Positions 1-50,600 of a DNA stretch of 50,600 nt are shown piece by piece; positions within the stretch are counted from its first letter, which is position 1; the number at the start of each line of letters is the position of its first letter. The notes below the pieces were generated by a model. That model ran no database searches. It was given only the letters and a program-made list of their open reading frames with translations, and was not told where the DNA came from. The stretch is from assembly GCA_021157585.1 (NCBI GenBank), contig JAGGWH010000081.1, positions 1-50,600 of the forward strand, in the 5' to 3' direction. Position numbers and translations under genes: made by a program. Source of the stretch: Bacteroidales bacterium (GTDB taxonomy: Bacteria > Bacteroidota > Bacteroidia > Bacteroidales > UBA12170).

Positions 1-900
1 GATTATTGTCAGAAAAATAATATTCAATGGACAAATGCTCCGGCTTGTAATTCGGGCTCGGTTATGCAATATGTTGCTTCGGCTCTTGTGAGCCTTTCTT
101 ATAAATACAATTTTAATTTTCCCGAAAAAACCATTGGTATTATTGGCTATGGTAATGTGGGTTCTAAAGTTACTAAACTTACGTCGGCTCTTGGTTTTAA
201 TGTTTTAATTAATGATCCTCCTTTGTATAGATCGGGCGTATTAACAGATTCAGTTTCCCTAAATGAAATTATAGAAAAAGCCGATATTATTACTTTTCAT
301 GTTCCTCTGAACAAGCAAGGTATTGATAAGACTTTATATATGGGAAATAAGGAATTCTTTAACTCTATAAAATCATCGGCTATTATAATTAATACTTCCA
401 GAGGTAATGTGATAGATGGTGATGCGCTTAAAAATGCATTAAAAAACAAGCAAATAAAGGGTGCTGTATTGGATGTGTGGGAGAATGAACCGTACATTGA
501 TTTGGAATTACTTGATTTAGTAGATTATGCTACGCCACATATTGCCGGCTATTCAGCCGATGGAAAAGCAAATGGAACCGCAATGAGTGTACAAGCCATT
601 AGTGATTTTTTTGGTTTTGGTTTAAAAAATTGGTTTCCATCAAATATTCCAACGCCACCGAATACGGAAATAAATATTAAAGCTGATTTAGATGATGAAA
701 AAGACATTTTATCAAAATGTGTTTTATCTACTTACGATATTCAAAGCGATCATGATCGCTTAATAAAATCTGTTGATACTTTTGAAAATCAAAGAGGAGA
801 ATATCCTATCCGTTGCGAATTTGGAAATTACTTTGTTAAAATTCAGGCCAACAATTCCTCTTTAGAAAAGCGAATAAAGAACTTAGGTTTTAAACTCTGA
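1..900 (+). CDS. pdxB: Erythronate-4-phosphate dehydrogenase, 5' end outside the window
   Basis: The reading frame is open from base 1, so the gene begins upstream and about 299 residues are visible. It is a D-isomer-specific 2-hydroxyacid dehydrogenase: the Rossmann loop GIIGYGNVGSKV binds NAD, followed by NTSRGNVID, the acidic residue in DVWENEP, and the catalytic-type histidine in TPHIAGYS. The stretch before the first internal Met (NAPACNSGSV) and the HIAGYSADGKANGT region with an extra C-terminal tail (the PdxB dimerisation domain) point to PdxB rather than SerA or lactate dehydrogenase. PdxB oxidises 4-phosphoerythronate in the DXP-dependent route to pyridoxal 5'-phosphate in the cytoplasm. 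The gene ends 11 bases inside the convergent acyltransferase gene. The family is well supported by sequence; the exact symbol rests on the C-terminal domain. Confidence 0.9.
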   Translation, partial: DYCQKNNIQWTNAPACNSGSVMQYVASALVSLSYKYNFNFPEKTIGIIGYGNVGSKVTKLTSALGFNVLINDPPLYRSGVLTDSVSLNEIIEKADIITFHVPLNKQGIDKTLYMGNKEFFNSIKSSAIIINTSRGNVIDGDALKNALKNKQIKGAVLDVWENEPYIDLELLDLVDYATPHIAGYSADGKANGTAMSVQAISDFFGFGLKNWFPSNIPTPPNTEINIKADLDDEKDILSKCVLSTYDIQSDHDRLIKSVDTFENQRGEYPIRCEFGNYFVKIQANNSSLEKRIKNLGFKL

Positions 901-2131
901 TATAAGGCACCATTTTGGCTGTTAAACCCATTTCTTTCCAAATAGTATTTACAGCAATTTCCCATTTTAAAGCACTCACTCCAAGACGAGTTCCGGCAAT
1001 GCGATAAGCGGCGTCTTTGTAAAAAATTTCCAATCGCTCTTTAGTTTGAGGGTTGATGGTTTGTAAGTCGATGAAATTAAACTCAAGACTTTCTTTTCTT
1101 TCTAAGAAATCTATACGGATTTTATCACGATATAAATGAACATCTGCCAAGCCAATAGTAACTAATTTTCCTTTTGCATCATTTTTGAAAATTTCCATTT
1201 TCTTATCTGTAAAAATGGGTTTGTTAAAATTGTCGAGATATTTTTTACGAACAAAATTAACTAACTCTTTCTCTTCCCAATCAAACCAATCTCTGATATT
1301 ATCAAAGTAGAGTTTCCCATTGTTTTTATGCTCAAAAAAACCATAATCATCAATATGAATGGAGTAATTGCATTCTTCACATTTAAAATCATTTCCTTGA
1401 GCCCTAAAAGAATCAATAGCATGGCATTCAGGACAAAGATAAAGAGCGTGACCAATATGTTCTGCACGTTTGGACGATTTGATTTTTCCCATTCTATTCT
1501 TTTGGTAAGTCACTTCATCATGTTTCATTCCTTCGGTTAAACCTTCAAAAAGAGTTTGGGAATCCATAGCTACTACATCTTCTTTTGTAAAAAGTAATTT
1601 GTATTCTACCTCCAAAGGATAAGAACGTAACTTAAAAGTCCAACGCGGATGCATAAGATTCATTCCTTTTAAAACAGTAACAACAACAGGCACTTTCAGC
1701 ATTTTTATCAATTTTCCGATAGAGGGATCCATAGGTGATGTTGAGCCTGACCAATTACGAACGGCCTCGGGAAAAATTCCTATATTTTCACCTTGCTTTA
1801 TAACGGTAACTATATCGCGAATAACCTGACTATCGCGCATGTTTTTCTTTTTGGGAATAGTACCTAATCGGGTTAGGAAAAAACGAAGTAAAGGATTACG
1901 GAAAACAGCATCTGAAGAAACAAAATGAGTGAAATGCGGTAAAAAATGTCCAGCGACAAAAGGATCCCAAAAGCCCACATGATTAGATAAAACTAAATAA
2001 GGTGGTTGCAGATTCTTTACTTCTTTGGGAAGCTTCTTTTTTACCTTATAATAGCGAATGAAGGAAGAAAATAAGAGATGAACTAAGAATCGAATAACTA
2101 AATTAGTAGTGTAAGCTTTCTTCTGTTTCAT
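890..2131 (-). CDS. PlsC-type 1-acylglycerol-3-phosphate acyltransferase with C-terminal zinc ribbon
   Basis: The N-terminal half (about residues 30-215) is a PlsC/LPLAT acyltransferase domain. It has the catalytic H-x4-D box in SNHVGFWDP and the FPEAVRNWSG block that corresponds to the family's substrate-binding motif. Such enzymes transfer an acyl chain to a lysophospholipid or similar acceptor at the inner membrane. After it comes a C-x2-C ... C-x2-C module (LCPECHA and KCEECNY, about residues 232-255) that looks like a zinc ribbon, then about 150 residues of unassigned sequence. The added half makes this protein much longer than a plain PlsC (about 240 residues). The start lies 3 bases after the stop of the amidohydrolase gene, so the two are probably cotranscribed. 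The acyl acceptor cannot be read from sequence. Confidence 0.82.
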   Translation of the reverse strand: MKQKKAYTTNLVIRFLVHLLFSSFIRYYKVKKKLPKEVKNLQPPYLVLSNHVGFWDPFVAGHFLPHFTHFVSSDAVFRNPLLRFFLTRLGTIPKKKNMRDSQVIRDIVTVIKQGENIGIFPEAVRNWSGSTSPMDPSIGKLIKMLKVPVVVTVLKGMNLMHPRWTFKLRSYPLEVEYKLLFTKEDVVAMDSQTLFEGLTEGMKHDEVTYQKNRMGKIKSSKRAEHIGHALYLCPECHAIDSFRAQGNDFKCEECNYSIHIDDYGFFEHKNNGKLYFDNIRDWFDWEEKELVNFVRKKYLDNFNKPIFTDKKMEIFKNDAKGKLVTIGLADVHLYRDKIRIDFLERKESLEFNFIDLQTINPQTKERLEIFYKDAAYRIAGTRLGVSALKWEIAVNTIWKEMGLTAKMVPYIRV

Positions 2132-2134
2132 TTT

Positions 2135-3460
2135 TTATTTTTGATTAAAAAGCTGAATCATAGTATAAGTCATAGTAGATACACCTGTTTTATAAGTAGG
2201 TTCAAAATCGGGATAGAAGGCGGCATTATGTAAGCCCGGTAGTATTGTGCCTTTTTCTAAATGATCCTGATATTTAACTTTGTTTACACCTCCCAACCAA
2301 AAAAGTGCAATGGGAATATTCTCTTTGGTTCTGCCATATTTTCCAAAGTCTTCGCCAACGGTTAAAGGTTCTACCTGTATTACATTTTTATCACCTAAAA
2401 GTTGTTTCATAGGCTCTATTGCTTTTAAAACTAAGCTTGAATTATTTACTACCGGAGGAGTAAATTGATTGGAAATTTTTACAAGTGGCCATTTGTCTTT
2501 ATTTAGTCCCGCCGAAATAGCAATTCCACGTGTTATTCTTTTTAGAGCTTCTATTATCTGATTATAGGTTTCGTCGCTAAAAAAGCGAACTGTGAGTTGC
2601 ATATCAACTTCATCAGGAATAATATTATGTTTTGTACCTCCGTGTATAGACCCAACAGTTACAACAGCAGGGTGAATAGGGTTTATTTCTCTACTGACAA
2701 TGGTTTGTATATCCAAAACTATACGTGAGGCTAAAACAACAGGGTCAATGGTTGTATGTGGCATAGCCCCGTGCCCACCTTGTCCAAAAACGCTTATGTC
2801 GATACTATTTACGCCGGCAAATATAGCTCCCGGATAATAACCAATAGTTCCTGTTGGGAGTTCTGCACTAACGTGATAAGCTAAAGCATAATCGGGTTTG
2901 GGAAATCGTGTAAAAAGACCGTCGGCAATCATTGCGTTAGAACCCCCACTCATTTCTTCGGCAGGTTGTGCGATAGCAACAATAGTTCCTTTCCATTCAT
3001 CTTTTAAACTAAGCAAGGCTTGCAATGTTCCTAGCCAAGTGGTCATATGTAAATCGTGTCCGCAGGCATGCATAACTGCCGCATCAACCCCATCAAAATC
3101 TTTTGCAAAAACTTGACTTGCAAACGGGAGTCCGGTATTTTCTTTAATCGGTAAAGCATCCATATCGGTTCTTAGCAAAATAGTTTTTCCTTTTCCATTT
3201 TTAAAAACTCCAACAACACCATTTCCACCTACATTAGTAGTAACTTCAAAACCCAAACTTTTAAGTTTATTGGCCATTTTTTCAGAAGTTTTAAATTCCA
3301 TAAAGGAAAGCTCCGGATTTTGATGTAAGTCAATATAAATTTCTTTTGATTTTTCAGTTTGATTATAGGTAATTTGCCGTATTCTTTCCTGTAATATCTC
3401 TTGAGAAAAGATTATAGAAGGGAATAGAATAAGGAACAAAAGCGATTGTAGTTTTTTCAT
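2135..3460 (-). CDS. Secreted M20D-family amidohydrolase/metallopeptidase
   Basis: A signal peptide (MKKLQSLLFLILFPSIIFSQ) is followed by an M20 zinc hydrolase domain of the amidohydrolase type (hippurate hydrolase, IAA-amino acid hydrolase, N-acyl amino acid deacetylase). Metal-site motifs are visible: RTDMDALPI, HACGHDLHMTTWLGT, and the catalytic glutamates in QPAEEMSGGSNAM; the dimerisation insert (GQGGHGAMPHTTIDP) is also present. It probably removes acyl groups from amino acids or peptides outside the cytoplasm. At 441 residues it has the expected length. It leads a two-gene unit with the acyltransferase at 890-2131. A TAGCTTTG box lies about 36 bases upstream of the start. The true substrate is unknown. 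Confidence 0.88.
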   Translation of the reverse strand: MKKLQSLLFLILFPSIIFSQEILQERIRQITYNQTEKSKEIYIDLHQNPELSFMEFKTSEKMANKLKSLGFEVTTNVGGNGVVGVFKNGKGKTILLRTDMDALPIKENTGLPFASQVFAKDFDGVDAAVMHACGHDLHMTTWLGTLQALLSLKDEWKGTIVAIAQPAEEMSGGSNAMIADGLFTRFPKPDYALAYHVSAELPTGTIGYYPGAIFAGVNSIDISVFGQGGHGAMPHTTIDPVVLASRIVLDIQTIVSREINPIHPAVVTVGSIHGGTKHNIIPDEVDMQLTVRFFSDETYNQIIEALKRITRGIAISAGLNKDKWPLVKISNQFTPPVVNNSSLVLKAIEPMKQLLGDKNVIQVEPLTVGEDFGKYGRTKENIPIALFWLGGVNKVKYQDHLEKGTILPGLHNAAFYPDFEPTYKTGVSTMTYTMIQLFNQK

Positions 3461-3495
3461 AAAAACCTAAGTTTTGGATTTAATAGATGAATTAT

Positions 3496-3503
3496 CAAAG
3501 CTA
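3496..3503 (-). promoter_or_regulatory. Probable -7 box for the amidohydrolase-plsC unit
   Basis: Read on the minus strand the sequence is TAGCTTTG, an exact match to the Bacteroidota -7 consensus TAnnTTTG, about 36 bases before the amidohydrolase start codon. No clean -33 TTTG is present at the usual spacing; only a CAAT-like match occurs nearby. Confidence 0.45.
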
Positions 3504-3624
3504 AGAAAATTTGGCTTATTCAATTATTTTGTGTGCTTTTATGAAGCAATTTGATTATAAGGTTGTTAAGTCTCTCTTGTTAATTAAATTGAATATTCTA
3601 CTTTTAACTCAAATCTTAAATGAT

Positions 3625-3632
3625 TATCTTTG
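3625..3632 (+). promoter_or_regulatory. Probable -7 box for the giant adhesin gene
   Basis: TATCTTTG matches TAnnTTTG exactly. A TTTTA sequence about 20 bases upstream is a weak -33 candidate. Transcription would start near 3640, giving a long untranslated leader before the ATG at 3791. Confidence 0.45.
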
Positions 3633-3790
3633 GTTCTGCATACTCCTGTTTTTAAAAGAGAAAGCAATTGTAAATTGAAGGTGAAATTTTCGTATTTCTT
3701 TCTTCAATGTTTTGATTATTAAATGATGTAGCGATTGTATAATTAAAAATTAGGGGTAGCAAATAATTGTTTACCACAAAATCAATTAGC

Positions 3791-6700
3791 ATGAAAAAAT
3801 CCGCTTTAAAATTAATAAGCCTCCTTAAGTCTAAATTTTTATCAATACTCTTTATAAGCTTAGGATTTATTGCCTTATCAAATTTGGTGCAAGCTCAGGT
3901 TATTAACGATCCATACTGTATTAGCGAATTCTCTACTTTCTCTGATAAGGTAACGGAAATGACCGTGGATTGGGATAACAATCTGATTTATTTTACCGGG
4001 AAAAATATACTTGGTAAATTGTACAAGGTGGATATGGACGGCAATTCTGTTCTCCTATCTTCAAATTTTGCCAGTAGCGCAGCTGCAGGTTTATTGCATA
4101 ATTATATTTCTACGGATATCGTTTATTATAACGATTCTATTTTTAGTAATTCCGAAGGAAGCTTAATTATGGTTGACTTATCTCCTAGCGTAAGCTCTAG
4201 TAACCCTCATGTCTTTACAGGTGATATTGGAGCCGAGGCGGGAATGGCTGTTATTGGTGATAAAATCTATACTACAGATGGAAAAGGGACTGCTAATGCT
4301 ATTTACGAATATGATATTGCAAGTAACACTTCGTCTGTGGTTGTAAGTGGATTGCCTTCTGATACTCTCCGACATGGTTTAGAATATTGCGAAGCAACCG
4401 GTAAGCTCTATATCGCCATAAGTCCATTAGGAATTTACGAAGTTGATATTGCAGGAGGAACTTATACTTTAGTTACAGATCCTTTACCAAGCGAGAGCAG
4501 AAGTAATTTTGCAATAGATCCAACCGGAACTTATGCTTTTGTTCATAATGGAGCCACTGTTCATCGTTACAATCTTTCTACCGGAGTCGGAGAAGTTTTT
4601 GCGTCTAGCTTATTGGCGACTAATTATTGCGATTTAAAATTTGGTCCTTCATCAAATGATCCTACAAAATACAGTTTGTATATTGGTGGTAACGATAGAA
4701 TTTATGAGGCAACGGGATTTGTTCCTGCGACTTCTGCTGATACGCCTACTCTTATCGCTACTCAGCCTGTGATTTGTCCCTTAGGATTACAATCAACAAC
4801 TATTTCAATTTCTGAAGATGATAATTTGAATGGAGCTTCAGATTGGTATTTATACGCAGGGAGTTGTGGTGGTACATTACTTGCATCTAATACAACTGGA
4901 GTTTTTACCGTAACGCCATCTTCAACAACAACTTATTATGTTAGAGGTGAAGGCGAATGTAATGTTTCTCCGGGCGAATGTGGCTCTATAACAATAATTT
5001 ATGGAGATATACAACCTCCGATAACTTCTTTAACACATATAAGTTGTCATGGCGAATCCGATGGAGCAATAGAAATTTTTGCCTCAGGAGGAACATCTCC
5101 TTATAAGTATTCTATTGATGGTGGGGAGAATTTTTATGATGAAAATATTTTTACAGATTTGCCGGCAGGAGAATATAATGTGGTGGTTAAAGAATCTAAC
5201 GGCTGTACAAATATTGATACTATTGAATTAACAGATCCTGATCCTTTGGATTTATCATATACATTAACGGATGTAAGCTGTAATAATGGAAACGACGGCA
5301 GTATAGAAATTACCGCATCCGGTGGAGTAGGCGAAGGTTATGAATATTCTATTGATGGTGGCGGAAGTTGGAGTCGAAGTAATTATTTTGAAGACCTAAC
5401 TGCGGGGACATACTCTTTGGTTGTCAGAGACTATGTTTATGATTATACGGTAATTGGAGGAAAAAGAACTTCTGCAACTACTTGCGAAACCGATCCTGTT
5501 GAGGCTATAATTATAGAGCCTACAGCTATCACCTTTTCTATTACTCAAACCGAAGTTAGCTGTAATGGCGGAAATGATGGAAGTATTATATTCAGTGCAA
5601 ACGGTGGCGAAGGAGGAAATGGTAGTGGAACATATCAATATAGTGTTGATGGTGGTTCTAATTGGCAAGATAGCGAGGAATTTACGGGTTTAACAGCAGG
5701 AGATTATCCAACTGCTGTTCGCGATAAAGAAAGTGCTTCTTGCGTTGTTGACGGGGAAACGGTAACAATTACTCAGCCTACTGCAATTACATTTACTACC
5801 TCTCAAACAAATATTAACTGTAATGGTGGAAGTGAAGGCGAAATAATTGTTAATGCGAGTGGTGGCGAAGGTGGTGCAGGCTCTGCAAGCTACGATTATT
5901 CTGCCGATGGTGGTGATAATTGGCAAACATCAAATACATTTAGTAATTTAATTGCGGGCGATTATGATATTGTTGTACGGGATCAAGAACAAACGGCTTG
6001 TCAGACAAATATAAAAACAGTTACAATAACAGAACCCACAGCATTAAGTTTTACTGTCGATCAGCAGAACATTAGTTGTAATGGAAATAATGATGGACAA
6101 ATCGTTATCAATGCCTCTGGAGGCGTTGGTGGAAACGGAAGTGCTACTTACGATTATAGTATTGATGGCGGAATAAATTGGCAGGCTGATAATACTTTTA
6201 ATAATTTATTAGCAGGGACATATAATGTTCGCATTCGCGATAAAGTGAATACAGATTGTAGTTCTGAAATATCTACCACTACTATTACACAAGCCGATCC
6301 ACTTACATTTACAACTACTCAAACAGACGTTGGTTGTAATGGTGGTTCTGATGGAATAATTACTGTAACTGCTAGTGGTGGTTCAGGTGTGGGATATGAT
6401 TATTCAAAAGATAATGGTTCCACTTGGCAAACATCCAATGTGTTTGAAGATTTAACAGCAGGAGATTATGAAATTATTATTCGCGATCAAGCCAATACTT
6501 CTTGTGTTTCTGATGCTAAAACAGTACGTATTGAAGAACCTACAGAAATTACTTTTTCAATTACTCAATATAATGTAAGTTGTAATGGTGGCGATGATGG
6601 GGAAATAGTTATTACCGCAAATGGAGGTGTAGGGGGCTCAGGAAGCGGTACTTATCAATACAGTAATGATAGTGGTGATACTTGGCAAGACGAAAACAGA

Positions 6701-9700
6701 TTTACAGGTTTAACCGCGAGTACTTATAATGTTAGTGTTAGAGATGCTGTGAATATAGCTTGTCAGACTGAATCTGAAGAAGTAGAAATTACAGAGCCAA
6801 GTGCAATAAGTGTTGAAACCTCTTTAACTCATGTTAGTTGTTTTGAAGGCTCTAACGGTCAAATAGAAGTTACTGCTACCGGTGGCGAAGGTGGAGGAGG
6901 AAGTGGAGTATTTGATTATTCAATTGATGGTGGTGATAATTGGCAAACATCAAATGTTTTCAATAATCTTATTGCCGGATCTTACTTTGTTGTTGTTCGT
7001 GATCAGGGAAATACAGATTGCACTACAGAAGCTGTTGAGCTTGAGATTTTAGAGCCTACCCAGATAACATTTACCACAGAGGCCTTTGATATTGCCTGCA
7101 GTGGTAACGATAATGGAAAAATAATTATAACAGCTAACGGAGGCGTTGGAGCTGCCGGAAGTGGTACGTATCAATATAGTAATGATGGTGGTTATAGTTG
7201 GCAAGATAGCGATATATTCGATGGTTTATTTGCCGGAACTTATCAGGTTTTGGTTCGCGATAAAGAAAATATAAATTGTGCAACAGATGCAAAAGAAGTT
7301 ATCGTTTCAGAAGCTGATCCTTTAACATTTACTTTTACTCAACGTGATGTAAGTTGTGCAGGTGGTAATGATGCTCAAATTGTTTTTACTGCTAGTGGTG
7401 GATCTGGTGCAGGATACCAATATTCTATTAATGGAGGAGTTGATTTTCAGGAATCTAATACCTTTAATGATCTCAGTTCAGGACGTTATACTTTGCTTAT
7501 TGCAGAAAAAGAGAATAAAGATTGTCAATCTGATATCCAGAGAATTACAATAACAGAACCCAGTTCAATAACATTTACGACAGAGAAAGTAGATGTAAGC
7601 TGCTTTGAATGCAATAATGGTGTAATCTCTGTTAGTGCAAGTGGAGGTGAAGGTGGAGCTGGAACGGGATTGTATCAGTACAGTATCGATAATGGAGATA
7701 CTTGGCAAGATGCATCTGTTTTTACAGCTTTGTATGCCGGAACTTATCAGGTTTTGGTTCGCGATCGTATAAATACAGCTTGCGAAGTTGGACCTCAAGA
7801 AGTTATTCTTACCGAACCAACGCCATTAGTATTTACTACAACTCATTCAAATATTAGTTGTAATGGTGCTGCTACCGGTGAAATTCAAATTACTGCCAGT
7901 GGTGGTCTCGGCGGAGCCGGAAGTGGAACTTATCAGTATTCTATCGATGATGGAACAACGTGGTCTGATTTTAATGTTTTTAGCAATTTATTAGCCGGTT
8001 CTTATTCGGTTAGAGTTCGCGATAAAGTAAATATTGTAAATGTTACCGAAGCCGAAATTGTAGAAATTACAGAACCAACGCTATTGGAATTTACATTTGA
8101 ACAAACCGATGTAACGTGTAATGGAAATAAAGATGGAACAATTGTGTTTACTGCCAGTGGAGGAGTTGGCGGCAATGGTTCTGGTACATATAGTTATTCT
8201 ATCGATGGAGGTTTAAATTGGCAAAACAACAATACTTTCGAGTCGCTTTCTATAGGAGAATATCAACTTGCTATTCGTGATGCTGTTGTAACTTCTTGTA
8301 TATCAGATATTACTAATACTGAAATAACAGAGCCGGATTTATTGGATTTGACTTTTACAAAAGTAGATGCTAATTGTAGTACCAATGATGATGGGGAAAT
8401 TCATTTAACTGCTACTGGAGGAACCGGTGGTGGTGCAAGTGGAACGTTTGAGTATACAATTGATGGAGGTAGTAATTGGCAGGATAGTGGAGACTTTACA
8501 GGCTTGGCTTCAGACAATTATTTGGTTGCTGTTCGCGATAAAGAATATCATTCTTGTGCAACACCTTATCAAGATGTTTTTATCGATTTAATAAGCCCGA
8601 TAAATCTAACTTATACATATGCTGAAATAAGTTGTAACGGAAATAATGATGGCATAATTGATATGACGGGAGTTGGTGGTTCTGGTTATGAGTTCACTAT
8701 TGATAATGGTGATACTTGGCAAGCTTTGGGTCTATTTGAAAATTTATACTCTGATGATTATGTATTGATAACACGCGAAAGTGAAAACCCTCTTTGCAGC
8801 TCAGAAACTATCGAGTTAAGTTTAGAAGAACCAACAGAATTGTCTTTTGTATCGACAGTAAAAAATGCAACTTGTTTGGCTGGAAACGATGGCGAAATTA
8901 CAGTAGAAGCAAGCGGAGGTGTTGGAGGTGCCGGAAGTGGAACTTATCAATATTCAAATGATAATGGAGCAACTTGGCAAGATTCAAATATTTTCTCTAA
9001 CCTTACTCAAGGCGATTACCTTATTACAATCAGAGATAAAGAAAATACAGATTGTCAAGCATCTGCTTTAGAAGTTACTGTTCACGAATATTCTACAGTA
9101 GAGGTTTCAACCACTTATACCGATGTAAGTTGTTTTGAAGGTAATGATGGCACAATAAATATTACAGCAAATGGTGGTGTTGATTATGAATATTCTGTAG
9201 ACAACGCTGCAACTTGGAGTACATCTAATATTTTTGAAGGCTTGATCGCCGGAACGTACACAGTAGTTGTCAGGGAACAAGCAATGCCAACTTGTTATAC
9301 AGAACCCATTATTCTTGAACTTGAAGAGCCAAGTAAAATAAACTTTACAATTACTAAAAAAGACGTTGAATGTTTTGGAGACGATGATGGCTATATAATT
9401 GTAAATGCAAGTGGAGGCGAAGGCGGATTAGGAACGGCAACCTACGAATATTCAAAAGATAATGGAGCCTCTTGGCAAACTAGTAATCGCTTTTTAAATC
9501 TAAAAGCGTCAACTTATAATATTGTTGTTAGAGATTTAGGGGTAACTGATTGTCAAACGGAAGCTTTAACAATTGAACTTACTGAGCCAATGATTATTGA
9601 TTTTTCTACAACAACAACCAATATTTCATGTAATGGCTCTTCTAATGGTGAAATAAGAGTTACTGCTACCGGAGGAGATAGTGGTACTTATCAATATTCT

Positions 9701-12700
9701 ATCGATCACGGAGAATGGCAAGATTCTAATGTGTTTACAGGTCTTAGTGCAGCAACTTATGTAATTAGTGTTCGAGATCAGAGTAATACTTCTTGTCAAG
9801 CAATTGATAAAGATGTAATCTTATCGGAGCCCACAGAATTGACTTTTACTTCCGATTTTACGCATGCCGATTGTGGTGTAAACAATAATGGTGAAATTGT
9901 TTTAACGGCAAGTGGTGGTGTTGGCGGTGCTGGAAGTGGAACTTATCAATACTCTATTGATAACGGAGCGACTTGGCAAGATAGCGATACATTTAGTGGA
10001 CTTGCTGCTGATACTTATACAGCTATTATTCACGATAAAGTAAATACGGCTTGTGCTTCAGCATCAGAAGATATTAAAATTAAAGCGCTTTCACCAATTG
10101 ATTTTACGCACACTTACCAAGATGTTAGTTGTCCGGGTAGTGCCGATGGTGAAATCGTGATTACTGTCGATGGTGCAGCTACTTACGATTATTCTATCGA
10201 TAATGGAACGACATGGCAAGCAGATAATAGTTTCTTAAATCTTAGTGGAGGAAGCTATGAATTGGTTGTTCGCGACCAATCAACGCCCGATTGTGAATCA
10301 GAAACAACCTTACAAGATTTGTTCGAAGCCGAAGAATTAACATTCACCTATAATGCTCGTAACGAAAGTTGTAATGCCGATAGCGATGGCGAAATTGAAA
10401 TGATTGCTAGCGGCGGAGCCAGCGGAACCTATGAATACAGTTCCAACGGAGGTTCAAACTGGAGCGATAACGGCTTGTTTGAGAATTTAAAGGCCGATGA
10501 TTTCAGTCTGCTTATTCGAGATAAAGCAAATCCCGATTGTATTTCAAATCAGGTAGATATTACCTTAGTAAAAGCTACAGAACTTGGCTTTGAAACAGAA
10601 GTAACCAATGTAAGTTGTTATGGTTTTAATGATGGCGAAATACTTATAACATTAACTGTCGGAAGTAAAACGGCTACTTATGAATATAGTATTGATAATG
10701 GGGAAAATTGGCTTCTATCAAATTCTTTTACTAATCTGAAAGCAGGGTTTTATTATGTTGGCATCCGAGAACAAGGGTCGTCAGATTGTCAACCTGATTT
10801 CAAAATGATTATTGTTTCACAACCGGAACGAATAAGTATAGAAGTACAGAAAAAAGATGAGACTTGTGACGGGGTGAATGATGGACGAATAACTATCATA
10901 TTCTCAGGTTGTGTAAGTGATTATTGTGAATTTACTATTGATGGAGGTGAAACATTCCAAGAATCTAATGTTTTCGATAAAATAGGTGTGGGAAGCTACT
11001 CTGTTTTCGCTCACAATAAAGATAACCCTGTTTGCACTTCGGATACTATACCGGTGGAGATCATAAAACGTAGCGAATTCGATTTCAGTGTCTCAAAAAC
11101 AAACACGACATGTAACGGTGCTTCCGATGGTACAATAACCGTTGGATTAAGTATAGGAGTTGATTTAACAGAATATGAATTCTCAAATACTAATGGAGAG
11201 AGCTGGCAAGATTCAAATGTCTTTACGAATTTAGCCAGTGGCAATTATACTGTTCTTGTTCAGAAAAAAGGAGGTAGTTCTTGTATATCTTATCCAAAAG
11301 AAGTTACTGTTGGAGAACCTGATATTATTACCTTCACAAGTAAAGTAACTAACGAAAGCTGTGGCGGAACGAATGACGGGTTTATTGAAATTACTGCTTT
11401 TGGTGGCTCCTCTTTAGTATATGATTTTTCTATAGACAACGGAATAAGCTGGCAAAGTGAATCTCTAATTGAAAATTTGGGAGTTGATACTTACGAAATC
11501 GTAGTTCGTGATCGTATGTTTAACGATTGTCAATCTGCAATGAGTGAAGTGAGTGTTGGAAAAGATAACGAACTGAATTTTGTCGTGAACTGGTTAAACG
11601 TTCAATGTTTTGGTGGTAACGATGGTAGATTAAGAGTAACCATGGATGAAGATTCACCGGATGTGGATTATGAATATTCTATTGATGGTGGTGATAATTG
11701 GCAAACTAATGAGTTGTTCACAGAATTAAGTGCCGGAACTTATTCCGTTCTTGTTCGCCGACTTGGAGGTACTTCTTGTCAAACAGCACGAGAGGTAATT
11801 ATTTCTCAACCCGATCTGATTAATTTCACGGTAGTAAAAACGGATATTACCTGTGCTAATGATGGTGACGGTAGCATAGAAGTAAATGCTAGTGGCGGTA
11901 AAAGTGGAACTTATCAATATTCAAATGATAATGGAAAAACTTGGCAAGACGAAAATATTTTTACCGAGTTGGATGCTGCAAGTTATTTGGTGTTAGTTCG
12001 AGATAAAAATAATAACGACTGTCAATCTAATCCTCAAAACGTTAATATTAGTTCTCCATCTGCACTTACTTTGTCGGTAAGCACACTCGATTTATGGTGT
12101 AATTCTTCTGCCGATGGCGAAATAAATGCTACAGGTAGCGGTGGCTCGGGTATTTTAAGTTATTCTATTGATGGCGGTACAACTTATCAGGATAGTGGAT
12201 CTTTTACAGGTCTCGATGCGGGTAATTATACGGTGGTTCTTAAAGATACCAACAGATGTGAATTATTCTATGAAAATAATCCTGTTGTCTTATCAGAGCC
12301 ACAAGGCGTAACATTTAATAATGTTGATGTTACCTACGGTGCTTGTGATGGTGGTTTAGGATCTATCGATATAGATGCCAGCAGCCTATTTGGAGATATG
12401 CTTTATTCTATTGATGGCGGCGCAAACTATGTTTCAACGGCTTATTTTGGCGATTTGAATTCAGGAATATATAATGTTGTTGTTAAAGAAAAAGATGACT
12501 GTGAAAATGCGTATAAAGAAAATCCTATTGAACTGACTTTAGCGAGTGAATTAAATGTAACTATTGTAGCTACACCAGATAATAATATTTGTACCTATTA
12601 TCCAATTACTCTAACGGCTGAAGGACCTGATATTGCTGAGTTTAGTTGGAATACTATGGAAGATACTGAAAGTATAATTTTCAGTACCGACAATCCGGGC

Positions 12701-13297
12701 AGTTATTATTTTACAGTTGATGTAGTGAGTGAACACGGATGTACGGATAGTGATGATATTACGCTTGATTTTAATACCGGATCGCCTATAAGTATTTTGG
12801 TCGAGCCAAACGATACTGCTTGTACTAATGATAAAATTACACTTACAGCTTCGGCAGATGATGCTGTATCGTATTTATGGAAACCCGATGATGTGGCTTC
12901 TAATAAAATAGTTGTAGAAAAAGATGGAGCCGGAGAGTTTATGTATTTTATTGAAGTAACTAACAGTACAGGCTGTATTAGTTTGGATTCTATACAATTG
13001 GTATTTAAAGATTGTACAGGATTGAATGAGTTAGATACAGATGGTGTTAAAATAGATATATTCCCTAATCCAACTAATGATGGTAAGTTTAATGTTGAAA
13101 TAAGCGGATTGAAAGAAGAAGTTGAAGTGTGGGTAATTGATTTTGATGGAAGACTGATATTAGAAGATAAAATCCCATTTGTAAATGCTATAAAACTTCA
13201 AAAACAATTTGATTTACAAGGCTTTGAGCGTGGAGTTTACTTTATACGTTTAGCCACTTCAGACAGGGTAAGTTATAAGCGGATAATATTGATGTAA
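3791..13297 (+). CDS. Giant SprB-repeat surface adhesin with T9SS sorting domain
   Basis: This 3168-residue protein is built for export. It has an N-terminal signal peptide ending near ALSNLVQAQ, then about 290 residues of beta-propeller-like sequence (repeated strands such as LYKVDMDGN and IYEYDIAS). An Ig-like module follows, then about 30 SprB-type repeats of roughly 84 residues (consensus VSCNGGNDGEI ... YSIDGG..WQ ... F..L.AGTY.V.VRD). Two Ig/PKD-like modules and a type A T9SS C-terminal sorting domain (FPNPTNDGKFNVEISG to the final YKRIILM) close the protein. SprB-repeat proteins are long cell-surface filaments; in gliding flavobacteria SprB is the mobile adhesin, but gliding cannot be inferred here. 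The frame is open from a TTG at 3767, but the ATG at 3791 (MKKSALKLISLL) gives a normal signal peptide and is chosen. No secretion-system genes lie nearby, as is common for cargo genes. Confidence 0.93.
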   Translation: MKKSALKLISLLKSKFLSILFISLGFIALSNLVQAQVINDPYCISEFSTFSDKVTEMTVDWDNNLIYFTGKNILGKLYKVDMDGNSVLLSSNFASSAAAGLLHNYISTDIVYYNDSIFSNSEGSLIMVDLSPSVSSSNPHVFTGDIGAEAGMAVIGDKIYTTDGKGTANAIYEYDIASNTSSVVVSGLPSDTLRHGLEYCEATGKLYIAISPLGIYEVDIAGGTYTLVTDPLPSESRSNFAIDPTGTYAFVHNGATVHRYNLSTGVGEVFASSLLATNYCDLKFGPSSNDPTKYSLYIGGNDRIYEATGFVPATSADTPTLIATQPVICPLGLQSTTISISEDDNLNGASDWYLYAGSCGGTLLASNTTGVFTVTPSSTTTYYVRGEGECNVSPGECGSITIIYGDIQPPITSLTHISCHGESDGAIEIFASGGTSPYKYSIDGGENFYDENIFTDLPAGEYNVVVKESNGCTNIDTIELTDPDPLDLSYTLTDVSCNNGNDGSIEITASGGVGEGYEYSIDGGGSWSRSNYFEDLTAGTYSLVVRDYVYDYTVIGGKRTSATTCETDPVEAIIIEPTAITFSITQTEVSCNGGNDGSIIFSANGGEGGNGSGTYQYSVDGGSNWQDSEEFTGLTAGDYPTAVRDKESASCVVDGETVTITQPTAITFTTSQTNINCNGGSEGEIIVNASGGEGGAGSASYDYSADGGDNWQTSNTFSNLIAGDYDIVVRDQEQTACQTNIKTVTITEPTALSFTVDQQNISCNGNNDGQIVINASGGVGGNGSATYDYSIDGGINWQADNTFNNLLAGTYNVRIRDKVNTDCSSEISTTTITQADPLTFTTTQTDVGCNGGSDGIITVTASGGSGVGYDYSKDNGSTWQTSNVFEDLTAGDYEIIIRDQANTSCVSDAKTVRIEEPTEITFSITQYNVSCNGGDDGEIVITANGGVGGSGSGTYQYSNDSGDTWQDENRFTGLTASTYNVSVRDAVNIACQTESEEVEITEPSAISVETSLTHVSCFEGSNGQIEVTATGGEGGGGSGVFDYSIDGGDNWQTSNVFNNLIAGSYFVVVRDQGNTDCTTEAVELEILEPTQITFTTEAFDIACSGNDNGKIIITANGGVGAAGSGTYQYSNDGGYSWQDSDIFDGLFAGTYQVLVRDKENINCATDAKEVIVSEADPLTFTFTQRDVSCAGGNDAQIVFTASGGSGAGYQYSINGGVDFQESNTFNDLSSGRYTLLIAEKENKDCQSDIQRITITEPSSITFTTEKVDVSCFECNNGVISVSASGGEGGAGTGLYQYSIDNGDTWQDASVFTALYAGTYQVLVRDRINTACEVGPQEVILTEPTPLVFTTTHSNISCNGAATGEIQITASGGLGGAGSGTYQYSIDDGTTWSDFNVFSNLLAGSYSVRVRDKVNIVNVTEAEIVEITEPTLLEFTFEQTDVTCNGNKDGTIVFTASGGVGGNGSGTYSYSIDGGLNWQNNNTFESLSIGEYQLAIRDAVVTSCISDITNTEITEPDLLDLTFTKVDANCSTNDDGEIHLTATGGTGGGASGTFEYTIDGGSNWQDSGDFTGLASDNYLVAVRDKEYHSCATPYQDVFIDLISPINLTYTYAEISCNGNNDGIIDMTGVGGSGYEFTIDNGDTWQALGLFENLYSDDYVLITRESENPLCSSETIELSLEEPTELSFVSTVKNATCLAGNDGEITVEASGGVGGAGSGTYQYSNDNGATWQDSNIFSNLTQGDYLITIRDKENTDCQASALEVTVHEYSTVEVSTTYTDVSCFEGNDGTINITANGGVDYEYSVDNAATWSTSNIFEGLIAGTYTVVVREQAMPTCYTEPIILELEEPSKINFTITKKDVECFGDDDGYIIVNASGGEGGLGTATYEYSKDNGASWQTSNRFLNLKASTYNIVVRDLGVTDCQTEALTIELTEPMIIDFSTTTTNISCNGSSNGEIRVTATGGDSGTYQYSIDHGEWQDSNVFTGLSAATYVISVRDQSNTSCQAIDKDVILSEPTELTFTSDFTHADCGVNNNGEIVLTASGGVGGAGSGTYQYSIDNGATWQDSDTFSGLAADTYTAIIHDKVNTACASASEDIKIKALSPIDFTHTYQDVSCPGSADGEIVITVDGAATYDYSIDNGTTWQADNSFLNLSGGSYELVVRDQSTPDCESETTLQDLFEAEELTFTYNARNESCNADSDGEIEMIASGGASGTYEYSSNGGSNWSDNGLFENLKADDFSLLIRDKANPDCISNQVDITLVKATELGFETEVTNVSCYGFNDGEILITLTVGSKTATYEYSIDNGENWLLSNSFTNLKAGFYYVGIREQGSSDCQPDFKMIIVSQPERISIEVQKKDETCDGVNDGRITIIFSGCVSDYCEFTIDGGETFQESNVFDKIGVGSYSVFAHNKDNPVCTSDTIPVEIIKRSEFDFSVSKTNTTCNGASDGTITVGLSIGVDLTEYEFSNTNGESWQDSNVFTNLASGNYTVLVQKKGGSSCISYPKEVTVGEPDIITFTSKVTNESCGGTNDGFIEITAFGGSSLVYDFSIDNGISWQSESLIENLGVDTYEIVVRDRMFNDCQSAMSEVSVGKDNELNFVVNWLNVQCFGGNDGRLRVTMDEDSPDVDYEYSIDGGDNWQTNELFTELSAGTYSVLVRRLGGTSCQTAREVIISQPDLINFTVVKTDITCANDGDGSIEVNASGGKSGTYQYSNDNGKTWQDENIFTELDAASYLVLVRDKNNNDCQSNPQNVNISSPSALTLSVSTLDLWCNSSADGEINATGSGGSGILSYSIDGGTTYQDSGSFTGLDAGNYTVVLKDTNRCELFYENNPVVLSEPQGVTFNNVDVTYGACDGGLGSIDIDASSLFGDMLYSIDGGANYVSTAYFGDLNSGIYNVVVKEKDDCENAYKENPIELTLASELNVTIVATPDNNICTYYPITLTAEGPDIAEFSWNTMEDTESIIFSTDNPGSYYFTVDVVSEHGCTDSDDITLDFNTGSPISILVEPNDTACTNDKITLTASADDAVSYLWKPDDVASNKIVVEKDGAGEFMYFIEVTNSTGCISLDSIQLVFKDCTGLNELDTDGVKIDIFPNPTNDGKFNVEISGLKEEVEVWVIDFDGRLILEDKIPFVNAIKLQKQFDLQGFERGVYFIRLATSDRVSYKRIILM
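5018..12540 (+). repeat. About 30 in-frame tandem SprB repeats, period about 250 bases
   Basis: Hand counting gives 29 recognisable units plus one degenerate last unit (the one beginning VTFNNVDVTYGACDGG). Units differ enough at the DNA level (synonymous and amino-acid changes) that this is an old array, not a recent expansion. Units 3-20 mostly carry the glycine-rich loop GGxGGxGSGTY; units 21-27 and the first two usually lack it and are more diverged. Almost every unit has two cysteines, one in the VSCNG motif and one after VRDxxNTx. Confidence 0.88.
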
Positions 13298-13302
13298 AAA
13301 TG

Positions 13303-13336
13303 AGGAAAGCAGTTATTTTTAAATAGCCGCTTTCCT
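13303..13336 (+). terminator. Stem-loop after the adhesin gene
   Basis: AGGAAAGCAGTTATTT pairs with AAATAGCCGCTTTCCT (16 positions, one G-T wobble and one A-C mismatch) across a two-base loop, five bases after the stop codon. The tail is TTATATATA rather than a clean T-run, so it may end transcription or protect the 3' end. Confidence 0.55.
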
Positions 13337-13400
13337 TATATATAATTCAGTAACTTCTTTAAAAAACTTAAAGCAGATAATAGATTCTAATAGAATTTGT

Positions 13401-13408
13401 TACCTTTG
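13401..13408 (+). promoter_or_regulatory. Probable -7 box for corA
   Basis: TACCTTTG is an exact TAnnTTTG match 46 bases before the corA ATG. No TTTG was found at the usual -33 distance. Confidence 0.5.
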
Positions 13409-13454
13409 TCGTGCATGGAAAAAAATTAAGAATTAATTTAAAAAGGAGGTCGAA

Positions 13455-14366
13455 ATGATTGAAACCGTAAAACTGGGAACCCTCCGTTGGAATCACATCA
13501 ACCATCCCGTAGAAGCAGATTTCGACTATTTACAAAGTAAATACCATGTCCATCTCCTTGATATTGAAGATTGTAAGAGTAAGATTAATCAGCGTCCTAA
13601 GGTGGATAGTTATGATGATTATTACTTTTTAATATTGCATTTCCCTATTTTTGATAAGCTTGGAAAATTTTTACGTACTAAAGAAGTAAAAATATTCTGG
13701 TGGGAAGAACAAATTATTACTATTGGAAGCTCTAACTGGATAGTCGGAAAAATGTTCCAAGAAGCTCAAGACCAAGAAAATAGAGGTGAAAAATTTGAAG
13801 TTGGAACAACAGACGCTCTGCTTTATTTGATTATTGAGGCTGTTATGAAAGAATCGTATCCGGTGGTTAGACGTATTGGCGATGATGTTGATAGAGCCAA
13901 TCGTGAGTTATTTGAAAAAAAGGCTGAGAAAGTTATTGAGCGTATATCCATTACTCGTAAAAATATTATTATCCTTAATACTATTATTAAACCACAACTT
14001 CGCATTTTCTTGAAATTTGAAAAAGGAGATATTGAAGGCTTTGCTGAAAATATGGAGGATTACTGGGGTAATATATTGGATAATTACCAAAAGATGTGGG
14101 ATATGATAGAAGATTATCAAGAATTAATAGAAGGTCTTAGTAGAACTTTCGATTCTTTAATGGCAAATCGTACCAATGAAGTAATGCGAATTCTTACCTT
14201 AATTTCTTCTATTATTTTGCCTCTTACTTTTATCACTGGTATTTATGGAATGAATATTAATTTACCAATGCAGCATATGGGACTTGCTTTTAGTATCATC
14301 TTTGGCACAATGATTACAATTGCTATTGTAATGGTTCTGTATTTTAAGAAAAAGCGCTGGATGTAA
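13455..14366 (+). CDS. corA: CorA-family magnesium/cobalt transporter
   Basis: The protein has the CorA plan: a large cytoplasmic N-terminal alpha/beta and helical funnel (residues about 1-240), then two C-terminal membrane segments (about residues 245-264 and 277-297). The signature YGMNINLP (GMN motif) sits between them. A positively charged tail (FKKKRWM) follows the second membrane helix. CorA forms pentameric channels that bring Mg2+ into the cell. At 303 residues it is within the usual length. The start is set by a near-perfect Shine-Dalgarno sequence (AAAGGAGGT at about 13442-13449) five bases before the ATG, which is unusual for this phylum. The gene has its own -7 box and ends near a shared hairpin facing the dsrE-like gene. 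Confidence 0.93.
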   Translation: MIETVKLGTLRWNHINHPVEADFDYLQSKYHVHLLDIEDCKSKINQRPKVDSYDDYYFLILHFPIFDKLGKFLRTKEVKIFWWEEQIITIGSSNWIVGKMFQEAQDQENRGEKFEVGTTDALLYLIIEAVMKESYPVVRRIGDDVDRANRELFEKKAEKVIERISITRKNIIILNTIIKPQLRIFLKFEKGDIEGFAENMEDYWGNILDNYQKMWDMIEDYQELIEGLSRTFDSLMANRTNEVMRILTLISSIILPLTFITGIYGMNINLPMQHMGLAFSIIFGTMITIAIVMVLYFKKKRWM

Positions 14367-14426
14367 TAATCTTATTTTGAATTCATTAAATTTTTTAATC
14401 ACTCTTTTAAAGTTTTTTAGATAAAT

Positions 14427-14463
14427 AGAAATAATATCGCAATAATATTGCGATATTATTTCT
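14427..14463. terminator. Bidirectional terminator between corA and the dsrE-like gene
   Basis: A perfect 17-bp inverted repeat (AGAAATAATATCGCAAT with its complement, loop AAT) lies midway between the convergent stops at 14366 and 14495. It is AT-rich with terminal T/A tracts. Its position between two convergent genes fits a shared terminator. Confidence 0.65.
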
Positions 14464-14494
14464 GATAGTGAAAAAAAGACTTAATATTTTACTC

Positions 14495-14851
14495 TTAAAA
14501 AGTAACAACCTGATAGCCGTCTACAAAAAGCTGACGTAAACTAGGGTGCTCTTTATATTCTGAAATTAGAGGAATATTAGCGTCTAAGACTTTTGGTTTT
14601 ACTCCAAAAACACCTGCGCAATAGAAGCAAACTCCTGTAATATTATTTTTTACGCTAAGATATAATTCATGAAGCTTATGATCTTTTTCTTCTAAAGCAC
14701 CTATCCACCGGGCACCTGCTCCTTCAAAAATAATTTTAAGATCATCGCCATTTTCAATGGATTCTTGTGCTAACATAAAAGCATTTGATAGTTTTCCAAG
14801 GGATTCCATAGTTTCTGTATCCGATAATATTACAATCGCAATTTTTGTCAT
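14495..14851 (-). CDS. DsrE/DsrF-like small sulfur-relay family protein
   Basis: This 118-residue soluble protein has the DsrE-like alpha/beta fold pattern: an initial strand (KIAIVILSD), a helix with LANAF-like sequence, KIIFEGAGARWI, and a cysteine-bearing loop GVCFYCAGVFG. Members of the family carry persulfide sulfur or act as small redox proteins, and many are uncharacterised. The C-x2-C arrangement in GVCFYCAG could serve sulfur or redox chemistry; that is inference. It lies 114 bases downstream of the sigma/anti-sigma pair on the same strand, so it may belong to the same transcript or regulon, and it converges on corA. Confidence 0.72.
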   Translation of the reverse strand: MTKIAIVILSDTETMESLGKLSNAFMLAQESIENGDDLKIIFEGAGARWIGALEEKDHKLHELYLSVKNNITGVCFYCAGVFGVKPKVLDANIPLISEYKEHPSLRQLFVDGYQVVTF

Positions 14852-14965
14852 GATATTTATTTTGATATTAATACTTGATTTTGATTAGTTAGTCGATATA
14901 AAATCAAAACCTGACAAAAAATAAAGAATACAGATAAAAATTTATAAAGGAAATTGTGTAAGGTA

Positions 14966-15232
14966 TCAGTTGTTCTTGATATTTTCTTGAATTTGCGCTT
15001 TTAAAGCATCAATATCTACCGTGAGATCCTCTTTATTGAGAGTCGCATTTAAAGTCTTGTCTAAAAGAGAGCTTTGCTTTTCGTAATTACGACAGGCTTT
15101 GCACATTGATTTATGAGCTTTTAATTGAATATTTTGAACGCAAGAAAGGGGAACGTATGATTTTTTATCAATTAATTCCGTTGCCTTCAGGCAGGAAAGA
15201 AACATATAGTGCATAATTTTCTTTACCATCAT
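14966..15232 (-). CDS. Small zinc-binding anti-sigma factor-like protein
   Basis: The 88-residue protein has a conserved H-x3-C-x2-C zinc motif (AHKSMCKACRNYEKQS), preceded by a CLKATELID helix. This is the pattern of the ZAS (zinc-binding anti-sigma) domain that binds ECF sigma factors. It has no membrane segment, so it would act in the cytoplasm, as redox-sensing ZAS proteins do. Its start codon follows the sigma gene stop with one base between them, so translation is likely coupled. A second ATG three bases further on is equally possible. The partner is almost certainly the adjacent sigma factor; the signal is unknown. Confidence 0.75.
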   Translation of the reverse strand: MMVKKIMHYMFLSCLKATELIDKKSYVPLSCVQNIQLKAHKSMCKACRNYEKQSSLLDKTLNATLNKEDLTVDIDALKAQIQENIKNN

Positions 15233-15233
15233 C

Positions 15234-15791
15234 TTAATTTTTAAACCAGTTGTCTTCTACACATTCTCTCAATTGTAATTTAGCTCTATGAATAATTTGC
15301 CAATAATTAGTAGGACTTATTTCTATTTCCTGACAAATCTCATCCCCTTTTTTATCAGATAGGTATTTTAATTTTATGCAAGTGCTCCACTGTTCGGGTA
15401 GCGCATCAAGACATTCCTTTAAAACAGCTTGGAAACTTTCATTATCTAATAGATTTTCTGAATCATCATCCCAATCAGTAGGTTGTTTATTTTTTCTCCA
15501 TTCACCATCGCTTGTAAAGAAATGCTCGAATGATTGATCTTTTATCCGCTGAGGCTTTTTAACTTTTCCTCGATAGTAATCAATAATCTTATAATTAAGA
15601 ATAGAAAACAACCACGTTTTAGGCGAACTGTCTCCTTTAAAAGAGTCTATTTTTTCCGCTGCCGCCAAAAAAGTATCTTGTACTAAATCTTTTGCTGCTT
15701 CTTCATCCGAGGTTTTATGAAAAGCCCAACTATACATAGATTGCGTATAATCTTCAACCCAAATAGAAAGCGCATTATTTTCTTTTACCAT
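15234..15791 (-). CDS. ECF-type RNA polymerase sigma-70 family factor
   Basis: The 185-residue protein carries sigma region 2 (about residues 12-80; AKDLVQDTFLAAAEKIDSF and KTWLFSILNYKIIDYYR). Region 4 lies at about residues 118-175 (LDALPEQWSTCIKLKYLSD, then the helix-turn-helix ICQEIEISPTNYWQIIHRAK). An acidic linker of about 40 residues joins them. The missing regions 1 and 3 place it with ECF sigma factors, which redirect RNA polymerase to a small regulon. It is followed by a zinc anti-sigma candidate and, 114 bases beyond that, a DsrE-like gene. A TACTTTTG box lies about 28 bases upstream of the start. Confidence 0.9.
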   Translation of the reverse strand: MVKENNALSIWVEDYTQSMYSWAFHKTSDEEAAKDLVQDTFLAAAEKIDSFKGDSSPKTWLFSILNYKIIDYYRGKVKKPQRIKDQSFEHFFTSDGEWRKNKQPTDWDDDSENLLDNESFQAVLKECLDALPEQWSTCIKLKYLSDKKGDEICQEIEISPTNYWQIIHRAKLQLRECVEDNWFKN

Positions 15792-15818
15792 ATTTTAGTG
15801 TTTGAAACAGCAAGAAGA

Positions 15819-15826
15819 CAAAAGTA
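15819..15826 (-). promoter_or_regulatory. Probable -7 box for the sigma/anti-sigma operon
   Basis: On the minus strand the sequence is TACTTTTG, matching TAnnTTTG, about 28 bases before the sigma start codon. It resembles a housekeeping promoter; no separate autoregulatory ECF-type promoter could be identified. Confidence 0.45.
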
Positions 15827-15913
15827 ATTAATTTGAACTAAATATGAATCAGGGTGGTTTCGATATAAAAAATATTCCAAACAACTTTGTTTTCTTTTGC
15901 TCTACAATAACGA

Positions 15914-15953
15914 CAAAAATAAAAGGATGGTTAAAAACCACCCTTTTATTTTT
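15914..15953 (-). terminator. Intrinsic terminator after etfA
   Basis: On the minus strand AATAAAAGGGTGGTT pairs with AACCATCCTTTTATT around a TTT loop (15 pairs including one G-U wobble) and is followed by more T residues. The same position on the plus strand would contain an A-C mismatch, so it is best read as the terminator of the acyl-CoA dehydrogenase-etfB-etfA unit. Confidence 0.7.
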
Positions 15954-16032
15954 AGGATATATTGAGCTTCTTTGTCATTGAATAGTCAATGTTACAGCCC
16001 AAAATATTTGTCTGATAAGAATAAATCCCAAA

Positions 16033-17007
16033 TTATGAATTAGCCTTAAATGCTTTAGCGGCTTCTATTAACTGAGGGATTACTTTTTTAACATCACCCA
16101 AAATACCATAATCCGCAGCTTCAAAGAAAGGTGCTTCAGGATCGGTATTAACAGCTACTATCACTTTGGAAGAACTGACTCCGGCTAAATGCTGAATAGC
16201 ACCGGAAATACCCAAAGCAATATAAAGATTAGGAGCAATAATTTTACCCGTTTGTCCAACATGCTCTGCGTGAGGGCGCCAACCTTCATCGGCAACAGGA
16301 CGAGAGCAAGCTGTTCCGGCTCCTAAAACAGATGCTAATTCTTCAAGTGGACCCCAGTTATCACCTGATTTCATACCACGACCACCGCTAACAACAAGTT
16401 CAGCATCGGTAAGTATAATTTTACCTGTAACAGTATTTTTTTCAATTAATTGCGTGTCAAATTTTTCATCGTCTAAGCCGGCATCAAATGCTTCAATAGT
16501 AGCAGCGCCACCTACTTCTTTAATTTCAAAAGAATTTTGAGCGAGCGAAATAACTTTGATATCGGAATTGATTTGCTGTTGTCCTATTGCTTTTCCGTTA
16601 AAAACATTCTTTTTAACTACAAAAGGATCAAAACTAATAGGCAATGCTGTTACGCTATTTGCTAATCCTGCTTCGAGTTTAACAGCTACACGAGGAGCAA
16701 CTGCTTTTCCCGTAAAGTTATTAGCAAATAAAACTATTTTAGCACCATTTGCTTTAGCAGCACGTGCAATAACCGAAGCGTAAGCAGCATTATCTAAAAC
16801 GGCAAATTTTTCGTTAGTAGCACTCAAAATTTTATTTGCGCCATAATTGGCAAGAGTATTAAGTTCTTCATCGGCAACTTCTCCTATAGAAACAACAACG
16901 GTTTCTACTCCTAATTCTGTAGCCATGGAATGGGCATAGGAAACAAGTTCATAACTTGATTTTTTAAATTTCCCGTCCCAGTTTTCTGTATATACTATAA
17001 CTGACAT
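16033..17007 (-). CDS. etfA: Electron transfer flavoprotein alpha subunit
   Basis: The start is placed at MSVIVYTENWDGKF (324 residues); the frame extends 27 codons further upstream to 17088, but those residues overlap etfB and do not resemble the family. The C-terminal FAD-binding domain shows GGRGMKSGDNW, ASVLGAGTACSRPV, GQTGKIIAPNLYIALGISGA and VNTDPEAPFFEAADYGI, all typical of EtfA. With EtfB it forms the FAD-containing heterodimer that carries electrons from acyl-CoA dehydrogenase, or feeds a bifurcating butyryl-CoA dehydrogenase complex. It lies 19 bases after etfB and ends the three-gene unit. Confidence 0.94.
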   Translation of the reverse strand: MSVIVYTENWDGKFKKSSYELVSYAHSMATELGVETVVVSIGEVADEELNTLANYGANKILSATNEKFAVLDNAAYASVIARAAKANGAKIVLFANNFTGKAVAPRVAVKLEAGLANSVTALPISFDPFVVKKNVFNGKAIGQQQINSDIKVISLAQNSFEIKEVGGAATIEAFDAGLDDEKFDTQLIEKNTVTGKIILTDAELVVSGGRGMKSGDNWGPLEELASVLGAGTACSRPVADEGWRPHAEHVGQTGKIIAPNLYIALGISGAIQHLAGVSSSKVIVAVNTDPEAPFFEAADYGILGDVKKVIPQLIEAAKAFKANS

Positions 17008-17026
17008 AATTTTTCTGTTTTTTGGG

Positions 17027-17776
17027 TTAAATAACTTTGGCTTCTTCGTGCAATAAAGTAATAAGCTCGCCTGCATTTTCAGCATCAATCATTTTTACTT
17101 TTGCTTTAGGTTTTGGCATATCAAAACCCGAGAAATTGGATTTTGCAGCTTCACCGGTAGGTTCAACGACAGTTAATGGTTTTTTACGAGCCATCATTAT
17201 ACCACGCATTGCAGGAATACGAGGATCGAGAGCGATTCCTTTTTGAACAATTGCTACGAAAGGAACCGGAACTTTAACTGTTTCTGTTCCACCGGGAATT
17301 TCGCGTTTCATTATTGGTTCTTCACCTTCAACATCGAGGAAAGAAACTGAAGAAACTGAAGATATTTTTAAGAACTCCGCTAACATTCCGCCAACAGCAG
17401 AACCATTATAATCACTCGATTCAATACCGGATAAAATAATTTCGTAAGGATTATCCTTTACGTAAGCCGCTATATTAGAAGCCACTTCATAATCGTCAGT
17501 TGGAGTCATATCAATACGAACGGCATCATCAGCACCAACAGCTAAAGCTTTACGAATAGTTGGTTCAGTAAATTTCTCACCAACAGTGATTACCGTAATT
17601 TTTTCAATTTTTCCACCAGATTTTTCTTTTAAATCCAAAGCACGTGTAAGTGCTAATTCATCCCAAGGGTTAATTACCCATTGAACACCAGTCATATCAA
17701 CAGACGTTTTATCGCTATTGAGCTTGATTTTTGTGGTAGTGTCCGGAACATTACTTAAACAAACTAGTATTTTCAT
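17027..17776 (-). CDS. etfB: Electron transfer flavoprotein beta subunit
   Basis: The 249-residue protein matches EtfB: the start KILVCLSNVPDTTTKIKLN, the AMP/FAD-binding region LALTRALDLKEKSGG ... ITVITVGE, and the recognition-loop area MKREIPGGTETVKVPVPFV. EtfB pairs with EtfA and docks on acyl-CoA dehydrogenases. The position between the acyl-CoA dehydrogenase gene and etfA, all on the minus strand, supports a single electron-transfer unit. Whether this pair bifurcates electrons or simply passes them to a quinone route cannot be decided from sequence reading alone. Confidence 0.94.
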   Translation of the reverse strand: MKILVCLSNVPDTTTKIKLNSDKTSVDMTGVQWVINPWDELALTRALDLKEKSGGKIEKITVITVGEKFTEPTIRKALAVGADDAVRIDMTPTDDYEVASNIAAYVKDNPYEIILSGIESSDYNGSAVGGMLAEFLKISSVSSVSFLDVEGEEPIMKREIPGGTETVKVPVPFVAIVQKGIALDPRIPAMRGIMMARKKPLTVVEPTGEAAKSNFSGFDMPKPKAKVKMIDAENAGELITLLHEEAKVI

Positions 17777-17879
17777 ATTATTGATATTTTTATATGTTGC
17801 TTTTTAACTTTACAAAAACTTTAGCTTTTGGCTATTCGCTTTTAGCAAAAAAACGAAGGACTCACAGCCAATAGCAATT

Positions 17880-19019
17880 TTATCTCATTAAACTTCTTGA
17901 TATAATAATTTTTTGTACTTCTGAAGTTCCTTCATAAATCTGAGTCAATTTTGCTTCACGCATTAAACGTTCTACGTGATACTCTTTAACATAACCATAT
18001 CCGCCATGGATTTGAACAGCTTCGGTAGTTACTTCCATAGCAATATCAGCAGCATATAATTTAGCCTGTGCGCTGGCAGTTCCATAAGGTTGTCCTTGAT
18101 CTTTTAACCAAGCTGCTTTTAGACATAGATTACGTGCATTTTCTACTTTAACAGCCATATCGGCTAATTTAAATGCTATTGCTTGATGATTAATAATTTC
18201 GGTGCCAAAAGCTTTACGTTCCTGAGCATATTTAACAGCTAATTCTAAAGCTCCTGATGCTATTCCCAAAGCTTGAGAAGCAATACCAATACGGCCACCC
18301 TCGAGAGTTTTCATAGCAAATTTAAAACCGAAACCATCTTCTCCGATACGATTTTCTTTAGGTACTTTTACATCTGTAAACATTACGGAATGTGTATCTG
18401 AGGAACGCATTCCCATTTTATTTTCGTGAGGTCCTACGGAAATTCCTTCGGCATGTCTATCAACAATAAATACATTAATACCACGATGTCCTTTTTCAGG
18501 ATGAGTATGGGCAACTACCAAATAGGTTGAAGCTGTATTTCCGTTAGTAATCCAATTTTTAGTTCCATTAATAAGATAATAATCGCCTTTATCTTCAGCG
18601 GTAGTTCTTTGCTTAGTAGCATCGGATCCTGCTTCCGGTTCTGATAAAAGAAAAGCACCTATTTTCTCTCCACGTGCAAGGGGTTTTAAGTATTTTTCTC
18701 TTTGAGCATCAGTACCATATTTTTCCAGTCCGTAACAAACCAAAGAATTATTCACAGACATAATTACAGCTGCAGAAGAATCAATTTTTGAAATCTCTTC
18801 AACGGCTAAAACATAAGATACGGTGTCCATTCCTCCACCATCCCATTTTTCACTAACTAACATACCCATAAAACCTAGCTCCGCTAAATTCTTTACATGT
18901 TCGGTTGGATATATGGCTCCTTCGTCACGCTCTAAAACGTCTTTTATCAATTCACGCTGCGCGTAATCTCTAGCCGCTTGTTGAATCATTAATTGCTCTT
19001 CTGAAAATTGAAAGTTCAT
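17880..19019 (-). CDS. Short-chain acyl-CoA dehydrogenase (butyryl-CoA dehydrogenase-like)
   Basis: The full 379-residue acyl-CoA dehydrogenase fold is present. FAD-binding motifs FLLSEPEAGSDATKQRT and YLINGTKNWITNGNTA are followed by the C-terminal helical domain with ALGIASGALELAVKYAQER and IHGGYGYVKEYHVER. The final IYEGTSEVQKIIISRSLMR contains the catalytic glutamate of the short-chain/butyryl-CoA type. It interconverts acyl-CoA and 2-enoyl-CoA, exchanging electrons with EtfAB. Its gene precedes etfB by about 100 bases. In anaerobic Bacteroidota such sets serve butyrate-related or branched-chain acyl-CoA metabolism; which one applies here is inference. Confidence 0.92.
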   Translation of the reverse strand: MNFQFSEEQLMIQQAARDYAQRELIKDVLERDEGAIYPTEHVKNLAELGFMGMLVSEKWDGGGMDTVSYVLAVEEISKIDSSAAVIMSVNNSLVCYGLEKYGTDAQREKYLKPLARGEKIGAFLLSEPEAGSDATKQRTTAEDKGDYYLINGTKNWITNGNTASTYLVVAHTHPEKGHRGINVFIVDRHAEGISVGPHENKMGMRSSDTHSVMFTDVKVPKENRIGEDGFGFKFAMKTLEGGRIGIASQALGIASGALELAVKYAQERKAFGTEIINHQAIAFKLADMAVKVENARNLCLKAAWLKDQGQPYGTASAQAKLYAADIAMEVTTEAVQIHGGYGYVKEYHVERLMREAKLTQIYEGTSEVQKIIISRSLMR

Positions 19020-19132
19020 TGTATTTGATTTAAGTTTTCATCTGTTATCCCATTAGAAAAAAATAAATATCAAACAATTTTTCCTCCGGAAAATGCATTT
19101 TTATTTGAGGAGCTAAATTACAAAAAAATATT

Positions 19133-19146
19133 GTATGCATGCATAC
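19133..19146. promoter_or_regulatory. Perfect palindrome GTATGCATGCATAC, operator candidate
   Basis: The 14-base sequence is its own reverse complement and lies 114 bases upstream of the acyl-CoA dehydrogenase start and 179 bases upstream of the gdhA start. Its symmetry and position fit a dimeric repressor site. No regulator gene lies beside it, so the role is a guess. Confidence 0.3.
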
Positions 19147-19300
19147 TATTTTTAATTTATGGAAAAATACATGTCATATCAGTAGACACAACAGTTACTC
19201 GAATAAATCTCTACATATAAATTACTTGTTTTTTTAATAGTTATAGACAATTTAATTATCAATTTAGTGTCTTAAATTATTATCACATTAATTTTCATCT

Positions 19301-19308
19301 TATCTTTG
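19301..19308 (+). promoter_or_regulatory. -7 box for the gdhA operon
   Basis: TATCTTTG matches TAnnTTTG and ends 16 bases before the ATG of gdhA, implying a leader of only about 10 bases. The -33 element is not clear. Confidence 0.55.
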
Positions 19309-19324
19309 AGGAAAGCAAAATAAA

Positions 19325-20611
19325 ATGAGTACATCGGCATATAATGCATTTTACAGCGCACAAAAACAATTCGATCAAGCAGCAAAAATTCTGGAATTAG
19401 ACCAAGCCACTTGCGAATTGTTAAGAACTCCTATGCGTGAGTTTCATTTCAGTATTCCCATCCGTATGGATGATGGTAATATGAAAGTTTTTAAAGGATT
19501 TCGTGTGCAGCATAACGATGCACGAGGTCCTGCAAAAGGAGGTGTTAGATTTCATCCGCAAGAAACAATAGACTTAGTCAGGGCTCTATCTATGTGGGTG
19601 AGTTGGAAAACAGCGGTAGTTGATATTCCTCTGGGTGGAAGCAAAGGAGGTATTGTTTGCGATCCTCATAATCTTAGTCTTTTTGAACAGGAGCGCTTAT
19701 GTCGCGGTTGGGTTCGTCAAATTATTAGAAATATTGGGCCTCAGTTAGATGTTCCTGCTCCGGATATTATGGCTACTCCTCAACATATGCTTTGGATGCT
19801 TGATGAATACGAAGTTTTAACAGGAACAAAAGCCCCGGGATTTATTACAGGAAAACCCATTAGTATGGGAGGAAGTTTAGGCAGAAAAGAAGCGACGGGA
19901 TATGGCGTTATTATCACGCTTCGCGAAGCGTTAAAAGAATTAAATATGAATGCTTCCGAAACAACAGCCAGCATTCAGGGGTTTGGAAATGTAGGTCAAC
20001 ACGCTTTTGAACTATACACCCAAATTGGAGGAACAGTTTTAAGTGTTGCCAGCTGGTGTCATCAAAATCAATGCAGCTATACTTTCTATAAAAAAGACGG
20101 AATAGATTATAAGGAACTTAAAAGTATTACCGATCGCTTTGGAGGAATCGATAAGGAAAAAGCCTTGGCTTTAAATTATAAGGTTCTTCCAGGTGAGGAT
20201 TGGATTGCTCAAGAAGTCGATATTATCATTCCGGCAGCCATAGAAAATCAAATAAGTATAGATAATGTGGAGCGAATCCATCCTAAAGTGAAAATTATTG
20301 TCGAAGGAGCAAATGGACCAACAACTCCTGAAGCAGCAGATATTATTGATGCAAAAGGATTGTTTACCATCCCCGATTTTTTGGCTAGTTCAGGAGGTGT
20401 AAGCTGTAGTTATTTTGAACAGGTACAAAGTAATATGAATTATTATTGGACCAAAGATGAGGTGTTAAGCAAACTGGATGCAAAAATGACTTCGGCCTAT
20501 ATTTCAGTGAGTAATTTTGCTCTAAAATACAAAGTCCCGATGCGGCAAGCTGCTTATTTAATTGCTGTAGATAGGGTAGCTCAGGCATCTAAAGATAGAG
20601 GTTGGGTTTAA
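19325..20611 (+). CDS. Glu/Leu/Phe/Val-family dehydrogenase, probably glutamate dehydrogenase
   Basis: The 428-residue protein shows the glutamate dehydrogenase substrate domain: RVQHNDARGPAKGGVRFHP and SWKTAVVDIPLGGSKGGI with the catalytic lysines. The dinucleotide-binding domain follows (GRKEATGYGVI, ASIQGFGNVGQHAFEL), then VEGANGPTTPEAADII and DFLASSGGVSCSYFE. It interconverts glutamate and 2-oxoglutarate plus ammonia with NAD(P). It is the short hexameric form. The second gene starts 10 bases after its stop, so it heads a three-gene operon with two PPDK-like proteins. Cofactor preference is not decided here. Confidence 0.9.
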   Translation: MSTSAYNAFYSAQKQFDQAAKILELDQATCELLRTPMREFHFSIPIRMDDGNMKVFKGFRVQHNDARGPAKGGVRFHPQETIDLVRALSMWVSWKTAVVDIPLGGSKGGIVCDPHNLSLFEQERLCRGWVRQIIRNIGPQLDVPAPDIMATPQHMLWMLDEYEVLTGTKAPGFITGKPISMGGSLGRKEATGYGVIITLREALKELNMNASETTASIQGFGNVGQHAFELYTQIGGTVLSVASWCHQNQCSYTFYKKDGIDYKELKSITDRFGGIDKEKALALNYKVLPGEDWIAQEVDIIIPAAIENQISIDNVERIHPKVKIIVEGANGPTTPEAADIIDAKGLFTIPDFLASSGGVSCSYFEQVQSNMNYYWTKDEVLSKLDAKMTSAYISVSNFALKYKVPMRQAAYLIAVDRVAQASKDRGWV

Positions 20612-20621
20612 TCTAAAATCT

Positions 20622-22358
20622 ATGGATAATATTAAAAACAATATAGCTCGCTTTAATCGTAATTTTTATCATCCGGAAAACAAAGTTACTTATATCGGAA
20701 ATGGAGAATTTGGCGGAAAGGCCGGCGGATTACTTCGCGTTCACGAAATTTTAAAAGAACAATTTAAAAACGATAAATATCCGGAATTTGAAGCCGAAGT
20801 CCCAATTTTTACTACTTTGAGAACCGGAGTTTTTGATGCTTTTATGAAGCAAAATGATTTATATTCTGTAGCCTATTCAGATTTACCCGACGATAGAATT
20901 GCTCTTGCATTCCAAAAAGCAGAGCTTCCTTTTGAAGTTTTAGGTGATTTAAGAGCAGTTGCTGTAGAAGTAAAAAAACCTCTTGCCATACGCTCTTCAA
21001 GCCTTTTAGAAGATGCTGTTAACGAGTCGTTTGCGGGTATTTATAGTACGAAAATGACTCCGAATAATCAGTTAGATGCCGATAGTAGATTTAAAAAACT
21101 TATAGAAGGAATAAAATTTGTTTATGCTTCTACCTTTTTTAAGGCTGCTAAAGATTATATGAGAGCAACTCCTTATTCAACCGAAGATGAAAAAATGGCT
21201 GTTATTATTCAAGAAGTAGTTGGTAAACGTCAAGAAGACCTTTTTTATCCTGATATTTCAGGCGTTGGACGCTCTTATAATTATTATGCTTTTGGTAATG
21301 CCGATCCGAAAGATGGAATTATAAATTTAGCTGTAGGTCTTGGAAAGACTATTGTAGATGGCGGATTATCTTGGTCTTTTTCTCCTGCTTTACCTAAGCT
21401 CGATCCTCCCTTTGGTTCAGTAAACGAGATGATGAAAAATACACAAACTCGATTTTGGTCAGTGAATATGGGGAAGCCCGAGGCTTATAATCCAATAAAA
21501 GAAACGGAATATCTATTAGAAAATGATTTAACAGTTGCCGACAAAGGGAAAAATCTAAAATATTCTGCTTCAACATTAGATGCTAATTCCGGTCGCATTA
21601 TTATGGGTATCGGAAAAAGTGGGCCACGTATTTTAAACTTTGCCCCTATTTTACGTTTAAACGAACCTCCTCTCAATAATTTTTTAAGTGACTTGATGCA
21701 ACTTACAGAAAAGCATTATGAATCTCCTGTCGAAATAGAATTTGCGTTAAACTTTTCAGAAACAGGAGTTCATAAATTCGGCTTTTTACAAGCCAGACCA
21801 ATGGCTGTTTCTTTTGATGAAGTGAATATAAGCGATGAAACTTTTTATAGTGAAAATACCTTAATATCTTCCAAGCATGTCTTAGGAAACGGCATAAATA
21901 AAAGCATTAACGATATTGTTTATTTAAAACCTGACTTCTTTGATACAACAAAGACTCAGGAAATAGCTTCAGAACTTGAAAAAATAAATACTGAACTTTT
22001 ACAACAAAACCGAGAATATCTTTTAATTGGTTTTGGTCGTTGGGGGACTTCTGATGTATCAGCAGGAATTCCTGTTAATTGGGGACAAATTGCAGGAGCA
22101 AAAGCTATAGTTGAAGCAACATTGAAAAATATAAACTTTGAGCAAAGTCAAGGCTCCCATTTTTTTCATAATGTGAGTGGTTTTCAGGTGTTTTATTTTT
22201 CAGTTGATAGAATAAATGATAAACAAATAGATTGGGCTTGGCTGAAAGATCAAAAAAGCATAAAAGAAACTAATTATCTCCGTCATCTGAGATTAAACAA
22301 ACCACTTAAAATAGAAGTTGATGGCAGAAGTGGTCGAGGAATAATTTTAAAACCATAA
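20622..22358 (+). CDS. PEP/pyruvate-binding (PPDK N-domain) protein lacking phosphotransfer domains, short paralog
   Basis: Residues about 20-390 form the ATP-grasp-like nucleotide-binding domain of pyruvate phosphate dikinase and PEP synthase. Visible motifs are GGKAGGLLRVHE, KPLAIRSSSLLEDAVNESF, IIQEVVGKRQED, NLAVGLGKTIVDGG and the end motif FGFLQARPMAV. True PPDK or PEP synthase would continue into a phosphohistidine domain and a PEP/pyruvate barrel; neither is present. Instead about 185 residues follow with LLIGFGRWGTSDV and GSHFFHNVSGFQV, shared with the neighbour at 22363. Databases often call such proteins PEP synthase, but that activity is not supported. It lies in one operon with glutamate dehydrogenase. 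A nucleotide-dependent regulatory or phosphotransfer role is inference. Confidence 0.78.
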   Translation: MDNIKNNIARFNRNFYHPENKVTYIGNGEFGGKAGGLLRVHEILKEQFKNDKYPEFEAEVPIFTTLRTGVFDAFMKQNDLYSVAYSDLPDDRIALAFQKAELPFEVLGDLRAVAVEVKKPLAIRSSSLLEDAVNESFAGIYSTKMTPNNQLDADSRFKKLIEGIKFVYASTFFKAAKDYMRATPYSTEDEKMAVIIQEVVGKRQEDLFYPDISGVGRSYNYYAFGNADPKDGIINLAVGLGKTIVDGGLSWSFSPALPKLDPPFGSVNEMMKNTQTRFWSVNMGKPEAYNPIKETEYLLENDLTVADKGKNLKYSASTLDANSGRIIMGIGKSGPRILNFAPILRLNEPPLNNFLSDLMQLTEKHYESPVEIEFALNFSETGVHKFGFLQARPMAVSFDEVNISDETFYSENTLISSKHVLGNGINKSINDIVYLKPDFFDTTKTQEIASELEKINTELLQQNREYLLIGFGRWGTSDVSAGIPVNWGQIAGAKAIVEATLKNINFEQSQGSHFFHNVSGFQVFYFSVDRINDKQIDWAWLKDQKSIKETNYLRHLRLNKPLKIEVDGRSGRGIILKP

Positions 22359-22362
22359 AAAA

Positions 22363-25107
22363 ATGACTGAAAACAAACCTTTAGATCAGCTGTTAGGCGA
22401 CCTACAAGAACGCGCTAAAGAACTAAATTGTTTATACAAAACACAAGAAATTCTTAATGAACCAAATATCGGTATTGAACAGGCTTGTTATGGTTTATTA
22501 ATGTCTATTCCTCCAGGCTGGCAATATCCCGATATTTGTGAAGTAGAAATTAAAATTTCTCAAGGAACATATAAAACTTTTGGTTTCAAAGATTCAAAAT
22601 GGACACTCACAGCAGATATTCAAGCACAAGAGAGGTCTTTTGGTCAGATTAAAGTAATCTATAACGAAATTCGACCAAAAGCATATGACGGACCTTTTCT
22701 CAAAGAAGAGTTAAAACTTATTAATAGTATAGCTGAAAGCTTAGGTTTGTTTTTATTGCACTTGGAATTAAAAAAAGTTTTTGAAAAGGATGCTAAAAGC
22801 GAACTCGAAAATAAAAAGAGTGATTGGAAAATAATTTTAGATATGCTCAGTCATACCGATCCTAAATTGCTAATTCGATTATCGCGTAAAATGATCAATA
22901 CTCTTTGTTGGACGAATATTTGTGGAGCAGAGAAATTACTCGATAGTTTTAGCCCTTCTTTCAAAAGTAAAAATGAGTCAATAAAGGAAAGCAATGCTCC
23001 TTTTGAGCGTGTTGCCGATAACGATTTAATTGCTTTGAGCTATGAAGTTTTTGAGTTGGCTTCAAAAAATATCGAGCGTGATGATATTTTGAATTATATT
23101 AACAAATGGATTACCGAAGACCGCTCAGTATTCCTTACGGAAAAATTGGAAAATATGGGATCTTCATTGGAAGATATTAGTAATGCCGTAGAGCGTTTTT
23201 TCCATTTAGGACCTCAGGCATCGGAACTTTCTGAGCAACGCGACAAGAGTCTACGTATCGCATTGATAACGCGATTATTAACTAATCATACCGAATATAT
23301 TGATGTTGCAAAAAATCATTTAAGCATTAATCACTTTAATGCTTTAATTCATCGTATTATTTACCCTTTAAACAGTCACGGGAAAATTGGAGGTAAAGGT
23401 GCCGGTTTATTTTTAGCACAGCAGATATTACAAGAAGAAAGCACAAAAAATACAAATCTTAAAGATATTAAAACGCCTAAAACTTGGTATATTGCTTCCG
23501 ATGGTTTACTCAATTTTATGAGTTATAACAGTCTGGAAGATATATTAGAACAGAAATATAAAGAGATTGGATTAATTCGCCAGGAATATCCTTATGTCAT
23601 CCATGTTTTTAAGAACTCCTCTTTTTCTCCGGAAATTTTAAAGGGATTAAATTTGGCTTTAGATGATTTTGGAGAAGTCCCTTTGGTAATCCGCAGTTCA
23701 AGCTTATTAGAAGATAGAGTAGGAGCTTCCTTTGCAGGGAAATACAAAAGTTTATTCATTCCTAATATCGGTAGTAAAGAAGAGCGATTGTCAGCTTTAA
23801 CCGATGCTATTGCAGAAGTTTATGCCTCAATATTTGGCCCCGATCCTATTGAATACAGAGTGCAAAACAAATTACTCGATTATCACGAGGAAATGGGAAT
23901 TTTGATACAAGAAGTTGTAGGAAATCAAGTTGGGCCTTATTTCTTTCCCGCTTTTGCCGGAGTCGGGTTTAGCCATAATAATTATCCTTGGTCAAGCCGT
24001 ATCAAACAAAAAGATGGATTACTACGTATTGTTCCCGGATTAGGTACTCGTGCTGTTGACAGAACCAGTAACGATTATCCTATAATATTAGCTCCCGGAC
24101 AGCCCAATCTGCGAGTAAATTCCACATCAGAAGAAATTATTAAATATACATCCAGATATATTGATGTTATAAATACTGAAAAGGGCGATTTTGAAACTAT
24201 TGAGATTAATACTTTATTAAATGAATACGGTAATTTATATCCTGAAATCAGTAAACTTGTTTCTGTTGTTAATGCTGATCGTATTATCCCTGCCAAAACT
24301 TTTGATCTTGATTTTAAAGAAAAGGACTATCTGTTTACTTTCGACAGCCTAATTAAAAAAACCAAATTTATTAGTCAGATAAAAGCTGTTTTAAATATCT
24401 TGGAAGAAAAATATAAACTCCCTGTAGATATTGAATTTGCTCATAATGGAAAGTATTTGTATTTATTGCAATGTCGAGCTCAAAGTCAAAGCAGTGTTTC
24501 TAAGCCTATTCCTATTCCCGTTGATATTCCCATCGAAAAAAGAGTGTTTTCAGCAAGGCGATATATAACCAATGGCTTGATCTCAAAGCAAACACATATT
24601 GTTTATGTAGACCCAAGCGAATATGGACAGCTAACAGATTATCAAAGTATGCTAAATGTTGGAACGGCTATAGGGAGACTTAATCAACTGCTTCCAAAGA
24701 GAAAATTTATTTTAATGGGACCGGGACGTTGGGGCAGTAGAGGTGATATAAAATTGGGTGTTAATGTAAGCTATTCTGATATTAACAATTGCAGTATGCT
24801 TATTGAAATAGCCAGAAAGAAAAATGATTATACGCCCGACCTCTCATTTGGTACGCACTTCTTTCAGGATTTAGTAGAAGCTAATATTCGTTATTTACCG
24901 CTATATCCTGATGAAGACAAATGTATTTTTAATGAATCTATTCTAACAGAAACAGAAAGTATTTTTACGGATTTATTACCGGAATATACCGCTCTTTGCA
25001 ATGTGATTAAAGTAATTGATATCCCTAAAATTTTTGATGGCAATATACTTAACATCGCAATGAACGCCACACAAGAAAAAGCTTTAGCGTATGTGAGTGG
25101 AGAGTAG
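22363..25107 (+). CDS. GAF-like/PPDK N-domain protein lacking phosphotransfer domains, long paralog
   Basis: The 914-residue protein begins with a sensory-looking segment (residues about 1-150). Its sequence LQERAKELNCLYKTQEIL and PPGWQYPDICEVEI is typical of GAF-like modules next to signalling proteins. A helical region of about 170 residues follows. The PPDK/PEP-synthase ATP-binding domain comes next (GGKGAGLFLAQQIL, VPLVIRSSSLLEDRVGASF, LIQEVVGNQVG, IVPGLGTRAVDRTSN, YLLQCRAQ near residue 702). The last 210 residues share GPGRWGSRGDIKLG and GTHFFQDLVEANI with the short paralog. No phosphohistidine or PEP/pyruvate barrel domain exists. The start is 4 bases after the preceding stop. The GAF-like domain suggests ligand- or state-dependent control; the substrate is unknown. 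Confidence 0.75.
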   Translation: MTENKPLDQLLGDLQERAKELNCLYKTQEILNEPNIGIEQACYGLLMSIPPGWQYPDICEVEIKISQGTYKTFGFKDSKWTLTADIQAQERSFGQIKVIYNEIRPKAYDGPFLKEELKLINSIAESLGLFLLHLELKKVFEKDAKSELENKKSDWKIILDMLSHTDPKLLIRLSRKMINTLCWTNICGAEKLLDSFSPSFKSKNESIKESNAPFERVADNDLIALSYEVFELASKNIERDDILNYINKWITEDRSVFLTEKLENMGSSLEDISNAVERFFHLGPQASELSEQRDKSLRIALITRLLTNHTEYIDVAKNHLSINHFNALIHRIIYPLNSHGKIGGKGAGLFLAQQILQEESTKNTNLKDIKTPKTWYIASDGLLNFMSYNSLEDILEQKYKEIGLIRQEYPYVIHVFKNSSFSPEILKGLNLALDDFGEVPLVIRSSSLLEDRVGASFAGKYKSLFIPNIGSKEERLSALTDAIAEVYASIFGPDPIEYRVQNKLLDYHEEMGILIQEVVGNQVGPYFFPAFAGVGFSHNNYPWSSRIKQKDGLLRIVPGLGTRAVDRTSNDYPIILAPGQPNLRVNSTSEEIIKYTSRYIDVINTEKGDFETIEINTLLNEYGNLYPEISKLVSVVNADRIIPAKTFDLDFKEKDYLFTFDSLIKKTKFISQIKAVLNILEEKYKLPVDIEFAHNGKYLYLLQCRAQSQSSVSKPIPIPVDIPIEKRVFSARRYITNGLISKQTHIVYVDPSEYGQLTDYQSMLNVGTAIGRLNQLLPKRKFILMGPGRWGSRGDIKLGVNVSYSDINNCSMLIEIARKKNDYTPDLSFGTHFFQDLVEANIRYLPLYPDEDKCIFNESILTETESIFTDLLPEYTALCNVIKVIDIPKIFDGNILNIAMNATQEKALAYVSGE

Positions 25108-25179
25108 GAGTTTGCTTACACTTGCCTAAGTTTAATAAAAACATATAGCTTATCAATCCTTCTTACGCAAGGAATATGA

Positions 25180-27246
25180 TTATTTACATTTTCCTTTTAG
25201 ATATTTATAAATCTCTTCTTGTGAACGATAGTTTTTTTCACCATTTTCAACCAGTCGGTATTGATTAATTTTATCCGGATGTAAAGAACGTGCCTTTACA
25301 TTGTCTTTTTGCTGAATTTCCAACATATCAATCAGTTCAGCTTTTAAGTCAGGAGATTTTATAGGACAAACCACTTCTATTCTATGGTCAAGATTACGCG
25401 ACATTAAATCGGCAGAAGCCAAAAATACTTCAGGATTTCCATCATTAGCAAAAACAAATATACGGGAATGTTCTAAAAAACGATCGACTATAGCAAAGGC
25501 TTCAATATTTTCCGATAAACCCGGAACGCCTGCTTTTAGAACACATATGCCACGAATATTCAAAGTAATTTTAACTCCCGCTTTGCCTGCTTGATATAGT
25601 TTATTTATAATTTTAGTATCGACAAGGTTATTTAATTTCAGACTTATTTTAGCTTCTTTTCCCGCTTTAGCATTATTAATTTCACGGTTAATCATTTTAG
25701 TAAAAAACGAACGTAATTTGAATGGAGCCACTAACAATTCGGAAAATGAAGGAGGAAGGTATTTTGCTTCAAAAAGATGAAAAACATTATTTACATCCTT
25801 ACATAAGCCTTGGTCACAAGTAAGCAAACTGTCATCTCCATACACTTTTGCCGTAGATTCATTATAATTTCCGGTACTGATATTTGCATAATATACATTC
25901 TGTCCTTTTTCTTTTCGTCTGATTAGCAAAAGCTTAGAATGTACCTTAAAACCCGGAATATTTTGAATAACACGCACTCCTTCTTCTTGCAATTTCTGAG
26001 TCCACATAATATTGGCTTTTTCATCAAAACGGGCTTGAAGTTCTAAAAATACCGTTATTCTTTTTCCGTTTCTTGCAGCATTAATCAGAGCATTCATTAT
26101 TTTAGATTTCTTTGCAACACGATAAAAGGTCATTTTAATATCACGAACTTTTGGGTCTATAGCTGCTTGACGAACTAAATTTATTATATGTTGAAAGCTA
26201 TGATAAGGATAATGTAAAAGGATATCTTTCTCTTTTATCAGTTTAAACATATTTGTATTCGGCAAAATTGCCGGATGACAAAAGGAATCCATTTTATTAA
26301 AAATTAAAGACTTTTCTCCTCCTGAAGCAGTAAGAATGGGAAAATCCATAAAATCTTTAAAATTATGATAACGCCCACCTGCTCTCAGCGTATCGCTTTG
26401 AGTAATTCCGAATTTATTTAGTATTTTTTTTAAAAATTTATGATCAACAGTTTTATCATAAACAAAACGTACGGTATCTCCCTTTGTTCTTTGTTTAATA
26501 CTTTCGTTCATCGTCTCTAAAAAGCTCTTAGACAGGTCGCTATCTATATCTAATTCCGCATCACGCGTAAATTTCATTATATGAGCTTCAAAAATATCGA
26601 AGCCAAAAATTCCAAATATACTTTTTAAGTTTCCTCTTATTATATCGTCAAGAAAAATAATATATTTCTTTTCTCCTATTTGTGGTAATTCAATAAAACG
26701 CTTTATTTCTTCGGTAGGTAATTCTATCAATGCAAATTTATCTTTCCGCAGCTTTTTGGTATCCATCATCTTTACTGCCAAATAAATATGCTTATCCTTA
26801 AAATAAGTCAAATTAGAAATAGTATCAAGCATTAATGGTGACAAAAAAGAGCGTATATTTTCTTGAAAATACTGCTCTACAAATTGTTGCTGCTCAGTAT
26901 TAAGCTCTTTTTCGTTTACGATAAAAATATTATTTCTTGCCAATTCTTCTAAAATATCGTGATAGGCTTTTGTAAAATACACTTCCTGGTCGGCAACAAT
27001 TTTATGAATTTCTTGAAGAGAACGTACAGCATTGCGTTTTTGAGCAGGAGCAATTCTTTTATATGCCTTCATTCTGTTGAGAGTAGCTACACGAACACGA
27101 TAAAACTCATCTCTATTATTTGAAAAAATACCAAGATATTTTAGTCGCTCTAAAACCGGATTAGAGGTATCCATAGCTTCCTGAAGTACCCTTTCATTAA
27201 AGCTTAACCAGCTTACTTCTCTATTTATGTAGTTTTTAGTACTCAT
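25180..27246 (-). CDS. ppk1: Polyphosphate kinase 1
   Basis: The 688-residue length and domain order match PPK1: an N-terminal helical domain (REVSWLSFNERVLQEA), a head domain, then two phospholipase D-like C-terminal domains. His436 in GFKVHSKLLLI is the equivalent of the autophosphorylated histidine, and His593 in FLEHSRIFVF is the second catalytic histidine. NISTGNYNESTAKVYGD and SADLMSRNLDHRIEV are also signature blocks. The enzyme makes inorganic polyphosphate reversibly from ATP at the membrane. It converges with the GAF/PPDK-like gene. No exopolyphosphatase gene lies beside it. Confidence 0.96.
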   Translation of the reverse strand: MSTKNYINREVSWLSFNERVLQEAMDTSNPVLERLKYLGIFSNNRDEFYRVRVATLNRMKAYKRIAPAQKRNAVRSLQEIHKIVADQEVYFTKAYHDILEELARNNIFIVNEKELNTEQQQFVEQYFQENIRSFLSPLMLDTISNLTYFKDKHIYLAVKMMDTKKLRKDKFALIELPTEEIKRFIELPQIGEKKYIIFLDDIIRGNLKSIFGIFGFDIFEAHIMKFTRDAELDIDSDLSKSFLETMNESIKQRTKGDTVRFVYDKTVDHKFLKKILNKFGITQSDTLRAGGRYHNFKDFMDFPILTASGGEKSLIFNKMDSFCHPAILPNTNMFKLIKEKDILLHYPYHSFQHIINLVRQAAIDPKVRDIKMTFYRVAKKSKIMNALINAARNGKRITVFLELQARFDEKANIMWTQKLQEEGVRVIQNIPGFKVHSKLLLIRRKEKGQNVYYANISTGNYNESTAKVYGDDSLLTCDQGLCKDVNNVFHLFEAKYLPPSFSELLVAPFKLRSFFTKMINREINNAKAGKEAKISLKLNNLVDTKIINKLYQAGKAGVKITLNIRGICVLKAGVPGLSENIEAFAIVDRFLEHSRIFVFANDGNPEVFLASADLMSRNLDHRIEVVCPIKSPDLKAELIDMLEIQQKDNVKARSLHPDKINQYRLVENGEKNYRSQEEIYKYLKGKCK

Positions 27247-27354
27247 AGCATTGACTGAACTTATCTTTTTTACATAACGTCTGAAAAATAAGAAGCCTGC
27301 CTTCTTGCTTTTTCATCCTTTCTCTTCTTATTCTCCCCCCTTTTCTCTCTCTTA

Positions 27355-28083
27355 TCACTCTGTCTTTGCTTCAGACCGAGCTGCACCATTCTGAGTATAT
27401 TGAAGAGCCGAAGCACCTTCTATCAATCGCCCATTCTCGCAAACATAAGTAGTAGCCGGAAACATTTCGAAAAGAGAATAATCGTGGGTAGCCATTAATA
27501 CGGCACAATCGTTTTTGCTAATATCAAAAAGAAGTTTCATAATTCCTTCTGAAGATTGGGGATCAAGATTTCCTGTTGGCTCATCGGCTAAAATAAGTAC
27601 GGGATCGTTTATAAGAGCTCTTGCTATTCCAAGGCGCTGTTGCTCACCGCCGGATACTTGATGCGGCATTTTATAACCTTTATTTTGAAGTCCGACTTTT
27701 CCCAAAACTTCCGCAGCTTTTTCTTTCATTGCTTTTTTGTCTTTCCAGCCGGTAGCTCTCATTACAAAAAGCAAGTTTTCTTCAATATTACGATCTTGTA
27801 ATAACTGAAATTCTTGAAAAACAATACCCAATTTTCTCCGTAAATAGGGAATTTCTTTTCTTTTTAACTTTTCTAGATTATAACCAACCACCTGTGCTTC
27901 GCCCGAAACAAAAGGTAAATCGGCATAAAGAGTTTTTAATAAACTACTTTTACCACTTCCTGTTTTTCCAATAATATAAAAAAAATCACCTTTATTTACT
28001 TTTAAAGTTACTTGTTTAAGTACCAAATGATCCTGCTGAAAGACATCAAAATTTTTAATGTCTACTACGGTATTTTCGTTCAT
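27355..28083 (-). CDS. ftsE: FtsE-like ABC transporter ATP-binding protein
   Basis: The 242-residue ATPase has Walker [11 protein letters not shown]-loop [15 protein letters not shown], signature [15 protein letters not shown], Walker [13 protein letters not shown] and the switch histidine in MATHDYSLF. The FQEFQLL and ENLLF regions and the short single-domain form are typical of FtsE, which works with FtsX at the division site to activate cell-wall hydrolases. No FtsX-like permease gene is adjacent, so the symbol is a family assignment; a LolD/MacB-type ATPase is the main alternative. Confidence 0.8.
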
Positions 28084-28251
28084 TATTCTGTTGTTTTAAG
28101 CAGCTAAGTTAGCTGTTTTTTCAAAATCTCTATTACATATTTATTTCTATACTCTCTAATAAGATAAGTCAGGCGTAAGGACTGTCTTATAGAAAGTAAA
28201 ATAGATGATGAGATTTTGAAAAATAAAACTAAAAAAATAATAGTGTTTTTC

Positions 28252-28578
28252 TTAATTATTTTTTCTGTTTAAAAACCCACTTCCAATAAGTGCTAATCCA
28301 CCAAAAATAAATAACATAGACAGAAAGGCAACATCTTGGCTAAGCCATCCTAAAGCAGCAATACCGTTTGCAACAAGTATTCCCACTCCAATTGCCGACA
28401 TAAAAATACCTGTTCTTAAGGCTGTATTTTGGTGATTTTCATTTTTAAAAGTGTTGGGATCGAGACCTTTATTAATAAGTGATAGGCGAATCTTTTTTTG
28501 ATTCCCTAAATAAACTAAAATGATGATGAAAAGGAAAAATCCTAAAGGGACTAATACTCCGACAGAAAATAAATCCAT
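28252..28578 (-). CDS. Small three-helix membrane protein, function unknown
   Basis: This 108-residue protein has three hydrophobic segments: about residues 5-25 (VGVLVPLGFFLFIIILVYLG), 55-73 (GIFMSAIGVGILVANGIAAL) and 81-101 (VAFLSMLFIFGGLALIGSGF). A short polar loop (KKIRLSLINKGLDPNTFKN) follows the first. Its layout resembles small membrane proteins of the DUF6249 kind that often accompany sigma factors in this phylum, but I cannot confirm the family. It lies about 170 bases upstream of the ftsE-like gene on the same strand. Confidence 0.6.
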   Translation of the reverse strand: MDLFSVGVLVPLGFFLFIIILVYLGNQKKIRLSLINKGLDPNTFKNENHQNTALRTGIFMSAIGVGILVANGIAALGWLSQDVAFLSMLFIFGGLALIGSGFLNRKNN

Positions 28579-28714
28579 AGTGTTGTGTTTAAGGTTTGTA
28601 ATATTTATTGGCTACGGATTTAAGACGCAGAAAAAACACTCCGGTTACATTAAATAATTCTCTTTACGGAAGAACATTTTTTAAATATTTAAGACAAAAT
28701 ATATACATTAAATC

Positions 28715-28879
28715 TTATAAAGCACCCTCCATTAATTTATATAAATCCCTCTTTTTAATGAGCTTTTTAACGTATTCATCACAGTCCGCATCGAGCGATA
28801 ATTCCCGGTCTTCTTCAAGAGCGCAAGTCCTTTGTGCGATAAGCTGAAAAATAAATGTACTTTTGCCGCAAATTTTATA
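28715..28879 (-). pseudogene. Possible gene remnant: 54 open codons, no start codon
   Basis: The minus-strand frame reads ICGKSTFIFQLIAQRTCALE and goes on to an acidic then basic tail ending KKRDLYKLMEGAL and a TAA. The composition is protein-like (charged, heptad-like spacing) and unlike random AT-rich DNA. An in-frame TAG sits directly upstream of the first codon and there is no suitable ATG, GTG or TTG before the hydrophobic part, so a functional gene is doubtful. It may be the 3' end of a gene cut off by rearrangement next to the U32 promoter. I do not recognise the family. Confidence 0.25.
28831..28865 (+). promoter_or_regulatory. Promoter of the U32 family gene
   Basis: TTTG at 28831-28834 and TACTTTTG at 28858-28865 match the Bacteroidota -33 and -7 boxes, with 23 bases between them, slightly more than the usual 19-21. 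The predicted start of transcription is about 10 bases before the ATG at 28883, which supports that start over the in-frame ATG at 28832, which lies inside the promoter. Confidence 0.6.
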
Positions 28880-28882
28880 CTA

Positions 28883-30142
28883 ATGCAACTAAAAACTGCA
28901 CAAGATGTTGAAATAATGGCTCCTGTTGGTTCTTACGAATCATTAATGGCAGCTATACAAGGCGGTGCAAACTCCGTATATTTTGGAATAGGGAAACTAA
29001 ATATGCGTTCCCGTTCGTCTAAAAACTTTACTGTTGACGATTTAAAAAAAATCGCCGCTATTTGTAAAGAGAATAATATCCGTACTTATATAACCCTAAA
29101 TACGGTTATTTACGATAAGGAATTAGACGAAATGAAAGCTATAATTGATGCGGCTAAAGCTAATGGCATTACTGCTATTATTGCTTCCGATCAATCGGTT
29201 ATTCATTATGCTTTTTCGCAGAAAATGGAAATTCATATGTCAACCCAAGCAAACATAACCAATATTGAAGCCGTAAAGTTCTACTCTATGTTTGCCGATG
29301 TTATGGTAACAGCTCGGGAGTTAAACCTACATCAAGTAAAAGCCATTACCGATACCATTGAAAAAGAACAAATAAAAGGACCTTCGGGTAATTTGGTACA
29401 GATTGAAATTTTTTCTCACGGTGCTTTATGTATGGCTGTTTCGGGAAAATGCTATTTAAGTTTAGATTTGATGAACTCTTCTGCTAACAGAGGAGCGTGC
29501 TTACAACCTTGCCGACGGGGTTATGATGTAAAAGATCGCGATAGTGGTTTAGAATTACATATTGATAACGAATATATCATGTCTCCCAAAGATTTAAAAA
29601 CAGTAGATTTTCTCGATAAAATTCTTTTTGCCGGTGTACGTGTATTAAAAATTGAAGGTCGTGGTAGATCGCCCGAATACGTTAAAAAAGTGACTCGTGT
29701 GTATCGCGAAGCGGCTAATGCCTATTTTAGTGGAGATTTTACAAGAGAAAATATAGAGCGTTGGAATGCTGAATTGGATTCTGTTTATAATCGTGGTTTT
29801 TGGGATGGCTACTATTTAGGAAGAAAAATAGGAGAATGGGCAGAGCGTTATGGCTCTCAAGCAACACGTAAAAAAGTATTTCTTGGAAAAATAACCAATT
29901 ATTTTACTAAGCTTCAAGTAGCAGAATTACAGATAGATACCAACGAGCTAAATGTTGGCGACGAAATAAATATTGTAGGTCCAACCACTGGTGTTTACGA
30001 AGATATTATAAAAGAAATACGGTTGGAGTTAGAGCCAGTTGAAAAAGCTAAAAAAGGTGATGCCGTTTCTTTTAAAACAAAAGACCTTGTTAGACGTGGC
30101 GATATGGTTTACAAACTTATTGATGTGATTGATCCGTTTTAA
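28883..30142 (+). CDS. Peptidase U32 family protein, TrhP/YegQ-like
   Basis: The start at MQLKTAQDVEIMAPVGSYES (419 residues) is chosen because the frame's earlier ATG at 28832 lies in the promoter. The protein has the U32 N-terminal TIM-barrel-like region (GGANSVYFGIGKLNMRSRS, TYITLNTVIYD, EIHMSTQANITN). The family cysteine cluster follows (SHGALCMAVSGKC, then NRGACLQPCRRGYDV) and matches the iron-sulfur ligands of tRNA-hydroxylating U32 proteins, then a small C-terminal beta domain. TrhP (YegQ) takes part in prephenate-dependent 5-hydroxylation of tRNA uridine 34. The 'peptidase' name is historical; the tRNA role here is inferred from length and cysteine pattern. Confidence 0.85.
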   Translation: MQLKTAQDVEIMAPVGSYESLMAAIQGGANSVYFGIGKLNMRSRSSKNFTVDDLKKIAAICKENNIRTYITLNTVIYDKELDEMKAIIDAAKANGITAIIASDQSVIHYAFSQKMEIHMSTQANITNIEAVKFYSMFADVMVTARELNLHQVKAITDTIEKEQIKGPSGNLVQIEIFSHGALCMAVSGKCYLSLDLMNSSANRGACLQPCRRGYDVKDRDSGLELHIDNEYIMSPKDLKTVDFLDKILFAGVRVLKIEGRGRSPEYVKKVTRVYREAANAYFSGDFTRENIERWNAELDSVYNRGFWDGYYLGRKIGEWAERYGSQATRKKVFLGKITNYFTKLQVAELQIDTNELNVGDEINIVGPTTGVYEDIIKEIRLELEPVEKAKKGDAVSFKTKDLVRRGDMVYKLIDVIDPF

Positions 30143-30301
30143 TTTGATAATTTGGTGAACATCGACAGGTTCAGTTTGCTAAGCTTGAGGCTTTCCACCT
30201 TTCCCGAGTTTATCGATTAAAAAGGTTTACCCTGATTCTTCTTCATATTCTGTTTTAAGTGTCCTAAAATAATACTTACTTTAGCTTGTTAATTTATTAA
30301 G

Positions 30302-32254
30302 ATGAAAAATTATCAAACAGAGTTTCTTTCTCAATATATCAGTAATCTGCGTATCAGTAAAAGCATATCTCGATTAGCATATCAGGCAGGAAATACATTG
30401 TATTTAAATAATCAATGTGTTTTGCAAAGCAGAGAAGGTGAGCATTTTGCTTATATAGTTGAGGATAATTATCAGGATTTTAATACCGATATTTATTTTG
30501 ATGACAATGAGAAAAAAATTGAGTTGCAATGTAATTGTAATGCAGAAGGTTTTTGTTCTCATAAGGTTTCGGCATTAATGCAATTGCACGAAGATTTAAG
30601 TCAGGAAACTAATTCCGAACTAAAAGAAGGGATGAAATATACTCGCGACGGGATGATAAAGCGCGTTATGGCCGAACGTGAAAAAAAAGCAAAGACAGAA
30701 AAATTTCAACTCGATTTTGCTGATAATATTTATGGCGAACATTTAATTACAAACCAAAGAAATAAAACCTATAAGCTTACTTTTTATGATTTCGACGAAA
30801 AGATAGGTTATTGTTCTTGTCCCGACTATCACACCAATAAATTAGGAAGCTGTAAGCATTTGATTTATGCTTTTGACGAATTTCAAAAACAGTACACTAA
30901 TAAAACATTACCCATACAGGATTTTCCTTTTTTTGAAGTTTTTCTGCATCCCTTAAAAGATTATAGAATATCTTGGTTTTATCCCGGAAAAATACCTTTA
31001 GAAATTCAAGAACTCGTTAATAAATATTTCAATGAAGAAAAACAAATATTAGACAAGCAGCTCATTCAGTTTCAGGGTTTTATTTCCGAAGCTCAAAAAC
31101 ATAAGTTTATAAATATCCGTCCCGAAGTTATAGCAAAAGTTAATAAAGCAATTGAAAGACAGTCGTTAAACGAACTGAAAGCAAAAACTCCTTTAAATTT
31201 TGCAAAGCTCGAAATAAGTTTAGCACCTTATCAAAAAGAAGGAATAGAATTTTTGGTTTTTAATAAAAACAGTATTTTGGCCGATGAAATTGGTTTAAAA
31301 AAACCTTTACAAGCAGTTATTGCCGCACACTTTAAAAAAGATATTTTTGCTTTTAAATCAACATTAATTATTTGTCCTAATTCGCTTATTCCTCAGTGGC
31401 AACAAGAGATACAAAAAGTAGATAAAGAAAGTTCGAGATTGATAAAAAATAGTGCTGATTTGGCATTTTCTAATAATGTTTATTTTAAAATTTTAGGCTT
31501 AGACGATTTTTTGCAACAACAGCTTGCTTTTGAAGATTTATCATCAGACTTAGTTATTATTGATGAAGCACAAAATATTAACAGCTTTGATTCGGATTTA
31601 GTACCTATTATCCGAATGTTAAAGTATAAGGAATTGATTATTATAACCGACAGTCAGCCTGAAAATAATCTAATGCAGTTTTATACTCTCGTGGGTTTGG
31701 TAGATAATACCTTACTTACTCCTCTTTGGGAATTTTCTTATCAGCATTGCCTTTTCGACTCTCAAGTACTCGATAAAATTGTTGGATATTATAATCAAGA
31801 AAAAATTGTAAAACGTCTTGAAACAATTTTACTTCGACGTAAAAAAGAGGACGTATCAGATCAATTAGTAAAACCCGATTCAGAGATTAGTTCTGATACT
31901 CTTATTAATTCACCTGTATCATTACAAAAACAATCCCCTAATCTAGTACGCAAGCAGTTGAGTGCCGATAAATACCGACAGAAAAGAAAATCTCTTATTG
32001 GTCAAACATCTCTTTTTCCTCTCAGACATGAAAATAAAACAATAAGTTTAAGCGGAGAGGAGCATAAGGTTTTTGAGACTCCAACAATTAAAAATGTAAA
32101 ATCCGATATAGAAATAGAAAAACTCTTGCAAAATGCTCAAGCTTTTTTAGAAGGATTATATACTTTGCAAACGGGTAAAAAATTACCTTGGAAAAAAAAG
32201 AATATAGATTTAAAAATTAATAAAGACGAGGTGGTTTTGCGTATAAAAAGGTAA
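30302..32254 (+). CDS. Double-SWIM, SNF2-like protein with degenerate ATPase motifs and no helicase C domain
   Basis: Two SWIM zinc fingers stand at the N-terminus: C77-x-C79-x5-C85-x-H87 (CNCNAEGFCSH) and C171-x-C173-x10-C184-x-H186. A SNF2-type N-terminal domain follows from about residue 305 (LAPYQKEGIEFLVFNK). Its key motifs are changed: the usual GLGKT Walker A is GLKKP (331-335), DEAH is DEAQ (421-424), and LTGTP is ITDSQ. The region ending ILLRRKKEDVSDQL corresponds to the end of a SNF2_N domain. The second RecA lobe (helicase C) is absent and replaced by about 130 polar residues. It probably cannot hydrolyse ATP, and may bind DNA or protein through the SWIM fingers. It lies directly upstream of a two-component cluster. 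Confidence 0.75.
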   Translation: MKNYQTEFLSQYISNLRISKSISRLAYQAGNTLYLNNQCVLQSREGEHFAYIVEDNYQDFNTDIYFDDNEKKIELQCNCNAEGFCSHKVSALMQLHEDLSQETNSELKEGMKYTRDGMIKRVMAEREKKAKTEKFQLDFADNIYGEHLITNQRNKTYKLTFYDFDEKIGYCSCPDYHTNKLGSCKHLIYAFDEFQKQYTNKTLPIQDFPFFEVFLHPLKDYRISWFYPGKIPLEIQELVNKYFNEEKQILDKQLIQFQGFISEAQKHKFINIRPEVIAKVNKAIERQSLNELKAKTPLNFAKLEISLAPYQKEGIEFLVFNKNSILADEIGLKKPLQAVIAAHFKKDIFAFKSTLIICPNSLIPQWQQEIQKVDKESSRLIKNSADLAFSNNVYFKILGLDDFLQQQLAFEDLSSDLVIIDEAQNINSFDSDLVPIIRMLKYKELIIITDSQPENNLMQFYTLVGLVDNTLLTPLWEFSYQHCLFDSQVLDKIVGYYNQEKIVKRLETILLRRKKEDVSDQLVKPDSEISSDTLINSPVSLQKQSPNLVRKQLSADKYRQKRKSLIGQTSLFPLRHENKTISLSGEEHKVFETPTIKNVKSDIEIEKLLQNAQAFLEGLYTLQTGKKLPWKKKNIDLKINKDEVVLRIKR

Positions 32255-32445
32255 TTATTGCTACAGTTAAATCTCTATCCAACTCAGCATAAATATAGTT
32301 TTGTTCTTTAATAGCAAGCTGTTGAAGAGCAAGAAACTTAACTTTTCTAATTTAACATTTAAAAAACCGTCTATTTTTTTTGTATATTTAGAGATTGAAA
32401 TTGCCAATAATAACAAAAAGGCAAAGAGTATAAAATTATAGTAGT

Positions 32446-34149
32446 ATGGGTATAAGAAAAAAAGCTTCATTACTATTTATTACGATATTTGTTACGGCTT
32501 TTGTTATAGTAGGTATTTCAACAATTTTTATAGTTAAAAAATATATCATTGAAGTTGTTTCTAATAATCTTAAATCAATTTCTGCAATTCAGTTAACTCG
32601 TATTGAAAGTATAAATGCACAAAATACCGAAAGATTAAATCTTATCTCAAGCAGAACGCAACTAAGAATAAACCTTGATAATTATAATAAAAACCATCAA
32701 GAAAAGTATCAACGAAAAATGAATACTATACTTGAAGATGCAAGATTGTCGGTTAACGATTTTGATCAAATAAGTATTCTGAATTTAAGAGGAGAAATTG
32801 TTGCTTCAACGGACAGCACTCTTTTAGGCGAAAAAGCAAACATAAACGATACGGTTTTTATATTGGCACAAATACAAAATATTACCAATGTATATAAGTT
32901 CGACGAAAATAATAACTTTAAAATTCATTTGTATGGTCCGTTAGTTTATAAAAATAAAATCATAGGACTTACACATATTATTGCTTCTTCTGGAAAAATT
33001 AAAAAGTTTGTATCCGACTACTCCGGTTTGGGTTTTAGTGGATATACTTCAATATTGTTTATAGATAAATATAATGGCAATAAGCCAATACTCTCTCCCC
33101 GAAGAGAAGATTCGTTGTTTCAATTTAAAATTGTTAATAGAGAAGAATTAGGTCAAATATCGAAATATACACTTGATAAAAAAACAGGAATATTTCAGAG
33201 CATTACAGATTATAAAAAGGCATTGGTATTTACAAGTATTGAATTTAGTGAAGATTTGAATATTGGTTTATCGGTTAGGATGAGTGAAGAAGAAGTTTTT
33301 GGTCAATTAAAAAAACTCATATATGTATTTATTACAGCAATAGCAATAATGATTGTTATTTTAATTTTAGTAATTAATTATAGCACAAAACTGATTAGTG
33401 AGCCAATTATAAGATTAACCGAAAAGGCCGATTTGATTACTAAAGGCAATTTGAATCAACAAATAGAAGTAATTTCAAAGGATGAAATAGGCGTATTGGC
33501 AAAATCTTTAAACACTATGCTTATACACCTTCGTCAAAGTATTTACGAAAGAGATATTAATATCCGTGAACGCGAAAAAATAGAAAAACGTTTAATAGAA
33601 GATTATAAACGTTATGAAACCCTATTTAACTTTGGTGCAGATGCTATTTTTGTGCATCCTTATGCAGAGTCGGGGTTTAAAAATTTTATTGAAGTAAACG
33701 ACATTGCTTGTAAAATGTTTGCTTATAGTAAAGAAGAATTTTTAAAACTAAGCCTGGTCGATATCTCTAGTCAATTTGATATTAAAAAGAGAGGTGATAA
33801 AATGGAGCATACCAATCTTAACGGATCACAAGATAAAATTTTTGAAACAACGATGGTGAAAAAATCAGGAGAGGAATTCCCTGCAGAAATTAGCTCTACT
33901 CTCTTTGATTATCAAGGACAAAAAGTCATAATGTCGGAGGTACGAGATATTACAAAACGCAAAAAAATTGAAAAAGAATTAGAAAAATACCGTGTACAAT
34001 TAGAAAAATTAGTAAAAGATAGGACTAAAGAACTGGAAGATAAAACCTATAAATTAGAACGTATTAATAAACTGTTTGTAGGAAGAGAGCTGAAAATGAA
34101 AGAGTTAAAAGAAGAAATTGAAGCCTTGAAAAAGAGAATAGGCGAATAA
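32446..34149 (+). CDS. Membrane sensor: extracellular domain, HAMP, PAS and coiled coil, no kinase domain
   Basis: The 567-residue protein has a first membrane helix (residues about 10-32), an extracytoplasmic Cache-like domain of about 250 residues (SILNLRGEIVASTDSTLLGEKANIND is typical; shown here in part as ILNLRGEIVASTDST), and a second membrane helix (about 288-312). A HAMP linker follows (LISEPIIRLTEKADLITKGN), then a PAS domain (about 385-500, YETLFNFGADAIFVHP) and a terminal coiled coil containing RINKLFVGRELKMKELK. That last sequence normally precedes kinase domains in this phylum, yet the protein ends there. It must signal through a partner, plausibly the histidine kinase encoded 51 bases downstream. 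The ligand is unknown. Confidence 0.82.
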   Translation: MGIRKKASLLFITIFVTAFVIVGISTIFIVKKYIIEVVSNNLKSISAIQLTRIESINAQNTERLNLISSRTQLRINLDNYNKNHQEKYQRKMNTILEDARLSVNDFDQISILNLRGEIVASTDSTLLGEKANINDTVFILAQIQNITNVYKFDENNNFKIHLYGPLVYKNKIIGLTHIIASSGKIKKFVSDYSGLGFSGYTSILFIDKYNGNKPILSPRREDSLFQFKIVNREELGQISKYTLDKKTGIFQSITDYKKALVFTSIEFSEDLNIGLSVRMSEEEVFGQLKKLIYVFITAIAIMIVILILVINYSTKLISEPIIRLTEKADLITKGNLNQQIEVISKDEIGVLAKSLNTMLIHLRQSIYERDINIREREKIEKRLIEDYKRYETLFNFGADAIFVHPYAESGFKNFIEVNDIACKMFAYSKEEFLKLSLVDISSQFDIKKRGDKMEHTNLNGSQDKIFETTMVKKSGEEFPAEISSTLFDYQGQKVIMSEVRDITKRKKIEKELEKYRVQLEKLVKDRTKELEDKTYKLERINKLFVGRELKMKELKEEIEALKKRIGE

Positions 34150-34200
34150 GAAACCTTGGACTTTATAAAGTGTTACTACTCAACAAAATACAGAAGATAA

Positions 34201-37146
34201 ATGATGAAAATTAAAGGCATAAAATCAATGAATAATTTTTTCGCGTTTTTATTTCGCTTATTCAGGATAAAAAACCTGACTGTATATCAACTTACTCTTA
34301 GTACACTTATTATTACTACTGTTTTTACTGTTGGACTAATTTTTACGGTTTGGACTTATACCGAAACTCTTAGAGTTAAAAGCAGAGTAAAAGCATTAAA
34401 AAAGACTTCGTTTAATCAACAAAAAGAAGAATTAAAAACTGAGGTTAAGCAACTTATTTTCTATTTGGAATATATACAGAGAGACACTGTTTATTATACA
34501 ACAGAAGAACTAAAAAATAAAGCTTTATTATATTTTGAAAATATACGTTTTGGAAACGATGGCTATGTCTTTATAAATACTTACGATGGTTTTGCCCTTC
34601 TCTTTGACGGACAAAGAGTGGATAAAATCAAAGATGTTAACGATCTTACAGATCCTTCCGGTTTTAAAATTTTCAAAAAAGAATTAGAATTAGCAAAGCT
34701 CCCCGATGGAGGCTATTTCCAATATTTATTTAAGAAAATTTATGATGATAAGCCTTACTCTAAACTCTCTTATGTTATAGGTTTTAATAAGTGGAAATGG
34801 ATAGTTGGAACAGGTGATTACCTTGATAATATTGAAGAGGAAATAGCCCTATTGGAAAAGGATTTGGAAAAGGATATGCATCGTAATATTTTTACCGCTT
34901 TGGGTATTTTAATGGTGATTTTAGTGATTCTAATTTTATTGGCCTGCTGGCTTGCTCATTGGATACAAGATCAGTTTAATAAATTTGTTCTTATTCTAAA
35001 ACCATCATCCTTAAATGAGGGTGATAATCTATCTATTGACGATATTTTTATTCGTGAATTAAAAATAATTGGACTCGAAATAATTCAAGCTGAAGAGTTA
35101 GCCAAAAAATTTGGAGATATTATCAATCATTCCTTGAATGAAATATATATTTTTGATCAAAACAACTTGAATTTTATTCATGCAAATCACGGAGCAATAA
35201 AAAATTGCGGCTATTCCTTGGATGAGTTGAAGCTTATGACACCTCTCGATTTGAAGTCGGAATTAAATTATCAACAATTTATGAATTTGATTGCACCATT
35301 GATTGAGAAAAAAACAAATCATATTCATTTTGAAGCCATTCATCAACGAAAAGATAAAACTCTTTACCCTGTAGATATTAACCTTACACCTTCTCTTTTT
35401 AATGACAAACCTGTTTTTGTTGCTTTTGTATACGATATTACTGAAAGAAAAGAAGCAGAAACTAAATTGCAGTTAAGTCAGCAACGCTATTCCAATCTTT
35501 TTGAAAATGCACCCATATCTTTGTGGGAAGAAGATTTTACCGATTTAATAGAATATCTGAATGCTCAATTAAAAAAGTATAAGCTTCCTATAGAAGAGCT
35601 TTTTGAAAAACATCCAAATATTTTGCCTGAGTGCGCATCTTTAATTAAAGTAGTTAATGTAAATAATAAAACTATAGAACTTTTTGAAGCCCAAAATAAG
35701 GAGGAGTTATTAGGTAATTTGAATATTCTATTTACCGAAGCATCTTTTTCTGTTTTTAAACAAAGTCTTTTAGCTCTATATAGAGGGGAAAAATATTTTA
35801 GTAGCGAAGGAGAAAACCGTTCTATAAAAGGAAAAAAACTTAATGTCCTCTTGCGTTGGTCTTTCTTGTTTAATAACGATAAAGAACTTACACAGAAAGT
35901 AACAGTTTCTATTATAGACGTAACTGAATTGAGAAAAAAAGAAGAAAATCTCAATGCTAGCGAAGCGCTATTTCGCAATATTGTAGAATATTCTTTTGAA
36001 GCTATAGGATTAATTGATAACAATTATACATTTACCTATGCCAATAATAATTTAGCAAAACTTTTTGGCTATCCTTTAAATGAAATAATAGGCTTTAACT
36101 TTAAAAAATTCCTATCTGCAGAAAGTTTGGACTTGGTTGTAGATAGATATAGACGCAGACAAAAAGGAGAAAATGTTCCACCACAATACGAAATAATTCT
36201 TTTAACGAAAAATGGTAAGAAAGTTTATGCTAAGCTATCGTCATCGGTTATTTTTAGTAAAGGTAAAAGTCTTCAAACTCTTGTTCAGCTTATTGATAAT
36301 ACCGAAGGTAAAAAAATAGAGGAAGAGCGTAAAAGATACCGTTTACAGTTGGAAAAAACAGTGGAAGACAAAACTTTCGATTTAAAAGAAAGTCAAGTGG
36401 CACTTTTAAATTTAGTAGACGATTTGAACATAGAATCGAAAAAATTGATGAATGCAAACAAACGTCTTGAAGAAATTAACGAAGAGCTCGAAACGTTTAC
36501 CTATTCTGTTTCTCACGATTTAAAAGCACCACTTCGAGGAATTGACGGCTATAGTCAGCTATTACAAGAAAGTTATAATAATGACTTAAGCTCGGAAGCT
36601 CAAGGGTTTTTAGCAAACATCAGAAAAAGCACTCAGCAAATGAATGTTCTTATAGAAGATTTGCTAAGCTATTCTCGTATGGAGCGTCAAATGTTTTTAA
36701 ATGAAGATGTTAAGCTTAAAGATTTAATCGATAATATTTTTGAATTTTATATTAAAACAACTCATAAGGCTACATTTATTAATAGTGTATCCGAAACACT
36801 CATTATAAAAGCGGATAACGAAGGTTTAAAATTAGTGCTTAGGAACTTAATAGATAATGCGGTTAAATTTTCTTCAGAAGGTAAAAAAACCAAAATAGAG
36901 ATTGGATGTATCGAAAAGGATACGCATTGGATTATATTTGTAAAAGATAATGGTATAGGTTTCAATATGAAATATCACGATAGGATATTTAAAATATTTC
37001 AACGTTTGCATTTAGCCGAAGAATATGACGGAACAGGTGTAGGCTTGGCCATAGTTGCAAAAGCAATGCAGAGAATGAACGGGAAAATTTGGGCAGAAAG
37101 TGATATTGGAAAAGGAAGCTGTTTTTATTTGGAGATTGGGAAATAA
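34201..37146 (+). CDS. Cache/multi-PAS sensor histidine kinase
   Basis: Domains in order: membrane helix (residues about 30-52); single-Cache extracytoplasmic sensor (GNDGYVFINTYDGFALL, GFNKWKWIVGTGDYLDNI; about 60-220); membrane helix (about 233-256); and PAS domains at about 305-420, 425-580 (with an insertion) and 590-715. A coiled coil follows, then HisKA with the phosphorylated His772 in SVSHDLKAPLRGIDGYSQLL. The HATPase domain has N-box LVLRNLIDNAVKFS, G1 VKDNGIGFN and G2 GTGVGLAIVAKAMQRM. The SHDLKAPLRG variant is typical of phytochrome-like and Rcp1-coupled kinases, which fits the Rcp1-like receiver gene that follows. Small Cache domains often bind organic acids. Confidence 0.93.
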   Translation: MMKIKGIKSMNNFFAFLFRLFRIKNLTVYQLTLSTLIITTVFTVGLIFTVWTYTETLRVKSRVKALKKTSFNQQKEELKTEVKQLIFYLEYIQRDTVYYTTEELKNKALLYFENIRFGNDGYVFINTYDGFALLFDGQRVDKIKDVNDLTDPSGFKIFKKELELAKLPDGGYFQYLFKKIYDDKPYSKLSYVIGFNKWKWIVGTGDYLDNIEEEIALLEKDLEKDMHRNIFTALGILMVILVILILLACWLAHWIQDQFNKFVLILKPSSLNEGDNLSIDDIFIRELKIIGLEIIQAEELAKKFGDIINHSLNEIYIFDQNNLNFIHANHGAIKNCGYSLDELKLMTPLDLKSELNYQQFMNLIAPLIEKKTNHIHFEAIHQRKDKTLYPVDINLTPSLFNDKPVFVAFVYDITERKEAETKLQLSQQRYSNLFENAPISLWEEDFTDLIEYLNAQLKKYKLPIEELFEKHPNILPECASLIKVVNVNNKTIELFEAQNKEELLGNLNILFTEASFSVFKQSLLALYRGEKYFSSEGENRSIKGKKLNVLLRWSFLFNNDKELTQKVTVSIIDVTELRKKEENLNASEALFRNIVEYSFEAIGLIDNNYTFTYANNNLAKLFGYPLNEIIGFNFKKFLSAESLDLVVDRYRRRQKGENVPPQYEIILLTKNGKKVYAKLSSSVIFSKGKSLQTLVQLIDNTEGKKIEEERKRYRLQLEKTVEDKTFDLKESQVALLNLVDDLNIESKKLMNANKRLEEINEELETFTYSVSHDLKAPLRGIDGYSQLLQESYNNDLSSEAQGFLANIRKSTQQMNVLIEDLLSYSRMERQMFLNEDVKLKDLIDNIFEFYIKTTHKATFINSVSETLIIKADNEGLKLVLRNLIDNAVKFSSEGKKTKIEIGCIEKDTHWIIFVKDNGIGFNMKYHDRIFKIFQRLHLAEEYDGTGVGLAIVAKAMQRMNGKIWAESDIGKGSCFYLEIGK

Positions 37147-37402
37147 AACTTTGTAGCTTAGAGGTAAAAAAACAATCTACAATAAAACCTTAGCGACTTA
37201 GCGAGAAATAATATCACGCAGAGACGCAGAGACGCAAATAAAAAGACAGAAGATATAGACGCAAAGAAAAAGACAGAAGATATAAATAATAAAAAACTTA
37301 GTGTCTTAGGGGTAAAAAAAGACAAGCCATAAAGACACTATGGCACAAAGAAAAAATAGTAAATAGCGTAGATTTAGAGATTAAATAACAAATCCCAATA
37401 AA
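37147..37402. repeat. Intergenic patch made of short repeat-like motifs
   Basis: No gene is seen in these 256 bases. The sequence is built of phrase-like motifs: CTTAGCGACTTAGCGAG, CACGCAGAGACGCAGAGACG, CTTAGTGTCTTAGGGG and AAAGACACTATGGCACAAAG. It also holds a 27-base direct repeat in two adjacent copies (37231-37257 and 37258-37284) that differ at one base. From general experience such 'cgcagagacgcag' and 'cttagtgtcttag' phrases recur in intergenic DNA of many Bacteroidota and other phyla; their function is not known to me. Confidence 0.6.
37231..37284 (+). repeat. 27-base tandem direct repeat, two copies
   Basis: Each unit starts GACGCAAA and ends AAAAAGACAGAAGATATA; the two units are adjacent and differ only at the ninth base (T or G). 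They lie inside the repeat-like intergenic patch. Confidence 0.85.
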
Positions 37403-37834
37403 ATGACAAAACAATACAATAGTTATCCAATTTTACTTGTTGAAGATAACCCGGTAGATGTTGATTTGACTTTACGAGCATTTAAAAAACGTAATTTAAA
37501 CAATCCTATTCAAGTTGCGCGCGATGGGGAAGAAGCCCTCGCCTATATTCAGAAATGGGATAACGGAGATCAAGTTCCGGTTGTTATCTTACTCGATTTA
37601 AAAATGCCAAAAGTAGAGGGTTTAGACGTACTTAAAGCCCTTAAGACTCATCATAAGTACAAGACAATACCAGTAGTAGTTCTTACAACCTCATCTGACG
37701 ATAAAGATATCGAAAAAGCATATAAACTTGGAGTAAATTCGTATATTGTAAAACCTGTAAACTTCGATAAATTTATGGATGTTGCAGATCAAATACAGTT
37801 ATATTGGAACGTTCTAAATGAATCGTTGATTTAA
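37403..37834 (+). CDS. Single-domain response regulator, Rcp1-like
   Basis: The 143-residue protein is a lone receiver domain: acidic pair in LLVEDNPVDVDLTLRAF, phosphoacceptor Asp65 in VVILLDLKMPKVEGLDVL, the switch threonine in VVLTTSS, and the conserved Lys in NSYIVKPVNFDKF. The long alpha1-beta2 region (FKKRNLNNPIQVARDGEEAL) is typical of Rcp1-type regulators that serve phytochrome-like or PAS-rich kinases. With no output domain it probably passes phosphate between proteins. It follows the Cache/PAS kinase and precedes a kinase with two receivers, so it may be an intermediate in a relay. Confidence 0.92.
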   Translation: MTKQYNSYPILLVEDNPVDVDLTLRAFKKRNLNNPIQVARDGEEALAYIQKWDNGDQVPVVILLDLKMPKVEGLDVLKALKTHHKYKTIPVVVLTTSSDDKDIEKAYKLGVNSYIVKPVNFDKFMDVADQIQLYWNVLNESLI

Positions 37835-37878
37835 TATTTTAAAAATGTTTTAAATTTTAATAGCACCAGATAATCCCA

Positions 37879-39789
37879 ATGAAAAAGATACTTTTACTTG
37901 AAGATAATATAATTGATATTGATTTAATAAGTAGGGAAATAAAAAGTTATTGGCCTGATGTTGATTTAGTAGTTGTAAGTCGAATAGCAGATGCTAGAAA
38001 ATTACTTATGGGCGAAGAAATATTTGATATAGCTCTTTTCGATTTAAAATTACCCGATGGAGATGGCATGAGTTTGCTTATTGATCTTAGATTAAACAAA
38101 TACTCTTCTCCTATTATTATTCTTACGGCATCCGGTTCTGAAGAGTTGGCAATATCAGCTTTAAAATCAGGAGCGAACGATTATATCTCAAAGAAACCGG
38201 GCTTTTATAAAAAAATTCCTCAACATATAGAGTTTACCTTAAAACAAGTTAGAGAAAATCAGCAAAGCCTGAAAGTTTTGTATGCAGAACATCATAAAAG
38301 TGATGCTGATCTTACATATCGTTACTTAAAACAACATGCTCCCCATATTCATTTAACTCAAGTTTTTACCGGAGACGAAGTGTTGGAACACTTATCAAAT
38401 AATAGGAATGCCATTTGCGATTATGATGTGCTTATGCTTGATTATAACTTATCAGGATTAAATGCTTTGGAAATAAGTAAGCAAATCCGACAGGAGCAAA
38501 AGCTTTCAATTGCTATTGTAATTGTAACGGGTCATGGTGATGAAGATGCCGCAGTAGAAGCTCTTAAAATTGGTGTTGATGATTATCTTGTTAAGCATAA
38601 AAATTATTTATTTCGGTTACCATCCGTTTTAACAAGTGCTTATCGCCGAAGAGAACTAGAACGTCAGCAGATAATTATTAAAAAAAGCGAAGAACGGTTT
38701 AAACGTTTGTTTGAAAGCCTTGGTGACGCTGTATATGTTACTCAAATTGGAGGTAAAAATATTGGCGATATATTGGAAGTTAATCCTGCAGCTATTAAAC
38801 AGTCGGGTTATTCAAGAAATGAATTATTAAAAATGAATATTATTCGTGATCTTGCAGTACCAAATTCCGGTACCGAGATAAGTTCAGAAGATTCGGATAA
38901 TAAATTACTCTCGGGAAAAACAGTATCTTATGTTGAGAAAAAAAGAAGAAAAAACGGAGAAGAATATTGGACGGAAATAATAATAACTCCCATTGAATTT
39001 AAAGGGTATCTTGCGGGCTTATCAATAAATAGAGATATTACAGATCGTAAAATACAAGAAGAAAAACTCATAATAGCCTTAGATGCAGCTAAAGAAGCCG
39101 ATCGTATTAAAACGGCTTTTTTAGCAAATATGTCGCATGAATTACGAACTCCTCTAAATGCCATTATTGGTTTCTCCGATTTAATAGATATTAATACCGA
39201 TCCTAAAGATAGTGCGGAATTTGCAAAACATATAAATAGAAGCGGTTTAAGTTTATTAGATATTGTAGACGAAATTTTTGAAGTTACCTTAATTGAGCGT
39301 GGTCAGCTAAGTATTAACAAAACACAAAAGCCTGTCTATGTTTTTATAGATGATATTTATCAAACAGTCTTAAACCGACAAAAAAATCTCGGATTATCAA
39401 AGGTTATTATAGAGAAAGAAATGAATGGGATAGACCAATATACCATTGCCTTTACTGATTTTAATATATTGAGACAGGTATTTATAGCTTTATTTAGTAA
39501 CGCACTTAAATTCACATCCGAAGGCTTTATACGTTTTGGTGTTTTTTCTTCCGAAAATAAAAATGAGTTGGTGTTCTTTGTTAAAGATACAGGAATAGGC
39601 ATTCCAAAAGAAATGCATGAAAAGATTTTTGAACGCTTTCGGATAGGGGATGAATCGCGAACCAGAAAATATTCGGGTATAGGTATAGGATTATATATAA
39701 GCTATAGGCTTATAAATATTTTAGGTGGTAAAATATGGGTGGAAAGTGAATTAGGAAAAGGAAGTACATTTTATTTTTCTATTCCTTAA
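37879..39789 (+). CDS. REC-REC-PAS hybrid histidine kinase
   Basis: The cytoplasmic 636-residue protein has two N-terminal receiver domains (about residues 1-120 with Asp55 in ALFDLKLPDGDG, and about 133-255 with Asp188 in VLMLDYNLSGLNA). A PAS domain follows (about 270-390), then HisKA with His420 in FLANMSHELRTPLNAIIGFS. The HATPase domain has N-box FIALFSNALKFTSEG, VKDTGIGIPKEMHEKIFERF and SGIGIGLYISYRLINILGG. No membrane segment is seen. Receivers at the N-terminus suggest that phosphorylation by another kinase controls this one, so it is placed below the Cache/PAS kinase in a likely relay. It is followed 35 bases later by another receiver gene. Confidence 0.92.
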   Translation: MKKILLLEDNIIDIDLISREIKSYWPDVDLVVVSRIADARKLLMGEEIFDIALFDLKLPDGDGMSLLIDLRLNKYSSPIIILTASGSEELAISALKSGANDYISKKPGFYKKIPQHIEFTLKQVRENQQSLKVLYAEHHKSDADLTYRYLKQHAPHIHLTQVFTGDEVLEHLSNNRNAICDYDVLMLDYNLSGLNALEISKQIRQEQKLSIAIVIVTGHGDEDAAVEALKIGVDDYLVKHKNYLFRLPSVLTSAYRRRELERQQIIIKKSEERFKRLFESLGDAVYVTQIGGKNIGDILEVNPAAIKQSGYSRNELLKMNIIRDLAVPNSGTEISSEDSDNKLLSGKTVSYVEKKRRKNGEEYWTEIIITPIEFKGYLAGLSINRDITDRKIQEEKLIIALDAAKEADRIKTAFLANMSHELRTPLNAIIGFSDLIDINTDPKDSAEFAKHINRSGLSLLDIVDEIFEVTLIERGQLSINKTQKPVYVFIDDIYQTVLNRQKNLGLSKVIIEKEMNGIDQYTIAFTDFNILRQVFIALFSNALKFTSEGFIRFGVFSSENKNELVFFVKDTGIGIPKEMHEKIFERFRIGDESRTRKYSGIGIGLYISYRLINILGGKIWVESELGKGSTFYFSIP

Positions 39790-39824
39790 CAAATAAAATT
39801 ATAGCAGATAAACAATAGGTTATT

Positions 39825-40205
39825 ATGGGAAAAGAGATTGTTATTTTAATAGTAGAGGATGAGTCGCTTAATACAGAGCTTTTTGAAGTGCTTTTAAAGC
39901 GTAAGAACTTATCTTATTTGTTAGCTGAAGATGGGCTGGAAGCATTGGATATGTTTGAAAAACATCCCGAAATAGACTTAGTTCTATTGGATATAAAAAT
40001 ACCTAATTTGAATGGCGAAGATGTACTTGTAAAAATGAAAAAACTTCGACCTGATATTCCTATTGTTGTTCAAACAGCCTATGTTTTTGAAGAAGACAAA
40101 AAACGTTTTTTTGATATTGGAGGCGATGATTATATTTCTAAACCTATAAATAAAGAGCTTCTTTATGATATTTTAAGTCGTTGGCTGAATATTGATATAA
40201 AGTAG
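39825..40205 (+). CDS. Single-domain response regulator, CheY-like
   Basis: The 126-residue receiver has acidic residues in IVEDESLNTELFEVLL, phosphoacceptor Asp56 in LVLLDIKIPNLNGEDVL, the switch threonine in VVQTAY, and Lys in DYISKPINKELL. The sequence resembles the receiver module found at the C-terminus of hybrid kinases, so it may be a detached output receiver for the REC-REC-PAS kinase 35 bases upstream. It has no output domain. It is the last gene of the five-gene signalling cluster and converges with the HPr-kinase-like gene. Confidence 0.9.
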   Translation: MGKEIVILIVEDESLNTELFEVLLKRKNLSYLLAEDGLEALDMFEKHPEIDLVLLDIKIPNLNGEDVLVKMKKLRPDIPIVVQTAYVFEEDKKRFFDIGGDDYISKPINKELLYDILSRWLNIDIK

Positions 40206-40275
40206 ATACATTGGTATTTTCCTGAATAACTACCGTTTATTATTAACGAAATGTACTGTGTTAAAAACAAGTAAT

Positions 40276-41388
40276 TTACTGCGAAATCAAGCTTTTAACA
40301 GCAAATACCATTTTTTGATTATCAGAATAACGCAAACTATAAATGGGTATTTTAGCTATCCAATCTAAAAAGAAACGCGCATTTTTTTCTTCTGGCGAAA
40401 GCCAAGCATCCACAACTAAATACTGAAAAGCTTTATGTCTGTCCATCTTTCTTAATTCAAAATCCACATCTTTGGTAAACTGAATAAAAACCAAGGCTTT
40501 TATTTTTCTTGGACTATTTTTTATAAAAGATGGTGCTAAATACCTAACCGTTTTGTTCATTGCTTTCAACTCATATTCTTTAGCTTTCAAGAGCTCGGGA
40601 AAGCGTTTTGATAAAAACTCTAAAGCTTGTTTTTTAACCGATATTGCTGCGGGAAATGTTAGAACCTTGGCATTAGTATCAATAGGGACAAAATCATCTG
40701 CAATAAGCGATAATCCGCTTGCTAAAGCAATAGCCGAAGCTGTACTTTTTCCGTTTCCCGAATCACCTAAAAATAAAACACTATTTTTATCATCGCCAAT
40801 GGCAGATGCATGTAAAACACCTAACCAATCGTTTTCTTTTTTTGCATAGGCATAATTTAGCAATGTCATAAACACCTGTCCTTTTAAAATATGATCTTCA
40901 TTAAAAGCCCAAGAACCTATACCATTTTCATTAACAAATAGGTGATAAGCATTATGACTCACAAAAATTTTAAGCACTATGGGATTCTCTATTTTTTCGG
41001 TATTTTGCAGATGAGCAAATAGCGGATGAAACATAGTCTCAATTTTTGCATCGCCATAACAAAACTCAAAATTTGATGCTTGAAAAGAGTAAGTGTAGCG
41101 ACTAAAAAAAACAGTTTCAGCCCTTATGCCTTCTGCTAATTTATTTCGCTCTTGTGGTTCTCTTGTTAACTCTTCAGTAGTAATTTCATTAATAGCTTTT
41201 ACACTTTCCGATGCTTCTTCTACAGAAATATTAAATTTCTTGGCACACCACTCCATGGGGAGTATTGTTGATTTTTGTATTTTATCAAAAACTAAAAAAG
41301 CCTCTTCTTCCAACTGCAAATATGTATTTGCTTTTTTAAACCAAATCCATCTTTTGTTTTCTACTTCTTTTACTAAATAATCTGCCAT
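40276..41388 (-). CDS. HPr-kinase/PEP-carboxykinase-like ATPase with N-terminal PqqD-like region
   Basis: The start is set at MADYLVKEVENKRW (370 residues). The frame stays open to 41478, but that would run across a terminator and into the tRNA gene. The C-terminal half carries the HprK/PEPCK-type nucleotide-binding core: VLHASAIGDDKNSVLFLG, Walker A GDSGNGKST (about residues 206-214), and the LIADDFVPID acidic loop after it. The first 100 residues (YLQLEEEAFLVFDKIQKST) look like the helical PqqD-type peptide-binding module. Similar HprK-like proteins occur near peptide-modification genes and as orphans. No HPr or peptide gene lies nearby, so the substrate is unknown. ATP-dependent phosphorylation is inferred from the fold. 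Confidence 0.7.
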   Translation of the reverse strand: MADYLVKEVENKRWIWFKKANTYLQLEEEAFLVFDKIQKSTILPMEWCAKKFNISVEEASESVKAINEITTEELTREPQERNKLAEGIRAETVFFSRYTYSFQASNFEFCYGDAKIETMFHPLFAHLQNTEKIENPIVLKIFVSHNAYHLFVNENGIGSWAFNEDHILKGQVFMTLLNYAYAKKENDWLGVLHASAIGDDKNSVLFLGDSGNGKSTASAIALASGLSLIADDFVPIDTNAKVLTFPAAISVKKQALEFLSKRFPELLKAKEYELKAMNKTVRYLAPSFIKNSPRKIKALVFIQFTKDVDFELRKMDRHKAFQYLVVDAWLSPEEKNARFFLDWIAKIPIYSLRYSDNQKMVFAVKSLISQ

Positions 41389-41411
41389 TTGTTTTTGATT
41401 CTTTTTTACAC

Positions 41412-41443
41412 AAAAAAAGGCCATCCTTTTAAGACAGCCTTTT
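41412..41443 (-). terminator. Intrinsic terminator of the tRNA-Gln gene
   Basis: On the minus strand AAAGGCTGTC pairs with GGATGGCCTTT (10 pairs with two G-U wobbles) and is followed by a run of seven T residues. It stands 28 bases past the tRNA 3' end and before the chosen start of the HprK-like gene. Confidence 0.72.
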
Positions 41444-41470
41444 AATCCTTTAATCTTCCTTGTTTTTTGT

Positions 41471-41542
41471 TGACCCACTAGGGCTCGAACCTAGACTCTT
41501 CTGCACCAAAAACAGACGTGTTGCCAGTTACACCATGGGTCA
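41471..41542 (-). tRNA. tRNA-Gln, anticodon TTG
   Basis: The 72-base minus-strand sequence folds as a full cloverleaf. The acceptor is TGACCCA with TGGGTCA. The D-arm is GTGT with ACAC. The anticodon stem is TCTGT with GCAGA around loop TTTTGGT (anticodon TTG, reading CAA), and the T-arm is CTAGG-TTCGAGC-CCTAG. The U1-A72 pair is characteristic of glutamine tRNA. The CCA end is not encoded. A TATCTTTG box 17 bases upstream and a terminator downstream suggest an independent transcript. Confidence 0.95.
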
Positions 41543-41558
41543 ATTGCGAAATGCGAGG

Positions 41559-41566
41559 CAAAGATA
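41559..41566 (-). promoter_or_regulatory. -7 box of the tRNA-Gln promoter
   Basis: The minus-strand sequence TATCTTTG matches TAnnTTTG exactly and ends 16 bases before the mature tRNA 5' end. The -33 element is not clear. Confidence 0.6.
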
Positions 41567-41645
41567 CATTTTTTTTGAAAAAGGTAAAGAAAAAAAAGAA
41601 AAATAAAGTAAATATTTTTTGCCTGAACCTTAAAATTATTTTCTA

Positions 41646-42161
41646 CTAAACAGCAGGCTTAGCAAGTGCCACAGCTGCTAAAGCAGCCATTTCTTTGTCA
41701 AAATGGAATAAGCCTCCCTGACTATTTCCTGCTAATTTCAGCTTATCTAAAATATCGCGTGCTCCGGCTTCTTCTTCAACTTGTTCCTGAATATACCATT
41801 GTAAGAAATTAGATGTTAAGTAATCTTTTTCTTGCATACAGACTTCGTACATAGTGTTAATCATGCCTGTAACCTTTTCTTCATGAGCAAGTACTTCACT
41901 AAATACATCAAGAATATTATTCCAATTGTTTTGTGGTGCGAGTAAGCTGTCAGTAATGGCATTACCACCTCTTTCGTTGACGTAATGAACAAGTTTAATC
42001 ATATGCATACGCTCTTCTTCGGCATGTGTATAAAGATATTTTGCACTACCGGCAAAGCCATTTCTTTCGCACCAAATAGCCATTGCAAAATATAAGCGAG
42101 AGGCATGTTCTTCGGCATTAATTTGTTTATTAAGGCTTACTTCAACATTTGTATTTATCAT
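41646..42161 (-). CDS. ftnA: Bacterial ferritin (FtnA-like), non-haem iron storage
   Basis: The 171-residue protein has the ferritin diiron residues at the same numbers as E. coli FtnA: Glu17, Tyr24, Glu50, His53, Glu94, Gln127 and Glu130. The sequence motifs are AEEHASRLYFAMAIW, HAEEERMHMIKL, LAHEEKVTGMI and WYIQEQVEEE. Such proteins assemble into 24-subunit shells that oxidise Fe(II) and store iron. No haem-ligating Met of bacterioferritin is needed or seen. It lies 47 bases downstream of atpG on the same strand, so partial read-through from the ATP synthase operon is possible, though ferritin is usually controlled by iron. Confidence 0.93.
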   Translation of the reverse strand: MINTNVEVSLNKQINAEEHASRLYFAMAIWCERNGFAGSAKYLYTHAEEERMHMIKLVHYVNERGGNAITDSLLAPQNNWNNILDVFSEVLAHEEKVTGMINTMYEVCMQEKDYLTSNFLQWYIQEQVEEEAGARDILDKLKLAGNSQGGLFHFDKEMAALAAVALAKPAV

Positions 42162-42208
42162 TTGTCTTTTTTGATTTTATCTTACTTTTTTAGTTGAATT
42201 TTATGCTT

Positions 42209-43093
42209 TTAAGCACTTTTTAAAGCTTCTGCTCCACCAACAATTTCTAATATTTCACCTGTAATTGCAGCTTGGCGAGCTTTGTTATACTGTAATTTTA
42301 AATCTTTTATTAACTCTGTTGCATTATCCGTTGCTTGAGACATAGCTAACATACGCGCTCCATGTTCGGCAGCAAAAGAATCAAGCAAGGATTTATAAAA
42401 TTGCACTTTTAAAATTGTTGGAATTAATTCCTCAACAATTTCTTCTTTGCTTGGTTCAAACAGATATTCTCTTTGTATTGCATTTCCGGCTTTGTTATTT
42501 TCGGAAGCTACAGGTAATAACTGTTCTGTAGTTATCACTTGAGTTGCGGCATTTTTAAAATGATTGTATATTAAAATAATACGATCGTATTTTTTACTCG
42601 CATAATCTTGCATTAAATCTTCGGCTAAGGGAAAAACATTATCAAAGCTCAGCATATTAAATAATTCATCATTATTTCCAATATACTTAAAATCTTTTTT
42701 TGAAAAATGATCTGTAGCCTTTTTTCCAATAGTCATTATGTCAACATTTCCGGCTGCATTCAAATCAGCATAATCTGTATTGAGCAACTGCTGTGTGGCT
42801 TTAATGATATTGCTGTTAAATGCGCCACAAAGACCTCTGTTAGATGTTATAGGTATAAGTAAAACGTGTTTTAAATCACGTTCTTGCCCGTAAACGCCCT
42901 TGTTATCTTGATCTAAGCTAGCGGTGAGGTTTTGCAAAATTTCATTCAATTTCGCAGCATAAGGACGCATATTGTTAACGGCATTTTGGCTTTTCCTCAA
43001 CTTAGAAGCGGCTACCATTTTCATGGCACTGGTAATTTGTTTGGTTGAGTTAACCGAATCAATACGTGTTCTTACATCTTTTAAACTAGGCAT
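42209..43093 (-). CDS. atpG: ATP synthase F1 subunit gamma
   Basis: The N- and C-terminal helices that form the rotor shaft are both recognisable: RIDSVNSTKQITSAMKMVA at the start and GARMLAMSQATDNATELIKDL followed by YNKARQAAITGEILEIVGG at the end. The central domain has ITSNRGLCGAFNSNII. The 294-residue length is normal. Gamma rotates inside the alpha3beta3 ring and couples proton flow to ATP synthesis. It is the last gene of the atpBEFHAG unit; the beta and epsilon genes are not in this window. Confidence 0.97.
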   Translation of the reverse strand: MPSLKDVRTRIDSVNSTKQITSAMKMVAASKLRKSQNAVNNMRPYAAKLNEILQNLTASLDQDNKGVYGQERDLKHVLLIPITSNRGLCGAFNSNIIKATQQLLNTDYADLNAAGNVDIMTIGKKATDHFSKKDFKYIGNNDELFNMLSFDNVFPLAEDLMQDYASKKYDRIILIYNHFKNAATQVITTEQLLPVASENNKAGNAIQREYLFEPSKEEIVEELIPTILKVQFYKSLLDSFAAEHGARMLAMSQATDNATELIKDLKLQYNKARQAAITGEILEIVGGAEALKSA

Positions 43094-43117
43094 GCGATAG
43101 CAAATTTAATTTTCTAA

Positions 43118-44701
43118 TTATTTTTTAAAGCGTGCTGCAACATGCTTGGCAGCTTCTGTTAAAACTTTTGTAATTTCATCAGTATATTTTCCTTTGGCAA
43201 TAGTATCAAAAGTATCTTGATGATTAGTTTCGAGATAATGCAAATACTCATTTTGGAACTCTCCAACTTTATCAATAGGGACTTCATTTAATAAACCTTG
43301 TGTTCCGCAGAAAATAATTGCCACTTGTTTTTCAACCGGTACAGGAGAATAAAGGTTTTGTTTTAGGATTTCAACATTACGTGCCCCTTTATTAAGTACT
43401 GCCATAGTTGACGCGTCCAAATCGGAGCCAAATTTTGAGAAAGCTTCTAACTCACGGAATTGAGCTTGGTCTAACTTTAATGTACCTGCAACCTTTTTCA
43501 TTGGTTTAATCTGCGCATTACCTCCAACACGTGATACCGAAATACCTACGTTAATTGATGGTCGAATACCGGAATTAAATAAATCTGAATCCAAGAAAAT
43601 CTGACCGTCTGTAATAGAAATTACGTTAGTTGGAATATAGGCTGATACGTCACCGGCTTGGGTTTCAATAATTGGTAAGGCTGTTAATGATCCTCCACCT
43701 TTAACTAATGGTTTTAGACTTTCCGGTAAATCATTCATCTTAGATGCAATCTCATCAGAATTGATGATTTTAGCTGCACGCTCCAATAAACGTGAGTGCA
43801 AATAGAAAACATCACCGGGATAAGCCTCTCGTCCCGGAGGACGACGCAATAATAATGAAACTTCACGATAAGCTACGGCTTGTTTTGAAAGATCATCATA
43901 AACTACTAAAGCAGATCTTCCTGTATCGCGGAAAAATTCGCCAATAGCAGCACCGGCAAATGGAGCATAATATTGAAGAGCAGCCGGATCGGATGCCGTT
44001 GCCATAACAACAACGGTATAAGGCATAGCCCCTTTTTCTTTTAATATTTGTACAATATTAGCTACGGTAGATCCTTTTTGTCCGGAAGCAACATAAATAC
44101 AAAAAACAGGTTCTCCTTTTTCGTAAAACTCTTTTTGATTGATAATAGTATCTATGGCAATAGTAGATTTACCTGTTTGACGGTCACCAATAATAAGCTC
44201 ACGTTGTCCGCGACCAATAGGAATCATAGCATCGATAGCTTTAATACCTGTCTGTAAAGGTTCGTTAACGGGTTGACGATAAATAACACCCGGAGCCTTA
44301 CGTTCTAAAGGCATTTCATAAGTCTCACCTTCTATAGGACCTTGTCCGTCTATAGGCATTCCCATAGGATCGATAACACGACCTAACATACCTTCGCCTA
44401 CTTGTATAGACCCGATTTTTTTGGTACGCTTTACAATATCACCTTCAAGAATGCCGGATGAACTACCTAAAAGCATAACTCCAACATTATCTTCTTCAAG
44501 GTTCATTACCAAAGCAAGAATTCCGGTTTTTTCAAACTTAACAAGTTCACCGGCTTGAGCGTTTGTGAGTCCGTAAATACGAGCAATACCGTCTCCAACT
44601 TGGAGAACTGTTCCTACTTCTTCCAATTCGGCTTCAGTTTTAAAGCCTGCTAACTCTTGTCTTAAAATTGCTGATACTTCAGCTGGATTAATTTGAGCCA
44701 T
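43118..44701 (-). CDS. atpA: ATP synthase F1 subunit alpha
   Basis: The 527-residue protein contains the alpha hallmarks: [20 protein letters not shown], Walker [27 protein letters not shown], the ATP synthase alpha/beta signature [17 protein letters not shown] (here [20 protein letters not shown]) and the adjacent arginine finger in SVSRVGG. Alpha subunits alternate with beta in the catalytic hexamer and bind non-catalytic nucleotides. The gene lies between atpH (18 bases upstream) and atpG (24 bases downstream). Confidence 0.98.
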
Positions 44702-44719
44702 ATCTTTTTCGTTTCGCTA

Positions 44720-45277
44720 TTATTTCCCGGCAACAACCAGGTTATTTTTAATATTATCTTTTAATCTCTTAATCAAAGTCTTTGTTGATGCATCATATTG
44801 ATAATCGCCAAGTTTTACAACAAATCCACCCAACAAATCAGCATTTACATATTCGTGTAATTGAACCTCTTTGCCACTTAATTTCTTAAGCATATTGAGG
44901 ATAGCTGTTTTTGCATCTTTTTCTAAATCGCCGGCAGTCGTTAACCAAGCCTCTGTAATTCCACGGTAGTCGTTATAAATATTCAAAAGCGATTCTGCTA
45001 CTTGAGGAATAATATCTTCACGACCATTTTTAGCTAAAAGACTTAAAAAGCTTAAACTGAGCTTATCGATATTTTTCTCGAATAAAGCCGTAAAAACGGC
45101 AATCTTTTTATGCGCTTTAACAACCGGACTTTTTAAAAGCAAAGCCAAGTCTCTATTTTCAACAACAACATCATTCACCAATTGCATATCTTTTGCAACA
45201 ACTTCTAGATTTTGTTGCTCTAGAGCTAACTCAAAAAGTGCTTTTGCGTATCGGTTTGCCAGACGAATTTGCTTCAT
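44720..45277 (-). CDS. atpH: ATP synthase F1 subunit delta
   Basis: The 185-residue protein has the OSCP/delta pattern: LANRYAKALFELALEQ at the N-terminus, a helical bundle, and the C-terminal motif NADLLGGFVVKLGDYQYDASTKTLIKRL, quoted here in pieces (DLLGGFVVKLGDYQYDAS). Delta joins the peripheral stalk b subunit to the alpha3beta3 head. The gene is 5 bases from atpF and 18 bases from atpA, consistent with coupled translation. Confidence 0.94.
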   Translation of the reverse strand: MKQIRLANRYAKALFELALEQQNLEVVAKDMQLVNDVVVENRDLALLLKSPVVKAHKKIAVFTALFEKNIDKLSLSFLSLLAKNGREDIIPQVAESLLNIYNDYRGITEAWLTTAGDLEKDAKTAILNMLKKLSGKEVQLHEYVNADLLGGFVVKLGDYQYDASTKTLIKRLKDNIKNNLVVAGK

Positions 45278-45282
45278 TTTAT

Positions 45283-45783
45283 TTAGTTTAGTTGATTATC
45301 GGCTTCGCCAATAAGCTTATCCATCAATTCCTTTTGCTTTTTATCATCAGAAAGTTCTGCTTTGAGTAATTTCTCGGCAATCTCTATTGATAAATCGGCT
45401 ACTTGATTTTTCAATTCGCTTAAAGCAGCAGTTTTTTCTTGTTCGATAACGGATTTGGCGTTTTCAATAATTTGTTTTGCTTCCGATTCTGCTTGCCCTT
45501 TAGCTGTGGCAATCATATCGTCTTTTAATTTTTTAGCTTCACGAATCATTTCTTCACGCTCATCACGAGCTTCTTTTAACAACTCTTCGTTATTGGCTTG
45601 CAGGTTTTGGATCTCTTCGCGAGCCTGACGAGCAGATTCCAAAGAATTTGCAATCTCTTCTTCTCTCTCTTTTAATCCACCTAAAATTAAAGGCCAAACA
45701 AATTTGCTAAGCAAGAATAAAACGATACCAAAGGAAAGGGTCATCCAAAAAATCAATCCTATTCCGGGGTTAACTAATTCCAT
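45283..45783 (-). CDS. atpF: ATP synthase Fo subunit b
   Basis: One N-terminal membrane helix (GIGLIFWMTLSFGIVLFLLS) is followed by LKEREEEIANSLESARQARE and a long charged coiled coil to residue 166, as expected for the stator stalk b subunit. It anchors delta and the F1 head to the membrane. It starts 88 bases after atpE; that gap contains a strong hairpin (45817-45857). The next gene atpH starts 5 bases after its stop. Confidence 0.95.
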   Translation of the reverse strand: MELVNPGIGLIFWMTLSFGIVLFLLSKFVWPLILGGLKEREEEIANSLESARQAREEIQNLQANNEELLKEARDEREEMIREAKKLKDDMIATAKGQAESEAKQIIENAKSVIEQEKTAALSELKNQVADLSIEIAEKLLKAELSDDKKQKELMDKLIGEADNQLN

Positions 45784-45816
45784 ATTCTAAATTTTTCTTT
45801 TTTTACTTAATCAATG

Positions 45817-45857
45817 AATATCAAACACCTTGACCAACCGTCAAGGCGCTTGATATT
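45817..45857 (-). promoter_or_regulatory. Intercistronic RNA hairpin between atpE and atpF
   Basis: In the sense RNA an 18-bp stem forms, with core ATATCAAGCGCCTTGAC paired to GTCAAGGTGTTTGATAT and a five-base loop (GGTTG). It is complete only with two G-U pairs. On the other strand those positions would be A-C mismatches, so the structure belongs to the atp mRNA. It begins 14 bases after the atpE stop and ends about 33 bases before atpF. No T-run follows, so it is more likely an RNA-stability, processing or partial-attenuation element that raises c-subunit output than a full terminator. Confidence 0.7.
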
Positions 45858-45871
45858 TGTGTATTATTGGC

Positions 45872-46135
<264 letters not shown>

Positions 46136-46178
46136 TTATAATTTATTGATTAGTAATAATTTTTTCTATTTATAAAAT

Positions 46179-47357
46179 CTAATGATGTTCTTCTACGGCA
46201 GAGCCAAAATACAATGCCGACAATAATGTAAATACGTAAGCCTGAATTAATGCTACTAAAAACTCAAGGAAAGTTAGGAAAATGGCAAAAGCAATAGATA
46301 CAACACTAACTCCGTAACCTATAGCCGGACTCATATTTCCAAAAATAAAGATCAAACTAATAAAACCCAACACAATAATATGACCGGCTGTAATGTTTGC
46401 AAACAAACGCACCATCAATACAAAAGGCTTTGTTATTAATCCCATCAATTCAACAATAGGCATCAAAGGCATTGGGATTTTTAACCACCAAGGAACACCG
46501 GGCGTGTTGATAATGTGTACCCAATAATTTTTATTTCCGCTTACATTGGTAATAATAAATGTAAACAGAGCTAAAACCATTGTTACCGCAATATTTCCTG
46601 TCAGGTTTGCTCCTCCGGGGAAAAACGGTATTAAACCTAAAAGGTTATTGAAAAAGATAAAGAAAAATATCGTTAGCAAATAAGGTAAATATTTCTCATA
46701 TTTCTTTTCTCCTATAGATTCTTTGGCAATATCGTCACGAACAAAAATAATAAAAGGCTCAAGCATATTTTGCATTCCTTTTGGTGCTTTTCCTTTACGT
46801 GTTTTATACGATTTGGCAACACTAACAAATACCCATAGTATAAGAATCAGACTCATCCAAAGTGAAAGTACGTTTTTAGTAATTGAAAAATCGTAGGGCA
46901 TACCTGCTTCTGTGTTTTCTACAATCTTATGATGATGGATATACTCATTCACATCGATATATGCCAATTTCCCTTTATGTGCTCCTTCATGCATTATGGC
47001 TAAGCCATAAGATACAGAATGATTATTATCTGTTTCTTCTGCATGAATCAATTTGTTATTTTCATCAAATAAAGCAGGAGCATGTCCATGATGAAAAGTA
47101 CTCGACATAAATGTGAGTAAGTTTCCTTCGTGAAAAATAATTACCGGAAGAGGAATGCTTAAATGAAAATCGCCATAATCGAGAATATGCCATTCGTAAG
47201 AATCGACAATATGCTCTATTATCATTTCACCGGCATTAAAAGATTCTTCAGCTGAGGATTCTTCCTCTGCATGCTGTGCAAAAGTTGATCCGTTAAAAAG
47301 AAAAATAAGGGAAACTAAAAAGTATTGAATATGTTTGATTATCATAGTTTTATTCAC
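46179..47357 (-). CDS. atpB: ATP synthase Fo subunit a, with signal peptide and long N-terminal extension
   Basis: The 392-residue protein begins with a signal peptide (HIQYFLVSLIFLFNGSTFAQ) and about 140 hydrophilic, His- and Glu-rich residues (FHHGHAPALF, YIHHHKIVEN). The a-subunit membrane domain follows. It includes the essential Arg in PFVLMVRLFANITAGHIIVL and the last helix LVALIQAYVFTLLSALYFG. The a subunit forms the two proton half-channels beside the c ring. The leader and extension are common in Bacteroidota but absent from E. coli AtpB (271 residues). It is the first gene of the operon; no atpI or AtpZ-like gene precedes it in this window. Confidence 0.96.
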   Translation of the reverse strand: MNKTMIIKHIQYFLVSLIFLFNGSTFAQHAEEESSAEESFNAGEMIIEHIVDSYEWHILDYGDFHLSIPLPVIIFHEGNLLTFMSSTFHHGHAPALFDENNKLIHAEETDNNHSVSYGLAIMHEGAHKGKLAYIDVNEYIHHHKIVENTEAGMPYDFSITKNVLSLWMSLILILWVFVSVAKSYKTRKGKAPKGMQNMLEPFIIFVRDDIAKESIGEKKYEKYLPYLLTIFFFIFFNNLLGLIPFFPGGANLTGNIAVTMVLALFTFIITNVSGNKNYWVHIINTPGVPWWLKIPMPLMPIVELMGLITKPFVLMVRLFANITAGHIIVLGFISLIFIFGNMSPAIGYGVSVVSIAFAIFLTFLEFLVALIQAYVFTLLSALYFGSAVEEHH

Positions 47358-47652
47358 GCTTTACCTAGTATAAAAACATTTCTTTCAAGTAATTTTGCAA
47401 TTTTACGAAAAATATGTCAATTGAGCGGCTTAAATGTTAAAGTTTAGGTATTTATTTACCAAATAATTTATTGAGTAATACTTAATAAAATAATTAAATA
47501 TCTCCTTATGATTGGACTTCCATCTTTGAACTTATACAAATCTATTTTTATTGGCAAAACAGTTATATCAAAGGGTTTGTTATTTGAGACAAATAAATCG
47601 GTACTTATTTGCACGTGAATTTTTTATATTTTAGCCATCTAAGAAAATTATT
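47358..47652. other. Divergent intergenic region, 295 bases
   Basis: This AT-rich gap between atpB and the EEP-family gene should hold promoters for both directions. No exact TAnnTTTG box was found. A weak inverted repeat, GGTATTTATTTACC near 47446, and a near-palindrome, ATTGAGTAATACTTAAT near 47470, are present but unassigned. Confidence 0.4.
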
Positions 47653-48939
47653 ATGCGTAGAACATTATTATTTATACTCTTCCTTATAGGATTTAACGGA
47701 TTATCAAAAGCACAAGATGCTATTCAGATTATGCAATATAATACCTTGTATTACGGTAACACAACAAGTTTTTGCACCTCTACAAATAATGCCGTAGATA
47801 TGAAAAACGAACAGTTTAAGATTATTTTCGGACATGTTCAACCTGATATTTTAACGGTAAACGAAATGTCCGGTAATCCCATTATGCAAGATTCTCTTTT
47901 GAATAATGCTCTAAATGTAGATGGAGAAACCAAATACAAAAGAGGAGAGTTAACCAATACCGCGACCAACGATTTAGTAAATATGCTTTATTATAATTCT
48001 GAGAAATTAAGCCTTTTAAAGCAGGATGTAATCCCCACAACTATTCGTCCCACTGATGTTTTTACTCTTTTCTATAATGCTGCGGATTTGGCCTGGACCA
48101 AGGACACTCTTTTTCTAACTTGTATAGTAACACATTTAAAAGCAGGAAGTAGCTCTGCCGATGCATCAACTCGTTCATCTCAAACGGCATCAATTATGAG
48201 TTATATTCAAAGTCATGATTTGCATAATAATTATCTTTTTATGGGCGATCTTAATATGTATACATCTACTGAAACAGCTTATCAGAATTTAACAAAAGAA
48301 TATAACGGAATCTATTATCTGAATGATCCTATAAATGCTCCCGGCGACTGGAATAATAATGATGCTTATAAAGCTATTCATACTCAATCTAGTCATAGTA
48401 CTTCCAATGGATGTGCTTCTACCGGTGGTCTTGACGATCGCTTTGATTTTGTCCTTGCTTCTGACGCTATAATGAATGGAACTGACGGATTTACTGTTGA
48501 TGTTGATAGCTATAGTGTGCTTGGGAATGATGCTTTACATTTTAACACTTCTATTATAGGCTCTCCTGAAAATAGTTCTGCACCTGCTGAAGTGATTACA
48601 GCTCTTTATAATGCCAGCGACCACCTTCCCGTTTTAGTGCAACTAAAAACAGAACAAGACTATTTGGGTTTAGAAAAAACAGATTCTTTTGCTCAGGTAA
48701 AATTTCAGAATCCTGTAAATCAACAAATGAATTTGTGTATTGCTTTTAAAGAAGCAACTTCTTTTGAAGTAAGAATTTACGATTTAATGGGGCGCGTTTT
48801 AATTCAAGCTTCGGAAAACGAGAAAAGCGTACAGCATCAATTATCTTTAGAAGTAAACAATTTAAAAAGCGGGATTTATTTCCTTCATTTAAAAACTGAT
48901 AATGGTCAGGAGAGCGTACATAAGTTTTTCAAAAATTAG
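47653..48939 (+). CDS. T9SS-exported endonuclease/exonuclease/phosphatase family protein
   Basis: A signal peptide (TLLFILFLIGFNGLSKAQ) precedes an EEP-fold domain: IQIMQYNTLYYGN at the first strand, the metal-binding Glu in LTVNEMSG, GDLNMYTSTETAYQNL, and the C-terminal catalytic SDHLPVLVQL. Such enzymes cleave DNA, RNA or phosphodiesters with divalent metal. The last 85 residues form a T9SS type A sorting domain (VKFQNPVNQQMNLCI, FEVRIYDLMGRVL, SGIYFLHLKT). The mature protein should thus be secreted or attached to the cell surface; extracellular DNA degradation for nutrients is a reasonable inference. The SixA-like gene begins 38 bases after its stop, possibly in the same transcript. Confidence 0.85.
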   Translation: MRRTLLFILFLIGFNGLSKAQDAIQIMQYNTLYYGNTTSFCTSTNNAVDMKNEQFKIIFGHVQPDILTVNEMSGNPIMQDSLLNNALNVDGETKYKRGELTNTATNDLVNMLYYNSEKLSLLKQDVIPTTIRPTDVFTLFYNAADLAWTKDTLFLTCIVTHLKAGSSSADASTRSSQTASIMSYIQSHDLHNNYLFMGDLNMYTSTETAYQNLTKEYNGIYYLNDPINAPGDWNNNDAYKAIHTQSSHSTSNGCASTGGLDDRFDFVLASDAIMNGTDGFTVDVDSYSVLGNDALHFNTSIIGSPENSSAPAEVITALYNASDHLPVLVQLKTEQDYLGLEKTDSFAQVKFQNPVNQQMNLCIAFKEATSFEVRIYDLMGRVLIQASENEKSVQHQLSLEVNNLKSGIYFLHLKTDNGQESVHKFFKN

Positions 48940-48977
48940 ATTTTTACATATTTGTATTAACAAAAAATAGCAAGAGA

Positions 48978-49463
48978 ATGAAAACCCTCTATGTTATGCG
49001 GCATGGTAAAGCCGAAGATGGTTTTGATAAATCCGATTATAAACGTAAGCTGAACTCTAAAGGAATAAAGCGAAGTGTAAAAGTCGGTTTAAAACTAAAA
49101 GATAGAAAAGGAGAGCTTGATACAATAATCTGTAGCAGCTCCTTGCGAACGGTAGAGACAGCTGAAATTATGGCTGATCTTTTTGATTTTCCTCAAGCAG
49201 ATATAAAAAAGCATAAAGAATTATACTTAGCTCCCGTTAATGTAATATTGGAAAATATTTATTCTTTAGATGATAGCGTATCAAATGTTTTACTCGTGGG
49301 TCATAATCCGGGTCTTAGCGAGTTAATTGGCAGCTTAAGCAGACAATTAACGGATTATTTACCAACATCTGCTCTTATTGCTTTAAAAATTGATATCGAT
49401 AAATGGGAAGAGATAAGTAATGCTAATGCTAAAATTGTTTTTTCTTTATTCCCTAAAACATAG
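48978..49463 (+). CDS. SixA-like histidine phosphatase
   Basis: The 161-residue protein has the histidine phosphatase RHG motif at its start (LYVMRHGKAEDG), the conserved Arg in SSSLRTVETAEIM, and the second catalytic His in VLLVGHNPGLSELI. SixA in E. coli removes phosphate from histidines of phosphorelay or PTS proteins; homologues may act on other phosphoproteins or small molecules. At 161 residues it matches SixA. It is cytoplasmic with no signal peptide. Any link to the phosphorelay genes at 32-40 kb is speculation. Confidence 0.88.
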   Translation: MKTLYVMRHGKAEDGFDKSDYKRKLNSKGIKRSVKVGLKLKDRKGELDTIICSSSLRTVETAEIMADLFDFPQADIKKHKELYLAPVNVILENIYSLDDSVSNVLLVGHNPGLSELIGSLSRQLTDYLPTSALIALKIDIDKWEEISNANAKIVFSLFPKT

Positions 49464-49499
49464 AGTATAGAAGTGTTTACCGGTTTTTATTAAAAAAGA

Positions 49500-50378
49500 T
49501 TATTCAATCCAATTTATTTTTTTACTCTCTCTTTTTATAGATTTTCTATACTTATATTTAGGATAGCCAAACACTATCGAGATAATGGCTTCATGATTTT
49601 TTGGGATATTAAAGCTCTGTTTTATTTTATCGTTTTTATTAATAGCGGCAGGGAGAATTCCATTCATTGTTCCTCCTAATTTTAGCGAATGTATTGCAAA
49701 CAATAGATAGGTTGCGTAAATTAAAGAATTGTTAGTGTGTTCTTCAGCTCCTTTATCGGCATGAAGAATTATTAATGCCGGAGCTCCTCTAGTAATTCTA
49801 TCCCCGTATTTTAGTTTGTAATTTTTTAGTTTGGAAATAGGATAAAGATGGTTTTTTAAAGTATTAAAAGTTTCAATGCCTTTTTTGTATTTTATAATAC
49901 GACTTACAATAGGACTATCTACCCACTTTATTATTTTATCAAGAAATTCTTCAATTAAGGGTAAAGTTTTTTCTATGGTTTTTCTATTGTTTACTACTGT
50001 TATCTCAACTTTATTAGGTTTAGCGCCATAAGGAGCATAGCTTAAAGAATTTAATATTTTTTCAATAGTTTCTTTTTCCACGGCTTTATTCTTGAAATTC
50101 CTTACCGATCTACGGCTGGAAATAAAGTCGATATACTGTTGGTAGTTAAATCCATTTTCGGGTAATTCAGAAAAATTGTTTTGGTATGAATACTTCTTTA
50201 TTTTGATAGAATCGGTGGAGCATATTGCCATACATTGACCACATTCGAGGCAAATATTCTCTCTTTCGGGTATAAAATTAACCCTGCCGTTATTGTCTAT
50301 GCCTATAATGTTTACAGGACATACTTCAATGCAAAGTTTACATTTTATACAGCTATCTTGATTAATTTTATTTTCCAT
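49500..50378 (-). CDS. Ferredoxin-nitroreductase fusion flavoprotein
   Basis: Residues 1-60 carry two [4Fe-4S] clusters of the ferredoxin type: CIKCKLCIEVCP and CLECGQCMAICS. From about residue 85 a nitroreductase fold begins with SSRRSVRNFKNKAVEKETI and SYAPYGAKPNKVEITVV, the usual FMN-binding pattern, and continues to GYPKYKYRKSIKR. The clusters would pass electrons from ferredoxin-like donors to FMN. Such fusions are frequent in anaerobes; the substrate (nitro compounds, quinones, enoates) is unknown. It runs convergent with the SixA-like gene and ends 36 bases from it. Confidence 0.88.
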   Translation of the reverse strand: MENKINQDSCIKCKLCIEVCPVNIIGIDNNGRVNFIPERENICLECGQCMAICSTDSIKIKKYSYQNNFSELPENGFNYQQYIDFISSRRSVRNFKNKAVEKETIEKILNSLSYAPYGAKPNKVEITVVNNRKTIEKTLPLIEEFLDKIIKWVDSPIVSRIIKYKKGIETFNTLKNHLYPISKLKNYKLKYGDRITRGAPALIILHADKGAEEHTNNSLIYATYLLFAIHSLKLGGTMNGILPAAINKNDKIKQSFNIPKNHEAIISIVFGYPKYKYRKSIKRESKKINWIE

Positions 50379-50468
50379 TTAATGAAATATTATAGTCGTA
50401 ACAATAATTAAAAGATATAAAACTATGAATATTATCTTCTATTTGCAATAAAGGTGTTTTTTTAAATG

Positions 50469-50487
50469 TTTGTTTATTTTAAACAAA
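50469..50487. other. Short inverted repeat TTTGTTTA...TAAACAAA
   Basis: An 8-bp AT-rich inverted repeat with a three-base loop lies upstream of the nitroreductase gene, in the last 220 bases of the window, which hold no gene. It is weak and may be chance. Confidence 0.25.
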
Positions 50488-50600
50488 TAAAACATTAGGA
50501 GAAAAAAGCTATCATAAGTGCTAAAAATAAATCGTTTAAGCGTTAAAAAAATACGGCAGAACGATTCCTTTAAGTTAGTTATAAAACTAAAGTACAATAA

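Follow-up and report, generated by a model that had tools for sequence, protein, structure and literature searches.

Pseudo-helicases are usually regarded as end points, and zinc fingers of the SWIM type follow the ligand pattern CxCxnCxH. SWI2/SNF2 ATPases associated with SWIM fingers are termed SsoRad54-type in PMC5512222, which also describes RapA/HepA as acting on RNA polymerase. In eukaryotes, the SNF2-type protein ZRANB3 bears a PIP box and an APIM and is recruited to the sliding clamp by these short linear motifs (PMC5481773). For clamp binding, PMC12309361 and PMC3919608 give the consensus QL[S/D]LF, with positions 1, 4, and 5 being the most important, and PMC12309361 also names the peptide QLSLPL. 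Among the matches listed in open-licence literature, we found no bacterial SNF2-type clamp accessory factor.

Here, we analyze a 650-aa protein encoded in a 50,600-nucleotide stretch of a Bacteroidales genome (the window, meaning the whole stretch). It has the same ancestry as the SWIM-associated SWI2/SNF2 ATPases (such as the intact relatives L051, L053, and L055), with which it has in common the SWIM part, the first RecA-like lobe, and a matching C-terminal end, and relatives outside the genus show 35 to 43% identity in the best segment. Unlike these ATPases, the window protein has a broken Walker A motif and a broken motif III, lacks the second lobe, and carries a conserved clamp-type motif in its tail. 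We estimate at roughly 60% the probability that the protein works, with the whole mechanism included, as an SNF2/SWIM adaptor that has lost its ATPase activity and is tethered to the sliding clamp. The tail pentapeptide QTSLF would dock into the pocket of the DnaN clamp, the SWIM fingers, together with the one RecA lobe that is left, would hold DNA or a partner protein beside the clamp, and there would be no ATP-driven translocation, leaving a role as a DNA-binding adaptor in replication or repair. That the protein is a conserved and ATPase-dead member of the SWIM-SNF2 family is, judged from sequence, very probable, and clamp binding via the tail is likely. The features, with coordinates in the window, are as follows.

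30302..32254, + strand: complete ORF of 650 aa with an ATG start and without internal stop, comprising two SWIM-type ligand sets, SNF2 lobe 1, a disordered tail, and a C-terminal mini-domain
30530..30562, + strand: first SWIM-type ligand set, CNCNAEGFCSH (CNCx5CSH), residues 77 to 87; ligands in 10/10 genus orthologs, no Pfam SWIM match
30812..30859, + strand: second SWIM-type ligand set, CSCPDYHTNKLGSCKH (CSCx10CKH), residues 171 to 186; ligands in 10/10 genus orthologs, Pfam SWIM score below the cut-off
31202..31891, + strand: RecA-like lobe 1 of SNF2, approximately residues 301 to 530 (PF00176 and an AlphaFold model aligned to 1z63)
31292..31306, + strand: degenerate Walker A motif GLKKP, residues 331 to 335 (alignment of genus orthologs)
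31562..31573, + strand: Walker B motif DEAQ, residues 421 to 424, the usual form among intact relatives
31643..31657, + strand: degenerate motif III ITDSQ, residues 448 to 452; TDSx in 10/10 genus orthologs, TGTP or SGTP in most intact relatives
31880..32002, + strand: predicted disordered linker at the site of the absent lobe 2 (structure prediction and LLRR-to-motif spacing)
32003..32017, + strand: QTSLF, residues 568 to 572, a beta-clamp-binding-like pentapeptide in the disordered tail (alignments and the consensus given in PMC12309361 and PMC3919608)
32102..32251, + strand: C-terminal mini-domain, with a helix at residues 602 to 624 and strands at 635 to 639 and 644 to 648 (model and the matching tail end in intact relatives)

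The SNF2 family PF00176 matches residues 310 to 530 with 67.7 bits (cut-off, 24.9), with no helicase-C family among the Pfam matches of the 650-aa protein, from which the second RecA lobe with motifs V and VI is absent according to Pfam, the alignments, and the model. An earlier note on this stretch had described an intact frame without a helicase C domain and with damage to both Walker A and motif III. All of these were found again, the translation having GLKKP and ITDSQ in place of GxGK[TS] and [TS]GTP. Its description of the two SWIM motifs as perfect holds for the ligands, which are kept in all ten genus orthologs, but not for the Pfam SWIM model, which scores the second set at 11 bits against a cut-off of 19.6 and leaves the first unmatched; the SWIM assignment rests on the ligand pattern, which is present, and on family context. 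What the earlier note had overlooked is that the deletion is internal, since the QTSLF tail and the C-terminal mini-domain remain. The AlphaFold2 model, built from a 52-row alignment, has a mean pLDDT of 82 and a single stretch below 50 (residues 527 to 598), and its RecA lobe aligns to lobe 1 of 1z63, the SNF2 core from Sulfolobus (Z 23.5, rmsd 2.6, 221 residues), in a fold search that covered mainly the SNF2 core and barely reached the C-terminal mini-domain or the SWIM region. This SWIM-SNF2 protein is thus predicted to keep the fold of lobe 1 and to have a disordered tail.

The DEAQ tetrapeptide had been listed as a loss of DEAH, a view that we do not share. Most of the fetched relatives (the best 80 of 291) combine GLGKT, DEAQ, and TGTP with motifs of the QRIGRIDRxGQ type, and because DEAQ co-occurs with intact motifs, it is no sign of decay and was rejected as a lesion. 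As both DEAQ and the Q-motif Gln311 are retained in the window protein, residual ATP contact is possible, and they would suit a nucleotide-sensing or trans-complemented ATPase whose lobe 1 still binds ATP or is completed by lobe 2 of a different helicase, as would the GLGKT or GLGKS of the long forms described below. This alternative is quite unlikely, given that the Walker A threonine is replaced by proline in 4/4 short forms, that motif III is lost, and that the genome holds no second SNF2 match.

Orthologs of the protein are present in 10 of 11 genomes of the genus, the sole miss being G004, a genome that is 75% complete. We observe two forms, a short one in four species, namely the window species (G000) and G005, G001, and G006, and a long one with lobe 2 in six species (G010, G007, G008, G002, G009, and G003). 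The other three short forms have 651 to 655 aa and are 73, 72, and 68% identical to the window protein, respectively, while the long forms span 808 to 865 aa, with that of G008 cut at the contig end. Motif III reads TDSx in every ortholog, whereas motif VI is unrecognizable in 6/6 long forms and is gone along with lobe 2 in 4/4 short ones. At Walker A, all six long forms have GLGKT or GLGKS, the short forms outside the window species have GLGKP (two) or SLGKP (one), and GLKKP occurs in the window species only. Orthologs with the same substitutions, for which the earlier note had suggested a search, therefore exist with respect to motif III (10/10) and the loss of lobe 2 (four species), but not for GLKKP. 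The distance between LLRR and the tail motif is 58 residues in the window protein versus 271 in the long form of G010, which implies that the window protein lacks approximately 213 residues on the upstream side of QTSLF. An AlphaFold2 model of this G010 protein (L049) has a full SNF2 core, with a pLDDT of at least 70 in 745 of 865 residues, and its fold matches span both lobes, most of them with an rmsd of 7 to 10 or above, suggesting that the lobes are placed differently.

In a careful tree from which the motif columns were left out, the four short forms make up one clade (support, 100/100) within the genus clade (100/100). By parsimony, the losses would have been stepwise, starting with a decay of motifs III and VI while the P-loop was kept, as in the long forms, followed, in either order, by a replacement of the P-loop Thr with Pro and by a deletion that removed lobe 2, upstream of the tail motif, and then by the P-loop change from Gly to Lys in the window species only. 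A recent truncation in this strain does not fit, because the three nearest relatives are also without lobe 2, while the following six combine an intact Walker A with a lobe 2 that already lacks motif VI. Close relatives with both Walker A and helicase C intact, which would have refuted the earlier note, were thus not found in the sense it intended. The series of surviving intermediates runs from all ATPase motifs, through a P-loop without motifs III and VI and the GLGKP/SLGKP short forms, to GLKKP, and it allows the question of which SNF2 parts stay useful once ATP hydrolysis is gone to be asked stepwise. The broader proposal, that a bacterial SNF2 lineage traded its motor for a tether, with the ATPase decaying stepwise, a clamp tag becoming fixed, and a lobe-2-less, SWIM-fingered clamp adaptor at the end, seems to us an even bet.

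The reading frame is open in 10/10 genus orthologs (G008 being contig-cut). Between G000 and G005, differences at codon positions 1, 2, and 3 are 0.20, 0.13, and 0.43, respectively. The dN/dS ratio is 0.11 for G000-G005, 0.13 for G000-G001, and approximately 0.09 to 0.10 for G005-G001 and G001-G006, at dS values of 1.4 to 2.1 that are near saturation in these four usable short-form pairs (dS is 3.2 and infinite in the two other pairs, which could not be used). For G010-G007, the two closest long forms, dN/dS is 0.15. On a codon-model grid for the four short forms, an omega of 0.05, the lowest value tried, beats an omega of 1 by approximately 554 log units for the whole gene, and an omega of 0.1, the second-lowest value, does so by approximately 182 log units for the RecA lobe, with omega 1 taken at the best kappa. 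These results indicate that the 650-aa frame is real and under purifying selection. A functionless, decaying remnant would account for the stepwise loss of catalytic motifs, and a frame change splits one of the degenerate relatives (L118), but the ten open frames and an omega far below 1, with the RecA lobe included, are already strong evidence against this explanation, and we regard it as highly improbable. The dN/dS check proposed in the earlier note thus comes out, together with the presence of the short form in four species, in favor of selection rather than decay, and, to the extent that sequences can show, its core claim of a selected, non-catalytic protein is supported.

With respect to the regions of the short forms, identity is 0.82 and 0.81 in the SWIM halves, 0.69 in the RecA lobe, 0.56 in the linker and tail, and 0.58 at the C-terminal end; from the motif to the C terminus, identity is 14 to 22% in three more distant long-form pairs. 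The tail motif in the ten genus orthologs is QTSLF (four), QISLF (two), QMNLF, QISMF, QTNLF, or QTILF. Past residue 527, just six columns without gaps are identical in 9/10 or more genus members (543, 553, 568, 571, 572, and 622), and three of these, 568, 571, and 572, correspond to motif positions 1, 4, and 5. In an 11-row alignment of degenerate proteins (A3), Q568 and F572 are the sole invariant columns after Q521. QTSLF agrees with the beta-clamp motif (QL[SD]LF or QxxLF) at positions 1, 4, and 5, has T at position 2 where the consensus has L, and is predicted to be accessible, lying within the stretch with pLDDT below 50.

The polymerases of the genus serve as a yardstick for this motif. 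Across nine genus genomes, the main DnaE has QVSLF (seven) or QGSLF (two) in 9/9 cases, and DinB-type proteins have QL[DN]LF (nine) or QLEIEF (two) in 11/11. Other parts of these polymerases also contain a few matches to the loose motif pattern that look like chance. The sole second DnaE examined (L136, 980 aa) has no clamp-type motif near its end. The window genome has a DnaN gene. Like the clamp binders DnaE and DinB/Pol IV, the window protein has QxxLF/QxxLxF with conserved positions 1, 4, and 5 in a predicted disordered tail; unlike them, it is not a polymerase, and its clamp binding is putative. The case for a clamp motif is based on the comparison with DnaE and DinB and on positions that stay conserved while the tail around them changes fast, and not on the 18/18 count given below. 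The candidate clamp-type tail is a new lead beyond what the earlier note had observed, and it suggests a narrower role than binding or scaffolding in general. As a separate observation, a second DnaE of approximately 980 aa is present in 8/8 other genus genomes searched and has no match in the window genome, from whose draft assembly it may be absent.

A non-catalytic scaffold of SWIM fingers and RecA lobe could also bind DNA or a protein other than the clamp, with the tail motif binding another partner. The SWIM halves being the best-conserved regions of the short forms is in keeping with this, and a short motif is by itself no proof of a partner. On the other hand, the conserved positions are precisely 1, 4, and 5, the DnaE and DinB of the genus bear the same tag, and degenerate proteins have a motif of either five or six residues, both lengths being known among clamp binders, so that we see a partner other than the clamp as possible but rather unlikely. 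If, as we favor, the tail binds DnaN, a non-enzymatic SNF2-derived factor would join the bacterial clamp clients, in parallel to ZRANB3; the latter is an ATP-dependent endonuclease and would be an analogy for how the window protein works, not a case of tether homology. RapA/HepA belongs, as does the window protein, to the bacterial SNF2 family, and RNA polymerase is its target.

Degenerate relatives are also found outside the genus (L052, L054, L069, L154, L156, L159, and L161, plus L098 and the frame-split L118), with SWIM ligands kept where covered, damaged ATPase motifs, and a six-residue linker motif such as QMKLEF, QISLDF, or QMVLDF. At residues -150 to -55 of 95 rows (after removal of seven duplicates), QxxLF/QxxLxF is present in 18/18 degenerate rows (1.5 expected from shuffles) versus 10/77 intact rows (5.5 expected), under a rule that calls rows degenerate if they have no GLGK[TS] or no motif VI and by which L099 (DEVQ, SGIP) counts as intact. 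This count includes G008, though contig-cut, and leaves aside rows that are 3'-open or shorter than 700 aa (L062, L065, L102, L108, L117, and L118), six genus-member duplicates, L166 and L172 (duplicates of G041 and G052), and the partial or distant L175 to L179; the motif table of the relatives omits L117 (116 aa). In the wider tail (the last 190 residues, or from residue 531 in short forms), the motif occurs in 14/14 degenerate rows (2.3 expected) and 12/66 intact ones (12.0 expected), which places the intact group at the shuffling level. The pattern was written after viewing the genus and L052, L054, L069, and L098; L154, L156, L159, and L161, found afterward, have the motif in 4/4 cases and are the only out-of-sample rows, from the same subclade as L052, L054, and L069. 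Given its presence in 10/77 intact relatives, approximately twice the shuffled expectation and near-consensus in some, the tag is not exclusive to degenerate proteins, and tags of this kind may have had more than one origin within the SWIM-SNF2 family.

Careful trees of 41 and 42 chosen rows place the degenerate rows on one side of a branch, at a weak support of 69/75 (41 rows, built without motif columns, with two strong subclades) and of 65/68 (42 rows), whereas a quick tree of 71 of 89 rows (18 near-duplicate or partial rows omitted) has two separate degenerate clades at an unresolved fork. The degenerate proteins may thus form one clade, and the association between motif and decay is to be counted as one evolutionary event; it amounts to a single independent pair and is without statistical force across lineages. 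Both the set of relatives (the best 80 of 291) and the search of the order (the best 30 matches) are skewed toward the query. A phylum-wide sample of 395 genomes gave five strong matches, the window genome and four others, and all four of the latter have intact motifs and no tail motif.

Some further observations concern individual relatives. The frame change of L118 (Bacteroidetes bacterium 4572_114) is within the SNF2 lobe and could be an assembly error, and the downstream piece keeps GQMVLDF. The linkers of the ATPase-intact L090, L095, L104, L170, and G041 (L041) contain the near-consensus QLELF. We also observe a reciprocal loss, opposite to the window protein, in a clade of 20 mostly Bacteroidales rows (L086, L090, L095, L104, L111, and L122, among others) that have intact ATPase motifs but no zinc ligands: the second SWIM set is SxS...TxH, as in SNSMDSRLNKLGTTKH, and the first set is absent.

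The earlier note had proposed to look for a full-length SWIM/SNF2 helicase elsewhere in the genome as a partner; the 95.5%-complete draft genome has no other PF00176 match. A Pfam SWIM search of the genome gave nothing above the cut-off, which carries little weight because the model misses the 650-aa protein too. There is no gene neighbor common to all ten orthologs. An upstream block (sigma factor, MatE, and GHMP kinase) is present in G005, G006, G010, and G007, and a downstream block (TatD-type DNase and asparaginase, followed by DHFR and a DUF2779 protein on contigs that extend far enough) in G005, G001, G007, and G010, with neither block at the window locus or at G002, G003, G008, and G009. 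An operon partner was rejected, as these blocks are shared by some orthologs only, and the TatD-type DNase adjoining in 4/10 orthologs is at most a weak pointer. With no partner SNF2 match and no common gene neighbor, a role in repair is one that we infer.

The best PADLOC match is the ZorD profile (E 7.6e-22 over residues 289 to 595), from which a phage-defense SNF2 protein of the ZorD-like or DrmD-like kind might be proposed. This match covers the ATPase part common to such proteins, the nine neighboring proteins have no Zorya or DISARM family among their matches (E 1e-5), and the presence of an ortholog in 10/11 genus genomes counts against defense; we rejected a defense system on the basis of a ZorD match without these families nearby, and consider this explanation scarcely credible. 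With respect to the surroundings of the gene, the neighbor at 27355 to 28083 has generic-looking matches of the ABC-ATPase type, and a 3176-aa ORF at 3767 to 13297 of the window consists mostly of SprB repeats and ends in a secretion-system sorting domain.
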